This document shows, one piece after another, positions 1 through 64,000 of a DNA stretch of 64,000 nt. How positions within the stretch are numbered: position 1 is the first letter of the stretch; each line of letters begins with the position of its first letter. Source of the stretch: Cytophagales bacterium (GTDB taxonomy: Bacteria; Bacteroidota; Bacteroidia; Cytophagales; Bernardetiaceae); the NCBI GenBank assembly GCA_004293815.1, contig RDZD01000026.1:1-64000 (forward strand). The letters are read 5' to 3'. Under the pieces are notes generated by a model. The model had not been told where the DNA came from and searched no databases. It saw nothing but the letters and a program-made list of their open reading frames with translations. The translations under genes were made by a program, and so were the position numbers.

Positions 1-141
1 TTCGGTTTTGCTGCCATCCACTGTGATAGAGATGTTCTCGTCTATTGGGTCTGTACCTTCTACAGTCTCTCCGCAAGCAGATAAAAAGGCTGCTACAGCT
101 ACAAACATCAAAAATTGAAACATTAAAGCAAATTTACGCAT
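1..141 (-). CDS. Lipoprotein, N-terminal 47 residues only
   Basis: The minus-strand reading frame from the ATG at 141 runs off the left edge of the window, so only 47 residues are visible. They form a typical lipoprotein signal: MRKFALMF, a hydrophobic stretch, then the lipobox LSAC with Cys at residue 23, followed by an acidic, Thr-rich linker (GETVEGTDPIDEN). This predicts lipidation by Lgt, cleavage by LspA and attachment to the inner or outer membrane. The mature domain is outside the window, so its function cannot be given. Confidence 0.75.
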   Translation of the reverse strand, partial: MRKFALMFQFLMFVAVAAFLSACGETVEGTDPIDENISITVDGSKTE

Positions 142-395
142 TGTCTTTCTTTTTTATGATGAAAATAAATACTTTAGTCGCTTGTTAGACTTTACAAACT
201 TAACGTTTAACTTCTTAAATCCTTGTTAAAGCCTTGTTAATATGTTTGCTAGTGTTTAGAAAAAAAGTTACTTGCTTCTTTATATATTCTTTATTGAAAA
301 AAGTAAAATCTAACTTGGCAGTAATTTTTTCGAATCTTCTGCCTCAGCGACATCTTACAAAATAGCTCTACCAAACACCCAAATATTTCCCTAAG

Positions 396-1427
396 CTATG
401 GATTTGGACTTTTAATATTTTGGGGCTGTTTTTTCTTTTTAGTACTCGCAAAATAAAGCATGAGCGCGAGTGCGAGCGTGCCAAAAAATAAAATAGTGAC
501 CACCTGAGAACCATGAATGAGTACTGCAAAATAATCGCCTATCAATTTTTCTACACCGTAAGCCTGTACTCCGCCCGATACCAAATAATGGTAGACCCCA
601 ATACCGCCCTGTACAGGCACTGCCATAGCGATACCGCCCATAGCCAGAACCGTAAAACCACAAAGCCAGTCTAAGTGAGCTGTTTCAGGCATAGAAAAAA
701 ACAGCACGTAGGTCATGTAGTAGTAGCAAACCCAAATAACAAAAGTATGTGCCACATAAGCCCATCTAGCAGAAGCATTCAAAGCCATAATGCTCAAAAA
801 GCCTTCTTTAATACCACCCAAAAAGCCTGCAATTTTTTGTACAAAGCCTATAGTGAGTAGTTTTTTACGAAAATACCATAACAAAAAGCCCAAAATCAAA
901 GCAGGCAACAGTATATAAGCCAACAACATCAACTTGGCTTTGTAAGCGTCTTGTTGCCCACCAAACTTGGTGTTGAGCAAAGCCGAAAGCCTGTCTAGTT
1001 CCCAAAAAAGTGTAAAAAGAACCGCCGAAAAGAGCATAATCAAGTCCACAGCGCGTTCGGCCAGGACACTCCCAAAGGCTTTTTGAAAAGGCACGTCATC
1101 GGTGCGCTGAAAAACCACACAACGGCTCACCTCTCCCATGCGCGGGAGCATGAGATTGGCTATATATCCCACAAAAATAGCCAAAAAAGCTCTAAAAATT
1201 GAGGTTTGGTAGCCCATACCTCGCAGCGCGATTACCCAACGCCAGCCCCTGCTCCAATGGCTGATGAGAGAGAGCAAGACGGACACTATAATCCAAGTAA
1301 AATCGGCCTTACTAAGGTCTGTGAGCATCTTGCCGAAATCTTGGTCTTTATAGAGATAGGCAAAAAGTGCGGCCGCCACCAAAAACGATAGGCTGTATTT
1401 GATAATGTCAGCAAAGGATAGTTTCAT
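396..1427 (-). CDS. YbhN/UPF0104-type (LPG synthase TM-like) membrane protein
   Basis: A 343-residue polytopic inner-membrane protein of the lysylphosphatidylglycerol-synthase TM-region / YbhN (UPF0104) superfamily. About seven to eight hydrophobic segments are visible, with the family-typical stretch around residues 65-110 (HWSRGWRW, then GYIANLMLPRMGEVSRC) and LAERAVDLIML near 125. The PR-GE-R motif after a helix is characteristic. Members are thought to act as lipid or lipid-linked flippases; the substrate here is unknown. I place the start at the ATG at 1427 (MKLSFADI) because the longer frame begins at a TTG and adds a non-family N terminus. It lies just downstream of nusB on the same strand, probably in one transcript. 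Confidence 0.8.
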   Translation of the reverse strand: MKLSFADIIKYSLSFLVAAALFAYLYKDQDFGKMLTDLSKADFTWIIVSVLLSLISHWSRGWRWVIALRGMGYQTSIFRAFLAIFVGYIANLMLPRMGEVSRCVVFQRTDDVPFQKAFGSVLAERAVDLIMLFSAVLFTLFWELDRLSALLNTKFGGQQDAYKAKLMLLAYILLPALILGFLLWYFRKKLLTIGFVQKIAGFLGGIKEGFLSIMALNASARWAYVAHTFVIWVCYYYMTYVLFFSMPETAHLDWLCGFTVLAMGGIAMAVPVQGGIGVYHYLVSGGVQAYGVEKLIGDYFAVLIHGSQVVTILFFGTLALALMLYFASTKKKKQPQNIKSPNP

Positions 1428-1492
1428 GTGGTTTGGAAAGAAAATGAACGCTTTTTTGCAAAAATAAGGCAATCTAATAAGACACAAGTTTT

Positions 1493-2668
1493 TTACTTGT
1501 TATCTATGAGTCCCCTACCACTTTTAAGAATCACGCCACTTTTTTGAAGTTCTTCGGCAGTAGTGTCTAAAAGACCATTGATAAAATCCTTGCTTTTTTT
1601 GCTGCTGAATAGCTTAGAAAGCTCAATATACTCATTGATGCTCACCTTGACGGGTATACTTGAGAAGTTAATCATTTCAGCCACAGCCATTTCTAGAATA
1701 ATTCGGTCGGTCAGAGCCACACGTCCCCATTCCCAATTTTTAAGGTTCTGACCAATGATACTCTCAAAGTCGTCTTCGGCAACTATGGTGTGGCGATAAA
1801 GGTCTAAAAAAAACTCGCGGTCTTCTTCCCAGTTAATGCCGAGCGGTGCCAGCTCTGTTTCGGAATGAAGCGTTTCAGGTACGACAGCTTTAATACTTTT
1901 AAGAAGCAGGTCTTTGAGCACAGGCTTATCTTCTTTCCAATTAATGTGCAGTTCTTCAAAGTATGATAAAACAAGATCATTTTTGAAAATAAAGTGCCTG
2001 ACAATGTGGTCTATGATGATTTTATCATGCTCAAAGTCTGCTGTGAGTAGTTCTGCGTACTCCATATAGGCAGTATCTTCTTTGAGTAGCTTATACCATT
2101 CTCTTACAAGCTCTTCGTCCCATCCAATGAGCATTTTTGAGGCATTTTCTTGAAAGCTGGCGTGCTTTTTAAAGTGTTGTAAAATGGCGTTGTTTTTGAG
2201 CTTAAATTGGTACTCAAACATAGGTTTGATGGTGTAACTGCGCATTTTTTTGTCGCGCTCATCTAGGGCTGCCAGTTCTCCAAACTTAATAAGCAGTGCA
2301 ATAAGACTAAAATGACGTTGCTCTAGCTTGTCGGTTTCACGCAGCATGTCATTTTCACACTGCTTTCTGTATTTTCTAACTTGATCTTGATAATATTGTA
2401 TCCCCTTGCTGGCAGCCAAAGCCACACTGGCATTCAAGGCACCATCCGCTTTGAAATGACGTTCTTGGTAGTTTTGCTCATACAAATGCTTGGCATTTTC
2501 TTTGAGTTCGTTCAAAAGGGTGTAGTTTGGAGCTTCGGGGCTATTGAGGTCTGGCTCAAATTCTGCCGCCACAATGTCCTGTCCGCTCAAAAAAGAAGCT
2601 TCTTTACACTGTTTGTAGGCGTATAGTGCCTGCAAAACACGTCCGCGCAAAAGTCGTCTATTCAGCAT
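1493..2668 (-). CDS. nusB: Transcription antitermination factor NusB, long form
   Basis: 391 residues. The C-terminal part (about 300-375: WEWGRVALTDRIILEMA, then VKVSINEYIELSK and SKDFINGLLD) is the all-helical NusB fold that binds boxA RNA together with NusE/S10 in ribosomal antitermination. The N-terminal part starts like NusB (MLNRRLLRGRVLQALYAY), but a largely charged helical insertion of about 200 residues separates the two halves; E. coli NusB is about 139 residues. Long NusB proteins are, as far as I know, common in Bacteroidetes. A TAATTTTG -7 element lies upstream at 2688-2695 on this strand. It probably leads the transcript that continues into the YbhN-like gene. Confidence 0.9.
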   Translation of the reverse strand: MLNRRLLRGRVLQALYAYKQCKEASFLSGQDIVAAEFEPDLNSPEAPNYTLLNELKENAKHLYEQNYQERHFKADGALNASVALAASKGIQYYQDQVRKYRKQCENDMLRETDKLEQRHFSLIALLIKFGELAALDERDKKMRSYTIKPMFEYQFKLKNNAILQHFKKHASFQENASKMLIGWDEELVREWYKLLKEDTAYMEYAELLTADFEHDKIIIDHIVRHFIFKNDLVLSYFEELHINWKEDKPVLKDLLLKSIKAVVPETLHSETELAPLGINWEEDREFFLDLYRHTIVAEDDFESIIGQNLKNWEWGRVALTDRIILEMAVAEMINFSSIPVKVSINEYIELSKLFSSKKSKDFINGLLDTTAEELQKSGVILKSGRGLIDNK

Positions 2669-2687
2669 GGTAGTATTATTTTATGCG

Positions 2688-2718
2688 CAAAATTACAAAA
2701 AATAAGGCTCAATCCCAA
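2688..2718 (-). promoter_or_regulatory. Candidate promoter for nusB
   Basis: On the minus strand TAATTTTG (plus 2688-2695) fits the Bacteroidetes -7 consensus TAnnTTTG, and TTG (plus 2716-2718) lies 20 bases upstream as the -33 element. The nusB ATG is 20 bases downstream of the -7 box, so the leader would be very short. Confidence 0.5.
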
Positions 2719-2759
2719 TTTATTTTTCTTTAGGATTAAGATTTACCTTTCAATGCCGT

Positions 2760-2829
2760 CCTCAAAACTTTCTAGATGTCAGAAGTTCTTTCCAAATGCA
2801 GTTTTGAAATCACCCAGAAAGTTTTGAGG
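2760..2829. repeat. Inverted repeat, 14-bp perfect arms
   Basis: CCTCAAAACTTTCT at 2760-2773 is the exact reverse complement of AGAAAGTTTTGAGG at 2816-2829, with 42 bases between. It lies between the 3' end of the effector-binding gene and the nusB start region. On the minus strand it could end transcription of the upstream gene pair, but no clear T-run follows, so a plain intrinsic terminator is not convincing. Confidence 0.7.
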
Positions 2830-2851
2830 AATGACTAGACTGCTTTTGAGT

Positions 2852-3310
2852 CTATTGAGTAGAGATAAAGATATCTACTTCAGCGTCTTCTGGGTTTTGT
2901 GCCTTGGTGCCATATACTTCAAAATCTACTTTGAAAGTTCTTTTCAAGTCAGAGCTCCATATCTGGTTCCAAGCCTCAAAAACCATTCCTTTTAGAATAT
3001 TGCCTTTGGCTGTGTGTTTTAAATAATGATCAGTTTCAAAGACTTTTCCAATCATACCTGCTGGTACTTGGTCTAGAATTGTCACTTTGCAGCCCAAAAG
3101 AGTGGTATAGGGCTTGGTATGGTCTTTTTCGTAGTCGGTATAAATGCAATAAAGGGTGTTATCTACTTTGTTGGGTATTTGCTGCAAAATACCTTCGCTC
3201 ATAAATTTGTTCCAAAGTGCTGGTATGTCTTGTGCTGACTGTCCATTTTCATTGGTTGTTCTTACGGCTATGCCGATAATGCTGAATTTTAGAACTGTTT
3301 GCTTGCTCAT
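2852..3310 (-). CDS. GyrI-like / effector-binding domain protein
   Basis: A 152-residue stand-alone protein of the AraC-type effector-binding (GyrI-like) fold. Supporting stretches are IPALWNKFMSEG near residue 30, LYCIYTDYEKDH near 53, LLGCKVTILDQVPAGM near 70, the WNQIW segment near 113, and a C-terminal end on an acidic strand (FEVYGTK, then EVDIFI). Such proteins bind small hydrophobic ligands and in some families act as transcription-factor ligand modules or hydrolases. It follows a WYL-type regulator by 60 bases on the same strand, a common pairing, so I infer it is regulated by or works with that protein. No signal peptide, so cytoplasmic. Confidence 0.75.
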   Translation of the reverse strand: MSKQTVLKFSIIGIAVRTTNENGQSAQDIPALWNKFMSEGILQQIPNKVDNTLYCIYTDYEKDHTKPYTTLLGCKVTILDQVPAGMIGKVFETDHYLKHTAKGNILKGMVFEAWNQIWSSDLKRTFKVDFEVYGTKAQNPEDAEVDIFISTQ

Positions 3311-3338
3311 TTTAAAAAGTTGTTTAGATGTTGAGCTA

Positions 3339-3365
3339 CAAAGCTAGAGCTAGGTTGTGACAACC
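3339..3365 (-). promoter_or_regulatory. Possible internal promoter with palindromic operator
   Basis: Between the regulator and the effector-binding gene the minus strand has TAGCTTTG (plus 3339-3346), a good -7 element. Upstream of it is the perfect palindrome GGTTG-TGA-CAACC (3353-3365), which overlaps the place where a -33 box would sit. A regulator bound there would block the promoter. Inference only. Confidence 0.35.
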
Positions 3366-3370
3366 TTATG

Positions 3371-4087
3371 TCAGGGGTTTTGAGAATATTTTTCTTTGCA
3401 CATTTCAAAGTATTGACTCAAGGTGATTTGATGAGGCTTAAACCCCTCCTTGAGCGTTATCAGCTGCTTAATTCGGTCTAGCCTAAACACTCTAAAAGCA
3501 AACCTGAGCCTACAGTATGCTATCAAAAGCCAGTTTTCTTGTGTACTGTAAATGGCAAAAGGCTCTATAGTTCTGGTTGTTATGGCTTCGTCGCTGGCAG
3601 CCTGATAGTGTATTTTGAGAAGGGTGTAGTTGGTGATGGCCAGCTGTAATGTTACAAGATAATTGCTCGTTTTTGCATGATTTTGGTATTGTCTAACCTG
3701 CATTCTGTGATCCAGTAAATTGGCTTTGTCTTTTGTATTATTTTTAAGAACAGCTTTTATCTTGCTTATGGCTTGCTGATATGCTTTCACCAAAGAAGCA
3801 TCTTTGTTTGTTTCAATAATTTGCTGGGCAGTCATCAAGGCATTGGCTTCTTCTTCAGTAAACATGACAGGAGGAAGCCTATAATCCTCCATCAAGCTAT
3901 ACCCCTTGCCTTCCTCGCTCAGAATAGGAACGCCGGCCTCTTCTAGTGCTTTTATGTCTCTATAAATGGTTCTTGTGCTTACACCAAACCTCTGAGAAAG
4001 CTCAGTGGCACTCACAATGCGCTTTGTTTGCAATTGCGTCAGAATAGCCGTCAAACGCGAGAGCCGTTTGGTGTCCTTACTTTGCAT
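3371..4087 (-). CDS. YafY-type HTH/WYL transcriptional regulator
   Basis: 238 residues. The N-terminal winged helix (HTH_11; about 6-60) includes LSRLTAILTQLQTKR and the recognition region ELSQRFGVSTRTIYRDIKAL. A linker with YRLPPVMFTEEEANAL leads to a C-terminal WYL domain (about 140-225: IHYQAASDEAITTRTIEPFA, then ENWLLIAYCRLR and FRVFRLDRIKQL), which in this family senses nucleic-acid or small ligands. The order and length match YafY/DeoR-like regulators. It lies 60 bases upstream of an effector-binding-domain gene on the same strand, so the pair probably forms a small autoregulated unit. Confidence 0.9.
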   Translation of the reverse strand: MQSKDTKRLSRLTAILTQLQTKRIVSATELSQRFGVSTRTIYRDIKALEEAGVPILSEEGKGYSLMEDYRLPPVMFTEEEANALMTAQQIIETNKDASLVKAYQQAISKIKAVLKNNTKDKANLLDHRMQVRQYQNHAKTSNYLVTLQLAITNYTLLKIHYQAASDEAITTRTIEPFAIYSTQENWLLIAYCRLRFAFRVFRLDRIKQLITLKEGFKPHQITLSQYFEMCKEKYSQNP

Positions 4088-4132
4088 AGTTTGGTTTGCC
4101 TTAGCATCTGGCAGCTAGTCTTTGAAACAGCT

Positions 4133-5695
4133 TCAATAAAAAATGATTACAGAGTTAAGATCTTTACGGGTATAGCCCCACTTTTCTAGCTTATTGAGAT
4201 CGTATTCATGGTATTTGAGCCATTTATGAACAATCACCAAACCGTATTTTTTCTGCATGAGTTCGGGCTTAATGTCCCTATAGCTAAAATACTCTCTGAT
4301 AAAAAAATCGGGACGTTTGGCATTATATCTATCCAATAGTTCTATTTTATTGGTTTTAAGGTAAAAATTAAAAATATGTGCTGCCGTGCTGATAACGGGT
4401 TTAGGCGTATTGAGGAGAGGTCTTATTTTACTCAAATCGCTTTGAAGTTCTTTCTGTACTTTCTCGTTTTCAAGCCTTAGATTTTCTAGGCTCATGGTCT
4501 CCCACTGCCAAAAAGCCCAAGCGCAAAAAGACAGCACCAAGAACAAATCGGCACTAAGCTGCACATTTTTTTCTGCACTCCATTTATAAAAGGCTAGCGC
4601 AGCATTTAAAGATAACATACCCAAGGCAGGCAGCATATAAGAAGGCGCAAGCATAAAGGGAGTCATGACAATCGCATAAAAGCTACCTACAATTAAAGGA
4701 ACCAGTGTGTAAGGTCTTATTTGCTTCTGATATACCTGCCAGATGGTAATACCAGCACCCAATAGAATCCAAATGAAAAGGAGTGGATTTTCTAAAACCA
4801 TTGTGAGCCAGTTCTGTAGCCATGACACTTGTGCATACTCTGTGTTATTTTGTGCCAAAATACGATACATGTACATCAAAAGAGCTTTAACAGACCCACC
4901 GGAAAGAAAAAAGCCCATCCACAAGGCTGCAATTGGGATCACAAAACCCAAAGTGATTTGCAAAACACGCTTTAGCTTCCAGAAAAGTTGCCACTTTTGA
5001 GCCACCAAAACCACTATAAAAGCTCCCGCAATAACAGCCAAGCACATTTCTAAGGTCAGAAACAAAAATGCAATGGAAACACCCAAAATATAACTATTGA
5101 GTGCACTAGGCTTGCGTAAAAAGCGCATTAAAGCACCACAAAAAACCACACAGGCGGACAAATGAAAAATATGGTGGCTCATTAGTGCAAAACACCTATA
5201 GCCAGCAGGGGTTACCAAAACAAAGCCAAAGGCCAGAGCACTCAGAAATGTACTTTTTACATCTAGTTGATCTATAAGCGCAAAGGCTACGAGCAAAGAC
5301 ACATAAATGACCAACAACCAAATAATGTTACTGAGCCTAAATCGCCATTCTTCCACTTCGGGCAAATCAGGTCGGTCAAACCACTGCCAATAGTAATGGG
5401 GCAAAGGTGGATGAAAATGCCTCAAATAAAACACATCCTCAGATTCGGGCGCGTGCATTTTTGCCAAACGTTGAACGGCTGCTGTATCATTTTGCTTTTT
5501 GGCATACCCCAGCTCTAAAAAACGGTGTAATGAAAAGCTATTTACCTCTAGATTATTCTCAACAAAGCCCTTGCGCGAAGCATTGATATAGTCTACCTCG
5601 TCCCAGTTGAGAGGATAATCTTTGTAAGACCAAATATACTGACTTACCAAAAAGAAAGCACCTAAAAGAACCAGAATCAAGTAAAATGGCCGCAT
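4133..5695 (-). CDS. GT-C fold membrane glycosyltransferase (ArnT/PMT-like)
   Basis: 520 residues with about ten to eleven membrane helices. The first periplasmic loop after helix 1 has the GT-C signature: NWDEVDY (Asp/Glu metal- or donor-phosphate-interacting residues) near residue 30 and RHFHPPLPHYYWQW near 92, as in glycosyltransferase family 39/83 proteins that use a polyprenyl-phosphate sugar. The C-terminal soluble stretch (about 400-520) is Lys/Tyr rich and ends in IIFY. It should transfer a sugar to lipid A, a glycan or a protein in the periplasm; donor and acceptor are unknown. It stands alone, with a long gap upstream. Confidence 0.75.
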   Translation of the reverse strand: MRPFYLILVLLGAFFLVSQYIWSYKDYPLNWDEVDYINASRKGFVENNLEVNSFSLHRFLELGYAKKQNDTAAVQRLAKMHAPESEDVFYLRHFHPPLPHYYWQWFDRPDLPEVEEWRFRLSNIIWLLVIYVSLLVAFALIDQLDVKSTFLSALAFGFVLVTPAGYRCFALMSHHIFHLSACVVFCGALMRFLRKPSALNSYILGVSIAFLFLTLEMCLAVIAGAFIVVLVAQKWQLFWKLKRVLQITLGFVIPIAALWMGFFLSGGSVKALLMYMYRILAQNNTEYAQVSWLQNWLTMVLENPLLFIWILLGAGITIWQVYQKQIRPYTLVPLIVGSFYAIVMTPFMLAPSYMLPALGMLSLNAALAFYKWSAEKNVQLSADLFLVLSFCAWAFWQWETMSLENLRLENEKVQKELQSDLSKIRPLLNTPKPVISTAAHIFNFYLKTNKIELLDRYNAKRPDFFIREYFSYRDIKPELMQKKYGLVIVHKWLKYHEYDLNKLEKWGYTRKDLNSVIIFY

Positions 5696-5997
5696 GATAA
5701 TGTCTACGAAAATATTTGGTTTGTGGCAAAGAAGCAGGCTCGGTACAGATTAGATAAAATAGAGTTTTTATACTGCTCTTCATGTTACAAAACAAACATA
5801 TTTTCTGAAAAGCTCAAAACAGGATTTTAAATATTGTTAAGTCAAATGACAAATAAATAAAAATGGACAAAATGAATGGCGGCTACAAGCAACATTCCAT
5901 TTTCTGGATATAAGCAATATTTTAAGTTTTGAGTTTTGATTCTAAAAACTTTGTTTGATTTACTTCACCCCAAACATAAACAGTTTAAAAAAAGATT

Positions 5998-6005
5998 TAC
6001 CTTTG
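5998..6005 (+). promoter_or_regulatory. Candidate -7 element in the cas6 leader
   Basis: TACCTTTG matches TAnnTTTG and is followed by GCA, as at the secE operon promoter in this window. I do not see a well-spaced TTTG upstream. If used, the cas6 leader would be about 250 bases. Confidence 0.4.
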
Positions 6006-6155
6006 CAACAGCTAAAAGTGTCTCAATAGGCTTCAATTAATATTTTATTATACAGTTGGCTATTAAGGTTTCCATTTGTTTATTTTTTTTTTAAAATTTA
6101 ACACACTTTCTTAAACAAAACTCTAGTTTAGAATGTTTCTATTTTAAGCATTTAA

Positions 6156-6190
6156 GTAACTGACACGAGCAATATTAATGTTACTGACAC
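6156..6190 (+). repeat. Two direct repeats GTwACTGACAC, 24-base period
   Basis: GTAACTGACAC at 6156-6166 recurs as GTTACTGACAC at 6180-6190, one mismatch in 11, about 70 bases before the cas6-like start. The spacing of about two helical turns suits a tandem operator. It is too short and has too few copies for a CRISPR array. Confidence 0.6.
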
Positions 6191-6258
6191 ACCTGGTTGC
6201 TCGTCTCTTTTGCCTTTTTTGAAACACTTGTAGCAACTCACACAAAATTTTTAAAGGT

Positions 6259-7122
6259 ATGCGAGTAAGAGTAATTTTTAGACTTCAGAATAGAGGAGCT
6301 AGTGTGCCCTTCTATCATCAGAACCTTCTCACAGACATGCTCGACAGCATTGTGTCAGAGCACACTGGAGAGTATCATTTTTCTGCGCTCAAAGGGCAAA
6401 CTCGTGTAAGCAAAGGTGGACTTCACTATTGCTCTAGACGTGTAACGTTGGTGCTCTCTTGCATCAATCGTAAGGATTGCGATGATATGCTTCGCAAAAT
6501 ATTTGCACAAAAGCTGTGGGAAGTAGGTGACTTGAGACTTGAACCAGAGTTTGTAGAGCTGGAAAGAGAGCCAGAGCTCAAAGAAATTGTTAAGTTTGTT
6601 TGTATTTCGCCTATTATCCTTTCTTCGGCATCCAGCAGACGTAACTTAAAAGAGTTTCTTGCACCTGACAATGAAGCTTTTACAGACTTACTTTATGAGT
6701 CCACCATGAACAGAATGCTTCATGCAGGCTATATAGATAGCTCTGATTTACATGAGCTTACCAAATTTCAACTTATTCCAGACAGGCGTTATTTAGAGAA
6801 GATTCAGCAAGAGGAAAAGAAGTTTGCGCGTATTTACCGCGTGAGACAAGATAATGAAGAAATAGAAGTGCGTGGTTATACCTTCCCTTTTGTTTTGTGT
6901 GCGCCTCTTCGTGTACAACAGTACATTATGGCAGCAGGCTTTGGCGAGTTCTGTGACCAAGGTTTTGGTATGTTGGATTTGGCTCACAGCGACCACGCTA
7001 GCCGCACCATCCTCTATCCCGATTTTCTGCCAGTTGGTCAAACATTCCACATCAACAATACACCAGAGCCTGAGTTCCTGTTTGAACAGTCTGAGTACTT
7101 TACAGGTATCAAATCTGCATAG
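6259..7122 (+). CDS. cas6: Cas6-like CRISPR RNA endoribonuclease, solitary
   Basis: 287 residues. The N terminus (MRVRVIFRL, then VPFYHQNLLTDMLDSIV) matches the first RAMP/ferredoxin-like strand and helix of Cas6, with Y19 and H20 as candidate catalytic or RNA-contact residues. The central part has VGDLRLEPEFVEL followed by KFVCISPIILSS, the usual Cas6 strand before the second RRM-like half. The C-terminal glycine-rich loop is GFGEFCDQGFGMLDL (about 228-242), the Cas6 hallmark. Cas6 cuts pre-crRNA within or next to its repeat hairpin. No other cas gene and no repeat array lies in the window; neighbours are a glycosyltransferase and an inositol monophosphatase. So it either works on a distant array or has another RNA target. 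Family call firm, role inferred. Confidence 0.85.
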   Translation: MRVRVIFRLQNRGASVPFYHQNLLTDMLDSIVSEHTGEYHFSALKGQTRVSKGGLHYCSRRVTLVLSCINRKDCDDMLRKIFAQKLWEVGDLRLEPEFVELEREPELKEIVKFVCISPIILSSASSRRNLKEFLAPDNEAFTDLLYESTMNRMLHAGYIDSSDLHELTKFQLIPDRRYLEKIQQEEKKFARIYRVRQDNEEIEVRGYTFPFVLCAPLRVQQYIMAAGFGEFCDQGFGMLDLAHSDHASRTILYPDFLPVGQTFHINNTPEPEFLFEQSEYFTGIKSA

Positions 7123-7128
7123 ATTGAT

Positions 7129-7212
7129 TCGTATTTGTTGCTATAAAAAGCCCAAAGGTTATGAGAAAGTGCAAATTGCTTTTTCTCATAACCTTTTGAG
7201 TGTAAAATACGA
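7129..7212 (+). terminator. Long two-stem hairpin after cas6
   Basis: A perfect 15-bp stem, AAAGGTTATGAGAAA (7154-7168) with its complement at 7182-7196, encloses a 13-base loop that can itself form GCAA/TTGC. It is flanked by complementary outer arms TCGTATTT (7129-7136) and AAATACGA (7205-7212). It begins six bases after the cas6 stop. A terminator is the simplest reading, although a long T-run is missing. A structured RNA or Cas6 target is possible but unproven. Confidence 0.6.
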
Positions 7213-7300
7213 TACATCTCCTTTCAAATTTAGAGTATTGAAGCTTTTGTTGTACTTTTATATCCTTAATTTAACATAGGCACTAAGACATACGCAGAAA

Positions 7301-8095
7301 ATGTATAAAAAAATTGTCATTCAAGATGTTATAAAAGCTGTTACTGAAGTGAGCGACTTCATCACACGCGAAGCACAAGCTTTTGATGCCAACAAAGTGA
7401 TGATTAAAGAACTCAACAGTTTGGTGTCCTATGTAGATCAGCAGGCAGAGCTTATGTTGATAGAAAAACTCACCCCACTGGTTCCAAATGCAGGTTTTTT
7501 GGCAGAAGAAGGACAAGGTATACAAAATGCAGAAGGCTATAACTGGATTATAGACCCTTTGGATGGGACTACAAATTTTGTTCATGGCGTGCCCGTTTTC
7601 GCTATTAGCGTGGGCTTAGCTCACAACAAAGATTTGATTCTGGGCGTGGTCTATGAGGTGTGTCGCAAAGAGTGCTTTTGGGCTATCAGCGGGCAGGGAG
7701 CTTTCTTGTGGGATAAACCCATTAAAACTTCTAGAAACAACACCCTCAGTAACGCACTTTTAGCTACGGGGTTCCCCTATCAAAAATTTGAACACGAAGG
7801 TGCTTTTTGGAATACTTTTAGCGAATTGATGAAAAACTGCCGTGGTTTAAGACGCTTGGGTTCGGCCGCGGTAGACTTGGCTTACACCGCCTGTGGACGT
7901 TTTGATGGCTTTTTTGAATACAGACTCAATGCTTGGGACGTGGCAGCAGGGGCACTTTTGGTCAAAGAAGCAGGTGGCTTGGTAACAGACTACACAGGCA
8001 AAGAAAACTATTTATTTGGGGGTGAAATTTTAGCGGCTTGTAACCCAGATATTCACAAGGCTATGCTAAACAGCATTCAAAAGTACTATTTGTAA
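7301..8095 (+). CDS. suhB: Inositol monophosphatase family protein (SuhB-like)
   Basis: 264 residues, the normal length. The Mg-binding motifs of the Li-sensitive phosphatase fold are intact: AEEGQG (E69/E70), WIIDPLDGTTNF (D85, D88) and the second signature LNAWDVAAGALLVKEAGG (Asp near 211). It should hydrolyse myo-inositol-1-phosphate or a related sugar phosphate in the cytoplasm; SuhB proteins can also act in rRNA antitermination complexes, and a link to NusB in this organism is only conjecture. The stop codon lies six bases from the convergent cyclase gene, and a shared hairpin covers both 3' ends. Confidence 0.92.
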   Translation: MYKKIVIQDVIKAVTEVSDFITREAQAFDANKVMIKELNSLVSYVDQQAELMLIEKLTPLVPNAGFLAEEGQGIQNAEGYNWIIDPLDGTTNFVHGVPVFAISVGLAHNKDLILGVVYEVCRKECFWAISGQGAFLWDKPIKTSRNNTLSNALLATGFPYQKFEHEGAFWNTFSELMKNCRGLRRLGSAAVDLAYTACGRFDGFFEYRLNAWDVAAGALLVKEAGGLVTDYTGKENYLFGGEILAACNPDIHKAMLNSIQKYYL

Positions 8096-8117
8096 GACAA
8101 TTTATTTTTCATTGTCT
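8095..8117. terminator. Bidirectional terminator between convergent genes
   Basis: AGACAAT (8095-8101) pairs with ATTGTCT (8111-8117) around a T-rich loop. It overlaps the stop codons of the phosphatase (plus) and the cyclase (minus). The stem is only 7 bp. Confidence 0.5.
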
Positions 8118-9631
8118 ACAAAATACATATCTACTTCTCCTTTGTTTTTAGCCATTACGCGCCCCCTGTAGGTGCAATCAAATTCATTTTTAATGTGTTC
8201 GTAAGTGCTACCAGAGATATTGACTCTGCCCACTTCACCGCTAGACTCCATTCTAGCTGCCAAGTTGACGGCATCACCCCAAATATCATAAGCAAATTTA
8301 TTTTTGCCTACCACACCCGCCACCACAGGGCCTGTGTGTATACCTAACCTTAACTCAAAGAAATCGGTCTTGCCTTGCTCTTCGCGCTCACGCCTCCAAC
8401 GAAGCATAAATTTTTGCATTTCTAAGCCCGCCCTCACAACGTCAATGGGATTGGTGGTATTGGATAGAGGAATGCCACCTGCCGCCATGTAGGCATCACC
8501 AATCGTTTTGATTTTTTCTACACGGTGACGGTCACAAATTTTATCAAACTCCAAAAAGCAATAGTCTAGCTCTTTGATGATTTCCTCTGCCGTGAGGTGT
8601 TCTGCAATATTTGTAAAGCCCTTAAAGTCTGTAAATATGATGGTAACCATTTCATAAGACTGTGGGGTAGCATGTCCTTTTTCTTTGAGTTCTTCAGCTG
8701 TGGCCTTAGGCAAAATATTAAGCAAAAGTTTATCTGATTTTTCTTTTTCAGCCTCAATAACTGTTTTTTGGCTTTCAATTTCGGCGTTTTGTTTGGCCAG
8801 CATACGAGAAGTTTGCTTGGCTTTTCTAAAAGCTATAAAAATAACTATGGCCAATATGATGAGCACTACCAAAACCGCTACACCGCCAGCAATAGTCGTT
8901 TTAGTGCGTTTTTCGCGCTCTTTGGCCAATTCTAGCTGGTTTTGTTGAGCCACTACCGCCATGCTCAGAGAGTCCTCCATACGCGTGAAGGCTTCTTTTT
9001 TCATAGAAAGCTCGCTCTCTGTGGCATTGATCTGTGCTTCTAAGTCTTTGAGCTTACGATCTTTTTCTGCATCATTTTCTATTTGAGAACGCAGCTGCTC
9101 TTGTTCGCGTCTAAGTCTAGCTATCTCATTCTGCTTTTGAGAAACCTCTGTGGCACTTTTAAATGTTTTTTGATAAAGCTCTGAATAAAATTCTGTTTTT
9201 TTATTATCGCCCAGCCGTTTCCAATAATCGCTAAGTTGGCGATAGGCTCGCCTTTGGCCTTCCACATCATCATTTTGTTTGGCTATTTTGAGACCTTTTT
9301 CAGAATAGTTGATAGCACCTTTCAAGTTGTTTGACTTGGCATAAGCTTCGCTAATCTTGAAAAGTACAGTCTGTTTTGCGCGCTTGTCATTAGCTTTTTC
9401 ATAATTAGTAAGTGCGTAATTGAGATTATCAATCCCTGCAGCCAAATTACCTTGCGAGGATTTATAGTCGCCCAACATCTCATACGCTCGTGCCATCTGC
9501 TCTGAATTGCGTGCTTTGATGGCATTATTTAAATTATTGACCAAGTTTCTTTCCCGTTCGGACTGAGCCATAGCCAAGAGAGCAAGTCCAGCGAACAGAA
9601 AAATAAATAAGATAGTCCTAATGATACGCAT
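8102..9631 (-). CDS. TPR-coiled-coil membrane class III adenylate cyclase
   Basis: 509 residues: signal peptide 1-22 (ending AMAQS), periplasmic TPR repeats about 25-150, coiled coil about 160-235, one membrane helix about 242-265, a short coiled linker, and a cytoplasmic class III cyclase domain about 320-509. Metal-binding FTDFKGFTN, substrate Lys in KIKTIGDAYMA, GIHTGPVVAGVVG and AYDIWGDAVNLAARM are all present. The Lys before TIGD and the Asp in YDIWGD are the adenine-selecting residues, so cAMP is the predicted product. The architecture parallels the SpoIIE proteins in this window, with a cyclase as output. No receiver or kinase lies nearby. Confidence 0.9.
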   Translation of the reverse strand: MRIIRTILFIFLFAGLALLAMAQSERERNLVNNLNNAIKARNSEQMARAYEMLGDYKSSQGNLAAGIDNLNYALTNYEKANDKRAKQTVLFKISEAYAKSNNLKGAINYSEKGLKIAKQNDDVEGQRRAYRQLSDYWKRLGDNKKTEFYSELYQKTFKSATEVSQKQNEIARLRREQEQLRSQIENDAEKDRKLKDLEAQINATESELSMKKEAFTRMEDSLSMAVVAQQNQLELAKEREKRTKTTIAGGVAVLVVLIILAIVIFIAFRKAKQTSRMLAKQNAEIESQKTVIEAEKEKSDKLLLNILPKATAEELKEKGHATPQSYEMVTIIFTDFKGFTNIAEHLTAEEIIKELDYCFLEFDKICDRHRVEKIKTIGDAYMAAGGIPLSNTTNPIDVVRAGLEMQKFMLRWRREREEQGKTDFFELRLGIHTGPVVAGVVGKNKFAYDIWGDAVNLAARMESSGEVGRVNISGSTYEHIKNEFDCTYRGRVMAKNKGEVDMYFVDNEK

Positions 9632-9958
9632 TGTGTTAGAGCGGCAATCTAATATGTTTCAAAAAACTATAAATCAAACTTTTAAGATATACTAAGCAAA
9701 AAAATTATTCCAAAACATCATTTGCTCATTTTCTTAATCGGCAATTTATGAATATGATTTGAATTATCCATACGTTAATAAATTTTTTTATAACTAATGA
9801 TTCACCATTGCTCGGCTTAGGCTAGCCTGGTAGCCACATCAAAAAAACAGTTTTTTGAAAATACACTATAAAAATAGAACTAGTTTTTGCAAAAATAGGA
9901 TACTTTTTGTATTTTTGCCATTCAAAATATAGGGTATTTTCTTAAAATCATATCAAAA
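9632..9958. other. 327-base divergent intergenic region
   Basis: Separates the cyclase (minus) from glnN (plus). Besides the glnN promoter it contains the 10-bp palindrome AGGCTAGCCT (9819-9828), which could be an operator. Nothing else is recognised. Confidence 0.5.
9886..9917 (+). promoter_or_regulatory. Promoter of glnN
   Basis: TTTG (9886-9889), a 20-base spacer and TATTTTTG (9910-9917) fit the Bacteroidetes -33/-7 pattern well. The predicted transcript starts about 35 bases before the glnN ATG. Confidence 0.7.
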
Positions 9959-12142
9959 ATGGCAATACTTCGTTTTTCTGCACTTCAAATGGCTCAAAGT
10001 AGGCAGCCCAAAGAGGTGAAAGTACCAGCGTCTAAAATTTCAGAGTTTTATGGTTCGCACGTATTTTACTTACACACCGCTGAAGCTTATCTGTCTTCGG
10101 CCAACTATAAACGCCTCTGTGCAACCATAGAGAGCGGCGAAAAAATTGATGTAGAGCTAGCGGACGCTGTGGCATCTGCTATGAAAACATGGGCTGTGGA
10201 ACGCGGCGTAACACACTTCACACACTGGTTTCAGCCACTCAGAGGCACTACGGCTGAAAAACACGACTCTTTTTTTGAGCTTAATAACAAAGGTCAGGCC
10301 ATTGAAAGATTTAAAGGTGGCGAGCTTATAAAACAAGAACCAGACGCTTCTTCCTTTCCGAGTGGCGGCCTTCGCAATACATTTGAGGCGCGTGGCTACA
10401 CCGCTTGGGACTCTAGCTCACCAGCATTTATACATGAAAGCGGAAGTATCAAAACACTCTGTGTCCCCTCAATTTTTGTGTCCTACACAGGCGTGGCACT
10501 AGACTATAAAACGCCTCTTCTGAAATCTTTAGATCTTTTAAACAAAGCCGCTACAGCAGTTTGCCAGTATTTTGACAAAGAGGTCACTAAAGTAACGGCC
10601 ACACTTGGCATAGAACAAGAATACTTTTTGGTAGACAAAGCCTTGGCTATGGCCAGACCTGACTTGGTATTGTGTGGACGTACAATTTTTGGTCATTCAC
10701 CCGCTCGTGGTCAGCAGCTCTCAGATCACTATTTTGGTTCTATTCCGCTGCGTGTCAAGAGCTTTATGCAAGATTTTGAAAACGAGGCTCTCAAGCTTGG
10801 TATTCCCGTTCGCACACGCCATAATGAGGTAGCGCCAAGCCAGTATGAATGTGCCCCTCTTTTTGAAGAAGTTAACTTGGCCGTAGACCATAACTCTTTG
10901 CTGATGGATGTCATGAACCGTGTGGCAGAAGCGCATGACTTCAAAATTTTATTCCATGAAAAGCCCTTTGCTGGTATCAACGGAAGCGGCAAACACAACA
11001 ACTGGTCGCTGCAAACTAACACAGGTCGTAATCTACTGGCTCCTAGCAGCAAACCTAAAGAAAATCTACAATTCTTGGTATTTTTTGTAAACGTTATCAA
11101 GGCTGTACATACCTATGCAGACCTGATGCGTGCGGGTATAGCCACAGCCTCTAACGATTTTCGTCTGGGAGGCCATGAAGCACCTCCAGCTATCATGTCA
11201 GTTTTTATAGGTAAGCAGCTTTCTAGTGTGCTTGATGAGTTAGAGAAAAATGCCACTTTGGCTATTGGTAAAGGCGAAAACATGTACATGAAACTAGGCA
11301 TAGATAAAGTACCGCCCATTTTACTCGACAATACTGACCGAAACAGAACCTCGCCTTTTGCCTTTACTGGCAATAAGTTTGAGTTCAGAGCTGTAGGATC
11401 TTCAGCCAACAGCGCAAATCCTATGATGATTTTGAACTCCATTGTGGCCGACCAGCTTATGGAATTTCACAAGGAAGTAGAAAGCCGTTCCAAAGATGGT
11501 CAAAAACGCGAGTTGGTTATTATAGACATCTTGCGTGATTATATACGCAGCTCCAAAGCTATACGCTTTGAGGGTGATGGCTACAGTGAAGAATGGGCCA
11601 AAGAAGCCCAAAAGCGTGGCCTCAAGAATATCAAAAATTCCGCGCACGCTCTTGAAATATATGGCCAGAATCATATCAAAGCTCTTTTTAGTAAACTCGG
11701 CATCTTTTCAGAGATAGAGCTGGAAGCCAGACAGGAAATAGAGTATGACAAATACGTGCTACAAGTTCAGATAGAGTCGCGACTTATCAATGATTTGGCA
11801 CAGAGCCATATTGTACCAGCAGCGTTGGCCTATCAGAACCGCTTGGCTGAAAACATCAAGCACCTCCGTGACTTGGGCCTAGAAAAAGAAGCTAAAGAGC
11901 GCATGGAGCTACTTCAAACCGTTTCTGGACACATTAGCACTATTCTCAAAAACTCTAGCGACATGCTGGAAGCTCGTAAAAAAGCCAACGTCCTTGACAC
12001 CAAAGCTGCTGCTCTGGCCTATTGCGACAAAGTAAAGCCTTACTTTGACAAAATAAGGAAGAGCGTGGATGAGCTAGAGTTACTCATAGACGACGAACTC
12101 TGGACACTCCCTAAATACAGAGAACTGCTCTTCATAAAATAG
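9959..12142 (+). CDS. glnN: Glutamine synthetase type III
   Basis: 727 residues, the size of the dodecameric GSIII family (GSI is about 450-470). It joins ammonia to glutamate at the cost of ATP in the cytoplasm. GSIII hallmarks are visible: GIEQEYFLVDKALAMARPD near residue 221 (metal-binding Glu), HNEVAPSQYECAPLFEEVN near 288, KPFAGINGSGKHNNWSL near 337, and a long C-terminal helical region (QRGLKNIKN onward). GSIII is the usual glutamine synthetase of Bacteroidetes. It is a single-gene unit with its own promoter upstream and a strong terminator downstream. Confidence 0.96.
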   Translation: MAILRFSALQMAQSRQPKEVKVPASKISEFYGSHVFYLHTAEAYLSSANYKRLCATIESGEKIDVELADAVASAMKTWAVERGVTHFTHWFQPLRGTTAEKHDSFFELNNKGQAIERFKGGELIKQEPDASSFPSGGLRNTFEARGYTAWDSSSPAFIHESGSIKTLCVPSIFVSYTGVALDYKTPLLKSLDLLNKAATAVCQYFDKEVTKVTATLGIEQEYFLVDKALAMARPDLVLCGRTIFGHSPARGQQLSDHYFGSIPLRVKSFMQDFENEALKLGIPVRTRHNEVAPSQYECAPLFEEVNLAVDHNSLLMDVMNRVAEAHDFKILFHEKPFAGINGSGKHNNWSLQTNTGRNLLAPSSKPKENLQFLVFFVNVIKAVHTYADLMRAGIATASNDFRLGGHEAPPAIMSVFIGKQLSSVLDELEKNATLAIGKGENMYMKLGIDKVPPILLDNTDRNRTSPFAFTGNKFEFRAVGSSANSANPMMILNSIVADQLMEFHKEVESRSKDGQKRELVIIDILRDYIRSSKAIRFEGDGYSEEWAKEAQKRGLKNIKNSAHALEIYGQNHIKALFSKLGIFSEIELEARQEIEYDKYVLQVQIESRLINDLAQSHIVPAALAYQNRLAENIKHLRDLGLEKEAKERMELLQTVSGHISTILKNSSDMLEARKKANVLDTKAAALAYCDKVKPYFDKIRKSVDELELLIDDELWTLPKYRELLFIK

Positions 12143-12166
12143 CTTGGCTATTGTCAAAATCTAAGT

Positions 12167-12223
12167 AGCCATACAACCGCAGGCATTTGAATGTTTTCGG
12201 TTGTATGGCTGCTTCATTTTTTT
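12167..12223 (+). terminator. Intrinsic terminator of glnN
   Basis: AGCCATACAACCG (12167-12179) pairs perfectly with CGGTTGTATGGCT (12198-12210), with a loop of 18 bases, followed by a run of T at 12217-12223. Confidence 0.85.
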
Positions 12224-12296
12224 AAAAAAATGACATTTTTATATCTCTTCGGCTAGCCACCTGTATGGTGATTTATTCTTTTGAGAAGAAATCTTT

Positions 12297-15200
12297 TTAA
12301 GAAATTTCAAACTCTTCAAAATCGATGCCCATCACTAAAACATCATCAATTTGACGCTCTTTACCTAATTGCATCCACTCATCAAAAGCTTGTTCTAATA
12401 CTTTGGCTTGACTTTCAAAGTCTAATGCACTACTCTTTTCTAAAAGCTCGTAAAGCCGTTTTTTGGTGTATCTTTTATTTCTTGCCCCCCCAAACTGATC
12501 TTGATAGCCGTCCGAAAAGAGATACAAGCGTTTGATATCAGTAGTTGGAACGTTTTTCAATTCAAACAACTTCTCATGCTTTCTTTCATGTCCGCCCACA
12601 GGCATGGTGTCAGGCGCAACAATAGAGATTTTATTGTCGTGTCCTAGTATACAGAGAGGGCGGCCAGCACTGGCAAATTTGAAATCTGAACAAGCTTTTT
12701 TGTTATTTTGAGTAGATACTTTAAAAGACAAAAGACCTATCTCCATGCCATCTCTTACTTCTGTATCTTGTTGACGAAGTGTCCTCTTAACCATCGTATT
12801 AAGCTGGTTAATAATAGTTTCTGGGCTATGAATGGCAAAAGCATTGACAATTTCATCGAGCAGGTTATGACCTATCATGGACATGAGTGCACCCGACACA
12901 CCGTGCCCTGTGCAGTCTACGACTGCTACTAGAATGGCATGGCAATCTGGATTCTTTATGCTGTGAAGCCAATAAAAATCACCACTTACTATGTCTCGGG
13001 GACGAAAGAAGGTCCAGAAGCCGGGTCTCAACTCGTCCTTTTGTGTTAAGTCGGGCAGCATAGCAAACTGAATGCGCTTAGCATAGTTTATACTAGACAC
13101 AATCTCATAGTTTTTTTGTTCTATAACTGTTGCTTGATCTTTTAGTTGGTCAAGCGTGATACTTAGCTCTTCGTTTAGTGCATTACTTTCCTCAATGGCT
13201 ATACTCAGATTGGTTGCTATTTGGCTAATTTCATCTTTTTGTTTCACCACTTCAGCTGTCCGTTCTGTTACCTTCTGTTCCAGCACTGCATTGGCTTTAT
13301 TGAGTGCGCGTACACGCCAATAGACTATTGCTGATGTTATAGAAATAATCAACAAAACGACCACCACTCTAAACAAAAGGGTTTGCCAGATATATGGTTC
13401 TTTGACAATAGTTATTTCAATGTACTTGGGGGCTGGTACGCCTCTACCGTCTTTACCCCACACTCGAAAAGTATAAGAACCTGGTGGCAAGTTAGTATAG
13501 GTTGCAGTGTTAGAGGTTTCTGCTTTAATCATCTTTTTATCAAAGCCCAATAGCTGGTATTCATAAGTGTTGAGTTCGGGAGCAAAATAGTTGAGTAAAG
13601 TGAAGTCAATGGCTATCATGTCTGCACCAGCCTCAACAGTTATACTTTGGTTATTCAATAAGCGAGAATCTACCTCATCGCCCATAATACGCAAGCCCGT
13701 AAATACTAGCTGAGAGGTATTGGCAGACGATTTGATAAGCGCAGGATCAAAAAATAAAATCCCTTCATTGGTTCTATAATAAAACATTCCTGAATACTTA
13801 CCTATGGCATAGGTTCCTCTACCAATTGGATCGGAATATATTTCACTTACGGGCAAATCTCTTTCTATCAAAAAATTATCTATCTTGAAACTCTTAGGAT
13901 CTATTTTACTAAGCCCCAAAGCTGTACTTGCCCAAATAAATCCTTCTTTGTCTTTGAGAAGGCTAAGCACCCTCGTATCGCTTAGCCCCTCTTGTGCAGT
14001 GATAGATTTCAAAATATCGCCTGTTTTGGTGTCAACCAACTGTAGTCCTAAAGAGGATGAAATCCAAATCTGATCAGGTGCGTGTGCACAAGCACCTGAT
14101 ATCTGAATGTCATTTCTTTTAGAATTTTCTGGTATTGAAATTTTTACAAAGTCCTTAATCTGGCGATCGTAGCGAAACAATGTGTCTACTTTGTTAAGTC
14201 CCCACGTATTCCTATACTCGTCTTCGTAGAAAAATATTTTGTTCAAACCCTCGATAGATGCCTTTGTTTTCAGCTTTCTATATGTGCGCTGGCCTGGTTC
14301 CCAAATAGAAAAGTTGCCTGTTCCTCTGATATCAAACCGCATCATTTCATCATAAGAATTGAAAAGGAAAATCATTGGCCGGAAACCATCTTCGCTTCCG
14401 CTCCATTGTGGTTTGGGTTTGATAGAAAAACCATCAATCTCCATCACCTCTTCCTTAGTATAACAAAACGCAACTTTATTACCAGGTGCGTTATCCATAC
14501 AGGACAGGTAAAGATCATTAATCCGAGCACTTTTATCACTGGATTTACTAGGTTTATAATGTAAGTATTTTCCTGTCTTGGGATGTATACCCAGTAAGCC
14601 GCCATAAGTGGCTCCTAGGTGGTCAATACCTTTTTGTAATGCTGACCATATCGTCCCATCTGCTGCTTCGGCAATTTGTCTTCCCCCTGTAACAAAGTCA
14701 TCAAGACCAGGTACTTTGTGCGTGAGAATTTTAAAATGCCGCATAAGAGGGTTGATATAGGCCAAACCCGCACTGGTTCCTACCCACAAACGGCCATCTT
14801 TGTCTATAAGCAAGGCTGACACATTATTGTGTGGAATAGAGCTAGAATTTTTATGATTGTGAGTATAGCTAACAAATTTCTGCGTTTTAGGGTCTAACAT
14901 ACTAAGCCCACCGCCTAAAGCACCTACCCAAATATTACCTTCTTTGTCTTCTGTGATACACGATACATTATCAGCATTTAAGCTTTGAGGGTTATTCAAC
15001 TGGTTACGAAACCAACTGAATAGTCCCGTTTTTTGATGATACCAATAAAGACCTATATACGTGCAAAACCACACATCATTTTTGCTGTCTACGAAAACAT
15101 CTTTGACAAGTTGAGGAGTTTTTTGTTCAGGAAACTTCAATGTATCGTCATGACTTTGCAAATGGTAAAACTTTTTGAAAGGCGCGCGAAAAGTATCCAC

Positions 15201-15809
15201 CCCATAGTTATCGCGCCATGTACCCATCCAAAAACGCCCAGTCCTATCTTGTGCGGCAATGCCGTTGCTATAAACAGCAGGTTGCTGGTCAGACTCTTGC
15301 TCTTGTCTGGGCGCGAGTTTCTTTTTGATGCACCATTTGGCTTCATCAACCAGACAAAGCCCCCCCGCAGAAATCCAAATGTTATTGTCTAGATCCTCTG
15401 TAAAACCAAATACAAGATTGCTGTTGAGTGTGGTAGAGTCGCCCCTTTTGCCATATAAATTCTTAAAGGTACTGGTTTCAGGGTTAAATAAATAGGCACC
15501 AGAACCGTATGTACCCACCCAAAGCCGCTGTTTAGAGTCTACAAAAAGACTACTCACTGCATTTTTTGGATGTCCAACCGTATCGGTTTTATAGAGAACA
15601 TATTGCTTGGTGTTTTTTCCATCGAAGCGAACTAAGCCAAGCTCTGTACCTATCCAAATATAGCCTGTTTTATCTTGAGCCAGAGCTGTTACGCTTGTAA
15701 CCAAACCTGGTAATTTAACTCTGTTAAATTTCAATTCCACTTGTGCATAACTTCCCTTTTGCCATAAGGCAAGTGCGAATAGTGCTAAGAAGAATTTTAA
15801 AAAACGCAT
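12297..15809 (-). CDS. Propeller-Y_Y_Y sensor with SpoIIE/PP2C output
   Basis: 1170 residues: signal peptide 1-22 (SYAQ), two-component-type beta-propeller repeats about 25-700 with recurrent GxIWIGT, LWVGT and NIWVG motifs, a Y_Y_Y domain about 745-805 ending GSYTFRVWGKDG, one membrane helix about 810-830, a coiled coil to about 915, and a cytoplasmic SpoIIE PP2C-type phosphatase about 935-1170. The phosphatase motifs RPRDIVSGDFYWL, VVDCTGHGVSGALM and FSDGYQDQ carry the metal-binding Asp residues, and DDVLV closes the domain. Propeller-Y_Y_Y halves normally sense polysaccharide fragments in hybrid two-component systems; here the kinase is replaced by a phosphatase that may control an anti-sigma or similar phosphoprotein. 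Ligand and target unknown. Confidence 0.88.
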   Translation of the reverse strand: MRFLKFFLALFALALWQKGSYAQVELKFNRVKLPGLVTSVTALAQDKTGYIWIGTELGLVRFDGKNTKQYVLYKTDTVGHPKNAVSSLFVDSKQRLWVGTYGSGAYLFNPETSTFKNLYGKRGDSTTLNSNLVFGFTEDLDNNIWISAGGLCLVDEAKWCIKKKLAPRQEQESDQQPAVYSNGIAAQDRTGRFWMGTWRDNYGVDTFRAPFKKFYHLQSHDDTLKFPEQKTPQLVKDVFVDSKNDVWFCTYIGLYWYHQKTGLFSWFRNQLNNPQSLNADNVSCITEDKEGNIWVGALGGGLSMLDPKTQKFVSYTHNHKNSSSIPHNNVSALLIDKDGRLWVGTSAGLAYINPLMRHFKILTHKVPGLDDFVTGGRQIAEAADGTIWSALQKGIDHLGATYGGLLGIHPKTGKYLHYKPSKSSDKSARINDLYLSCMDNAPGNKVAFCYTKEEVMEIDGFSIKPKPQWSGSEDGFRPMIFLFNSYDEMMRFDIRGTGNFSIWEPGQRTYRKLKTKASIEGLNKIFFYEDEYRNTWGLNKVDTLFRYDRQIKDFVKISIPENSKRNDIQISGACAHAPDQIWISSSLGLQLVDTKTGDILKSITAQEGLSDTRVLSLLKDKEGFIWASTALGLSKIDPKSFKIDNFLIERDLPVSEIYSDPIGRGTYAIGKYSGMFYYRTNEGILFFDPALIKSSANTSQLVFTGLRIMGDEVDSRLLNNQSITVEAGADMIAIDFTLLNYFAPELNTYEYQLLGFDKKMIKAETSNTATYTNLPPGSYTFRVWGKDGRGVPAPKYIEITIVKEPYIWQTLLFRVVVVLLIISITSAIVYWRVRALNKANAVLEQKVTERTAEVVKQKDEISQIATNLSIAIEESNALNEELSITLDQLKDQATVIEQKNYEIVSSINYAKRIQFAMLPDLTQKDELRPGFWTFFRPRDIVSGDFYWLHSIKNPDCHAILVAVVDCTGHGVSGALMSMIGHNLLDEIVNAFAIHSPETIINQLNTMVKRTLRQQDTEVRDGMEIGLLSFKVSTQNNKKACSDFKFASAGRPLCILGHDNKISIVAPDTMPVGGHERKHEKLFELKNVPTTDIKRLYLFSDGYQDQFGGARNKRYTKKRLYELLEKSSALDFESQAKVLEQAFDEWMQLGKERQIDDVLVMGIDFEEFEIS

Positions 15810-16030
15810 ATATACAAAGCTTGTCTATTATATAAACTGATATTACAGACTTAAAATTTATTGACTTTCGAGACGGCAAATATCAGTCCAAACAGCTTAT
15901 GAATTAGTTACAGAAACAATACGCTAAAGCACATTAACTGGAATTAAACCTCAAATTCCTGCTTTAGTATTCTGCTTCTATTCCTATAATGGAATAATAA
16001 TTGCGCTGTTAAACTACGATTGAATAGTTG

Positions 16031-16062
16031 TATTTCAAAATTTTTATGTAAGTTTTGAAATA
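16031..16062. repeat. 10-bp perfect hairpin
   Basis: TATTTCAAAA (16031-16040) is the reverse complement of TTTTGAAATA (16053-16062), loop 12 bases. It lies 13 bases before the nested inverted repeat. Confidence 0.6.
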
Positions 16063-16074
16063 TTATCTCAATGT

Positions 16075-16128
16075 GTTAGCGATAACCGTCTGGTGATGAC
16101 ACCGCATCTAAAACGTTATCAAGCTAAC
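16075..16128. repeat. Nested inverted repeat, possible structured RNA or operator
   Basis: Outer arms GTTAGC-GATAAC (16075-16086) and GTTATC-AA-GCTAAC (16115-16128) pair over 12 bp with one AA bulge. Inside, GGTG-ATGA-CACC (16092-16103) forms a second small hairpin. Because the flanking genes diverge, a terminator role is unlikely. Confidence 0.6.
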
Positions 16129-16308
16129 TGTGTGATACTTATATTTTTTTATTGTTAAAACATTTGTGCAAAATACAGCCATGCCATGAGTTTTTATTAC
16201 TTTTGTCAACACTTAATTCAGAAAGCTCCTCAATTTATATACGCTCAACTTCATATCATGCAACCTGAACTGATTAGGGTCTTGCCAGAAATGATTTGAG
16301 AATTTGCA

Positions 16309-17088
16309 ATGCTTTATATGATTTTCTTTTTACTCTCCAAAACCCTTTACTATCTGCTCATGCCCATTACATGGCTTCTGGGTTTGATACTATGGACTTA
16401 TTTTACAAAAAAAGAAGCTCTTCGCAAACGGCTTTTGGGACTTGTTTTGAGTTTGACTCTTGCTTTTACCAATCCGTTTTTGATCAATGAGTTGCTCTTG
16501 CTTTGGGAGGTTCAGCCCGTGCCTTTAGCTTCTGTGGGCTATTACGAGGTGGGCGTTGTGCTTACGGGTGTTACGCAAACCAACAAAGAACCCAAAGATC
16601 GAACCTACTTCAACAAAGGAGCTGACCGTTTAACGCACACGGTCATGCTCTATAGATTGGGCAAAATCAAAAAAATATTGATTTCTGGAGCTACAGACTT
16701 TGATAGGCTAGGCCAAATTAAATCGCTAGAGAGTGATATGCGGCGCACATTTTTAGACTGTGGCATCCCTGACAGTGTCATCATCTTGGAAAGCAAGGCT
16801 AAAAACACGTATGAGAATGCCGTATTTACCGCCGAACTCCTTAAGAATAATGGTATAGAAAAACAACCTGTGCTACTCATCACGTCAGGCTTTCATATGC
16901 GTAGAGCGATGGCTTGCTTTGAAAAGCAACAGCTTAATTTTGAGGTATTTGCAACAGATTTTTACTCCAACGAGCGTGTCTTTGAGTTCAAAGCCTTTAT
17001 GCCTGCCGAAGAAGCCTTTTGGAAACTATCAGTTGTTTGTCGAGAGATAACAGGCTATGTGGTCTACTGGCTGATGAACGATTGCTAA
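16309..17088 (+). CDS. YdcF/ElyC-like DUF218 membrane protein
   Basis: 259 residues with two N-terminal membrane helices (about 3-27 and 41-58), then a DUF218 domain. Family motifs include GVVLTG near 84, KILISGATD near 124, the ESKAKNTYENAVF segment near 161 and LLITSGFHMRRAMACF near 189. E. coli relatives (SanA, ElyC, YdcF) sit in the inner membrane and affect envelope or undecaprenyl-phosphate metabolism and barrier function; the chemical activity is not settled. The start ATG at 16309 keeps both membrane helices. It converges with the Sua5 gene, 22 bases apart, with no obvious terminator in between. Confidence 0.85.
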   Translation: MLYMIFFLLSKTLYYLLMPITWLLGLILWTYFTKKEALRKRLLGLVLSLTLAFTNPFLINELLLLWEVQPVPLASVGYYEVGVVLTGVTQTNKEPKDRTYFNKGADRLTHTVMLYRLGKIKKILISGATDFDRLGQIKSLESDMRRTFLDCGIPDSVIILESKAKNTYENAVFTAELLKNNGIEKQPVLLITSGFHMRRAMACFEKQQLNFEVFATDFYSNERVFEFKAFMPAEEAFWKLSVVCREITGYVVYWLMNDC

Positions 17089-17110
17089 TAGAGGATGCTT
17101 AATCAAATTG

Positions 17111-18091
17111 TCAAGCTTTTGCCGCAGCCCTGCGCAGTCGGTCATTGATGGCAAGCCCCAAGCCTTCTTCAGGAAAATACTCAGCTATAATTCTTTGACA
17201 ATGAGGGTTTGCATCAAGTTCTCGCATCACTGCAAAAAGCTTCTGAGCAGCTTCATTCAGTGAGCCATTGGGCGACAATAAAATTTGTCTTTGGTCTTCA
17301 AAGTGCTTGATTTTATTTTCAAAGAGCAAGAAAAAAGTTCCGGATAAAGCCTCATCCTGCGTTATAACTTCTGATCTATGTAAAAGTGTTAGGGGTTTGA
17401 GGGGTGCATAATGACTTTTTAACATGCCAGGAGCTTGAGGACTTGAGCTTGAGTGTGCCAAAACGCGAACAGAGCCTAAAACCGCTTCTATGTTTTCTAT
17501 TTGTAGACCACCTTTCCTGAAAACCGTCCAAACGTCATTATCTAGACCCAAAACGGTGGACTCTAACCCGACTTCGCAGGCCCCGCCGTCCAAAATATAA
17601 GCGACCTCACTGCCAAGCTGCTCGGCCACATGCTGTGCCGTGGTGGGACTAATGTACCCAAACGGATTTGCGCTAGGGGCTGCCAACGGAAAGGGCAAGT
17701 TGGATAGCAGTTCTTGCAAAAGCTTGTGTTGTGGCACACGCACACCCACATGGGCAAGCCCACTGGTTACCAGAGGTGGGATTTTATCGCTCTTGGGCAA
17801 CAAAACAGTCAGAGGACCAGGCATGAAGTTCTGAGCAAGTGAACTAAGCTCTGCCAAACGCTTTTCTGACCAATTACTCAAATCCACATATGCTTTTGCT
17901 GCTTCAAAACTGGCAAAATGAACAATAAGCGGGTCAAAGGCAGGTCGTTTTTTAGCTTCAAAGATGCTTATAACAGCAGACTCTGCACAAGCGTTGGCAG
18001 CAAGCCCATACACGGTTTCGGTAGGCACGCCCACAAGTTGGCCTAATTTCAAACAATGGGCAGCTTGTAAGATATCTTGCCCTATACGCAT
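17111..18091 (-). CDS. sua5: L-threonylcarbamoyladenylate synthase (Sua5 type)
   Basis: 326 residues, the long Sua5 form rather than the short TsaC/YrdC form. The N-terminal YrdC domain (about 8-195) has GQLVGVPTETVYGLAANA, the KKRPAFDPLIVHF segment with the KR basic pair, and APSANPFGYISPT. The C-terminal Sua5 domain (about 220-326) is introduced by the linker SPGMLKSHYAPLKPL. The enzyme makes threonylcarbamoyl-AMP from threonine, bicarbonate and ATP, the first step of t6A37 modification of ANN-decoding tRNAs. A TATATTTG -7-like element lies on this strand at plus 18132-18139. It is divergent from the TPR-SpoIIE gene. Confidence 0.93.
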   Translation of the reverse strand: MRIGQDILQAAHCLKLGQLVGVPTETVYGLAANACAESAVISIFEAKKRPAFDPLIVHFASFEAAKAYVDLSNWSEKRLAELSSLAQNFMPGPLTVLLPKSDKIPPLVTSGLAHVGVRVPQHKLLQELLSNLPFPLAAPSANPFGYISPTTAQHVAEQLGSEVAYILDGGACEVGLESTVLGLDNDVWTVFRKGGLQIENIEAVLGSVRVLAHSSSSPQAPGMLKSHYAPLKPLTLLHRSEVITQDEALSGTFFLLFENKIKHFEDQRQILLSPNGSLNEAAQKLFAVMRELDANPHCQRIIAEYFPEEGLGLAINDRLRRAAAKA

Positions 18092-18324
18092 AAGCTCAAT
18101 TATATTTCCTTCAAAAAAAGTAATTAAAGCTCAAATATAGCTCAAATAAAAACGATAAGAAAATATTTACGGTCTTTGAATAAGCTTAGTGGATATCTGA
18201 AGGAGAATTATATTGCAGAATAATCTATGGCATAATTGGATTTACAAAACATTTAAAGCACTTTTGCATGCGTAATAAAAAGTTTGGTTTGGTTTTTGAA
18301 ACTTTTTCTTTTTAATAATTTGTT

Positions 18325-20637
18325 GTGTTTTGTCTCTTAATCAGTTGTCAGTTGTTTAACCAACCTTTAAATAGTGTGCTGCTTTTTAGGCAGAGCTTTA
18401 GAAAGAGCTTGTTTAGGTTGTTGTTTATTTTATCGAGCACAGTTAGTTTCTGCTCTTTAGCTACTGCACAAAACATTGCAACCAGCTCGCAATATGACAG
18501 TTTGAAGCAAAAGCTCAGCACGAATATACAAGATACTACGCGTTTGAAGATACTACTTAATATGGTAATTTTTAGCTTAGTTCCCAATAGCAATAAAAAA
18601 GATGACTTAATAGCGAATATGCATGCTGCTCAGCAACTTTATAACCGTGCGCTAAAACGTCAAAAACCTTCTGAAGCAGCCTTCCTAAAGACTTATAAAA
18701 CGTCCTTTCTTTTAGCCGAGGCTATCCGCGTGAGCCATATAGGTACACCTATTGAGACGGTAGCAGCTTTTGAAAAAGCAGAATTGGGTTTTATGCAAGC
18801 AGGGAGTGACAAACTTTTACATATAACGCTTTATTCTCAATTTGCTACATATTGGGACAAGATAGGTTATAGCAATAAAGCATTGGAATACAAGCTAAAG
18901 GCTCTACAGGTTGCAGAAGAGTGCGGCTCAGTTAAGAGTATTATAGCCTCTATGGTTAATTTAGCAATAAGTTATAGTGGTGATGATAAGTTAGATATCG
19001 CAACAGATTATTATAATAAAGCTCTCAAAAAGGCCAGAGAGGTCAATTATGAGCGTGCACTTAGTGCTATTTTCAATAATCTTAGTGTGATTTATCTCAA
19101 CAAAAATAAGTACGATTCTGCTGTAACGTGCGCAAGGCAAGCTGAAGTCATTAAACTAAAAATGAAAGATTCTCTCTCTCTACACTTACCTTATATCAAT
19201 CTAGTAAAAGCATACTTTGCATTAGGTAAGCGAGACTCTACATATGTTATTCTTGAGAAACTTAAAGAGCTGTCTCAAATGCCTGGTGCTGAAGCTATTT
19301 TGGTCGATTACTTTTACTTAAAAGCAGATATTCTACGCAAGTACGGCAAATATGAGCAAGCGCTACAAGCCATAAACATGCATGATATTTATCGTCAAAA
19401 ATACAGGTCAGCAGACGTAGACCAACTTAAAACATCTTTGCAATCAAAAATCAGAATCTACAAGGCTATTGGACGCTACAAAGAAGCTTTGGCCTGCTTA
19501 GAGTTAGAACAAAGTATTACGGACAGCCTCGCTGAACAAAATGATGAAAGAAAAAAAGGACAACTAGAGTCTCAGTATGAATATGACAAAAAAGCTCAAG
19601 AGCAAAAAATCAAAGAAAGAGAAAAAGAGCTGATAAGAGAACAAGAAAAACAAAGGGAACGGTGGCTTTTTTATGCAGTTGTTATAGCCTTACTTTTTGC
19701 TATAATCATTGTGGTTTATGGGGTGTACAAACAACGACAAATTAAACAGGCCAGTGATAGAATTTCTATGCAAAATGCAGAGCTACAACAGCAGCGAGAG
19801 GAAATTTTGGTTATTAATAACCAAATATCCAATCAGAAAACTGGTCTTGAAACTGCTTTTAAAGAGATAGAGCAAAAAAGTATGCTTATTACCCAAGGAA
19901 TCCAGTCTGCAAATGCTGTGCAAGTGGCTATTCTTCCTCCTTTTAGAGCTTTTACAAAGCATTTTTCTGAAGTTATGCTTTTCTATAAACCCAAGGACAT
20001 CGTTTCGGGTGATATTTACTGGTTTGGTGTAAAAGAAAACAAGAAAATTCTGGCGGTGCTGGACTGTACTGGTCACGGCGTTCATGGAGCCTTTATTACC
20101 CTTATCGCTTATAATTTAATGAACAAAATTGTTTTATCAAAAGACATTACCGAGCCAGCACTCATCCTAGAAAGCCTAGACCGAGAGTTTATCAAAAACC
20201 TTAAACAAGATGAGAATCATAACTCTGATGGCTTAGACATTGCCTTATGCTGTATTCAAACAGATACTTCATCGCTCCTTTTTGCAGGAGCCTCTATGCA
20301 CTTGATAGAAGCCAGAAATGGGTATATTGTTGAAAACAAAGGCACTAACAGGCATATTGGAGGAGTATTCAAAAACCGTAAATTCAAGACTTTTGAAACT
20401 ATAGTAAGCTCTCTAAACCCAAGCAGTACCTATTATCTCTGTTCTGATGGCTATGCCGATCAACATCACCACATCACAAAAGCCAGATTTACGCGAACAG
20501 CACTCAAAAACTTACTAGCCGAAATTAGTTCAGAAAATCTTGCCATACAAGAACAGAGGCTAGAGCAAAGCCTGAATAATTGGCAACTAAACGGTAAGCA
20601 GACCGATGATATCACCATTGTCGCATTCAGAGTCTAG
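18325..20637 (+). CDS. TPR-coiled-coil membrane SpoIIE/PP2C phosphatase
   Basis: 770 residues by the longest frame: signal peptide (cleavage after TAQ near 49), TPR repeats about 60-400, basic coiled coil about 405-445, one membrane helix about 446-468, a cytoplasmic coiled coil, and a SpoIIE-type phosphatase about 540-770. Metal-site motifs KPKDIVSGDIYWF, VLDCTGHGVHGAF, LCSDGYADQ and QTDDITIVAF are intact. No ATG precedes the signal peptide: the frame opens at GTG 18325, and a GTG at 18376 would give a neater signal peptide, so the start is uncertain. It presumably dephosphorylates a partner-switching regulator; no such partner lies beside it. Same architecture as the gene ending at 46681, without the GAF domain. 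Confidence 0.85.
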   Translation: MFCLLISCQLFNQPLNSVLLFRQSFRKSLFRLLFILSSTVSFCSLATAQNIATSSQYDSLKQKLSTNIQDTTRLKILLNMVIFSLVPNSNKKDDLIANMHAAQQLYNRALKRQKPSEAAFLKTYKTSFLLAEAIRVSHIGTPIETVAAFEKAELGFMQAGSDKLLHITLYSQFATYWDKIGYSNKALEYKLKALQVAEECGSVKSIIASMVNLAISYSGDDKLDIATDYYNKALKKAREVNYERALSAIFNNLSVIYLNKNKYDSAVTCARQAEVIKLKMKDSLSLHLPYINLVKAYFALGKRDSTYVILEKLKELSQMPGAEAILVDYFYLKADILRKYGKYEQALQAINMHDIYRQKYRSADVDQLKTSLQSKIRIYKAIGRYKEALACLELEQSITDSLAEQNDERKKGQLESQYEYDKKAQEQKIKEREKELIREQEKQRERWLFYAVVIALLFAIIIVVYGVYKQRQIKQASDRISMQNAELQQQREEILVINNQISNQKTGLETAFKEIEQKSMLITQGIQSANAVQVAILPPFRAFTKHFSEVMLFYKPKDIVSGDIYWFGVKENKKILAVLDCTGHGVHGAFITLIAYNLMNKIVLSKDITEPALILESLDREFIKNLKQDENHNSDGLDIALCCIQTDTSSLLFAGASMHLIEARNGYIVENKGTNRHIGGVFKNRKFKTFETIVSSLNPSSTYYLCSDGYADQHHHITKARFTRTALKNLLAEISSENLAIQEQRLEQSLNNWQLNGKQTDDITIVAFRV

Positions 20638-20690
20638 ACAAGTAACACAAATATAATTTCTGCCCTGTTTTTATTCTCAGAAATATGGCC

Positions 20691-20698
20691 TATATTTG
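20691..20698 (+). promoter_or_regulatory. Candidate -7 element for the DUF2252 gene
   Basis: TATATTTG matches TAnnTTTG and is followed by CC; a T-rich but imperfect -33 region (GTTTTTATT) lies about 20 bases upstream. The ATG follows at 20781. Confidence 0.4.
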
Positions 20699-20780
20699 CC
20701 CTATTGAGGCTTTGCTTCAGATAAAAAAGCGCAAAATATTAATTGATCCTTGTTATCCCAATGTTTAACTTAATAGCAGC

Positions 20781-22109
20781 ATGACAAAGCTCACAGAACT
20801 TCTCAAAAAAGAGTCTGATACTTCGCGTCAGAAGTTTGTGATAGGCTCGTTTCTCAAAAACTATCAGGCTCTTATCAAAAACGATCCTTCAGCTTGGCGT
20901 AGCAAGTTTCGCAAAATGGCCACCTCGCCTTTCAATTTCTATCGCGGTAGTGCTGCCCTCTACTATGCGGATGTGTCAAGAGACGATGATCCTTTTTTGA
21001 ATGAGAAAACAAGCCGAGTGTGGATTCAAGGCGACCTCCATGCCGAAAACTTTGGCACTTATATGAACGGTGCTGGCATCTTAGTGTTTGATGTGAATGA
21101 CTTTGATGAAGCTTACGTAGGCCCTTTTACTTGGGATATGAAAAGACTAGTGGCAAGTTTGGCTCTTATTGGCTATCAAAAAGCTATGAGCGACTCCGAA
21201 ATACGCGAAGTCATAGCTTCAGCTGCCAGAGGCTACTCGAGACAAATCAGTAAGTTTGCCAGTGGAGAGACCAAAAAATTTGCCCTGACCCTAGAAAACA
21301 CTAAAGGTAAACTTCTGGGCGTGCTTCACACCGCGCGTCTGCTCACAAGAGTAGACCTACTTAACGACAATACCGAAATCGTTAATTATGACCGTAGATT
21401 TAAGCTCGGTAAAAGCATATTGCCCGTTTCAGATGAAAAAAAGGCTCAAATAATGGGTGCGCTAGAGGCATATTATAAGTCTATCAAAAGTGGTAAGAAA
21501 AATAAAAACTTTGGTTTTGCGGTTAAGGATATCAGCCGACGTAAAGGCTTGGGAGTGGGTAGTGCAGGCTTGCCTATCTACAGCATTTTGATAGAAGGAG
21601 AGTCTCAATCACTTGAAAATGATTTGATCATTTCTATGAAGGAAGCTCAGCCTTCTGCTGTTGCTCAGTACATCACAGACGAGAACGTAGGCAAATACTT
21701 CTTGCACAACGGCCACCGCACAGCTACATCACAACGCGCCTTACAAGCCTTTGCTGATCCATTTTTAGGACACACCACCCTAGACGGCAAAGGAATGTTT
21801 GTCACAGAAGTAAGCCCCTATGGAGCAGATTTAGAATGGGACGACATCAACGACTTGGACGATATGCTTGAGGTGACGGACTATTTAGGACAGTGCGTGG
21901 CCAAAATTCACTGCTGCTCTGATGATGACAGTGACCAGAGCCTCATTAACTACTCCATAGAAGACGCTATCAACGCTGTTTTGAATGGCAAAGAGGCTGA
22001 TTTTATCAATTATATGGTAGACTTTGGTGAGAACTATGCCGCACAGGTTCGTAAAGATCACGCGCTTTTTGTAGATGCTTTCAGAAACAGACTCATAGAA
22101 GGTATCTAA
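20781..22109 (+). CDS. DUF2252 family protein
   Basis: 442 residues, full family length. The DUF2252 (COG4320) signature is clear: FNFYRGSAALYYAD near 51, WIQGDLHAENFGTY near 83 and FDVNDFDEAYVGPFTWDMKR near 103. The GDxHxxNF and DFD motifs resemble the catalytic and metal-binding loops of aminoglycoside-phosphotransferase-like kinases, so a kinase-type reaction is plausible, but no substrate is known to me. No signal peptide or membrane helix. It is a single-gene unit, with a promoter candidate before it and a terminator after it. Confidence 0.88.
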   Translation: MTKLTELLKKESDTSRQKFVIGSFLKNYQALIKNDPSAWRSKFRKMATSPFNFYRGSAALYYADVSRDDDPFLNEKTSRVWIQGDLHAENFGTYMNGAGILVFDVNDFDEAYVGPFTWDMKRLVASLALIGYQKAMSDSEIREVIASAARGYSRQISKFASGETKKFALTLENTKGKLLGVLHTARLLTRVDLLNDNTEIVNYDRRFKLGKSILPVSDEKKAQIMGALEAYYKSIKSGKKNKNFGFAVKDISRRKGLGVGSAGLPIYSILIEGESQSLENDLIISMKEAQPSAVAQYITDENVGKYFLHNGHRTATSQRALQAFADPFLGHTTLDGKGMFVTEVSPYGADLEWDDINDLDDMLEVTDYLGQCVAKIHCCSDDDSDQSLINYSIEDAINAVLNGKEADFINYMVDFGENYAAQVRKDHALFVDAFRNRLIEGI

Positions 22110-22132
22110 AGCCTTTTTGAGCTTCAAAACTT

Positions 22133-22182
22133 GCAACCAAAGATTTGACAATACCAAGCTCAAGTCTTTGGTTGCGCTTTTA
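22133..22182 (+). terminator. Intrinsic terminator after the DUF2252 gene
   Basis: GCAACCAAAGA (22133-22143) pairs with TCTTTGGTTGC (22165-22175); the stem extends inward through TTTGA/TCAAG with a wobble pair. A short T-run follows at 22178-22181. Confidence 0.8.
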
Positions 22183-22239
22183 ATTAAAGCCCTGTATTAA
22201 AAAATACATCCATATTTTTTATAAACCAATGCTTAAATT

Positions 22240-22830
22240 ATGAAACCACTACATCAATTTTCCCTCATCATGGTGTTGGCTTTTGGGTGTGTGGTGGCGG
22301 CCAGCTTATACTGCTCAGCTCAACACATACATCAGCAAATCAGAAACATGGAAGGCGTTTGGGCAGGAACCTTGCTCATTTATCAAGCAGAAAAAGGGCT
22401 TGTAGATTCTGCCAAGATAGAACTCAACATCATACCAATCAGCTACAACAAACCTGACAACAGAGAGTGGAAATGGCAGACCATCTTTGAAAGTACTAAG
22501 TATGGCAAGATAACCAAAGACTATTTACTCAAAGCGCATCAAGATTCTGCCTATCGCTATAATTTAGACGAACAAAACGGCATTCTCTTACCTTCATTCC
22601 TACTCGGCAGCGCATTGTATACGCGCTATGAGCTTGCACCCCAAGACTGGTACATGTCCTGTTACGAGCTGCTGCCTGATGGCTTTACTTTGCGGTACGA
22701 AGTTGTATTTGGCACAAATACACCCAAAACTAAACATCAAAGCACAGTAGGCACCCAAACCTACACCATACTTGGCTTAGGTACTAGCGGCAGCCAGCGA
22801 GCCTATCTAACTAGAAAAAAACGAAAGTAA
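22240..22830 (+). CDS. Secreted protein of unknown function
   Basis: 196 residues. An N-terminal signal peptide (MKPLHQF, hydrophobic 8-25, then LYCSAQ) predicts export. The mature part begins near MEGVWAGTLLIYQ, reminiscent of the small lipocalin-like beta proteins of Bacteroidetes that open with a G-x-W-x-G strand, but I cannot assign a family. Many Trp/Tyr residues and a basic tail (TRKKRK). It ends five bases before the convergent tatC gene. No sign of decay. Confidence 0.6.
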   Translation: MKPLHQFSLIMVLAFGCVVAASLYCSAQHIHQQIRNMEGVWAGTLLIYQAEKGLVDSAKIELNIIPISYNKPDNREWKWQTIFESTKYGKITKDYLLKAHQDSAYRYNLDEQNGILLPSFLLGSALYTRYELAPQDWYMSCYELLPDGFTLRYEVVFGTNTPKTKHQSTVGTQTYTILGLGTSGSQRAYLTRKKRK

Positions 22831-22835
22831 AAATG

Positions 22836-23657
22836 CTAAACTTGTAAAAAGTTATTCTCTTCACGCTTTTCTAGTTCGCGCTTTTTCTTGGCGTGTACCA
22901 CTGCCGACACATAAATACTGATTTCATAAAGCAGCAATAACGGCGTACCCACCAAGATCTGACTTACCACATCGGGCGGTGTAATGATAGCCGCCACAAT
23001 CAAAATCACAACAATGGCATGGCGGCGATAACTCCGCATCATACTTGGCGTAACTATACCCAAACGAGAAAGAAAAAAAGCCACCATAGGCAACTGAAAC
23101 ATCAAACCGCATCCCATAACGAGCAGCGTAATAGTACTCACATAAGACCCTAAGTCATACTCATTGACTACATCTGGGTGTACCTGATAGTTGGACAAAA
23201 AGTTAAGCGTGAGTGGTACTACTGCAAAATACCCAAAACTGATACCCAACATAAATAAAAGTGTCACAAAAAAGGTAGCACCAGCCGCTACTTTTTGCTC
23301 GTGCCCATAAAGAGCTGGTGTTATAAACCGCCAAATTTCCCAAAAAATATATGGAAAGGCAATAATAAAACCCGCCACCACCGATACCAAAATATGCATT
23401 GTGAACTGCCCAGAGGGCACGCGATTTTGAATAGTGAAAGGCAACTTATCTATGCAAAGCACTTGCGATAACTCACAAATCCACTGATAAGTGATGAAAT
23501 CTGGCCTAGAAGGCCCAAAAATAACCGTACCAAACAAAAAATCAGCCTGAGTAAATGCTACAACCGTAACCACAAGTAAACCCACCAAAGCCCTTATGAT
23601 GTGCCATCGGAGCTCTTCCAAATGGTCTAAGAACGGCATATCTTTCTCACTACTCAT
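22836..23657 (-). CDS. tatC: Sec-independent protein translocase TatC
   Basis: 273 residues from the ATG at 23657 (MSSEKDMPFLDHLEELRW); the longer frame begins at TTG and is not family-like. The cytoplasmic N terminus with PFLDHLEELRWHIIRAL is the TatC signature that contacts the twin-arginine signal, and six membrane helices follow. The first periplasmic loop is somewhat long (the stretch around WICELSQVLCIDKLPF). The family FRFITPAL motif appears as WRFITPALYGHEQK near 132. TatC receives folded Tat substrates with TatA/B, which are not in the window. It stands alone, convergent with the secreted protein gene. Confidence 0.95.
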   Translation of the reverse strand: MSSEKDMPFLDHLEELRWHIIRALVGLLVVTVVAFTQADFLFGTVIFGPSRPDFITYQWICELSQVLCIDKLPFTIQNRVPSGQFTMHILVSVVAGFIIAFPYIFWEIWRFITPALYGHEQKVAAGATFFVTLLFMLGISFGYFAVVPLTLNFLSNYQVHPDVVNEYDLGSYVSTITLLVMGCGLMFQLPMVAFFLSRLGIVTPSMMRSYRRHAIVVILIVAAIITPPDVVSQILVGTPLLLLYEISIYVSAVVHAKKKRELEKREENNFLQV

Positions 23658-23888
23658 TGTTTGTGTGCTGGCTGTTGTGTTTAGAAAAGGCTTTAAGGCT
23701 GCTATTTGAATACCAAAACCTAAAACCGTTTGCAAATATCAGATTTTCTGCTTAAAAAACATAGCTCAGATTAAGAATTTTGAACTCGAGGTGCTCAAAA
23801 CCACCTTTGACTTCGTTTACTCCCAAAATGAAAAGTAGACAATAACAGGGATTGTCATAATTGGCTGAATATGTCTATTTGCTGTCTC

Positions 23889-23917
23889 TTTGGTATTTTT
23901 TTTAAGGTGTATTTTTG
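23889..23917 (+). promoter_or_regulatory. Promoter of the DJ-1/AraC regulator
   Basis: TTTG (23889-23892), 17 bases, TATTTTTG (23910-23917). The upstream in-frame TTG at 23915 would lie inside the -7 box, which supports the ATG at 23936 as the true start and a leader of only about ten bases. Confidence 0.65.
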
Positions 23918-23935
23918 CAAAGTAAACAGGAAGAT

Positions 23936-24850
23936 ATGTCCACCAAATTTGTTTTTTTGATTCTACCGCACATTCATATCCTAGATTTGGCGGGTCCAGA
24001 CCAAGCCCTCCATGAAGCCATAGGCTTTGGGGCTGAATTTGTCATAGAGTATTGTACTATAGAACAGGCTGTATCCACTACAAGCGGTTTACCACTAGGC
24101 TCACTGGCTCATTACACAAGCATCAAGCTCAATAAAGGAGATTTTTTGATGATACCTGGCTCTGCTTATGATTTTATGATTTCAAAGTCTTTTACAGCAG
24201 AAAAAGGGCTTTTTGAGTGGATAAAAATCCAATACGAACAAGGTGCAAATGTTTGTAGCATCTGCATGGGAGTCTTTGCGCTAGCAGAGTCGGGACTTCT
24301 GAACGGTAAAAACTGCACAACGCATTTTAAGAAAACCCAAGCATTGCAAGAGAGATTTCCCAAAATACAGGTGATAGAAAACATTCTTTTTACGCACCAA
24401 GACAGAATTTATACGAGTGCAGGCATAGCGGCAGGTATAGACTTGACCTTGCACATTATTGAGCAACTTAAAGGCAGCTACTTCGCGCACCAAGTAGCGC
24501 GTGAGCTGGTTGTTTATCAACGCAGAAAAGGCAATGCCACTCAGGAAAGCGAGTATTTGGCCTTTCGAAATCATATTCATGCGGGCATCCACGCTGTGCA
24601 AGACCATATCATTCATCATATTTCAGAAAAGATGTATTTGTACAACTTAGCAGAAATAGCCAATATGAGCGAACGAAACTTTACTAGGATTTTTAAACGA
24701 GAAACTGGTATCACCGTCAATGATTTTATAACACTCATCCGAAAAGAGACCGCCGAAAACTTACTCAAAAACCCTGATCTATCGCGTGCGGAGGTGGCCA
24801 ATAAAGTGGGCTTACAAAGCGAAAAACAATTAATCAGAATTCTAAGCTGA
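23936..24850 (+). CDS. GlxA-type DJ-1/PfpI-AraC transcriptional regulator
   Basis: 304 residues from the ATG at 23936. The N-terminal DJ-1/PfpI domain (about 1-185) carries the nucleophile-elbow-like VCSICMGVFALAESGLL near 105 and the CTTHF segment near 127, as in GlxA-like regulators. The C-terminal AraC HTH (about 205-304) has LYNLAEIANMSERNFTRIFKRETG (first HTH) and AEVANKVGLQSEKQLIRIL (second). These proteins are usually activators responding to small metabolites. The target is unknown; the nearest candidate is the M1-like operon starting 50 bases downstream, which could also be co-transcribed. Confidence 0.88.
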   Translation: MSTKFVFLILPHIHILDLAGPDQALHEAIGFGAEFVIEYCTIEQAVSTTSGLPLGSLAHYTSIKLNKGDFLMIPGSAYDFMISKSFTAEKGLFEWIKIQYEQGANVCSICMGVFALAESGLLNGKNCTTHFKKTQALQERFPKIQVIENILFTHQDRIYTSAGIAAGIDLTLHIIEQLKGSYFAHQVARELVVYQRRKGNATQESEYLAFRNHIHAGIHAVQDHIIHHISEKMYLYNLAEIANMSERNFTRIFKRETGITVNDFITLIRKETAENLLKNPDLSRAEVANKVGLQSEKQLIRILS

Positions 24851-24901
24851 TGGCCTTTCTATTAAAAAACTACTACTCAAACATCTAAAGCACTAGACAT
24901 A

Positions 24902-27433
24902 ATGAAGTTCAAGTATCTTTTCTGTATTTTGTTGATAACCAAAACAAGTTTGCTTTCAGCGAACGTAGATATCAAACACATCAAGTTAGATTTGAAATTT
25001 GACTGGTCTAAAAGCATAGCTCATGCCACAGCAGAAATTACATTAAGTCCTCAAAGTGAGTCAAAACAAATTGATTTAGATGCAGGAAACTTACGCATTG
25101 AGTCTGTTGCGCTCAATAATAGAGAGCTGGAGTTTAAATATGACGGCGGTGATGCGGATAAAAATCTCCATATCATCTTGGATAGAAAATACTTGTCCAA
25201 AGAAACTCTTAAGTTATTGATAACATACAGCACGCAGCATGTCAATCATTCCGACCCTAACGCTATTGGAGGAAGCCTAGGCAAAGGACTTAGATTTATG
25301 CAACCCACAAGTACTACACCCACCAAACGCCAACAGATATGGAGCAGTGGTGAGCCTAATGGCAATAAATATTGGTTTCCTTGCAATGAGGAACTTTCTG
25401 ATATACACACCACAGAAATAATAGGTACTGTAGATAAACCATTGACAATCCTAAGTAATGGCAGTTTGATAAGCATCAAGGAAAACGATAATGGGAGCAG
25501 AACCTTTCATTATAAATCATCAAGCCCATTCCCTTCTTATCTAGCCTCTATTGTGGTGGGCGAATATCAGGCCATTGTCCAAAAAACCAAAAACACAGAT
25601 ATTTATACCTATGGTTATCCTGATGAGAAAGAATCTGTGGGAGCAAGCGTGGAATTATTGCCAGAAATGATGCGCTTTATTGAAAATAAAACAGGCTATG
25701 CTTTTCCGTATCCTATTTATAACCAAGTGGTTGTACAGGATTATCCTTATCCTGGTTTGGTGGGTCAACACAATGCTGTGATACTATCCGATAACTATAT
25801 TGACGACTATGGAGTACACAAAGATTTTAAATATTTATGGGACGGCGTAGCTGTACAAGGATTGGCTAGCCAGTGGTTTGGCAATTTGTTGATGCCCAAA
25901 TCATGGAACGACATTTGGCTAAATAATGCTTTTGCTGAGTACTTTGCTGGGCTTTTCACAATCCAAAGCAATGATATAGCAGAATATTTACTGTGGTACT
26001 ATTATCCTTGGGAAAAATCTATTGTATCCAACGACTGGCAAAGCAATGTCAAATATCCAGTAGTTCCCACAGACTTCAAAAATATACCTTTGTACAACTC
26101 CAACAATGCCAACAAATTTCGCGGAGCCTTAATAATGAGAATGTTGCAGCAAGAACTCGGCGAAGATAAATGGTGGAAGGCCATAAAACATTACGTTAAA
26201 ACGAACGCAGGAAAACACGTTACAACCAGAGATTTTCAAAATGCTATTGAAAAAGTATCAGGTCAATCCTATGAATGGTTTTTTGATCAGTGGATTTATA
26301 AAATTGGCATGCCAGATTTACAAGTTATTAGGAACTATGATCCTACTAAAAAAGCACTTCAATTAACCATAAAACAAAATCAAAGCCCCAATAACAATAC
26401 TCCTTATAAACAAGTAAACTACTTTAGAGGAAAAATTGCCATAGAAATAGATGGTTCTTTGGAATACATTGAGCTAAAACCGCAAGCAGAAACAATAACT
26501 GTCTTCCATCGCGATACCGAACCTGGCTATGTCCATTTCAATGTCCATGAAAATTTCTTGTGCCACTATTCATTTGAGAAGTCTGACAATGAATACAAAA
26601 CTCAATTAAAAAAATCTAAAGACGTAGCAGCCCAAAAACTAGCCATAGATTATTTAGCAGCCGTGGCCTCAGACAGCACAACCGCTTCAGCAGAAAAAAA
26701 CCATATAGAAACTCTTTTGATAGACGAAATCAATTCAAACAAATATTGGAGGTACAGACTTTATGCCTTAAATACTTTGCAAGCCATGCAAACCAAGCCT
26801 TACAAGGCATCATTCAAAGATTTGCTAATAAAAATCATTCATCAGGAGCAATCTTGGATAAAAAGCTCTGCTATATTCATGCTTGGCAACACCACTGACC
26901 CACAGTATTTTGACCTATACAAGTCAGCACTAACCGATACCAGCGACAGAGTTATCAACGCAGCGGCCATAGCTATTGGCAAAACCAAAGATAGTAGAGC
27001 ATATAATCTGCTAATCAACAAGGAAAATCAACCATCTTGGAAAAATCAAAATAGGATTAGCGCACTAAACGGTTTGCAACAACTGGGCGACGCAAGAGCT
27101 GTAGACTATGCGCTACAGTGCATCAAAGACAATCTTTCTCCCAGATGGTATTTGGCTACACCCACATGGGACTATCCATTTGCTGCTGTCAACACTCTGG
27201 TAAGTTTAGGCAAGGGCGATTTAGCCTATCCAATTTTAAAAGACCGCTTGACAAAATCATTACTTGATAATGATATAAACGATATTTTCCAAAACCTACA
27301 ACTCATTGATTTATTGAGCGATAAAAGAGCTACAGAAATATATCAAATGCTCAAAGAGCACTTCAAGTACAATGCGGTAATCTTAGAAGCTATAAACAAT
27401 TATGAAAAAAATTATCTAGAAGGTTTGAAATGA
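24902..27433 (+). CDS. M1 aminopeptidase-like protein, active site lost
   Basis: 843 residues: signal peptide 1-20, M1 N-terminal beta domain, thermolysin-like domain about 210-460 and C-terminal HEAT-like helices about 570-843. The fold is clear from QWFGNLLMPKSWNDIWLN and YEWFFDQWIYKIGMPDLQV, yet the catalytic HExxH reads Q319-G-L-A-S323 and the third ligand Glu is N342 (LNNAF instead of LNEGF). The exopeptidase GxMEN motif reads GLVGQHN. All three zinc ligands and the general base are therefore missing while the frame is open and the surrounding sequence conserved. I infer a non-peptidase role such as peptide or protein binding in the periplasm. It heads an operon: the next start codon overlaps its stop (ATGA). 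Confidence 0.85.
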   Translation: MKFKYLFCILLITKTSLLSANVDIKHIKLDLKFDWSKSIAHATAEITLSPQSESKQIDLDAGNLRIESVALNNRELEFKYDGGDADKNLHIILDRKYLSKETLKLLITYSTQHVNHSDPNAIGGSLGKGLRFMQPTSTTPTKRQQIWSSGEPNGNKYWFPCNEELSDIHTTEIIGTVDKPLTILSNGSLISIKENDNGSRTFHYKSSSPFPSYLASIVVGEYQAIVQKTKNTDIYTYGYPDEKESVGASVELLPEMMRFIENKTGYAFPYPIYNQVVVQDYPYPGLVGQHNAVILSDNYIDDYGVHKDFKYLWDGVAVQGLASQWFGNLLMPKSWNDIWLNNAFAEYFAGLFTIQSNDIAEYLLWYYYPWEKSIVSNDWQSNVKYPVVPTDFKNIPLYNSNNANKFRGALIMRMLQQELGEDKWWKAIKHYVKTNAGKHVTTRDFQNAIEKVSGQSYEWFFDQWIYKIGMPDLQVIRNYDPTKKALQLTIKQNQSPNNNTPYKQVNYFRGKIAIEIDGSLEYIELKPQAETITVFHRDTEPGYVHFNVHENFLCHYSFEKSDNEYKTQLKKSKDVAAQKLAIDYLAAVASDSTTASAEKNHIETLLIDEINSNKYWRYRLYALNTLQAMQTKPYKASFKDLLIKIIHQEQSWIKSSAIFMLGNTTDPQYFDLYKSALTDTSDRVINAAAIAIGKTKDSRAYNLLINKENQPSWKNQNRISALNGLQQLGDARAVDYALQCIKDNLSPRWYLATPTWDYPFAAVNTLVSLGKGDLAYPILKDRLTKSLLDNDINDIFQNLQLIDLLSDKRATEIYQMLKEHFKYNAVILEAINNYEKNYLEGLK

Positions 27434-27900
27434 CAAAACAACTGCCTCAATACCAAACGCGCCCCATTCGCTTTGTAGAAATACATGACATCATGGGCTG
27501 GAAAATCAAAATATATAGCATTTCCATTTACCAAGAGTTCATCTCCGAGACCAATCTGCTAGATGTCAAAGGCCAATTACCAGAATGGCTTAAAAACGCT
27601 GAGACATGTGCGTATGACAAACATCATCACGCCACACTCATCATCCATGAGTGGAGCGGCGGATGTTATGGAATCATCAATTGGTGGGTAGATGCCAATA
27701 TGCTGCAAAACTTTGTGTATTTGAGAAAACACCAAGAAACAGAATTTCAACTATTTTCTCACCATGGTATTTGTACTTGTGTGTGGGAAATGGCTGTGTG
27801 GTGGCACGAACGCAACGCATGGGTAAAACACGTTTTGCAAAAACATGAAGCCCCACACTTTGAAGCTTACCTAAAAGACCAACTCAATACAGATATATGA
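27430..27900 (+). CDS. Conserved small protein, unknown function
   Basis: 156 residues with no signal peptide. Striking features are several His/Trp/Cys motifs: KHHHATLIIHEW near 60, GIINWWVDANMLQ near 78, HHGICTCVWEMAVWWHERNAW near 110. I recall similar proteins of about 150 residues with the pattern WWVD and CVWEL followed by RxAW in other bacteria, but know no function; this recollection is unverified. Its ATG overlaps the stop of the M1-like gene and its stop overlaps the ATG of the acetyltransferase gene (ATGA both times), so translation of the three is coupled. Confidence 0.75.
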   Translation: MTKQLPQYQTRPIRFVEIHDIMGWKIKIYSISIYQEFISETNLLDVKGQLPEWLKNAETCAYDKHHHATLIIHEWSGGCYGIINWWVDANMLQNFVYLRKHQETEFQLFSHHGICTCVWEMAVWWHERNAWVKHVLQKHEAPHFEAYLKDQLNTDI

Positions 27901-28349
27901 CAACTAACCAAACTCGAAGAGCAAGAACAGAAGATGTGCCCAACTTGGCCACAGTTTTTGACCAATACCGAGTCTTTTACCGCAAAGCGAGTGACGTAAC
28001 AGGAGCTGTCTCTTTTCTGGCACAACGACTAAGCAGATCAGAATCCGTTATTTTCCTTAGCGAAACCCAAGATAAAATTACTGGATTTGCTCAGTTATAC
28101 CCTTTGTTTTCATCAACCAGAATGCAGTCTTTGTGGCTACTGAACGATCTTTTTGTAGTGCCAGACTTGAGAGGTATGGGAATTAGCAAAGCTCTGATTG
28201 AAGCCAGTAAAACACATGCCACACAAACTGGTGCCTGTGGGCTATGCTTAGAAACAGAAAAGAAAAATACCATTGCCAACCAACTCTACTTAGCCACCAA
28301 CTGGGAGCTAAATCAAGACTACAACTACTACTTTTTTAACCTCAAATAA
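27897..28349 (+). CDS. GNAT family N-acetyltransferase
   Basis: 150 residues, the usual single-domain length. The acetyl-CoA binding motif A is LNDLFVVPDLRGMGISKALIEAS (about 80-103), where R-G-x-G-I-S/A forms the pyrophosphate loop. The last strand (LYLATNWELNQDYNYYFF) fits motif B. It transfers an acetyl group from CoA to an amine; the acceptor is unknown. Translationally coupled to the small protein upstream, and 11 bases from the DinB-like gene downstream. Confidence 0.88.
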   Translation: MTTNQTRRARTEDVPNLATVFDQYRVFYRKASDVTGAVSFLAQRLSRSESVIFLSETQDKITGFAQLYPLFSSTRMQSLWLLNDLFVVPDLRGMGISKALIEASKTHATQTGACGLCLETEKKNTIANQLYLATNWELNQDYNYYFFNLK

Positions 28350-28360
28350 CATTGATCACA

Positions 28361-28906
28361 ATGAAAAAATCAGACATCCAAATCATGCCTGAATACTTTG
28401 ACAGGTATATCCTCTTAACAGATGACCATTTGAGTGTAGTAGAAGCTCTAGAATTGAGTCTAAAGGAGCTAAATGAAGCACCTTTGGACAAATGGAGAGC
28501 TTTAGGAGACACCGTGTACGCTGAAGGAAAATGGACCGTGCGCGATATCCTGCAACACTGCCTTGATACTGAGCGCGTCTTTGTATATCGTATTCTTGCC
28601 ATTGCAAGAGGCGATCAACAAAAAATGACTCCTTACGATGAAAATGAATTTGCAAAAAATGCTCTAGCCAACCGCAGACCTTTAGATGAAATTCTTGAGG
28701 AAATGAAACTCGTCAGAAGGGCTACCATCATGCTCTTTAAGTCTTTTACCGAAACTATGCTGATGCAAAACGGGCATGGCTACAACGGCATGAAATACGG
28801 CCCACTAGCACTCGGTTTTATGTTGGCAGGACACCAACGTTGGCATCTGAAGATTTTAGAGGAAAGATACTACGCTTGTCTGCCGAAAGACTTTGAAGAA
28901 TCCTGA
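28361..28906 (+). CDS. DinB-like (DinB_2) putative metal-dependent protein
   Basis: 181 residues from the ATG at 28361; the frame extends nine bases further up only to a TTG. The four-helix DinB/YfiT fold is indicated by WTVRDILQHCLDTERVFVYRIL (first metal His near 65) and the C-terminal LAGHQRWHLKILEERY (two His near 163-167), the usual His triad. Members include thiol-dependent transferases and hydrolases for bacillithiol or mycothiol; the activity here is open. Last gene of the M1-like, small protein, GNAT, DinB operon; it converges with the large envelope gene 26 bases on. Confidence 0.85.
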   Translation: MKKSDIQIMPEYFDRYILLTDDHLSVVEALELSLKELNEAPLDKWRALGDTVYAEGKWTVRDILQHCLDTERVFVYRILAIARGDQQKMTPYDENEFAKNALANRRPLDEILEEMKLVRRATIMLFKSFTETMLMQNGHGYNGMKYGPLALGFMLAGHQRWHLKILEERYYACLPKDFEES

Positions 28907-28932
28907 CTTTTCAAACGCCTGGAAACCTTTGC

Positions 28933-31900
28933 CTAAAAATCATAGCCAATACTCAGATGATAACGTTCTCTCATAATGACATCGTCTTCTAGACCCCACG
29001 CAATATCAAACTTTGTAAAATAGTTCAGAATACGGCTTCTTAAACCTAAGCCATATCCTACCAAAAAAGGATCTTTGAAGTTAGATACCTTTGCAAAGAA
29101 AGGGTTGCCCCTTTGACCGCCTATTTCCACTGTATTAAGGGCATTGGCGCGGTTGAAGGGGCTTACGCCAGTCCAAGCTGAGCCAGCATCTACAAAAGCA
29201 GCCACTTGCAGGTTCTTAGCAAATTTACTTTTGACGGTGCGCCTATAAAACTCGGGGAGTACCGTCATTCTTAGTTCGGTATTGAACTGTACGAAGCTGT
29301 TACCATTGAGCTTGTTCCAATTAAAACCACGCAAGGGCATAGGATAGCGAACAAACAATAAATCAGAAAGGTCAACCTTATAGGCTTCGGGATCCTCCAC
29401 ATCTAAATAAAGCGGGTCTGTTTCCGCATTTTTATTTTCGCTATCGTCGCCGCCAAACAGCCAGTTGTTGAGTCCGCCTATTCTATAGGATTTACTGCTG
29501 CTGCCTGCCCCAAAGAACTTACCCAAACTCAAACGACCCACCCACATCAAATTAGGGGTGATTTGCACATATTGACGAGCATCCAAATTGATGTTGCCAA
29601 AAGATTTTTTCTTAGCATCTAGTGCAAAAAAATTGTCCCAAGACATCTTTACTTGCGTTCCGCTTCGCATGTTGGGACCGGTTTCACGAGCGTTATCCAA
29701 AACAAACTCTGTGCTGAAACCTGCATAGCTGACGTGTGCAGACCTAAAAGACTGAATAAACTGGGTGAGGTTGCTGGTAGGAACAAAACGTGTTTGCGCA
29801 CCAAACACACTGGCAGAAATACGCGAAGAGGTACTAAAAGGATAAGAAGCAGTAGCCGTCAGTTTATTTAAAGAATAACGCTGCTCAAAGAGCAAGGCTT
29901 CTTTAACAAGTGCCTGCCTGTCTAACCGAAGCTTGAAGTCTGTACGCTTTTTTAGGTATTGGTATTGCACATAAATAACACCGTCTCTAAAGGTATTGAG
30001 TCCCAAATTGAACGCGCCCGCATCGAGTTTATGGTGTTCTAGCGCGTCTGTAAGACCTGTTTCTATAAAAAAGCCAAACTTCCGCAGAGGGTCATAAGCA
30101 AATGAAAAAGTAGTTTGATCTACAAAAAATAGACTTTCATAACCTGATTCGCTCTGTCCATTTTTACGCTTTTTGTTTCTGCTATCAAACGTGTCAAACT
30201 GATAAATTTCGTCGCTGTTTGAGTCTGTTTTGAGACTATCTTTAGAACTCTTCTTCTCGCCAGACTTACTAGCCTCTTCCTGTAAAAATTTGACTATCTG
30301 AACATTGTATTGGTCTATGATAACTTGTCGAGCTGTTTTGTTCGACATATTTGTAGCCGAAAAGGTATAATTTTTAAAATAAAAAATGGTCTTATCGGCC
30401 TGGTTGGCGGTCATAATCAACAAATGACCATTCTGATAATCAAAAGCCTCCACATCGGTGATAAAATTTGTAAGCGGCTCTATGAGTTGATTATCACCAA
30501 CAGCACGATAAATTTGTTTGATTCCGCGGGGGCTACCCACAAACAGAAGATCTTTTTTGTAACAAAGTGGCTTATCATTTTGAGCCAAATCGTTGGTAAT
30601 AGATTTTAAATCGTTGCCTTTCAGGCGATAGATGTTCTGATACGGAAAAACATAGTTATTCAGCTTTGATATTTGCCCCAAATTGCTCAAAGCTTCAGCG
30701 GGTTTGTTGCTGCTAAAAATGATGTCGTTGCCATCAAAACATGGACTAAACTCATCATAGCCATCATCTGTATGCTGCTTAAGCTGTTTAGATTTAAGAT
30801 TATAAGAATAAATATCGGTTTGATTTTTCTTAGAGGCACTCAGCACTAAGGTTTGCTTATCGGCTGATATGTTCATTTGGTTTACCACCTCAAAAAAATT
30901 GAAGCTAGTGGGTTTTTCTTGTTTTTTTACACCCAGCACAACCTTTTGAATTTGATAAACGCCCTTTTCCAGACCCAGCACCAGCAGTTCTTGGTCTGAA
31001 AGCCATGAAAAAAGAGTTTGGTTAGGTATGCTTTTCTGGTTAAAAATAACATATCCCCCCTGATATACTTTTTTAACTTTGCCGTTGGGCATTTTTTTTA
31101 CAAAAATTTCCGAAATACCATTCTTATTTTTCACAAACGCCATGTTCTCACCATTAGGCGAGAGAGCTATCTGACTCACGCGCTCATCGGCCTTGATAGC
31201 CCCTACCACAGGTATACCGTTGGGAATAAGCATCCCTTTTTGTACATCTTGCAGCTGCTGCGCATAAAAATCTCGACAATCGGACATGATCTGACCAAAA
31301 CCCATACGGAGCGTGCCCTGAAACGCGCTGCGTTCGTTACGCACCATACGCGTCAGGTTGAGAATATTGCTAAAATTATCTATGCCATATCTCTGTATAA
31401 CAAAGTTCCAAATAGCTTGACCTATGAGCTTGGCGTTATTGGCCTTGTAACCGTCTGGCTTCAGAAAGCTTTTGTTCGAACAGTTGGCTCGTGCAAAGTT
31501 ATCGGTTTCTAGCGTCCAGCCATCTGCAATATAGGCCGCAGCTCCCGCTATGAACCAGTCGGGAAGGTTCAACAAATAGCCGCTTCGTAAAATATCTTTG
31601 ATGTTGCGCCCATACATCATTTCTAACAGCACCACATGAGCTATTTCATTGGAGAGTTCCCTTTTAAACGCTTCAAAAGAACCTTGAAAAGCAATTTCTA
31701 CCAAAGATTCATTGTAGTTAGAGCGACCGCTTTGTTTAAAACTTTGTGTATTGATACCAATATTGCTTTGTAGAAGGTCTTGGGGGGAGTTGTATAGAAA
31801 AACCTGAATTCTGGAATAAGGCGCGTAGCCAAGTAAGCTAGAGATTCTTTTTAGTTCTTTTTCAGACCATTCTTGAGCCTGCTCTAATAAACTGGCATTC

Positions 31901-32139
31901 TCGGGCGAATAATAAAATTCAAAATTGTCGGTGGTTTGGCTTTTCCATTCAAAGTCTTTGTGCTGCAAACGATTTTTACCAAACCGAATTTCGTGCATCG
32001 GAAACTCCTGTGCTACAAGCCCTCCCGAGTTTATCCAAAGCCCTAGAATAAGACCGAGTGAACAAAAAAACTTTGTTTTATAGAGCATAAGAAAACAAAA
32101 CCTAGTAAACTTTTTCTGACGTTTTTTAACCAAAGCCAT
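28933..32139 (-). CDS. Large envelope protein: degenerate peptidase-MA, TolB-like propeller, beta-barrel tail
   Basis: 1068 residues. Signal peptide (ending GLVAQE; the ATG at 32088 gives a more normal one than 32139), a gluzincin (peptidase MA)-like domain about 50-260, a WD40/PD40 TolB-like propeller about 310-610 with a Ser/Lys-rich linker to about 700, and a C-terminal part of about 350 residues rich in alternating strands ending IGYDF, like an outer-membrane beta-barrel (BamA/surface antigen type). In the peptidase part the HExxH reads SNEIAH and the later WFxEG reads WFIAG, so first His and third-ligand Glu are gone. Last of the ppk1-transglycosylase-envelope series on this strand. Function unknown. 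Confidence 0.7.
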   Translation of the reverse strand: MALVKKRQKKFTRFCFLMLYKTKFFCSLGLILGLWINSGGLVAQEFPMHEIRFGKNRLQHKDFEWKSQTTDNFEFYYSPENASLLEQAQEWSEKELKRISSLLGYAPYSRIQVFLYNSPQDLLQSNIGINTQSFKQSGRSNYNESLVEIAFQGSFEAFKRELSNEIAHVVLLEMMYGRNIKDILRSGYLLNLPDWFIAGAAAYIADGWTLETDNFARANCSNKSFLKPDGYKANNAKLIGQAIWNFVIQRYGIDNFSNILNLTRMVRNERSAFQGTLRMGFGQIMSDCRDFYAQQLQDVQKGMLIPNGIPVVGAIKADERVSQIALSPNGENMAFVKNKNGISEIFVKKMPNGKVKKVYQGGYVIFNQKSIPNQTLFSWLSDQELLVLGLEKGVYQIQKVVLGVKKQEKPTSFNFFEVVNQMNISADKQTLVLSASKKNQTDIYSYNLKSKQLKQHTDDGYDEFSPCFDGNDIIFSSNKPAEALSNLGQISKLNNYVFPYQNIYRLKGNDLKSITNDLAQNDKPLCYKKDLLFVGSPRGIKQIYRAVGDNQLIEPLTNFITDVEAFDYQNGHLLIMTANQADKTIFYFKNYTFSATNMSNKTARQVIIDQYNVQIVKFLQEEASKSGEKKSSKDSLKTDSNSDEIYQFDTFDSRNKKRKNGQSESGYESLFFVDQTTFSFAYDPLRKFGFFIETGLTDALEHHKLDAGAFNLGLNTFRDGVIYVQYQYLKKRTDFKLRLDRQALVKEALLFEQRYSLNKLTATASYPFSTSSRISASVFGAQTRFVPTSNLTQFIQSFRSAHVSYAGFSTEFVLDNARETGPNMRSGTQVKMSWDNFFALDAKKKSFGNINLDARQYVQITPNLMWVGRLSLGKFFGAGSSSKSYRIGGLNNWLFGGDDSENKNAETDPLYLDVEDPEAYKVDLSDLLFVRYPMPLRGFNWNKLNGNSFVQFNTELRMTVLPEFYRRTVKSKFAKNLQVAAFVDAGSAWTGVSPFNRANALNTVEIGGQRGNPFFAKVSNFKDPFLVGYGLGLRSRILNYFTKFDIAWGLEDDVIMRERYHLSIGYDF

Positions 32140-32257
32140 GACCTGACTTTAATATTTATAACGTTTTTATGGAATAAAAGTTAGAAAATAACCTTGCAGA
32201 TACAAATGTTTCAAGACTTGCCTTTCTAACTAGCTTCATCTTGTTTGAAACCAGTTT

Positions 32258-33142
32258 TTATTTGGCTGGAATCTTAAAAACATAGGTCTTGCCTTTAGGT
32301 ACATCAAAAGAATAGTCCCCACCCTCAAGCCAAGGATTGTAATACTTCAAAATTTTATAGTTGATACCGTGCTGTTTAGCAAAGTCGGCCAAGCTCGGTA
32401 TGGTTTCGCTTACACTCACCTCTGTGTAGCGAAATGGTGGCAATTTATCAGCTTCTTGTATGATAAAACCATAACGAGCAGGGTTTTCAAAAATGAGTTT
32501 GAGAGCCAAAACCCTAAATATGTAGTGCTTGGTTTCTGGATTTAGATAAAGGTCGTAGTAGGAGCTGACCTTTTGGCCATCTAGCGCGCGCTGAAGGCCG
32601 TTCATGCCTCGATTATAAGATGCAGCAGCACTTGTCCAATTGCCAAATTTCTTATGAGCTTGGTTAAAATACTTGCAAACAGCTCTAGTGGTGAGAATAG
32701 GGTCGCGGCGTTGGTCTAGTTCGTCGGTTATCTCAAGCCCCATCTCTAAGGCCGTTTCTTTCATGAATTGCCAAATGCCTAACGCGCCTTTACTGGATTC
32801 CACATAATGGTTGAGATCGCTTTCGCAGGCTGCTACATAAAACATATCATCAGGCACATTGGCCTCGCGTAGCCCCCTAACGAGGGGTTCTCGCCATCGT
32901 CCCTCAAGCTTGAGTAGCCAGAGCATGCGGGCGTGTCGATAAGTATTCAAAAGAAGTTCATAATCAAGCCTTTCTCTAATATCTGGATCTTCTAAAGGCA
33001 CTCGCTCACCACAAAAATAGAGGGTGTCGGGAATATACACCGAGGTCACCTTTTGCGGTGCGGGATCGTGCATCTGCGCGTAGGCAGTATTGACAAATAG
33101 CCAGAATAGCAAAACTGGCCAAAGTTTTAGAATTGGGTTCAT
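32258..33142 (-). CDS. Lytic transglycosylase (SLT domain, MltD-like)
   Basis: 294 residues from the ATG at 33142 (MNPILKLW); the longer frame starts at TTG. Signal peptide to about 23 (NTAYAQ), then an SLT/GH23 domain about 85-230 with the catalytic Glu in AACESDLNHYVESSKGALG, the family GIWQFM motif and AAASYNRGMNGL. A LysM-like C-terminal stretch (SLADFAKQHGINYKILKYYNPWL) should bind peptidoglycan. It cleaves the glycan strand to leave 1,6-anhydromuramic ends in the periplasm. 52 bases downstream of ppk1 on the same strand. Confidence 0.93.
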   Translation of the reverse strand: MNPILKLWPVLLFWLFVNTAYAQMHDPAPQKVTSVYIPDTLYFCGERVPLEDPDIRERLDYELLLNTYRHARMLWLLKLEGRWREPLVRGLREANVPDDMFYVAACESDLNHYVESSKGALGIWQFMKETALEMGLEITDELDQRRDPILTTRAVCKYFNQAHKKFGNWTSAAASYNRGMNGLQRALDGQKVSSYYDLYLNPETKHYIFRVLALKLIFENPARYGFIIQEADKLPPFRYTEVSVSETIPSLADFAKQHGINYKILKYYNPWLEGGDYSFDVPKGKTYVFKIPAK

Positions 33143-33194
33143 AGAAAACAAATTTTGAAGCCGCTCTGTAATGATTTGGCAAAGCTAAGTTTTT

Positions 33195-35276
33195 TTAGTC
33201 TGACTTAGCGGTTTTTAGCTTTTTTTCATTGCGTTTTTTCAGCCAAGCGTAGGTTTCCATTTGTGCACGAAACGCTTTTTCACCGTTGAGGGGTAGTTTG
33301 CGCACACATGGCATTTCTGGATTGACAATTACGGATGACTTGACATTGTCTTTGAGCTGTATCTCAATAGTTTTGAAGATATCTGCCTTGAGCTTAGGAT
33401 CATAGAGTGGAAAGGCTACCTCAATTCTGGCCGATAAATTTCGGCGCATCCAGTCGGCAGAGGCCAAAAAAACATCTTCTTCGCCGTTGTTGTGAAACCA
33501 AAATATGCGTGCATGTTCCAAATAAGTGTCCACAATGCGCATCACGCTCAAATTCGGATGGTGTTGGGGGTTGATACAGCATACGCTGCGAGCTATGATC
33601 TGCACTTTAACACCTGATTCAGCAGCCATATAAAGCGCATCTATCATCTGGCGGTCTTCTAGGTTGTTGACCTTAATCAGAATTCTGCCCAAACCTCCCG
33701 AACGCACGTTGTCTATTTCTCGCTGTATCCTTCCCACAAAGCCCTGTCTCATGTTGAACTTAGACACCAGCAAGTTCCTAAATACTGGCTGTTCGTCTTG
33801 GTTGTCCAAGAAGTTAAAAACCGACTCTAGTTCACCTACTAAAGCTTTGTTGGAGGTGAGCAGGCCATAATCACAGTAGATACCAGCCGTTATTTCGTTG
33901 AAGTTTCCTGTGCCAAAATAGCCATAACTTTTAAGCTCGCCTTTCTCGTCCAAACGCTTGATAAGAGCTGTTTTAGCATGCACTTTAAGACCAGGTAGAC
34001 TGTAAATAATCTTCACACCAGCCAGCTCCAGTTCTTTGGCCCAGCGAATATTATTGGCTTCGTCAAAACGGGCTTTGACTTCCACAAAAACAGTTACCTT
34101 TTTGCCGTTTCTTGTGGCACTTATCAAAGCATTGGCTACAAAGGAATTGACAGCAATTCTGTATACCATCACACGAATTTCACGTACATCGGGGTCTATG
34201 GCCGCTTCACTAAAAAGTCTCAGCACATAGTCATAAGAATGATAGGGAAAGTGTAACAAAAAGTCTTTGCTTTTGGCGCAGTCTAGCAAATATTCCGACT
34301 TATCCAATTCTGGATGAGGCAAATACGGTATATTAGGTTGTTCAAGCTGTGGCTTTAGCGGATTGGGTAACTTCATCAAATCATAAAAACTATGATAGCG
34401 CGCACCTCGTACACAGTCCTCATTCTTTAGCCCAAAAATATCTTGAAGGGTTCTAAAGAAGCCACCAGAGATTTTTCCATCATAAATAAAACGCGAAGGC
34501 ACACCCAAATTACGCTTCTCGAGCTTTTTCTTAACCATATTTACCAAATCGCTACCGTATTCGTCTTCTAAGTTCAAATCCGCATCGCGATTCAGTTTTA
34601 TGGCCACACACTCTTCTATATCATAGCCCGGAAAGACCACTTTCAGGTTCATTTTAATCAAGTCGTCCAAAAAAACATAATAATGTTTGTTGTTTAGCTT
34701 GGGCAGCTGCCAGAATCTATCCAATTTATCAGAGGGGATATTGAGCAAAGCCATCGCTTTTACGCCTTTTTTACTCAACCTAATAGCAAAATAAAGCGCA
34801 CGATTCTGTAAAAATGGTGCTTTTTTGTCCAAAGACATATAGATAGGTTGCAGATAACCAAGTATTTTGGTCTTAAACAAATGTACTGCCGCCACCTGAT
34901 GCTCTGGCTCAAAATGAGAGTTTTTATAAAGAATAATATCGTGTTTGGCCAACTCTGGCAGAATTTCACGCTTATAAATCTGCCCCATATAAGCCCTATG
35001 CTTTTCTATTTCTGCATGAATACGGTCTAAAACTGCTTGCGTAAGCATAGTCGTAGCACCATCATCATCCTCTGTGTTGTTTTTTTCTTTATTTTTAACT
35101 TTGAGCATACGCCTCAAATAAGCTACACGAACTCTATAGAATTCGTCCAAATTTGAGGAATAAATAGCCAAAAACTTTATTCTTTCGTAAATAGGTAGGT
35201 TTGTGTCTTGCGCTTCTTGCAACACACGAAAGTTGAAAGATAACCAAGAAAGATCGCGATCGTAATAACTGGGCAT
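33195..35276 (-). CDS. ppk1: Polyphosphate kinase 1
   Basis: 693 residues, typical length. Order of domains as in E. coli Ppk: N-terminal helices (RDLSWLSFNFRVLQEA, then NLDEFYRVRV), a head domain, and two phospholipase-D-like catalytic halves. The autophosphorylated His is in LPGLKVHAKTALI (near 432), with YFGTGNFNEITA after it; the second His is in YLEHARIFWF, and SADWMRRNLSARIEVAFPL completes the site. It makes polyphosphate reversibly from ATP. First gene of a minus-strand run with the lytic transglycosylase and the large envelope protein. A TATCTTTG -7-like box lies at plus 35329-35336 on this strand. Confidence 0.96.
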   Translation of the reverse strand: MPSYYDRDLSWLSFNFRVLQEAQDTNLPIYERIKFLAIYSSNLDEFYRVRVAYLRRMLKVKNKEKNNTEDDDGATTMLTQAVLDRIHAEIEKHRAYMGQIYKREILPELAKHDIILYKNSHFEPEHQVAAVHLFKTKILGYLQPIYMSLDKKAPFLQNRALYFAIRLSKKGVKAMALLNIPSDKLDRFWQLPKLNNKHYYVFLDDLIKMNLKVVFPGYDIEECVAIKLNRDADLNLEDEYGSDLVNMVKKKLEKRNLGVPSRFIYDGKISGGFFRTLQDIFGLKNEDCVRGARYHSFYDLMKLPNPLKPQLEQPNIPYLPHPELDKSEYLLDCAKSKDFLLHFPYHSYDYVLRLFSEAAIDPDVREIRVMVYRIAVNSFVANALISATRNGKKVTVFVEVKARFDEANNIRWAKELELAGVKIIYSLPGLKVHAKTALIKRLDEKGELKSYGYFGTGNFNEITAGIYCDYGLLTSNKALVGELESVFNFLDNQDEQPVFRNLLVSKFNMRQGFVGRIQREIDNVRSGGLGRILIKVNNLEDRQMIDALYMAAESGVKVQIIARSVCCINPQHHPNLSVMRIVDTYLEHARIFWFHNNGEEDVFLASADWMRRNLSARIEVAFPLYDPKLKADIFKTIEIQLKDNVKSSVIVNPEMPCVRKLPLNGEKAFRAQMETYAWLKKRNEKKLKTAKSD

Positions 35277-35600
35277 GTTGGTTTGCTATGTTCTTATACA
35301 AAAACCATATTAAAACTTAACTATTTTGCAAAGATAGACTCTTTGAATCATATAAAATACTCTGTTAATAAAATTTAACGTCTTGTTCGTCATCAGAACC
35401 CTCTTGAACTCTTCTGATTCTTAACTCATCAATTCAACCACTTTTGAAGAGTAATTTATTTTCTTTTAAATCATGTCAATATCTAAAATTGTGATACAGA
35501 AGACCCACTAAGCCTGATTCTCAAAACAAAACAAATTATTTTTATCAATTTCTTTTGCAAGTTATAATAAAAATCTTACCTTTGCAGCCGAATCTCAAAA
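35277..35600. other. 324-base divergent gap before the tRNA-secE operon
   Basis: AT-rich and non-coding. It carries the likely ppk1 -7 box (minus, 35329-35336) and the strong secE operon promoter (35554-35584). No other structure noticed. Confidence 0.6.
35554..35584 (+). promoter_or_regulatory. Promoter of the tRNA-Trp/secE/nusG/ribosomal operon
   Basis: TTTG (35554-35557), 19 bases, TACCTTTG (35577-35584): the best match to the Bacteroidetes promoter in the window. The tRNA begins 17 bases after the -7 box, so the leader before it is short. Confidence 0.8.
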
Positions 35601-35673
35601 ACGAGTGTAGCTCAATTGGTAGAGCAGCGGTCTCCAAAACCGCAGGCTGGGAGTTCGAGCCTCTCCACTCGTG
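35601..35673 (+). tRNA. tRNA-Trp (CCA)
   Basis: 73 bases. The acceptor ACGAGTG pairs with CACTCGT (35666-35672), with discriminator G. The D-arm AGCTCAATTGGTAGAGC, anticodon loop CTCCAAA with anticodon CCA, and T-arm GGGAGTTCGAGCCTCTCC are all canonical. CCA is not encoded. It directly precedes secE and must be cut out of the same transcript. This order is, to my knowledge, common in Bacteroidetes. Confidence 0.96.
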
Positions 35674-35691
35674 CTTTTTAAAGTACTGATA

Positions 35692-35886
35692 ATGAAAAAA
35701 GTAATTGATTTTATAAACGAGTCAACCAGAGAAATGCGTGAGAACGTTACCTGGACAAAGTACTCAGAGCTTCAAACCACTGCTACGGTAGTTTTGGTAG
35801 CCTCTATGATATTTGCACTCGTGATAGGTGCTATGGACTGGGTGTTTAAAGTGGGCTTAGAAACACTTTACAAATCTTTCCAATAA
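35692..35886 (+). CDS. secE: Preprotein translocase subunit SecE
   Basis: 64 residues, the short single-helix SecE. The amphipathic N-terminal segment (VIDFINESTREMRENVTWTKYSEL) lies on the membrane face, and one membrane helix follows (TVVLVASMIFALVIGAMDWVF). Together with SecY and SecG it forms the export channel. The ATG at 35692 is chosen because the longer frame would start inside the tRNA-Trp gene. The nusG start is 45 bases downstream. Confidence 0.93.
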   Translation: MKKVIDFINESTREMRENVTWTKYSELQTTATVVLVASMIFALVIGAMDWVFKVGLETLYKSFQ

Positions 35887-35931
35887 GTAAGGGCATTTTA
35901 GATATCAAAAATTTTATACACTAAAAGACAG

Positions 35932-36582
35932 ATGGATAACTTCAAGTGGTACATATTGCGCGTGGTAAGTGGCCAAGAAAAAAACGCCAAATCTTACATG
36001 GAACGAGAGCTAACTAACTCTGGTCTCAAAGCTTGTGTGCCTCAAATCGTTACACCTACAGAAAAAGTGTATCAAATGAGAAAAAGCAAAGATGGAAAAA
36101 CCAAGCGTATAGCCGTAGAAAAAAGCTATTTGCCTGGTTATATTCTCATCAATGCCGACTTCAATGCACCGAATTATGGTGAAGTACTTCACAAAATCAA
36201 TGACACTCCTGGTGTGATTGGTTTCTTGGATATGGAAGAAGTGCAAACCAACGCCAAGCGTGCTAAGAGTGCAGTGGCCGACAAGGAAAAAAAGGACGAG
36301 CGTAAGCAGTCTGCATTGCCTCGCCCCCGCCCTATGCGCGAGAGCGAAGTCAATCGCATCTTGGGCAAAGTAGAAGAAGCTCACGAGGAAGTGAAGTATG
36401 AAACTCGTTTCTTTGTTGGTGAATCAGTTAAAGTTATGGAAGGCCCCTTCTCTGGCTTTACTGGCAAAATTGAAGAAGTTTTTGACGAAAAGAAAAAAGT
36501 TAACGTTATGGTTACAATTTTTGGCAGAAACGCACCCATTGAGCTAAACTATACTCAGGTAGAGAAGCTCGACCAAGTATAA
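35932..36582 (+). CDS. nusG: Transcription elongation factor NusG
   Basis: 216 residues. The NGN domain (WYILRVVSGQEKNAKSYMERE, then KSYLPGYILI and TPGVIGFL) binds RNA polymerase; the C-terminal KOW domain is RFFVGESVKVMEGPFSGFTG followed by VTIFGRNAPIELNYTQVEK. A charged insert of about 40 residues (KRAKSAVADKEKKDER and on) separates the two; longer linkers are usual for Bacteroidetes NusG. It suppresses pausing and couples transcription to translation or Rho. Second protein gene of the secE operon. Confidence 0.96.
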   Translation: MDNFKWYILRVVSGQEKNAKSYMERELTNSGLKACVPQIVTPTEKVYQMRKSKDGKTKRIAVEKSYLPGYILINADFNAPNYGEVLHKINDTPGVIGFLDMEEVQTNAKRAKSAVADKEKKDERKQSALPRPRPMRESEVNRILGKVEEAHEEVKYETRFFVGESVKVMEGPFSGFTGKIEEVFDEKKKVNVMVTIFGRNAPIELNYTQVEKLDQV

Positions 36583-36620
36583 AACAAATGCTTTGGCCTC
36601 TGGCCCGAGCTTCAAGATAT

Positions 36621-36652
36621 GGCATCGCGCGTAGCGGTGTCTGTTTTTTTTA
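36621..36652 (+). terminator. Terminator-like hairpin between nusG and rplK
   Basis: GGCATCGC (36621-36628) pairs with GCGGTGTC (36634-36641) over 8 bp with two wobble pairs and a GCGTA loop, followed by TG and eight T at 36644-36651. It sits 15 bases before the rplK ATG and looks like an attenuator that could partly uncouple the ribosomal genes from secE-nusG. Confidence 0.55.
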
Positions 36653-36666
36653 AATGTGTTTAAACA

Positions 36667-37110
36667 ATGGCTAAGGAAATTACAGGTTTTCTGAAAATTC
36701 AGGCTAAAGGCGGTCAGGCTAACCCTGCCCCTCCTATCGGTCCTGCTTTGGGTAGCAAAGGCGTGAACATCATGGAGTTCTGCAAACGCTTCAATGCTCA
36801 AACGCAAGACAGAATGGGACAAGTATTGCCTGTTCTCATCACGATGTATTCCGATAAGTCTTTTGACTTTGTTGTTAAAACGCCGCCAGCAGCTATTTTG
36901 CTGATGGAAGCAGCCTCTCTCAAAAAAGGCTCTAGCGTTCCTAACCGCGACAAAGTAGGTAAAGTTACTTGGGATACTGTGAAAAAAATTGCCGAAATCA
37001 AGATGCCAGACTTGAACTGCTATACTGTAGAGGCTGCCATGCGTATGGTAGCTGGTACAGCGCGCAGCATGGGTTTGCTCGTTGAAGGAAAGGCACCATG
37101 GGCGAACTAA
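36667..37110 (+). CDS. rplK: 50S ribosomal protein L11
   Basis: 147 residues, normal length. The N-terminal domain shows KAGGxANP-like spacing ([32 protein letters not shown]), and the rRNA-binding C-terminal domain has [14 protein letters not shown], then [28 protein letters not shown] with the conserved end. It forms the stalk base at the GTPase centre with L10 and L7/L12, encoded just downstream. Confidence 0.97.
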
Positions 37111-37208
37111 ATAGTTTGGACTCATAAAACTTTATTTTAAAAAAATTTGTGTAGGAGGTATTGCTGAAAAAGCAAAGCCGCTAACACTACAAACCTGATT
37201 AAACAATC

Positions 37209-37913
37209 ATGGCAAAACTCACAAAAAAGCAAAAAGCGGTAGCGGAAAAGTACGATGCCACAAAAGAGTACGCGCTTGAGGAGGCTTGCAAGTTGGTCAA
37301 AGAAATCAACTATGCAAAATTTGATGCCTCTGTAGACATTGACGTAAGACTCGGCGTGGATCCCCGTAAAGCTGACCAAATGGTGCGTGGTGTGGTATCT
37401 TTACCCCACGGCACTGGTCGCGACAAGCGTGTGCTGGTGCTTTGTACGCCCGACAAAGAGGCTGAAGCTAAAGCTGCTGGCGCAGACCATGTAGGTCTTG
37501 ATGACTACATTCAAAAAATTTCTGATGGCTGGACAGACATCGACGTTATCATCACCATGCCAACCGTGATGGCGAAGGTGGGTAAACTTGGACGTGTACT
37601 TGGTCCTCGCGGTCTTATGCCAAACCCGAAGGCTGGCACAGTTACGATGGACGTTGCTACGGCTGTGAAAGAAGTAAAACTCGGTAAAATAGATTTTCGT
37701 GTGGACAAATTTGGTATTATCCACACCTCTATTGGTCGTTTGAACTTCAGTCCTGAAAAACTCGCAGACAATGCACGCGAACTTATCAATGTGCTGTCTA
37801 AACTCAAGCCTTCTTCGGCTAAAGGTGCTTACTTCCGTACAGTACACCTTTCTACTACCATGAGTCCGTCTGTGAAAATAGACAAGGCATCTGTAACTGT
37901 AAAAGGCATCTAA
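37209..37913 (+). CDS. rplA: 50S ribosomal protein L1
   Basis: 234 residues. Family landmarks are the [21 protein letters not shown] stretch near 40, [14 protein letters not shown] near 74, and [19 protein letters not shown] near 130, followed by the C-terminal [19 protein letters not shown]1 forms the mobile L1 stalk at the E site and in many bacteria represses its own operon by binding the mRNA. The 98-base gap before it contains a small hairpin (TTGCT-GAAAA-AGCAA) that could be an L1 target; this is inference. Confidence 0.97.
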
Positions 37914-37940
37914 TCCACACTTCTAAAACAATCTAAAAAC

Positions 37941-38468
37941 ATGACAAAAGACGAAAAATACGAAATCGTTGATCAGTTGGTGGGAAAATTGGAAAATGTG
38001 GAGCACTTTTACATTGCCGACACTTCTGGTATGACCGTTGCACAAATCAACAACTTCCGCCGCCTCTGCTTTGAAAGCGGTGTGCGCTACGAAGTATACA
38101 AAAACTCACTGATCAAAAAGGCTTTAGGCCGTTTAGATACGGACTATTCCTCTTTCAATAAAGACGTATTGAAAGGTTTCTCAGGTATTCTTTTCGCACC
38201 AGAAAGTGCAAAAGTGCCAGCAGAACTCATCAAAAAGTATAGAGACAAAAACAAATCTGAAAAACCAGTTTTGAAAGCTGCCTCTATTGACTCTGCCCTC
38301 TTCATCGGCGATAATCAGCTTGATGTGCTCTTGCGCATGAAGTCTAAACAAGAAATTGTTGGTGAAATCATTGGCCTTCTTCAGTCTCCAATGCGTCGCG
38401 TTGTGGGTGCTGTTAAGAGTGGCGGTGGCCGTGTGGCTGGTGTCATCAAAGCCATTGCAGACAAATAG
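37941..38468 (+). CDS. rplJ: 50S ribosomal protein L10
   Basis: 175 residues. N-terminal rRNA-binding domain includes FYIADTSGMTVAQINNFRR and the YEVYKNSLIKKAL segment typical of L10; the C-terminal helix (IIGLLQSPMRRVVGAVKSGG) carries the L7/L12 dimers. Only 27 bases separate it from rplA, so the long L10 leader regulatory structure of proteobacteria is absent. Confidence 0.96.
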   Translation: MTKDEKYEIVDQLVGKLENVEHFYIADTSGMTVAQINNFRRLCFESGVRYEVYKNSLIKKALGRLDTDYSSFNKDVLKGFSGILFAPESAKVPAELIKKYRDKNKSEKPVLKAASIDSALFIGDNQLDVLLRMKSKQEIVGEIIGLLQSPMRRVVGAVKSGGGRVAGVIKAIADK

Positions 38469-38566
38469 TTTTAAGCTCGTTAAAGCCTAAAATCTTTGCA
38501 AAAGACGCTTCCAAGCTAAATTAATTTTTTTTTAATTTTCCAAAAAACAAAACATAAAATAAAATC

Positions 38567-38944
38567 ATGGCAGACCTTAAAGCAATCGCCGAAACATTGG
38601 TAAACCTCACCGTTAAAGAGGCAAACGAACTCGCAGATATTTTAAAAGCTGATTACGGCATTGAGCCTGCTGGCGGTGCAGTAGTAATGGCTAGTGGCGG
38701 CGGTGGTGAAGCTGCTGCTGCTGTTGTTGAGCAAACAGAGTTTGATGTTATCTTGAAGGGCGGTGGAGCAAACAAATTAGCTGTTGTTAAACTCGTTAAA
38801 GACCTCACTGGTCTTGGCTTGAAAGAAGCTAAAGACTTGGTAGACACAGCTCCAAAACCAGTTAAAACTGGTATTCCTAGAGCTGAGGCTGATGACTTGC
38901 TCAAGAAACTCCAAGAAGCTGGTGCTGAAGTAGAAGTGAAGTAA
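38567..38944 (+). CDS. rplL: 50S ribosomal protein L7/L12
   Basis: 125 residues. N-terminal dimerisation helices ([24 protein letters not shown]), Ala/Gly/Val hinge (about 37-55) and the compact C-terminal factor-binding domain with [37 protein letters not shown]. Codons are rich in GCT and GGT, as expected for a highly expressed gene. It is the last gene of the operon, with a strong terminator directly after it. Confidence 0.97.
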
Positions 38945-38970
38945 GTTTTCCTTTGCTCAAAAGATTTCTC

Positions 38971-39019
38971 ACGATGCAGATTCTAGTAGCCAGTCTACTA
39001 AAATTTGCATCGTGTTTTT
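38971..39019 (+). terminator. Terminator of the ribosomal protein operon
   Basis: ACGATGCA (38971-38978) pairs with TGCATCGT (39006-39013), and the stem continues inward through CTAGTAG/CTACTA with small mismatches. T-run at 39015-39019. Confidence 0.85.
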
Positions 39020-39074
39020 GTATTAAAAGCCGCAGAATCAAAAAAAATACTTAGGTTAAATCTTCTATTCAAAG

Positions 39075-39105
39075 TTAGATTTACAGATTTTCATGTGTAC
39101 TTTTG
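39075..39105 (+). promoter_or_regulatory. Promoter of glyA
   Basis: TACTTTTG (39098-39105) is a good -7 element; TTAG at 39075-39078 is an imperfect -33 with a 19-base spacer. The ATG is at 39153. Confidence 0.55.
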
Positions 39106-39152
39106 CATGTCATTGAATCCATCTTCATTCATAAATCAGCCTCTCAAGTACC

Positions 39153-40427
39153 ATGCTTCGCGACCAACACATATTTTCACTCATCTCAAAAGAAAAAGAA
39201 CGTCAAACACACGGCATTGAGCTAATTGCTTCTGAAAATTTTGTTTCTGATCAGGTCATGGAGGCTATGGGCAGTGTGCTTACCAATAAATACGCTGAAG
39301 GTTTGCCCAATAAACGCTACTATGGTGGCTGTCAATTTGTTGATGAAGTTGAAAATTTGGCCATAGAACGCATAAAAGAACTCTTTGGAGCAGAATGGGC
39401 CAATGTACAGCCACACTCTGGTGCCCAAGCCAACGCCGCCGTTATGTTGGGCGTTATTAACCCTGGCGACACGATACTAGGTTTTGATCTTTCGCATGGC
39501 GGCCATCTTACGCATGGCTCACCCGTCAATTTTTCGGGTAAGCTTTATAAACCAACATTTTATGGTGTAGACCGTGAAACTGGCCTCATTGACTGGAACA
39601 AAGTGGAGGCTGTCGCGCATCAGCATAAACCCAAACTTATTATTTGTGGAGCGTCGGCCTATAGCCGCGACTGGGATTATGCCAGACTGCGGGCTATTGC
39701 CGATGCTGTAGGAGCTTTGCTTTTGGGTGATATATCGCATCCATCTGGCCTCATTGCCAAGGGTTTGCTCAATAATCCTGTGCCTCATTGTCATATCATA
39801 ACCACAACTACTCACAAAACGCTGCGTGGCCCACGTGGTGGCTTGATTTTTATGGGCAAGGATTTTGAAAACCCTTTTGGACAACGCACTCCTAAAGGCG
39901 AGCTGAAAATGATGTCTTCAATTCTTGACGCTGCTGTTTTTCCAGGTACGCAAGGCGGGCCACTTGAGCATGTTATTGCGGCCAAGGCTGTGGCTTTCGG
40001 CGAAGCCCTAACGGAAAGCTATGCTTCATACGTGCAGCAAGTATGTACAAATGCGCAAGCTCTGGCAGGAGCTTTAGTCAGAAGAGGTTACCAAGTGGTT
40101 TCGGGTGGTACAGATAATCATTTGATGCTCATTGACTTGAGAAATAAAAATATCACAGGAAAGCTGGCTGAGTCTGCACTCGTGGAAGCCGACATCACAG
40201 CTAACAAGAATATGGTACCGTTTGATGATAAGTCGCCATTTGTAACATCTGGCATTAGGCTTGGGACTGCGGCTATTACCACACGCGGGCTTATTGCTTC
40301 TGATATGGATAGGATCGCAGCCTATATTGATGAGGTTATCAAATCGCCCACTAACACCCAGCTTTTGAAAGGCATCAAGCAAGACATTAACAATTGGATG
40401 TCTGCTAAGCCTTTATTTGCATACTAG
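39153..40427 (+). CDS. glyA: Serine hydroxymethyltransferase
   Basis: 424 residues. A PLP enzyme that interconverts serine plus tetrahydrofolate with glycine plus 5,10-methylene-THF in the cytoplasm. Seen: [20 protein letters not shown] (folate and PLP site), [43 protein letters not shown], and the PLP Lys K222 in [14 protein letters not shown]. The PLP Asp loop reads [13 protein letters not shown], where proteobacterial enzymes have D-x-A-H-V/I-A-G-L; I regard this as a Bacteroidetes-type variant. Single-gene unit between the ribosomal operon and tRNA-Gln. Confidence 0.96.
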
Positions 40428-40445
40428 ATTTGGACTTATAGCTTT

Positions 40446-40486
40446 CCTTGCGGAGGGAAAACAGCAAGGTTATGCTATTTTTTTGA
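40446..40486 (+). terminator. Candidate terminator of glyA
   Basis: CCTTGC (40446-40451) pairs with GCAAGG (40464-40469), followed after TATGCTA-like bases by a T-run at 40478-40484. Stem short, so moderate confidence. Confidence 0.45.
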
Positions 40487-40493
40487 CAAAAAA

Positions 40494-40525
40494 TTTGGTA
40501 TTCAAAAAAACAAGTGCTATTTTTG
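40494..40525 (+). promoter_or_regulatory. Promoter of tRNA-Gln
   Basis: TTTG (40494-40497), 20 bases, TATTTTTG (40518-40525). The tRNA begins 19 bases after the -7 box. Confidence 0.7.
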
Positions 40526-40543
40526 CATCGCAATAACGCACAG

Positions 40544-40616
40544 TGTCCTGTGGTGTAACTGGCAACACGTCTCACTTTGGCTGAGAAGAGTTTAGGTTCG
40601 AGCCCTAACAGGACAA
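40544..40616 (+). tRNA. tRNA-Gln (TTG)
   Basis: 73 bases. The acceptor TGTCCTG (40544-40550) pairs with CAGGACA (40609-40615), discriminator A. D-stem GTGT/ACAC, anticodon stem TCTCA/TGAGA with loop CTTTGGC (anticodon TTG), and T-arm TTAGG-TTCGAGC-CCTAA are all complete. It decodes CAA and probably CAG by wobble. CCA not encoded. Confidence 0.93.
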
Positions 40617-40627
40617 CTACTAACAAA

Positions 40628-40663
40628 AAAAACGGTTGAGATGTTCGAATCTGAACCGTTTTT
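40628..40663 (+). terminator. Terminator after tRNA-Gln
   Basis: AAAAACGGTT (40628-40637) pairs with AACCGTTTTT (40654-40663), giving a hairpin with a built-in T-run. It overlaps the first in-frame ATG (40641) of the next gene, which argues for that gene's start at 40686. Confidence 0.65.
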
Positions 40664-40685
40664 GCATTTATACAGTCTGCATTTT

Positions 40686-41519
40686 ATGCTTTACTACCTC
40701 AAATGGGCTTTGAAGATTGTTATTTTAAGCCTAGTTCTTCTTTCTGTTACTTATACTTCTACCACACATAACCCACTTCCAAGGACAGATAAAGCACTTG
40801 TAACCACACCTGATTCATCAGCTCTGCGTTTACAAGCAGCTCGAGACGCTCTTTTGGTTATGGACAGTGTTTTGGCTGGAGTGGATTCTCTCAAAAACAC
40901 TTTAGACAGTAATCAGCAAAACTTTTTTGTTAAAAAAGACTACTTTGAGGCTGTTCTCAAGCTACCTAATAAAGAGGAGAACGATAGCACTAGACGCGTA
41001 CTTGTTACTGGCGACTCTATGGGCGATGGTATTTTTCTGGCTTTAAGGAAGTTACGCAAAAAACTAGGCTATAAAGTAGACTATGCGCCTTGGTATGGCT
41101 CCACTACAAGCGACTGGGCCAGCTCAGATAAACTCAAAAAGTATTTGTCTCAGTATAAACCCGATCTGGTGATTTTTCTATTGGGTTCAAACGAACTATT
41201 CGTACCAGTTTCGCGCAAAAGAGCCGAAAATGTTAAAAAAGTGGTGAGTATGCTCAATGATACAGATTACGTATGGGTTGGGCCGCCTAATTGGAAAAAA
41301 GATTGGGGCACAGATTCTCTCTTACATGCACACGTGGGCTCAAAACGCTATTTTGTATCCAAAGATCTCAAGCTAGAGCGGAGGCCAGACAAAGCGCACC
41401 CTTCTTTTAAGGCTTCGGAAGTTTGGTTAGACACCCTTTTGCGCTGGACTAATAAAAACCCACATATCAAATTCAAGTTTGTGCCACCCGCCGCGCAAGA
41501 AACTCAAAAAGTGGGTTAG
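40686..41519 (+). CDS. Membrane-anchored or secreted SGNH/GDSL-family protein
   Basis: 277 residues from the ATG at 40686 (MLYYLKWALKIVILSLVLL); the ATG at 40641 lies within the tRNA-Gln terminator. One N-terminal hydrophobic helix (signal peptide or anchor), a helical region about 50-100, then an SGNH fold about 110-250. Block I is VTGDSMGDGI (Ser nucleophile), block III IFLLGSNELF (Asn in GxNE form), and block V DKAHPSF with the Asp-His pair. It is likely an esterase or O-acyl-type enzyme of the periplasm, related to OpgC/DUF459-like proteins; the substrate is unknown. gldA lies 99 bases downstream on the same strand. Confidence 0.75.
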   Translation: MLYYLKWALKIVILSLVLLSVTYTSTTHNPLPRTDKALVTTPDSSALRLQAARDALLVMDSVLAGVDSLKNTLDSNQQNFFVKKDYFEAVLKLPNKEENDSTRRVLVTGDSMGDGIFLALRKLRKKLGYKVDYAPWYGSTTSDWASSDKLKKYLSQYKPDLVIFLLGSNELFVPVSRKRAENVKKVVSMLNDTDYVWVGPPNWKKDWGTDSLLHAHVGSKRYFVSKDLKLERRPDKAHPSFKASEVWLDTLLRWTNKNPHIKFKFVPPAAQETQKVG

Positions 41520-41618
41520 TGCTTTGAGAATAGTGTTGAGAAAATTATTTAGGATACGATTAAATTTAAGAGTAAAAAAACTGTTAAGTTTGAATCAGAG
41601 AAACTACAATGATTTATT

Positions 41619-42548
41619 ATGAGCCTAGAAATTAAGAACTTAACCAAAATATATGGCACTCAAAAAGCTGTAGATGACATTTCCTTTATAGCTCCCAAAG
41701 GTGAAATTGTGGGTTTTTTAGGGCCTAATGGGGCAGGCAAGTCTACAACTATGAAAATCTCTACGGGTTTTTTGATGCCTTCAAGCGGCTCGGTTTCGGT
41801 GTGCGGAATCAATGTTCAACAAAACTCTCTGGCTGCCCGCCAGAAATTAGGATACTTGGCTGAGCACAATCCTTTGTATTTGGATATGTATGTTCCTGAT
41901 TATTTAAAGTTTTCGGCAGAACTACACAACATTAAGGGAGCTTTGTTCAAAACCAGACTCAAGGAGGTGATACAGCTTTGTGGTTTACAAGAAAGTCAAG
42001 GCAAGCTTATCGGTCAGCTTTCAAAAGGTTTTAGGCAGCGTGTAGGGCTGGCACAAGCTCTTATACACGATCCTGAAGTGCTGATATTAGATGAGCCCAC
42101 TACGGGCTTAGACCCCAACCAAATTTTTGAGATGAGGTCTGTTATTAAGCAAATTAGCTCTCAAAAAACAATTGTGTTTTCTACGCACATTATGCAGGAA
42201 GTTCAGGCACTTTGCCAACGTGTGGTCATTATCAACAAGGGAAAAATTGTTGCAAACTCTACGCTTCAGGACTTACAGGCCGAAACTAGCGGCAAGGCAC
42301 TCCTTGTTACCTTTGTAGAATCTATAGATACTGAAAAAATCATGGCATTGCAAGGTGTAAAGCGCGTTGAAGCACTCAAAGATGCAGCCAAACCCTTTAC
42401 ATACAAGTTGTTCCTTCATGCCGAGAGTCTTGACTTAAGAGCAGAGCTTTTTAAGCTGGCTGTGGCTGAAAACTGGACGCTTCTGGAGCAAAAAGAAATA
42501 GAAAACTCCTTGGAAAGCATCTTCAAAAAGCTGACAGAGAGTGCATAG
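41619..42548 (+). CDS. gldA: GldA-type gliding motility ABC transporter ATPase
   Basis: 309 residues, the usual length. Walker A GPNGAGKST near 36, Q-loop region with the GldA-like LAEHNPLYLDMYVPDYL near 85, an ABC signature reading LSKGFRQRVGLAQAL (LSKGF for LSGGQ, common in this family), Walker B VLILDEPTTGLDP, and the switch His in FSTHIMQE. In Flavobacteria GldA works with the membrane proteins GldF and GldG and is needed for gliding. gldFG are not in this window. A general ABC-2 exporter ATPase is the alternative, so the symbol is less sure than the family. Confidence 0.8.
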   Translation: MSLEIKNLTKIYGTQKAVDDISFIAPKGEIVGFLGPNGAGKSTTMKISTGFLMPSSGSVSVCGINVQQNSLAARQKLGYLAEHNPLYLDMYVPDYLKFSAELHNIKGALFKTRLKEVIQLCGLQESQGKLIGQLSKGFRQRVGLAQALIHDPEVLILDEPTTGLDPNQIFEMRSVIKQISSQKTIVFSTHIMQEVQALCQRVVIINKGKIVANSTLQDLQAETSGKALLVTFVESIDTEKIMALQGVKRVEALKDAAKPFTYKLFLHAESLDLRAELFKLAVAENWTLLEQKEIENSLESIFKKLTESA

Positions 42549-42582
42549 TTAGTACTACTTTTGGCTTTTTGAGAATAATCAG

Positions 42583-43167
42583 TTACGGGAATACAAGATT
42601 TTCTACCGTTTCGCAGATGATATGTCCCAGCATGATATGCGACTCTTGTATTCTGGGGGTGTCATTGGAAGGCACGCAGAAACAGTAATGGCATAAATCT
42701 CTCATTTTTCCGCCTGCCTGCCCTGTAAAACCAACCACAGTCATACCCACTTCTTTGGCTTTGAGAACTGCTTTGAGTATGTTGGGCGAGTTCCCGGATG
42801 TAGAAAAGGCTAAAAGCATGTCTCCCTTGCGCCCCATCCCCTGCACAGCTCGGGCATACACTTCATCATAGCTATAATCGTTGGCTACAGCGGTCATGTA
42901 AGAGGTATTGACGTGTAATGCCTCTGCAAAAAGGGCTGGCCTATTTTTATAAAAACGTCCACTGAACTCAGCTGCTAAGTGTTGGGCATCAGCAGCACTA
43001 CCACCATTACCACAGAAAAGAGCTTTCCCATTTTCAGAAGCTAGAACTTTGGCAAGTTCCACACATGTCTTTTCTAAGTCTGCAAGCAGAGTTGTATCGC
43101 TTAAAATGCGGTTTTTGGTGGCTATACTTTCCTCAATGATTTGTTTAAATCTTTCTTGGTGACTCAT
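42583..43167 (-). CDS. gmhA: Phosphoheptose isomerase GmhA
   Basis: 194 residues from the ATG at 43167 (MSHQERFKQII); four bases separate it from the stop of the dehydrogenase gene. SIS-fold motifs are FCGNGGSAADAQHLAAEF near 51, AFSTSGNSPN near 117 and the C-terminal QESHIMLGHIICE with metal/substrate His and Glu. It converts sedoheptulose-7-phosphate to D-glycero-D-manno-heptose-7-phosphate, the first step toward ADP-heptose for the lipopolysaccharide core or S-layer glycans. A GmhB-like phosphatase is encoded at 52009-52548. Confidence 0.93.
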   Translation of the reverse strand: MSHQERFKQIIEESIATKNRILSDTTLLADLEKTCVELAKVLASENGKALFCGNGGSAADAQHLAAEFSGRFYKNRPALFAEALHVNTSYMTAVANDYSYDEVYARAVQGMGRKGDMLLAFSTSGNSPNILKAVLKAKEVGMTVVGFTGQAGGKMRDLCHYCFCVPSNDTPRIQESHIMLGHIICETVENLVFP

Positions 43168-43171
43168 TACT

Positions 43172-43984
43172 TTATCGTGTTTTGAGAGGTGAATCTGGCT
43201 CTTTATGCATCGTGTCAAATACTTTTTTGTCCATCCAAACAGGAAACAACTTGTTCATCAACACAGTGAGTTTGCCTTGCTGGGTGAGCACAAGTAGTTT
43301 TTTACGTTTAAGAACCGCCTGAAAAATATGCTTAGCACACTCATCGGCACTCATCATAGCAGATTCGTCACGTGGCGACTCCGCTTGAGAAGAACCATCT
43401 TTGGTTAGAGCTGTTTGTCGAATATTGGAGGCCGTAAAGCCAGGAGCTACAGTCAAAACATTGACCTTTTGGTGCAACAACTCAGTGCGGAGAGCTTCCA
43501 AGAACCCATTTAGGGCAAATTTAGAGGCAGAGTAGGCCGTGCGGCCAGGCAAGCCTCTATAGCCTGCAATAGACGAAATACCCACCACAGTCCCCTTGCT
43601 TTCAATGAGATGAGGCAATGCGTATTTGGTGGCATACACCGCACCATAAAAGTTGATATCCATTACTTTTCGAATCACATCGAGATTCAACTCCTCAAAA
43701 ATAGCACGCATGGATATACCCGCATTGTTAATGAGTACGTCTATGCGCCCGAAATGTTTGAGAGTTTCATCTATCATGTACTGGTTGTCAGCCTCTACAC
43801 TAGCATCTGCTTTGAGCGCAAGAACTTTGATACCTGCATGAAAAAATTCTCTGAATGTGTCATCTAGCAGTTCCTGATTGCGCCCCGTAATAACAATGGA
43901 AGCACCTGCCTCGCCAAACACTTTAGCGCAAGCTTTCCCAATACCCGATGTGCCGCCTGTAACGATAACAACTCTTTTGTTCAT
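43172..43984 (-). CDS. Short-chain dehydrogenase/reductase
   Basis: 270 residues from the ATG at 43984 (MNKRVVIVTGGTSGIG); the longer frame starts at TTG. Classical SDR features: TGGTSGIGKA (NADP-type glycine loop), NNAGIS near 88, the catalytic Ser in GISSIAG and Tyr/Lys in YSASKFALNGF near 158. The C-terminal tail (KLTVLMNKLFPVWMDKKVFDTM) resembles membrane-associated SDRs such as DhrS7/YqjQ-like enzymes. Substrate unknown. It is followed four bases on by gmhA, so both are on one transcript. Confidence 0.9.
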   Translation of the reverse strand: MNKRVVIVTGGTSGIGKACAKVFGEAGASIVITGRNQELLDDTFREFFHAGIKVLALKADASVEADNQYMIDETLKHFGRIDVLINNAGISMRAIFEELNLDVIRKVMDINFYGAVYATKYALPHLIESKGTVVGISSIAGYRGLPGRTAYSASKFALNGFLEALRTELLHQKVNVLTVAPGFTASNIRQTALTKDGSSQAESPRDESAMMSADECAKHIFQAVLKRKKLLVLTQQGKLTVLMNKLFPVWMDKKVFDTMHKEPDSPLKTR

Positions 43985-44056
43985 GAGCTCTCTGATAATT
44001 GCCAAATGTGTTGCAATTAAGCCAATTGATTTGAGTTTTCAAAGCTATTTGTAAAA

Positions 44057-46681
44057 CTAGAGCTTGATAGCAATAACCGTGATATCGTCTCGCTGAGCGG
44101 CATCTTGCTGAAATTTGGCTAACTCGCCCACAAAGGTCTCCTTGAGCGAACTCATAGTGGTTTTTTCGGTATTCAGCAGCAGGTGTTTCATACGCGTAGA
44201 GCCAAATTTTTCTTTAGACGGATTATTTTGGTCTGCATAGCCGTCGGAGGCCAATATCAATAAATCATTTTTTTCTAGAGCCAAAGTCTGTTTACTGAAT
44301 CTCCGCTGCTGTTCTTTTTGCATGCCACCGATAGATTTTTTGTCGCCCTTAATTTCATGGACCTCACCATAAGGTGCAGGAACGACCAGTAGAGAACGCT
44401 TAGCTCCTGCAAAAAAGACTCTTTTTTGTTCATTAGGCGTATTTTCTATAGCACAAAGACAAACATCCATCCCGTCATCGTTGGCCATACCTGATTCTTT
44501 TTCTTGCTTTAAAGCTTTTCTCACCCCCAAGTGGAGTTTCTCGAGCACTACAGCAGGATCTTTTTCTTTATTCTGATTCACAATTTCATTGAGTAATGTG
44601 TTGCCTATCATGGACATAAACGCTCCAGGTACGCCGTGTCCAGTACAATCAATTGCCGCAATGAGAAGTGTGTTATCTATTTGGCTCAGCCAGTAAAAGT
44701 CGCCTGAGACCAAATCCTTGGGTTTGAACATGACAAAATAGTCTGAGCAAAAATGCATCAGTCTATCAGTACTGGGCAACACGGCCTGTTGTATTGCCTC
44801 ACCATATCGTATACTGTCCGTGATATTTTTATTTTTGCTCTCAATGATTTGGTAAGCATTGGCATTCTGTAGGGCAATAGAAGTATAGGTAGCTAGCGTT
44901 TTGAGCATAATCATGTTATTCTCAGAATATGCGAACTTATCATAGCTCTGAACGGTAATCAACCCCATCGTTTCATTGTCGGCAATAAGAGGGATATAAA
45001 TGAGCGATTGCGGGCTTTGGTTATTCTGAGCTGATATCTGCTCATCTTGATAGTTTTTATACTCAGTAAAAAGATCATTGACTAATATTTCTTTTTTCTG
45101 ACTCATACAAATATCTGCAAATGAGCCTTTCGTGCCTAGAGTCTGCACCAGTCCAGTGCGTTGCTCTATGCTGCCTTCTTTATTCTCCAAAAACTTGATA
45201 AACTCCAAGCGGTTATTTTTCTTATTCAGGATACCTACACCAAACCTATCCATATCCACCAGTGAGCGTACACCCGTATGAACAGTTTGTATGACAGACT
45301 CTACATCTAAAGAGGCCGTTATTTTTTGTCCTATTTCGCCCAGAACTTTTATATTGTTATAAGAAGATTCTATTTCATCTTTTTGCTTCTCAATATCGTC
45401 TTTCTGGTTAGAAATTTGTTCTTTTTGTACATTGATTTCGTTATTCTGCTTCGCCAAGAGTCTGTTTATTCTTTGCTGATTGATAAAAAAACCAATCATA
45501 ATAAGACAAACCAATACAGCCGCCGCCAGAAGCATGTTTTTATAAAATTGCTGCTGCTCCTCCAGCTGCTCATCAAGGGTAACCGCTCTTCCTTCCAGCT
45601 TCAAAAGCTGCTCTTTTTCTTTGATTTGTACATCAAGTTTGGCTATCTGTGTATTAATAGTAGTCACAGCGTCGCCCTTTAAGTTCTTGGCTTTGGCCAA
45701 ATTATTGCGCGCTTCGTTCAGGTAAGTGCCAGACTTTTGATAGTCTTCAGAATTATAGAGATCTTGAGCCACTCTGTAACAAGCTAGTGCAGCCTCATCG
45801 TATCTTTGCTCGCTTTGAAATAGATTAATAGCAGCTGTGTAATCTTTGAGAGCAGCACCTGATTTGCCATGCTTTATTTCCAAACTACCTTTAATCAGAT
45901 ATAAGTGGCACTTTAAGTAATTGTTTTTTTCTTTCTCTATCTCTTCTTTAAAGTAATCTAGAGCTTCATTGAGATAGGCAGGATCTTGCTTAGAGTCTTT
46001 ATATATTTGAAAATAAAGTTCAGATATCTTCCTATAGAGCACCACCCTGCCTTCAGGGGTTTTGAGCCGAGTAAAGCCGCTTTTCATAGTCATCATGGCT
46101 GTATCCGCAGAGCCTTTTTGCAGCCAGAGCGCAGCATAATCGTAGTAGGCTTGGGCTATGACCTCTGGCTTTTTGATACTTCCATAACTCAGAAAACGTT
46201 TATACTTATCTGCTGCCAACTCATATCTATTATTGACATAAGTCAAGCTTATTTTTGCCAACTTATTCGTAATCCCCAAAACAGCCCATTCGTTGTTGGC
46301 CATCATGTAAGGTACAATAGCATCTCTATAATAATCAACTGCTTTAGTGCGCCATTGACGGCCTGCATAGTCATCGCCTACTTTCTCGCAGGTAATGCCA
46401 AAATCATTATTGAGTTTAGAGATATCTATATTTGTGGCGAACCTTTCTTTATTGGTAGGAATTTTTCTATATTCTACTAGTGCTTCTTTAAAGTATTTAT
46501 GCGCAATTTCATACTTTTTGGTCTGCATATTGCCATACGCAAGATTGCTTAACCCTATAAATCTTTGACTAGGATTAGGCGAGAGCTTGGAAACTTCAGG
46601 ATCCTTAACTTGCTGCGCAAAGCTACCTTGAGTGATAAACACACAAAGGAGGCAGAAAGTAAGGACTTTCAACAGACTCAT
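44057..46681 (-). CDS. TPR-GAF membrane SpoIIE/PP2C phosphatase
   Basis: 874 residues: signal peptide 1-22 (GSFAQ), periplasmic TPR repeats about 35-335, coiled coil, a membrane helix about 380-400, a second coiled coil, a GAF domain about 445-610 (ITASLDVESVIQTVHTGV, then LIYIPLIADNETMGLITVQS), and a SpoIIE phosphatase about 650-874. The PP2C Asp motifs KPKDLVSGDFYWL, AIDCTGHGVPGAFM, LASDGYADQ and RDDITVIAI are intact. It senses an outside cue through TPRs and maybe an inside ligand through GAF. Its partner is not apparent. Same class as the genes at 12297 and 18325. Confidence 0.9.
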   Translation of the reverse strand: MSLLKVLTFCLLCVFITQGSFAQQVKDPEVSKLSPNPSQRFIGLSNLAYGNMQTKKYEIAHKYFKEALVEYRKIPTNKERFATNIDISKLNNDFGITCEKVGDDYAGRQWRTKAVDYYRDAIVPYMMANNEWAVLGITNKLAKISLTYVNNRYELAADKYKRFLSYGSIKKPEVIAQAYYDYAALWLQKGSADTAMMTMKSGFTRLKTPEGRVVLYRKISELYFQIYKDSKQDPAYLNEALDYFKEEIEKEKNNYLKCHLYLIKGSLEIKHGKSGAALKDYTAAINLFQSEQRYDEAALACYRVAQDLYNSEDYQKSGTYLNEARNNLAKAKNLKGDAVTTINTQIAKLDVQIKEKEQLLKLEGRAVTLDEQLEEQQQFYKNMLLAAAVLVCLIMIGFFINQQRINRLLAKQNNEINVQKEQISNQKDDIEKQKDEIESSYNNIKVLGEIGQKITASLDVESVIQTVHTGVRSLVDMDRFGVGILNKKNNRLEFIKFLENKEGSIEQRTGLVQTLGTKGSFADICMSQKKEILVNDLFTEYKNYQDEQISAQNNQSPQSLIYIPLIADNETMGLITVQSYDKFAYSENNMIMLKTLATYTSIALQNANAYQIIESKNKNITDSIRYGEAIQQAVLPSTDRLMHFCSDYFVMFKPKDLVSGDFYWLSQIDNTLLIAAIDCTGHGVPGAFMSMIGNTLLNEIVNQNKEKDPAVVLEKLHLGVRKALKQEKESGMANDDGMDVCLCAIENTPNEQKRVFFAGAKRSLLVVPAPYGEVHEIKGDKKSIGGMQKEQQRRFSKQTLALEKNDLLILASDGYADQNNPSKEKFGSTRMKHLLLNTEKTTMSSLKETFVGELAKFQQDAAQRDDITVIAIKL

Positions 46682-46840
46682 ACAATATATAAACTAGTAG
46701 TTAATAGGATAGTATACAGAATTAAAATAGAGACCTAAGCTTATTCATCTTTGATATTCACTTCGGAACATTTCTATTTACTGCAATTATAACTATAAAA
46801 AAACAAACTCCTATAAAAAAGTATGAGAAAAAATTATAAA

Positions 46841-46883
46841 AAATATAAAGCCTAGCCTTTTAACAAGACTAGGCTTTATATTT
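46841..46883 (-). terminator. Terminator of the T9SS cargo gene
   Basis: AAATATAAAGCCTAG (46841-46855) and CTAGGCTTTATATTT (46869-46883) form a perfect 15-bp stem with a 13-base loop, about 35 bases past the stop on the minus strand, followed there by T-rich sequence. Confidence 0.85.
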
Positions 46884-46917
46884 CAAACTATATTTTTAAT
46901 GCTTATAAGCAAAAAAA

Positions 46918-49014
46918 CTATTTTTGAATATTGACACGCTCTTGAACAATGCCGTTTGCGCTAAACACGCGCACTACGTACATACCGTTAGCAAGGTGGC
47001 TCAAATCCAACTCTGTTTGGAAAGCATCTATAGCTGATGCAGAATAAGATTTTTCAAACACCATTTGTCCCATAGCACTCACAACCTGAACATTCACATC
47101 TTTAGCTTGATTGCCATAAAGATTGACTCTGAATATACCATTGTTAGGATTAGGGAACACACCCATAGTCATTTCGCGACCCTTGCCATTCTGTCCGAGT
47201 ATGATAGAAGGACGAACAGTCACGATATTAGAATATTCACCACGGGCAGACGAAGGGTTGCCATTAGCATCGCCCAAAATAGGACGCACCACAAAAGAAT
47301 AGTCTGAACCATTTAACAACGCTGGTACAGTGTAGTTGGTTTCACGTGTAGTACCTACTAAAATCAATTGGGAAGACTCGTTGTAACCAAAGATTTCAAA
47401 ACCAGCGATGTTTTGAGTCGCAGTAGGAGCATTCCAGCTTAAAAATGCCTTTTCATTGCCCGCCTCACCAGTCAAAACTGGCGTGTATGGATCCACAAAG
47501 CCTGGTTCTGGAAGAGGAGAGGTTACTCTAATAACTTTAGTAGTTACACAAGGACCTGCATTGACTTCAAGTACATAGTCACCAGGAGAAAGTAAATCTA
47601 CTTCTTCTGCAGTGCTAAATGGAGCAAATGGATAAGCATCTTGACGGAACCACTTATAAGCGTAAGGAGAACCAGTAGTAGGAACTGCTGGCGTACCTTT
47701 TAAGCGAAGCGGCATAATAGCAGCACTGTCACCAATATACATTACAGGCAAGGTGGCTGTGGCTGGAACTAAACTAAGATCTGGCGACAAGTTGAAAGTT
47801 ACGACAATTTCGTCTTTAATAGGGCAAGGCGACCCGTCAGTAACTTCCACAGAATACAAGCCTGTTTCTGTAACTGTACGGAAGCGTGTAGTTACACCAT
47901 TGTCCCAAAGATAGTTCGTAAAACCAGGACCTGCATCTAGTACAAAACTTGTTTGGTTACAAACAATAACGTCATTGCCTAAATCTACTGTTTTGGCTTC
48001 CAAAAGAGCCTCTTCAAGCTGTGGCTCACCCATGATATAAATAAACGCAAAACGATCGCATTCACCTGGATCAAGATCTTTACATTTGAAGCCTATATTG
48101 ATAGCTTCATCATTTACACTAACTGCACCCAAAGTTTGAGTTAAGCCAAAAGCAGCTCCTTCTGCATTGTCCCAGTAAACCGAAGCATCATCAATTGTAC
48201 CAAAATTACCAAAATTGACACGTGCACGAGTATCGCGTGTACCCAAGCCCAAATAACAGCCACTAGTACCTGTGCCAGCACCAGGGTTGTCAGATACGCC
48301 CTCAACAAGTGCATCAGCGGTGGTGGGGCTACCTTGGAAAACAATACGGTTTTGTGTTGTAAAAGAGCCAAAACCACCCAATGCAAAGGCTGAGCTCACA
48401 TCATTATCAGGATCTACGTTTCTAGCATAAAATACATTGGTCATTGGCGCAGCGGTAGTATTGGTTAAAATAATCTCCGTCACAAAAAACGTCTTGTCTT
48501 TTCTAAAGAAAGAACGCTGGCGGACTGCCAAACCCGTAGGAGTAGTTCCTTGCCAAATAGCTTCTTGAGCACCATCGGGGGCAGTCGTCACAGACACCAT
48601 ACCACCAGGCACTTCGTTAAAAAAACAACCTTGGTCTGTGTTTGTAAAAGAGAGCGCGTCATGTTCTACAGTCCAGCCTTCTACTGGAGCACCTGGCACA
48701 AAATAGTCGCCACAAAAAAGAGGGTATAAAAGACCTGGCCCAGAAGCAGGCCCAGCCACATCCCAGCCGTTTTTAGGTACGTCGCACACAAACCCGACAG
48801 TCAAAGGAAAGCCTGCATTTCCATGATAAATACCCACAGGACCCGCACCAGGAAAGGTTACGGGTGGCCCGAAGTTGCCGCAAGGACCAGAAACACCTAC
48901 CTCAAGGAAGTCGCCTTGCATAAAGCCAGAGCCACCAAACAGCTGCGCTCGCACAGAGGATGCACCAAAAGCAGTTATGAGGATGAAGAGAAATAGAATT
49001 TTAAAATTTCGCAT
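46918..49014 (-). CDS. Secreted protein with T9SS (Por) C-terminal sorting domain
   Basis: 698 residues. Signal peptide 1-23 (SSVRAQ), a large N-terminal region about 25-340 with Asn/Gly-rich beta segments and several Cys (GPCGNFG, DLDPGECDRF), an Ig-like segment about 345-405 (CNQTSFVLDAGPG, then LYSVEVTDGSPC), a fibronectin-type III domain about 505-600, and the type A sorting domain about 625-698. The sorting domain shows GVFPNPNNGIFRVNL, VVSAMGQMVFEKS, and LDLSHLANGMYVVRV. It should cross the outer membrane by the PorK-N/SprA system and stay on the cell surface or be released. The role of the first 320 residues is unknown. The small secreted gene lies 60 bases upstream. Confidence 0.88.
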   Translation of the reverse strand: MRNFKILFLFILITAFGASSVRAQLFGGSGFMQGDFLEVGVSGPCGNFGPPVTFPGAGPVGIYHGNAGFPLTVGFVCDVPKNGWDVAGPASGPGLLYPLFCGDYFVPGAPVEGWTVEHDALSFTNTDQGCFFNEVPGGMVSVTTAPDGAQEAIWQGTTPTGLAVRQRSFFRKDKTFFVTEIILTNTTAAPMTNVFYARNVDPDNDVSSAFALGGFGSFTTQNRIVFQGSPTTADALVEGVSDNPGAGTGTSGCYLGLGTRDTRARVNFGNFGTIDDASVYWDNAEGAAFGLTQTLGAVSVNDEAINIGFKCKDLDPGECDRFAFIYIMGEPQLEEALLEAKTVDLGNDVIVCNQTSFVLDAGPGFTNYLWDNGVTTRFRTVTETGLYSVEVTDGSPCPIKDEIVVTFNLSPDLSLVPATATLPVMYIGDSAAIMPLRLKGTPAVPTTGSPYAYKWFRQDAYPFAPFSTAEEVDLLSPGDYVLEVNAGPCVTTKVIRVTSPLPEPGFVDPYTPVLTGEAGNEKAFLSWNAPTATQNIAGFEIFGYNESSQLILVGTTRETNYTVPALLNGSDYSFVVRPILGDANGNPSSARGEYSNIVTVRPSIILGQNGKGREMTMGVFPNPNNGIFRVNLYGNQAKDVNVQVVSAMGQMVFEKSYSASAIDAFQTELDLSHLANGMYVVRVFSANGIVQERVNIQK

Positions 49015-49074
49015 AATTTGTTTAGTAAATGTATTGCTTATAAGGTTAAGTCAAGTATCGTAACGAATCTTCCG

Positions 49075-49446
49075 TTAGCGAGGCATGGTGTTATATTTAC
49101 GAAAGAAGTTTTCTTGTTTTGTAGTGAGTATCGTGTTCCATTCCGCCACAGTCAGGGCAGTAGCGAGGTGTGCCTCTAAAGGATCAATTGTAACTGTGCC
49201 AGCCGCAAAGTTCACTGTGAAAACAAAAGTATTGCTACGGATAGCATCAAAAAATCTTTTTGCGCGTAGCTCAGAGGTAAAGCCCAAAGCTGTAATGCTA
49301 GCTGTATAAGAAGGCTGAAGCGGTGCGCTAGCATCCAGTGTAATTTGAAAATTAGAAGGATTGATTGTAGCTGTTTGGGCTTGTGCTACATGGCTATACA
49401 TAAAACCAACGAACACAAAACACAAAAGGCAAAGCAACTTTTTCAT
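49075..49446 (-). CDS. Small secreted protein, unknown function
   Basis: 123 residues with a clear signal peptide (MKKLLCLLCFVFVGFMYSHVAQAQT, cleaved near 24). The mature part of about 100 residues has alternating beta-like stretches (ATINPSNFQITLD, FVFTVNFAAGTVTIDPLEA) and an amphipathic end (TVAEWNTILTTKQENFFRKY). It has no sorting tail and no lipobox. I do not recognise a family; the size is like a small periplasmic ferredoxin-fold protein. A promoter with TAATTTTG and TTG lies upstream. It probably co-transcribes with the T9SS cargo gene 60 bases downstream. Confidence 0.7.
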   Translation of the reverse strand: MKKLLCLLCFVFVGFMYSHVAQAQTATINPSNFQITLDASAPLQPSYTASITALGFTSELRAKRFFDAIRSNTFVFTVNFAAGTVTIDPLEAHLATALTVAEWNTILTTKQENFFRKYNTMPR

Positions 49447-49502
49447 AGAAATATGTTGAATGATTGAAGATTAAGAACGAATACATCACGATTACAGACC
49501 CG

Positions 49503-49532
49503 CAAAATTAAGGACAATTTTTTAAATTACAA
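49503..49532 (-). promoter_or_regulatory. Promoter of the small secreted gene
   Basis: On the minus strand TTG (plus 49530-49532), 19 bases, TAATTTTG (plus 49503-49510). The ATG is about 55 bases downstream. Confidence 0.6.
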
Positions 49533-49725
49533 TACAGCAGCCTGTTTATTTTAAACAAAAACACACAAACTTTGAGTGAAGCAAGCTAGCAGAAGTTTTC
49601 TAATAGCTTTTGGATACACTCTAGTATTCCGCTTACAAACATAGGTTTATTTTATCCTTGACCCAATTTTTATACCACATTAAAAAAAGATATCAATAGC
49701 TCACCAGTTTATTTATATTTTGCGT

Positions 49726-49733
49726 TATTTTTG
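49726..49733 (+). promoter_or_regulatory. Candidate -7 element for lepB
   Basis: TATTTTTG followed by CGG fits TAnnTTTG; the upstream T-rich GTTTATTTATA is only a weak -33. lepB starts 85 bases on. Confidence 0.5.
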
Positions 49734-49817
49734 CGGATTGAATGCCCTTTGGATTTTCAAATCAAAAACTATTCATCACTTTTACTCTAAAAGGCCAACG
49801 CGCTTATATCAAGTATA

Positions 49818-50978
49818 ATGCTAGAACCCGAAACTATCAGTACTGACTCCAATAAAAAGCCCAAAAGCAAAATCCGTGAATGGTCTGATGCCATTGTGTT
49901 TGCCGTAGTGGCCGCCACACTCATTCGTTGGCTGTTTTTGGAAGCCTTCAAGATTCCTACTCCATCTATGGAAAAATCGTTGCTTGTTGGTGATTTTTTG
50001 TTTGTTAGCAAATTCCATTATGGTTCAAGAATTCCCAAAACCATTCTACAGCTTCCACTCACGCACCAAACCATTTGGGGTACTAGCATTCCTTCTTATT
50101 TAGATTGGATACAACTCCCAGATTTTAGGTTGCCTGGTCTTTCGGAAGTCAAACGAAACGATGTGGTGGTGTTTAACTTTCCACCAGAAGAGCAATATCC
50201 TATAGACCTTAAAACCAATTATATAAAGCGTTGTATTGCTCAAGCAGGCGACATTCTAGAGGTCAAAGAAGGCGATGCCTACGTGAATGGCAAGCTAGCA
50301 GATATGCCAGAAAAAATACAACATAGCTATTTGATAGTGTCTAAAGATATGCTGACCCCTAAATTTTTGTTGGAGCACAACATTACAGATTTAGAGCAGG
50401 TGGCTCCACTACAATATCAAAAATCTCTGAAACTTTGGAAAGAGCTTGATAAATACGACTCAACCGCCAATCACCCAGTTATGGTGGTTCATACCTCACC
50501 TGAAACAGCCAAAAAGCTTAAAAATTATGACTTTGTCTTGGATGTACTCAGGGTTATCAGACCAAAGGGTGTAGATGATGAGCGCGTCTTCCCTAAGCTG
50601 AAGGGCTTGGGCTGGTCTATGGACAATTATGGTCCAGTCACTATACCCAAAGCGGGTAGCAGGGTGGAAATTAACAGGCTCAATGCTGCGCTTTATGGCG
50701 AAATCATTAAAAAATATGAAGGAAACGATCAAGTAGAAATCAATGTAGAGGCAGGAAGTATCAAAATTGATGGTAACCAAATCAAAGATTATACGTTCAA
50801 ACAGAATTACTACTTTATGATGGGTGATAACAGGCATAACTCGCTTGACTCACGTTGCTGGGGCTTTGTTCCAGAGAATCATGTTGTAGGCAAAGGCTTT
50901 ATGATTTGGTGGTCGGTGGCACCGCCCAACGAAGAATCAGGTATACGATGGAATCGCATCTTTAATTTGATTCAATAA
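49818..50978 (+). CDS. lepB: Signal peptidase I
   Basis: 386 residues, longer than typical (about 250-320) because of a central insert of about 110 residues between box D and box E, as usual in Bacteroidetes. An N-terminal membrane helix (AIVFAVVAATLIRWLFL) is followed by the catalytic Ser50 in IPTPSMEKSL and general-base Lys137 in NYIKRCIAQAGD. Box E is FMMGDNRHNSLDSRCWG. The active site faces the periplasm and cleaves Sec and Tat signal peptides. First gene of a plus-strand run with the membrane protein (64 bases on) and the HAD phosphatase. Confidence 0.95.
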   Translation: MLEPETISTDSNKKPKSKIREWSDAIVFAVVAATLIRWLFLEAFKIPTPSMEKSLLVGDFLFVSKFHYGSRIPKTILQLPLTHQTIWGTSIPSYLDWIQLPDFRLPGLSEVKRNDVVVFNFPPEEQYPIDLKTNYIKRCIAQAGDILEVKEGDAYVNGKLADMPEKIQHSYLIVSKDMLTPKFLLEHNITDLEQVAPLQYQKSLKLWKELDKYDSTANHPVMVVHTSPETAKKLKNYDFVLDVLRVIRPKGVDDERVFPKLKGLGWSMDNYGPVTIPKAGSRVEINRLNAALYGEIIKKYEGNDQVEINVEAGSIKIDGNQIKDYTFKQNYYFMMGDNRHNSLDSRCWGFVPENHVVGKGFMIWWSVAPPNEESGIRWNRIFNLIQ

Positions 50979-51041
50979 CTTGAAGCTAGAATAAAATTTT
51001 TAACGCTTTTGTTGAGCAAAAAATGGCCAGTCAATTTTAGT

Positions 51042-51968
51042 ATGTCTACTCAAATCATTCCAAGCCAAATGGTGCAAGATCTGCCTTACGCGGTGAGCGT
51101 CCAGCTGGCCTCTATGCCCGTAGAAGCACAGAGAGAGTTCATAGACGAATACTCTAGTAAATCTCGCTCCATAGCAGTGAACTATTTTCTTCACTTTTTC
51201 TTTGGTGCTGGCTACCTGTATCTTAACAAGTGGATAAAGCAAATCTTATTTTGGATGACTGCGGGCGGCGGCGGCGTTTGGCTCTTTATTAACCTCTTTA
51301 GAATTCCTAAGATGACACAAGAGTTCAACGCTCGTCTGGCCGATGATATCTTACGCGATCTTGTTTTTAGGTATCGTCTTAATCCTCCTCAAGCTGCCTA
51401 CAACAGAATTCCCGAAGTTAGACCGAAGCAACTGCCAAGCTATCAGTTTAACCCCGCAGATTTGCAGCCAGTTAATCTAAAAGCAGGCTATATGTTTGAT
51501 TTTATGCTTAAAACATGGAGCGTTCAAGGCGAAAAGCAATGCGACTGGGACAATCAAGTTTCAGAACGAGAACTGTTGGTAGTGGATAGACTCAATGGAC
51601 ATCGTGCCCATTTATACATGACACACTCCGCCCCAATGGATATTTTCTTTTGCTATCCCGTCAATTTAGCACAAATATCTCCCACTATGGAAGCAGATAT
51701 TCAGGCCAATGGACGACCAGACAACATGGTGAGCTACAACAACACGCCTTTCTACCGTGAAATTCAACGCGAAGGGCTATGTTTCGACATAACAGGTTCA
51801 GGAACCCATCAGCGCGTCATGGTTTGGCTATTTTTTGATGGCTTACGCGAGAACGTACTGCGTGTGGAGCGCAAAGGACGCAATCAGATAGAAGGCACCA
51901 TAGGTAGGGTCATACAGTCTTATGAGATTTCTGACATACTTCCGCACGGAAATATGGGCGATTTTTAG
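51042..51968 (+). CDS. TM2-like membrane protein, unknown function
   Basis: 308 residues from the ATG at 51042 (MSTQIIPSQMV); the longer frame starts at TTG. Residues 1-45 are soluble, then two hydrophobic stretches joined by a turn (YFLHFFFGAGYLYLNKWIKQILFWM, then GGGGVWLFINLFRIPKM) resemble a TM2 hairpin. The remaining 200 residues are cytoplasmic-looking and contain KAGYMFDFMLKTWSVQGEK followed by SERELLVVDRLNGHRAHLYM, perhaps a DUF4178-type domain; I am not sure. Encoded between lepB and a HAD phosphatase on the same strand, probably one transcript. No function can be inferred from context. Confidence 0.6.
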   Translation: MSTQIIPSQMVQDLPYAVSVQLASMPVEAQREFIDEYSSKSRSIAVNYFLHFFFGAGYLYLNKWIKQILFWMTAGGGGVWLFINLFRIPKMTQEFNARLADDILRDLVFRYRLNPPQAAYNRIPEVRPKQLPSYQFNPADLQPVNLKAGYMFDFMLKTWSVQGEKQCDWDNQVSERELLVVDRLNGHRAHLYMTHSAPMDIFFCYPVNLAQISPTMEADIQANGRPDNMVSYNNTPFYREIQREGLCFDITGSGTHQRVMVWLFFDGLRENVLRVERKGRNQIEGTIGRVIQSYEISDILPHGNMGDF

Positions 51969-52008
51969 TATTACTGCTGTTAACGTGTTCAAAATATGTT
52001 TTGAAACT

Positions 52009-52548
52009 ATGCAAAAAAACAAAATCGCTCTTTTTTTAGACCGAGATGGTGTCATAAACCAAAAGCTTCCCAACGCCTACGTTAGACACACAAAAGAGTT
52101 TAAGATCTTGGAGGGTGTAGCTCAGGCTTTAGATAACTTGAGACGTTATTTTCACCCCATTGTGGTGGTAACTAACCAGCAAGGTATAGGCAAGGGGCTT
52201 ATGTCTGAACAGGATTTGGCGCACATACACCAAACCATGCAAGAACAACTCCAATTCAAATTTGATGCTATCTATCACGCACCAAACTTGGCAGCAGAAA
52301 ATTCCTCCCTGCGTAAACCCAATATTGGTATGGCGCATTTAGCTCAAAAAGACTTTCCTAGCATTGTTTTTGACCGAAGCCTCATGGTGGGCGACAGCTT
52401 ATCTGACTTGGAGTTTGGACGAAAAGCCAATATGAAAACGGTTTTTATCGGTAATCCAAGCCTCAAAAAGCCCACAGAAGCAGACTTTGTTTTTGATTCT
52501 CTCAGTACGCTTAGCCATCATATTGAGCAAGTGCTCAAATTGTTCTAA
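52009..52548 (+). CDS. HAD phosphatase, GmhB/HisB-N-like
   Basis: 179 residues from the ATG at 52009 (MQKNKIALFLDRDGVIN); the longer frame overlaps the previous gene. HAD motifs: I ALFLDRDGVIN (nucleophile Asp and acid Asp), II VVVTNQQGIGKG, III Lys in SLRKPNIGM and IV MVGDSLSDLEFGRKA. The family includes D,D-heptose 1,7-bisphosphate phosphatase (GmhB) and histidinol phosphatase; the Cys-rich zinc loop of E. coli GmhB is not evident (only AENSSLRKP). Together with gmhA in this window a role in ADP-heptose supply is plausible, but not shown. Confidence 0.8.
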   Translation: MQKNKIALFLDRDGVINQKLPNAYVRHTKEFKILEGVAQALDNLRRYFHPIVVVTNQQGIGKGLMSEQDLAHIHQTMQEQLQFKFDAIYHAPNLAAENSSLRKPNIGMAHLAQKDFPSIVFDRSLMVGDSLSDLEFGRKANMKTVFIGNPSLKKPTEADFVFDSLSTLSHHIEQVLKLF

Positions 52549-52625
52549 GCTTCAATTGAGATTTTTTAAACGGACTATTGCCATGTTTTGTGCTCTGTTA
52601 AGTTGGCCTTTACTCCACAAAGTTG

Positions 52626-54245
52626 CTAGGACTCTTCCTGAACAGCCTGCTCTTGGTCCAAGTCCATAACTTCAGCCTTCCATACGCCTAAGGGTGTGAA
52701 AGGCATACTTTCCACCCGCTTTCGCTTCAAGAAAACGAGCCTTTCAAAGAACAAAGGCATAAAAAATGCTTTGTCATAAAACTGTTTGGCAAGCAAAGAG
52801 GCCGCCTCTTGCCGCTCACTTGGCTCTTTAATGGCTGCCGCATCATGCCAAGCTATTCTCACCTCATCTTTAAAGCTTTGCAAGCTGTCTGCTCGAGCTA
52901 AAAAATGAAGCATCAATACTTCATCCGCCACCCAAAAGTGTTTAGTTTTAAGCTTTATTGCGGCTTTCTCAGGCTCATTTACGAGGCCAAATTGGCAAAC
53001 ATGCCAAGCATTCTGCAATGTTTGGGCTAAGTCTTGATGCGACTCTGGGGCATAAATATTCCACAAGGGCGCACCAGGTTCTATCGTGTACTTTTCTAGC
53101 AGTCGCTTTGAGGCGGCCAAATCACAAGGCTTGAGTAGAGTCGCTTTTTGGCTGTATTGGGGCAGAATTGGAGCTAAAAACTGCCCTTCAGCTTTAGCAT
53201 ACGTATCAAAAGGCAATTCTAGACCTATAGAATCCGTGCAAATGCCCTTGATCAAGCCCTTACGAAAATACTGGCTGAGCATGGGGCTTTTAAGATCGTT
53301 GTAGTAAAGAGGGGCAACCTGAAAATCTACACCCAAAACCGAAAGCAGCGGCACAGCCAAGGTGTCGTAGAGCGACTTTAGCTCATTTGGATACTCTGCT
53401 TTAATTTTACTCATGCTGCTATAGCTTATCTGCATGATATCTAAGCCATTTTGCCGAAGTTCGGCCAGAGCATCAGCTTCGTCAAGTCCAAAACTGATAT
53501 CAATAGCGTCTAAAAATGGTAAAGCAGTGTCGTTAAGAGAACTTTTGAAGTACTGGGGGTGCTTGTTGAGTACTGCAAAAGAGCCTCTTTTGTATTTTCC
53601 AAACATAAAAGGCCCAGTACCTACGGGCTGATCTGCAAACTTGATGTTTTGAGTCGTATTGAAGGCTTCTTCGGGGACAATAGCGGTACTGGGCATTGCC
53701 AAGAGGTGTAAAAAAGCCCCAACTGGCTGCCTAAGCGATATTTTGACCGTCAAATGATCTAATTCTTGTATGGCTGTGTCTATGGGTTCGGCCAAAAACT
53801 CTCTCAAAAGAGCTGCTTGCTCCGAACTACTGGGTGCGTCTTTGAGAAATCTTTTCAAAGAAAACACCACATCTCTGGCTCTTAATTCTCTGCCCTTGCC
53901 CTCGGCAAAAATTGGGGCATTATGAAAAACAACATCCTCACGCAGCTTGATTTGAAGCTCTCTACCGTTAGGCATAAGAGAATGGCTTTCTGCTAATTCG
54001 GGATAAAGGACAAGATCTTCACCATAAGTATACAGCGTATTGAAAATTTGTTGACTGAGCCAGCGGTCCGTTTGGTTCTCAGCATAAATGGGGTCTAGGG
54101 TTTGAATGTCTTCGTAAAAACAGATACGCAAGATTTTGGTACCATTTTCATACGTTCGGCCACCACAAGCTGCCAAAAACACCGCTAAAAATACAAAAAG
54201 GATTTTCAGTACTAGGCTTTTTTGCCCACACAACACTTTAGTCAT
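52626..54245 (-). CDS. Peptide/nickel ABC transporter substrate-binding lipoprotein
   Basis: 539 residues. Lipoprotein signal with lipobox LAAC (Cys near 27), then a family 5 (DppA/OppA-type) binding fold. Seen: RICFYEDIQTLDPIYAENQTD near 40, the IFNTLYTYGEDLVLYPELAES stretch, LREDVVFHNAP near 101, RARDVVFSLKRFL, and VGTGPFMFGKYKRGSF near 205. It should bind oligopeptides or similar ligands at the membrane and hand them to an ABC permease, not present here. Ten bases downstream of the GT2 gene and in line with queA, so all three may share a transcript, though their functions do not suggest a common pathway. Confidence 0.88.
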   Translation of the reverse strand: MTKVLCGQKSLVLKILFVFLAVFLAACGGRTYENGTKILRICFYEDIQTLDPIYAENQTDRWLSQQIFNTLYTYGEDLVLYPELAESHSLMPNGRELQIKLREDVVFHNAPIFAEGKGRELRARDVVFSLKRFLKDAPSSSEQAALLREFLAEPIDTAIQELDHLTVKISLRQPVGAFLHLLAMPSTAIVPEEAFNTTQNIKFADQPVGTGPFMFGKYKRGSFAVLNKHPQYFKSSLNDTALPFLDAIDISFGLDEADALAELRQNGLDIMQISYSSMSKIKAEYPNELKSLYDTLAVPLLSVLGVDFQVAPLYYNDLKSPMLSQYFRKGLIKGICTDSIGLELPFDTYAKAEGQFLAPILPQYSQKATLLKPCDLAASKRLLEKYTIEPGAPLWNIYAPESHQDLAQTLQNAWHVCQFGLVNEPEKAAIKLKTKHFWVADEVLMLHFLARADSLQSFKDEVRIAWHDAAAIKEPSERQEAASLLAKQFYDKAFFMPLFFERLVFLKRKRVESMPFTPLGVWKAEVMDLDQEQAVQEES

Positions 54246-54255
54246 CGTGCTGCTC

Positions 54256-55200
54256 TTAAAGTTGTTCTTCTATTTTGTACTCGCTACGGCGGTTGGTATG
54301 AATGACCACCATTTCAGCCAAAAAACCCGCCAAGAATAGCTGTGTACCAATAATTAAAGCTGCCACTGCCAAATAAAAAACAGGCTGTTCCACCACTTCA
54401 CGGGTATTGTAGCCTAACTGTTTTTCTATTCCTAGCCAGAGGGTAATGATAAAACCAACCAGAAATGACAGAGTGCCCAAAAGACCAAAGAAGTGCATGG
54501 GTTTTTTGCGAAAGCGCGTGATGAAGGTTACAGAAAGCAAGTCCAAAAAGCCATTCACGAATCGCTCCAGCCCAAACTTAGTAACTCCATACTGACGAGG
54601 TCTATGCTGCACCACTTTTTCACCTATTTTTTTGAACCCACTCCATTTGGCCAAAACAGGTATGTAGCGGTGCATTTCGCCGTAGAGATCTATGTTTTTG
54701 ACCACTTTGAATTTATAGGCTTTCAAGCCGCAATTAAAATCATGCAGCTTGATGCCAGAAAGCAGGCGAGTAGTCCCATTAAAAAAGCGGGTGGGAATCG
54801 TTTTAGAAAGCGGATCATAGCGTTTTTTCTTCCAGCCCGACACCAAGTCGTAATTCTCTACTGTAATCATCTGATAGAGCTCTGGTATTTCGTCGGGACT
54901 GTCCTGAAGATCTGCGTCCATCGTAATAACCACACGTCCGCGTGCTCGCTCAAAACCAATGGCCAAAGCCGCAGATTTGCCATAATTTCGCAGAAACGAC
55001 ACCGCCCTAACAGCCGTATTTTGTTCTCTTAAGCTTTTGATGACTTTCCAAGAGTCGTCCGTGCTACCATCGTCAATAAACAGTATTTCATAGCTGTAAT
55101 TGTGTTCTTTCATCACTCTGCAAATCCAATCGTGGAGTTCGGGCAGGGACTCCGCCTCGTTAAGCAGGGGCACAACGACAGAAATATCTAACTCGGTCAT
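54256..55200 (-). CDS. GT2 glycosyltransferase (DPM1/GtrB/ArnC-like)
   Basis: 314 residues. The GT-A domain (about 1-215) shows VVVPLLNEAESLPEL near 9, IDDGSTDDSW near 42, and the DxD-type TMDADLQDSPDEI near 93, then DFNCGLKAYK and RYIPVLAKWSGF. Two C-terminal membrane helices (about 230-255 and 268-295) complete the polyprenyl-phosphate sugar synthase layout. It transfers a hexose or similar sugar from a nucleotide donor to undecaprenyl phosphate; a GT-C enzyme such as the one at 4133-5695 could use the product. 35 bases downstream of queA on the same strand. Confidence 0.9.
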   Translation of the reverse strand: MTELDISVVVPLLNEAESLPELHDWICRVMKEHNYSYEILFIDDGSTDDSWKVIKSLREQNTAVRAVSFLRNYGKSAALAIGFERARGRVVITMDADLQDSPDEIPELYQMITVENYDLVSGWKKKRYDPLSKTIPTRFFNGTTRLLSGIKLHDFNCGLKAYKFKVVKNIDLYGEMHRYIPVLAKWSGFKKIGEKVVQHRPRQYGVTKFGLERFVNGFLDLLSVTFITRFRKKPMHFFGLLGTLSFLVGFIITLWLGIEKQLGYNTREVVEQPVFYLAVAALIIGTQLFLAGFLAEMVVIHTNRRSEYKIEEQL

Positions 55201-55235
55201 GGTTTTGGCTAGAAAGTATGTTTCAGAAAACCATT

Positions 55236-56282
55236 CTAAAGAATGAGCATAGCATCGCCATAGCTATAAAAGTTATACTGTTCTTCTATGGCCACTTGGT
55301 AGGCTTTCATAGTTAGTTCATAGCCACCAAAAGCACAGGCCATGATGAGAAGAGTAGACTGAGGCTTGTGAAAGTTTGTAAGCAGAGACTTGCAAATCTT
55401 GTAGTCATAAGGAGGATAAATGAATTTATCTGTCCATCCTTCTGAAGGCTTGAGTCTGTGGCTGGCCGTAACAGACGTTTCGAGTGCTCGCATGGCTGTT
55501 GTGCCTACTGCACAGATATTTTTTCTAGCCTCGAGTGCTTCATTAACCGCTTTGGTGGTTGTGGCATCTATGGCGTAGTTTTCCGAGTCCATTTTGTGTT
55601 TGGTGAGATCTTCTACGTCCACTTCTCGGAATGTGCCTAGCCCCACATGCAGCGTAAGAGGATACATTTCCACCCCCTGAACAGCCAAACGCTTCACAAT
55701 CTGAGGCGTAAAGTGCAAGCCAGCCGTAGGAGCTGCTACAGCACCTTTATGCTTGGCAAAAATAGTTTGATAGCGTTCGCGGTCAATGGCTTCGGCTTCT
55801 CTTCCAAGGTCTTTTGGAATAGGTGCCTGACCAAGTTCGTCTAACGTCTTGTAGAAATTATCGTCTTTTCCGTCATAAAGAAAGCGAATGGTGCGGCCTC
55901 TAGACGTGGTATTGTCTATCACTTCTGCCACCAACTCCCCGTCACCAAAATAAAGCTTGTTGCCCACGCGTATTTTACGGGCAGGGTCTACGAGCACATC
56001 CCAAAGGTGTGCGTTGGTGTTGAGTTCGCGCAGCAAGAAAACTTCTATTCGTGCTTGTGTTTTTTCTTTGTAACCATATAGACGGGCAGGAAAAACCATG
56101 CTATTGTTATAGACCATGAGATCGCCTTCATTGAAGTAAGACAAGATGTCTTTGAAGGTTTTGTGCTCGATTTTGCCTGTTTTGCGGTGTAAAACCATCA
56201 TACGCGAGTCGTCGCGTTCTTGACGAGGATATTTGGCAATGCGTTCCTCTGGCAAATCAAATTTAAAAGCGGATAGCTTCAT
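55236..56282 (-). CDS. queA: tRNA preQ1(34) S-adenosylmethionine ribosyltransferase-isomerase
   Basis: 348 residues from the ATG at 56282 ([19 protein letters not shown]); the longer frame begins at TTG. Family landmarks are [23 protein letters not shown], then [47 protein letters not shown] and the C-terminal [15 protein letters not shown]. It transfers the ribosyl part of SAM to preQ1 at tRNA wobble position 34 to make epoxyqueuosine. Other queuosine genes are not in the window. Leads the queA, GT2, peptide-binding lipoprotein series. Confidence 0.96.
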
Positions 56283-56515
56283 GGTCTTTTTCTGTAAAAC
56301 CCAAATAGAATTATAGCTTGCAAAATTGGTAATTTGTTTTGGAAGTTGCAAGTTTTTGACCTAACAACTGCCTAAACGCGCTATAAAGTAGCGTATTTTT
56401 TTAAAAACAAGGTCTTCTGAACATGGCACCTATCATAATCTCTAACAAAGAGAAGGTGTTAGGGTTAAATCAATTTTATGGGGAGTGAGCTAAGAGTTTA
56501 TTCTACAGGCTTTTT

Positions 56516-58072
56516 CTAGCGTCCAAACATAATCAGATGACTCCAAAAGTAAGGTGCGCTATACTCTTTGCTTTTGATGAGTTTTAGCTTGCTTTTCCTC
56601 AGACTCGTGCTGTAATCTATTGCTTTTTTGGAGGGGGTGCTCAAGGTGGTATAAAAATCGGATAAAAGTTGCTCGTTAGCCACCGTTTCGTTTAGCCATA
56701 AGCTCAAACCTAAACGTTGCGCGCCTGCATAGAACCATGCGCGTGCCATCCCCAAACAGCCCTCTCCTGTCCGCGCTGCACCCACTCCCCCATGCGTAGC
56801 AGTCAGCATGAGGAGCTCTGCCGAAAGCTTGGTGTTAAGAATCTCGTGAATGTGCAGCAAACCGTCTTGGTTGCTAGTACTATCTTGCGCCATTAAAATA
56901 CCTGATAGCCAAGGTTTTTCTTGATTAATGAAGGTATGAGCTGCCAAGTGAACTACCCTTGCCTCATTGATTGCGCCCAGCTTGATGCACATTTCATTGG
57001 CATCTTGCTTTTCTACAAAACGAGTTGTCAGGGTTGTTTTCTCCATTATTTTCTTAATACTGCTCAGCTCTTGAAGCGTATGCCTGAGAGGTCTTATATC
57101 TCTGCCCAATAAAACGCTCTTATAAGCTGTAGAGTCGCGGACTTGTAGATCTTCAAAAAAAGCAAGTACATCTTTAGATACAGTACTGTAGGCGGGGTTT
57201 TCAAAACTGGGTACTACGCCCACAAAATCTGTTTTATAGGCTGAGTTCCAACTTTCCGCAAGGGATTGGCAATAAGCAGAAGCTGAAGTACTGTACATCA
57301 CGTTGTATTTTTTGAGTAAATAAGGCAAAGCCTCATAGTTGCTGCTGGCAGAAGCTGGCTCAGTGAGCAGGGCTTCAAAAGGCAAATTGGCCAGACCGAT
57401 ATCGGGCACTAAAATCAAATTTTTAATGCTTTTGGGAAGCGTAAAGGCGAATAATTCTTGAAAAAGTTGTTGAGAGGCACTTATAAAATTACTTTTATCT
57501 TGCCCCATGATGGTTTTATTGAAATTTTGAACCTGTAAAGTAATCGGTTGTTTAGGCTCTGAGCGAAATACTCTCAGGTTATTTTCTGGATCTATGACAA
57601 AGGTAAAAAGTGCATCCTGGCCAACAAAATAGCTCACAATGGCAGTATTGGGCGGCAATGATTTCATGATGTTGGCTATAGTGGGTACTGCTGAGCCATA
57701 GCGTAAATCATAATAGCGCGGATAGGTTTTCTTTATCTGGAGCTCTAAGCGTTCTTGTAGAGTTTTTTGAGTCAGAAGTTTTTGCTCATACACTTTTCGG
57801 TTGCTGCTATCTGAGCCAGTTTTATAATCTGCGATGAGCCTTTCTAGCCTGATAATATTGTTTTGTAAGGAATTTTCTTGAGCCAGAATACTGTCTGGCA
57901 CTCCTACAATGTGCTCACTATCTTTAAAAAAATTTAACTGAGACAAAAAAACATGACTTTTGGCACGTTCCGAAAAGATAAAAGCCTGTTCTAAAGCAGC
58001 TGCTTTATCTTGAGCCCAAACCGCATCACTAGCCCCACACAAAAGCAGTATCCAGAAAACAATTTTTTTCAT
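56516..58072 (-). CDS. Secreted CHAT-domain protein, catalytic Cys replaced
   Basis: 518 residues. Signal peptide 1-21 (AVWAQD), a helical region about 25-120, and a CHAT (caspase HetF-associated with TPRs) domain about 135-518 with LVPDIGLANLPFEALL near 216. The dyad His is in VVHLAAHTF (H379). The Cys motif, normally LSACETG, reads LTATHGG with T426 in the Cys position, yet the following GEGCLGMARAWFYAGAQ is well conserved. The usual TPR array is absent. Read from DNA, the codon is ACG, so this is not ambiguous. I infer a non-proteolytic periplasmic role, perhaps binding. Alone on its strand segment, followed by a long leader. A TAGCTTTG -7-like box lies at plus 58191-58198. Confidence 0.8.
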   Translation of the reverse strand: MKKIVFWILLLCGASDAVWAQDKAAALEQAFIFSERAKSHVFLSQLNFFKDSEHIVGVPDSILAQENSLQNNIIRLERLIADYKTGSDSSNRKVYEQKLLTQKTLQERLELQIKKTYPRYYDLRYGSAVPTIANIMKSLPPNTAIVSYFVGQDALFTFVIDPENNLRVFRSEPKQPITLQVQNFNKTIMGQDKSNFISASQQLFQELFAFTLPKSIKNLILVPDIGLANLPFEALLTEPASASSNYEALPYLLKKYNVMYSTSASAYCQSLAESWNSAYKTDFVGVVPSFENPAYSTVSKDVLAFFEDLQVRDSTAYKSVLLGRDIRPLRHTLQELSSIKKIMEKTTLTTRFVEKQDANEMCIKLGAINEARVVHLAAHTFINQEKPWLSGILMAQDSTSNQDGLLHIHEILNTKLSAELLMLTATHGGVGAARTGEGCLGMARAWFYAGAQRLGLSLWLNETVANEQLLSDFYTTLSTPSKKAIDYSTSLRKSKLKLIKSKEYSAPYFWSHLIMFGR

Positions 58073-58315
58073 AAACTATTGATTGACAGATTTTTATACT
58101 TTAACTTTTTGGACAGAGCCTTAACTATTTTGAAGGCTTTCCTTTTCTAAGGCTTGCAAAAATAACAATTGAAGCTAAGAAAACCACTGTCAAAGCTAAA
58201 AGAAGAGTTATCGCAAAAAACGCAAAAGTCAAGACCTGATAGAGTAAAAAAGACACCCTGCATATCACATCTCACTTTTATAGACTTGATAAACAAGGTG
58301 TTGAACAGCTAGCTA

Positions 58316-61300
58316 TTATTTTGCTTTTTCTTCTATAACTCTAGTCATGTTATCTTCTGGGTGCTTGTCTATGAGCATGTTGATGGGATCCAGACCTGCT
58401 TTAGAAGGTTTTTTATCCACACAAAACACCAATACTTCTTTTTCTTTGGTGAATTTATGCTTTTTGCGGTAAACTATTTTGTCTTTTCCTTCTATTTTGG
58501 TCATAACAGCCACATCTATCCAGTCAGCAAGTGGCCTTTTTTGTTCCACTCCCAAACTGTCGGCCTCAAACTTTTCTACTTTGGCCTCTATCGTAACTTT
58601 GTAACGGTTACCTTCTTGTATGAATGAGGCTTTTTCAGCTTTATTTTCATAAAGCACAATGCGCTCAAACATATCCGTAACGAGATACTGCAAAGAGTCT
58701 GGTGTAACGTCTTTGATATACTTGAGCATATCTACGCTAGTTGGATAAGGGTTGCCTCTGTATTTCCAATCCTTGACGTAACGCGAAAAAGCCATATTGA
58801 TAGAGTCTTCACCAATGTAGTCTTGCAGGGCGTAAAAGACCAAAGAGCCTTTGTTATAATGAATATACTGCTGGCTTTCTACATTGAAAAGAGGCTGTTC
58901 TTTGATTTTTTCACTAGCTCTCCCCAGTAAATAACGGTCCAGCTCATATTTGAGAAACTTCTGCATTTGCTCTTCAGGGTACATCTGTTTCATCACCATG
59001 AGTGCCGAGTACTCCGACATGGACTCTGAAAGCATGCTGCTGCCAATCACAGCCGCTTCAGTTACTTGGTGTCCCCACCACTGATGCGCTATCTCGTGCG
59101 CCGTAACGAAGGTTACCATATCGTTATCTTCTTCTTTGATGTTCATAATGAAGCCAATGCCTTCAGAATAAGGGATGGTGTTGGCAAAAGACTGCGCAAA
59201 AGAAGAATAACGAGGAAATTCCAGAATACGGATTTGTCGATACTGATAGGGCGAATAGGCTTTATTGTAATAATCTAAGGATTTTTTCATAGCCGTCATC
59301 ATGCGCTCTAGATTATACTCGTGGCCTTTGTGATAATAGATTTCAAGCTTTACACCTTTGTAATCTTGGCGCATGACTTCGTATTTGGCCGATACAATGT
59401 TATAGAAATTGACCATTGGAGCGTCCTCCATAGAGTACAAATAATGGTTGCGGTCTTTTTCCACCCACTGTTTTTTGAGATATCCAGGCGCAATCGCAAT
59501 TTGATCTTTGCTGGTGCTGAGCGTAATTTCGAAGCGAATGCGGTCTGCATCATCGCCAAAAAGACACTGGTCTAAGCCATGCGGATCAGTTCTAGGCTTG
59601 GCTCTTTCTTTGGGTTTGAGGCCATATTCTTTGCGCTTGTCTTCATCAGAAAGCTCACCTGCCTCTTCATAGCCAAGGGTAGGGAAATTGGTATTGTTAA
59701 AGAATGTGCCGTTATAGACCACCTCTGAACTGTTACCACCTTCTTTGAAGCCTTCTGTTTTATAGTGTATCTTAAAGCTCATTTTCACGCTGTCGTTGGG
59801 TGCAAGGGGCTTGTTGAGCGTATGGATATAGTAGCGAAAATCTTTAAACTCTTGTTTAAGCTTACTACCTCCCTCAAAACTAAGATTTTGAACCACAAAC
59901 TCTGCGCTACTCGGGTAGCTGATATGGATATCGCTGATGGTCGTGTTGCTTTTGTTTTTAAGAATATAGAAGCCGTCAGCAATAAAATCGCGCTCTTCAG
60001 GAAAAATATCTACTTTGAGCTTGGTTTCCACAATACGTGGCTGTGGTATGTTCTCATACTTCTTGAGTGTTTTTTCATAGTCTACACGTAGCTTCTCCAA
60101 GTCGTCTGAGTTAGAATAACTGTTCAACATGTTGGTGTTGTAATAAATGAAGCAACCTGTGAAACCAAATGTGCAAAAAGACAAAATCAGAAGAGCTATT
60201 AGTCCCTTACCCATGCGCACCTTGCCTATTTTAAGACGGGTTTTGAGAAGGCTTTCTGAGCCTCGCACTGAAAGCAGTACCGCCACACCAAACAAAACAA
60301 CAGAGAGGGCAGACCAATACAAAGAATACCAACTGAAAGAAATTGGGAAGTGCCCGTAGCTGTTCATATCAGAGTAAGTACCCATGCTAGCCGAGCCGAA
60401 AGAAAACATTTGGTGTTCTAAGCCTAACTGACTCAATACCAAGTTTGCAATAAAAAATACTACAATTACAGCATAACCTACAAATTTATCATTGACCATG
60501 ACTTGTATGAAGAATGCCAACAAGGTATAAAGCAACAGCCCAAGTAAACTAGAAGTATAAAGTGAGGTAAAGTAAATACCTAACTCATATTTGTAGTAGC
60601 CTTGAAAGGTTTGTATGAGCACGCCCGTAACAATCAACAACAGAAAAACAGCGCAATAAATCAAGGCCATAGCCAAAAACTTGGAAACCAAACTCACAAA
60701 GTCGGGCATAGGGAAGGCATCATATATCAAGTTGATATTCACTTGGCGTTCGCGCCAAATCATTTCGCCCGAATAAAACACCATGATAATGAGTAAAAAC
60801 AAATTGAAACCTTGTATCACTTCGAGCATGGAGTAGGTAGTAGGATAAGTCTGTATCCCATACATCATATTGATATACTGAGAGTTAGATATCAAAAGAA
60901 TAAGACCACAAATGACAATGGCTATAAAAGGAATTTCTTTGAGTGTGGTACGGAAATAAAAATTAGTGAGCGTAGTTATTTGCTTGATATAAGTGCTCAA
61001 ATTCAATATTTGATGCACTTTTGGAATAGAAATACTAGCAGCTAAACTAGGATTAGAAACCACCTCCTTCTGCTTTTTGGGCCTAATGAGTGGGTTTAAA
61101 ATGACTTGAAATTTAAATACATACAAACAAAGCCCAAGCACCAATGCTCCCAAAGCCAGTACAAAAAGGCGATTGTAGAGTAAAGCACCTTCAAACGGCA
61201 CTAAATCATTGTTTTGCTGAGAGATAGACCAATAATCAGTGATATAGCCCACCGTTCTTGTAGCAAAAGGGTCTAACACAGCCGCTATTTCTTTATTGTC

Positions 61301-61900
61301 CAAATCACCCATCATGCTACCAAGCATCAAGTAGATAACAATCAAAATGATGCCTTGCGTATAAACGACTATCATTTTACGCGAAAGCGCACCGCTGACA
61401 AAAAACAATACGCCTGAAAAGAATAAATTAGGCACTACCAGAGTCAAAAAAGGCTGCCAATATCTTGCAAAGCTAAAAGGCAAATACTTGTCTGCATCTA
61501 TCCAAGGCATGAGTTCTCCAAGCATCAGGCCAAGCGGAAGACCTGAAAAAATGAATAGTAAAACCACAAAAGAACCTAAAAAACGTCCCATCAAATACGC
61601 CGTTTTATTCAGCGGGGTGGTAAACATGATAGACTCTGTCTTGTGTTCAAAATCTCTCAAAACAGCCACGCCCATCACAGCAGAGGCCACCATAAAAAAC
61701 AGCAATGTGAATAAACATTCTACCTGAGCCACCACGGCGTTGGCATTTTTCTTGACCTGTCCCATGCCGCCACCCAGAGAAATAATATCTTCTGTGGACA
61801 TAAAGGCCAAGGAAAGTGCAAAGATGAGCGCAAAATAAATATAGGTAGCTGGGCGAACTGAGCGGTATTTTAGCTCAAATTTAAATACTTCTGCAAACAT
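58316..61900 (-). CDS. ABC-2 permease fused to M1 aminopeptidase
   Basis: 1194 residues from the ATG at 61900 (MFAEVFKFELKYRSVRP); the longer frame adds a non-family lead from an upstream start. The first about 580 residues contain two ABC-2-type permease halves of about six membrane helices each, then a single helix near 600 and an M1 peptidase domain (about 640-1150). The zinc site is intact: H935-E-I-A-H939 in AHEIAHQWWGHQ, with E959 in LSESMSEY; family relatives carry the same spacing. The peptidase faces outside the inner membrane. An ATP-binding partner gene is expected but is not adjacent. It probably exports or processes a peptide. Divergent from the aminotransferase. Confidence 0.88.
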   Translation of the reverse strand: MFAEVFKFELKYRSVRPATYIYFALIFALSLAFMSTEDIISLGGGMGQVKKNANAVVAQVECLFTLLFFMVASAVMGVAVLRDFEHKTESIMFTTPLNKTAYLMGRFLGSFVVLLFIFSGLPLGLMLGELMPWIDADKYLPFSFARYWQPFLTLVVPNLFFSGVLFFVSGALSRKMIVVYTQGIILIVIYLMLGSMMGDLDNKEIAAVLDPFATRTVGYITDYWSISQQNNDLVPFEGALLYNRLFVLALGALVLGLCLYVFKFQVILNPLIRPKKQKEVVSNPSLAASISIPKVHQILNLSTYIKQITTLTNFYFRTTLKEIPFIAIVICGLILLISNSQYINMMYGIQTYPTTYSMLEVIQGFNLFLLIIMVFYSGEMIWRERQVNINLIYDAFPMPDFVSLVSKFLAMALIYCAVFLLLIVTGVLIQTFQGYYKYELGIYFTSLYTSSLLGLLLYTLLAFFIQVMVNDKFVGYAVIVVFFIANLVLSQLGLEHQMFSFGSASMGTYSDMNSYGHFPISFSWYSLYWSALSVVLFGVAVLLSVRGSESLLKTRLKIGKVRMGKGLIALLILSFCTFGFTGCFIYYNTNMLNSYSNSDDLEKLRVDYEKTLKKYENIPQPRIVETKLKVDIFPEERDFIADGFYILKNKSNTTISDIHISYPSSAEFVVQNLSFEGGSKLKQEFKDFRYYIHTLNKPLAPNDSVKMSFKIHYKTEGFKEGGNSSEVVYNGTFFNNTNFPTLGYEEAGELSDEDKRKEYGLKPKERAKPRTDPHGLDQCLFGDDADRIRFEITLSTSKDQIAIAPGYLKKQWVEKDRNHYLYSMEDAPMVNFYNIVSAKYEVMRQDYKGVKLEIYYHKGHEYNLERMMTAMKKSLDYYNKAYSPYQYRQIRILEFPRYSSFAQSFANTIPYSEGIGFIMNIKEEDNDMVTFVTAHEIAHQWWGHQVTEAAVIGSSMLSESMSEYSALMVMKQMYPEEQMQKFLKYELDRYLLGRASEKIKEQPLFNVESQQYIHYNKGSLVFYALQDYIGEDSINMAFSRYVKDWKYRGNPYPTSVDMLKYIKDVTPDSLQYLVTDMFERIVLYENKAEKASFIQEGNRYKVTIEAKVEKFEADSLGVEQKRPLADWIDVAVMTKIEGKDKIVYRKKHKFTKEKEVLVFCVDKKPSKAGLDPINMLIDKHPEDNMTRVIEEKAK

Positions 61901-62474
61901 ATTCAGCGAGTCTGAACAAAAGAGAACAAAGGAAGAATAGATACAATAAAGCCTATAAGTTAGGGCTAGCAAAATATAATGGGGCAGCTAGTAGCCTCAA
62001 AGATAAGAACGATGTTTGAATAAACTACTTCTTTAGTATATAAAATTTCTAAAATTTTATATATCCGACAACTCTACATTTATCTGGCAAAGCATTCTAT
62101 GACAATTCATTAGTATGTTCAGACCTTTCTTTAGGCTTAAATCTCGAACACGACTTGTTCTTTAAACCTTGGCTTTTGTTCATGTTAAACTGTTTTGTCA
62201 TCGCTATTTTTAGCTATGCCTGACTCCAGAAAATGTCTGTTTCGCGGCACGTAACTTCAAAAATGTTCTTATGAGCACATATTTTAAAACTTTATTTTGA
62301 AGATAAATGCAAAACTTTTTAGCCACAAAAAAAATACGTTCGTTTTTTTTGTATATTTCGCACCAGTTCAAGTAAAGCAAATATTTTATCAAGGGGCTGT
62401 TGGGGGATTTTTTGAGGTGCGTGATACAAATCATGTGGCCTGTCTAATCACAATCACAAAATAAACTTTGACCA
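61901..62474. other. 574-base divergent gap
   Basis: Non-coding. It contains a minus-strand -7-like TATCTTTG (plus 61998-62005) toward the permease-peptidase, an AT-rich perfect palindrome at 62037-62063, and an imperfect plus-strand TATATTTC (62352-62359) toward the aminotransferase. No ORF or RNA gene is credible. Confidence 0.6.
62037..62063. repeat. AT-rich perfect palindrome
   Basis: TATATAAAATTT (62037-62048), a 3-base centre CTA, and AAATTTTATATA (62052-62063). Possible operator or cruciform; AT-rich so chance matching is more likely than for a GC-mixed repeat. Confidence 0.65.
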
Positions 62475-63686
62475 ATGAGCAATGAATCTGAAAAGCGTTT
62501 TTTGGCGAGACGCATTTACGAAGTAGAAGAATCCCAAACTCTGGCTATGGCTAAGGCCACACGTGAGCTGAAAAGCAAAGGGATAAACGTGATTAACTTT
62601 ACACTAGGTGAGCCTGATTTTGAGACTCCTTCGTTTATCAAAGAAGCTGCCATTGAGGCCATTCATAGCAATAAAACCTTCTACACACCTGTAAGCGGCA
62701 TTCCTGAGCTCAGAGAGGGCATTGCGCATAAGCTACAAACCCAAAATAATATTCTTTGTAAAGCAGAAAACATTGTGGTGTCTACGGGTGCAAAACAATC
62801 TATAGCCAATGCCATGTTTTCTTTGGTCAATGAAGGTGATGAGGTGTTAATTTTATCGCCTTACTGGGTATCTTATGTGGGTATAGTACAACTGGCTGGT
62901 GGCAAGCCTGTTCTGCTCAAAGGCTCTTTGGAGAATGATTATAAAGTATCGGCTGCCGCTTTGAGTTCAGCCATCACAAGCCGTACCAAAGTGCTCATTT
63001 ACTCCTCACCTTGCAATCCTACAGGGTCGGTTTTTACGGAAGCTGAGATTCGCGCTTTTGCCAAAGTGATAGAAGCACACCCACAGCTGTTTGTGATTGC
63101 CGACGAAATTTATGAATATATTGTTTTTGAAGATAAGCATTTCAGTATGGGAAGTCTGCCCGAAATTGCAGACCGCGTTATCACAATTAATGGGTTTTCT
63201 AAGGGCTATGCCATGACAGGTTGGCGTTTGGGTTATATGTGCGCGCCCTTGCCCATAGCCAAGGCTTGCGATAAAATTCAAGGCCAATTTACCTCTGCCA
63301 CCAACTCTATTGGCCAATATGCTGCTTTGGCAGCCATCAAGGGGTCTCTTGACGAAAGTCTCAAAATGACAGCCGCTTACAAAGAAAGGCGTGCATTAAT
63401 GAAGTCTTTGTTAGACCAAATTCAAGGACTAAAGTGCAATACACCTGCTGGTGCATTTTATTTTTTCCCAGATATAAGTGCCTTTTTTGGTAAAAAATAT
63501 GGTGACAAAACCATCAATAATGCCGACGATTTATGCCTCTACTTGCTCTATGAGGGCCATGTGGCCACTGTTATGGGCGAGGCTTTCGGAGAGCCTAACT
63601 GCATACGACTTTCATACGCCACTTCTCAAGATACCATACGTGAGGGTGTAGCCAAGATGAAAACAGCTTTAGAAAAGCTCAAATAA
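62475..63686 (+). CDS. Class I/II PLP aminotransferase (aspartate-type)
   Basis: 403 residues. Fold type I aminotransferase of subgroup I-gamma: FTLGEPDFETPSF near 40, TFYTPVSGIPELREGIA, NIVVSTGAKQSIANAMF, SPYWVSY (Tyr stacking PLP), YSSPCNPTGSVF (Asn), ADEIYEYIVF and the PLP Lys243 in NGFSKGYAMTGWRLGY; the substrate carboxylate Arg is in CIRLSYATS. It probably transaminates aspartate or prephenate with 2-oxoglutarate; the precise amino donor cannot be told from the sequence. The next gene starts 37 bases downstream. Confidence 0.93.
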   Translation: MSNESEKRFLARRIYEVEESQTLAMAKATRELKSKGINVINFTLGEPDFETPSFIKEAAIEAIHSNKTFYTPVSGIPELREGIAHKLQTQNNILCKAENIVVSTGAKQSIANAMFSLVNEGDEVLILSPYWVSYVGIVQLAGGKPVLLKGSLENDYKVSAAALSSAITSRTKVLIYSSPCNPTGSVFTEAEIRAFAKVIEAHPQLFVIADEIYEYIVFEDKHFSMGSLPEIADRVITINGFSKGYAMTGWRLGYMCAPLPIAKACDKIQGQFTSATNSIGQYAALAAIKGSLDESLKMTAAYKERRALMKSLLDQIQGLKCNTPAGAFYFFPDISAFFGKKYGDKTINNADDLCLYLLYEGHVATVMGEAFGEPNCIRLSYATSQDTIREGVAKMKTALEKLK

Positions 63687-63723
63687 TGCTTTTCTTAACA
63701 TCAACCTCCTACTTAGACTCTCC

Positions 63724-64000
63724 ATGAAAGCCATTATTCCAATAGCAGGCCGCGCCGACCATTATCGACCCCATATCTACGCGCAACCTAAACCGCTTGT
63801 ACCCATTGCAGGAAAGCCTGTTATTGGGCATATCATTGATATTTTGCATCAAAAAGCGGGCGTTGATGAGTTCATATTTGTAACAAGCAACAGCGGCAGA
63901 AGAATAGAACAGTACATAGATAAAGACTACAAGAACAGAACCTTTAAAACCCATTTTGTAGTCCAAGAACAGCGCAAAGGCTCTGCACATGCTGTTTGGC
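63724..64000 (+). CDS. Sugar-phosphate nucleotidyltransferase, 5' part only
   Basis: 92 residues before the window ends. The frame starts MKAIIPIAGRADHYRPH and has the family PKPLVPIAGKPVIGHIIDIL, EFIFVTSNSG and QEQRKGSAHAV, like GlmU/RmlA-type nucleotidyltransferases that join a sugar-1-phosphate to a nucleotide. The usual signature GxGTRLRP reads GRADHYRP, so the G-T-R of the phosphate-binding loop is changed while the rest is conserved. Either a divergent subfamily or an altered activity. It follows the aminotransferase by 37 bases on the same strand. Confidence 0.75.
   Translation, partial: MKAIIPIAGRADHYRPHIYAQPKPLVPIAGKPVIGHIIDILHQKAGVDEFIFVTSNSGRRIEQYIDKDYKNRTFKTHFVVQEQRKGSAHAVW

Follow-up and report, generated by a model that had tools for sequence, protein, structure and literature searches.

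A solitary Cas6-family protein of the Cytophagales that has probably been exapted from CRISPR

The solitary Cas6-family gene of a Cytophagales bacterium analysed here probably encodes an exapted, RNA-binding Cas6 paralogue that is possibly autoregulated. The probability of this explanation as a whole is put at roughly 60%. The window analysed spans the initial 64 kb of contig C5; the genome measures 3.0 Mb on 49 contigs and is 84.7% complete. The gene belongs to a distinct single-copy clade of Cas6-related proteins, for which cas6L is used here as a working name, and which is kept under strong purifying selection. Exaptation of cas6L away from CRISPR is very likely. A Cas6 paralogue would have parted from CRISPR early in the history of the Cytophagales. 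Since then it would have been passed on as a chromosomal gene in single copy, in most cases located just downstream of ychF and a PUR-like gene. The RNA-binding face would have been retained, comprising the RAMP sheets, the glycine-rich loop and the invariant basic residues H20, K45, K187, K188, R191 and R205. With this face the protein probably recognises a particular cellular RNA, acting as a post-transcriptional regulator or as a chaperone; it may also bind the U-tract of its own leader, leading to feedback control. The coordinates of the principal features are collected in Table 1.

Table 1. Features of the window and of the CRISPR system of the host genome. Positions are those of the window unless a locus is named.
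Feature	Position	Strand	Details
cas6L, solitary Cas6-family protein	6259..7122	+	287 aa, ATG start (ORF); Pfam, PADLOC and NCBIfam, model, invariant columns
Candidate regulatory U-tract stretch, 60 nt before start codon	6199..6258	+	T-runs 6215-6220 and 6248-6252
Inositol monophosphatase (suhB-like), downstream neighbour of cas6L	7301..8095	+	PF00459, 5.9e-62
520-aa membrane protein, divergent upstream neighbour of cas6L	4133..5695	-	No Pfam match
Type II-C cas9 (1587 aa), cas1, cas2	L032 13571-19967 (G000:C3 end)		Gene order cas9-cas1-cas2, near contig end
46-nt CRISPR repeat	L153 2-47 (G000:C29 start)		Single copy; C3 end carries other copy

The protein had been predicted to be a full-length relative of Cas6, and this is confirmed by profile searches and by its structural model. 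It matches Pfam PF01881 with 68.9 bits (cut-off 23; 9.7e-19), the sole match to this profile in the host genome, and its best PADLOC model is Cas6b (2.6e-25). No other RAMP family scores higher in the profile searches. The match to the NCBIfam Cas6 equivalog TIGR01877 is 47.4 bits, below the cut-off of 58.65; all 51 of the cas6L members compared match TIGR01877 at E below 0.001, and PF01881 is present in all 51. The AlphaFold model (pLDDT 89.6, pTM 0.85) comprises two RRM-like (RAMP) domains and, towards the C-terminus, a glycine-rich loop at residues 227-237, the tandem RAMP/RRM arrangement that is characteristic of Cas6. The homology with the canonical Cas6b of CRISPR loci in Cytophagales and other Bacteroidota extends over the whole length (hhalign 99.9%), and the loop GxGxxxxxGFG is common to both. 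The canonical proteins have an invariant His within an FLHxxGY motif and adjoin Cas1, whereas cas6L lacks that segment.

Orthologues of cas6L are present in 114 of 194 Cytophagales genomes, in 13 families, using a threshold of 160 bits or more; true Cas6 proteins of CRISPR stay below 51 bits, and the gap between is empty. None was found outside the Cytophagales in a 395-genome sample of the phylum. Among the named carriers are Algoriphagus, Belliella, Fulvivirga, Persicobacter, Sporocytophaga and Bernardetia, and relatives are encoded by 370 stretches in GTDB r220. In a tree of 65 proteins, restricted to Bacteroidota with archaeal sequences left out and rooted arbitrarily, cas6L forms a single clade (support 100/100) whose stem measures 1.78 changes per site, and the canonical Cas6 proteins, whether from Cytophagales or from other Bacteroidota, fall outside it. 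An origin as a mobile element was rejected, since there are no relatives on phage or viral contigs and the sole match of this kind is one 602-kb Bernardetia replicon. In that replicon, from Bernardetia sp. Wsw4-3y2 (NZ_CP147018.1), cas6L is located at L206 6001-6813 and annotated 'CRISPR-associated endoribonuclease Cas6'; purQ is also present.

Pairwise values of dN/dS for cas6L within several genera are mostly 0.01-0.06, while four pairs of canonical Cas6 give 0.03-0.17. About 48 positions are invariant over 51 diverse cas6L sequences. The loss of catalytic residues described below and the absence of cas neighbours might suggest a decaying, functionless remnant of CRISPR, but these invariant positions, dN/dS of 0.02-0.05 across several genera and retention throughout the order make such a remnant extremely improbable.

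The claim that the gene is solitary is borne out, with array and cas genes absent near cas6L. No CRISPR-like direct repeat array was found in a repeat search of the 64-kb window. A whole-genome profile search places the only Cas1 on contig C3, not on the window contig, and Cas3-HD and Cas10 profiles have no match in the host genome, ~15% of which may be missing. Contig C3 breaks off on the repeat GTTGTTGCAAATATAGCGTAATCTTGTTTTGAAACCAATTCACAAC, and the genome's only other exact copy opens contig C29; judged by sequence, these contig-end repeats are one CRISPR array broken by assembly. The sole CRISPR system found in the genome is, by its predicted genes, type II-C (Cas9-Cas1-Cas2). In type II-C systems crRNA maturation requires tracrRNA and RNase III with Cas9, not Cas6, and the system of the host would therefore not be served by cas6L. 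It had been proposed that the protein might serve an array elsewhere in the genome. The whole-genome profile searches lead only to the type II-C system, and the proposal is not supported.

INDEPENDENCE from CRISPR is seen in 49 of the 114 cas6L carriers, which lack Cas1. Profile searches for Cas3-HD and Cas10 covered 42 Cas1-free carriers, each at least 92% complete. Both are absent from 39 of the 42 (matches occur in G004, G007 and G494 only), with profiles that overlook some class 1 systems, as in G032 where Cas1 and a canonical Cas6 are present and neither profile matched. With CRISPR-free status judged by Cas1, Cas3-HD, Cas10 and Cas6 profiles, cas6L is the sole Cas6 in 36 of these 39, a strict count from which G035, G056 and G551 are excluded by the presence of a second Cas6-like protein. 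Several of the 36 genomes are closed or nearly closed, and they include the single-contig genomes G013 and G465. Cas6 is expected to be encoded together with an array and class 1 cas genes, or to depend on them; no such link is observed for cas6L, either in the 36 genomes or in its own genome with type II-C. Sixteen genomes have Cas1 in the absence of cas6L. Overall Cas1 is commoner in cas6L carriers than in non-carriers (odds ratio 5.3, p 2e-7, by a statistic that ignores phylogeny). This association is attributed to clade structure, since families nearly always have or lack cas6L as a whole, and Cas1 differs among the members of a family; in most families a large share of the cas6L carriers lack Cas1.

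The same association could be taken to indicate that cas6L serves CRISPR arrays in trans, as a standing processing enzyme for transient systems. Many type III loci rely on Cas6 from other loci (PMC12669027), and in G005 an array lies about 10 kb from cas6L. Against this, cas6L is kept in the 36 genomes above, a canonical FLHxxGY Cas6 beside Cas1 is often present where a genome contains class 1 loci, a RAMP ORF of its own adjoins the array in the III-A locus of G007, the window genome contains type II-C only, and cas6L is without the catalytic triad. Service in trans consequently has a slim chance of being correct.

Some individual loci merit description. The array of G005 (L148 5264-6792, 6949-8957; G005:C1) has 21 repeats, with cas2 and cas1 and no adjoining effector; a 183-aa membrane-like ORF lies between cas1 and cas2. 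In the III-A csm locus of G007 the RAMP ORF (247 aa, divergent; L174 7074-7817, - strand) adjoins a 12-repeat array, and is apparently the Cas6 of that locus. The second Cas6-like proteins are located at L150 5545-6360 (- strand) in G056, G035:C1:1385443 and G551:C1:282227, in genomes without Cas1, Cas3-HD and Cas10. That of G056 also lacks FLHxxGY, and the three are possibly another solitary Cas6 lineage.

The genomic environment of cas6L is conserved. In 99 related loci, which include some places counted twice, its neighbours are ychF (73), DUF3276 (69), a T9SS plug gene (63) and an AI-2E transporter (61), and at most loci the gene order is DUF3276 > AI-2E > ychF > cas6L < T9SS plug. The gene ychF encodes a translation-related ATPase. 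The DUF3276 protein matches PDB 3n8b and 3nm7, which are PUR-domain proteins, and is accordingly PUR-like. In the closed genomes G013 and G465, which are Cas-free, cas6L has the standard ychF context. In G037 (L195), which lacks cas6L, ychF and the plug gene are about 70 bp apart, giving a clean empty site, and the layout in G011 (L198) resembles it. In Bernardetiaceae, cas6L has been relocated and ychF is not upstream, so cas6L is not tied to ychF.

A conserved housekeeping context had been anticipated together with suhB. The context is present in the form of ychF, DUF3276, AI-2E and the T9SS plug gene, but synteny with suhB is rejected, as neither the inositol monophosphatase of the window nor its upstream gene lies beside cas6L in any of the 99 related loci. 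Of the two flanking genes named originally, the inositol monophosphatase is correctly assigned, while the 'glycosyltransferase' label finds no support in Pfam, that gene being the 520-aa protein of Table 1. The reading of the gene as domesticated is well supported by the conserved context, the order-wide distribution and the CRISPR-independent retention. It is conceivable, if somewhat doubtful, that throughout the order a crRNA-processing protein of CRISPR now serves as a housekeeping factor that binds RNA (or cuts it with a new specificity), regulates its own synthesis and is linked to translation control via ychF and the PUR-like protein, independently of immunity.

The catalytic triad of PfuCas6 comprises Tyr31, His46 and Lys52 (PMC3652601), and all three positions are lost in cas6L. 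In canonical Cytophagales Cas6 the catalytic His lies within the FLHxxGY motif. On alignment using hhalign this segment faces a gap in cas6L, with the triad Tyr and Lys facing D29 and G37, and the motif is found in none of 31 cas6L members. The Y19/H20 motif highlighted in the original prediction survives in part: all 81 homologues have H20-Q21, while position 19 is H in 72. Other invariant residues include K45-G46-Q47, K187-K188, R191 and R205. PfuCas6 (VPYNHQYYL; His22 by count) and MjCas6 (IPYNHQYYL) have His at the position aligned with H20; in canonical Bacteroidota Cas6 the residue there is Tyr. As judged from these alignments H20 belongs to an old Cas6 motif and is not a sign of catalysis, because PfuCas6 and MjCas6 share the His there, outside the PfuCas6 triad. 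The same comparison weakens the idea that H20 arose anew as a catalytic residue. With the triad positions lost and H20 outside the canonical triad, the description of cas6L as an RNase is unsupported.

These residues also bear on the alternative of an active domesticated endoribonuclease, in which cas6L would cut one cellular RNA (such as an mRNA or a small RNA, at a hairpin or where it is U-rich) by a relocated or lysine-based site. The model places H20 at the beginning of helix 1, and it is in this helix of the first RAMP domain that Cas6e and Cas6f carry their catalytic His (PMC3652601). The invariant K45, K187, K188, R191 and R205 may be set beside SsoCas6, which has no active-site His and cleaves with a lysine/arginine network (PMC3652601). 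Catalysis is thus conceivable, given the invariance of H20 and cleavage by SsoCas6 without His. Yet PfuCas6 has the equivalent His and uses Tyr31/His46/Lys52 for catalysis (PMC3652601), no position of the triad is preserved in cas6L, and the best profile match of cas6L is to a non-catalytic paralogue. An active endoribonuclease is therefore unlikely. The structural match to Cas6e is weaker (Z about 9), and cas6L differs from Cas6e and Cas6f in its clade-specific sequence and the absence of Cascade genes.

The closest structures to the cas6L model are 3ufc (Z 24.2) and 3qjj (Z 24.1), followed by MjCas6 (5yi6) and PfuCas6 (3i4h, 3pkm) with Z of 22-23; all other Cas6 structures give about 14 or less. 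MjCas6 and PfuCas6 are CRISPR pre-crRNA endoribonucleases that have the glycine-rich loop and P-[YF]-x-H-Q-Y at helix 1 in common with cas6L, which differs in the loss of the active triad of PfuCas6 and in having no CRISPR locus. The first structure, 3ufc, is the non-catalytic PfuCas6 (PMC3652601), PfuCas6nc (PF0393), and 3qjj, 3qjl and 3qjp are PH0350, both from Pyrococcus. These proteins have a two-RRM Cas6 fold like that of cas6L and are also among its best profile matches (59 and 49 bits, respectively). Like them, cas6L combines the Cas6 fold with the lack of the canonical catalytic His. The sequence identity is only 18-20%, however, the Pyrococcus proteins are archaeal, and an order-wide gene in the neighbourhood of ychF is a feature of cas6L that is not shown for PfuCas6nc or PH0350. 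The Pyrococcus hosts also have active Cas6 and CRISPR. The loss of catalytic residues in cas6L and in the Pyrococcus paralogues may possibly be independent. If cas6L has been exapted, it probably binds RNA without canonical Cas6 catalysis; cleavage by a relocated site is then the less favoured outcome.

The leader of cas6L is rich in T-runs. A run of five or more T occurs within 60 nt upstream of the start at 74 of 80 named loci. After dereplication this U-tract is present in 50 of 56 cas6L leaders, compared with 34% of 566 other ORFs from those loci (p about 1e-17 in a binomial test that treats the background as constant, the U-tract having been both noticed and then tested on one set of loci). 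Five-T runs occur in 40% of ychF leaders and 37% of DUF3276 leaders. No conserved hairpin is apparent in the cas6L leaders, which are AU-rich and mostly weakly folded. The U-tract is unlikely to be a terminator of ychF, since Bernardetiaceae leaders without ychF upstream carry it too. The U-tract would be in keeping with an RNA-binding protein that regulates its own mRNA. Autoregulation of cas6L through the U-tract is a tentative proposal, with rather less than an even chance.

In the window the cas6L leader contains an 8-bp inverted repeat (ACGAGCAA / TTGCTCGT at 6165-6172 / 6197-6204), followed by a T-rich stretch. It resembles an attenuator or terminator, although the upstream gene is divergent, and none is visible in the nearest relative (L052). 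In Algoriphagus (L100, L109, L111, L120 and others) the leaders contain a conserved DnaA-box-like CTTATCCACCC before cas6L and a promoter sequence like TACTTTTG. These sequences suggest that cas6L has its own promoter after ychF.

CRISPR exaptation is already known for whole systems, transposons and crRNAs. The open-access papers searched do not describe a Cas6 that stands outside CRISPR and is passed on vertically throughout an order. Annotation as 'CRISPR-associated endoribonuclease Cas6' in the Cytophagales is not safe evidence of CRISPR. The exaptation of cas6L can be tested directly in the cultured carriers Algoriphagus, Belliella and Fulvivirga, and if true it would mean that a Cas RNA-processing protein can turn into a housekeeping RNA factor.
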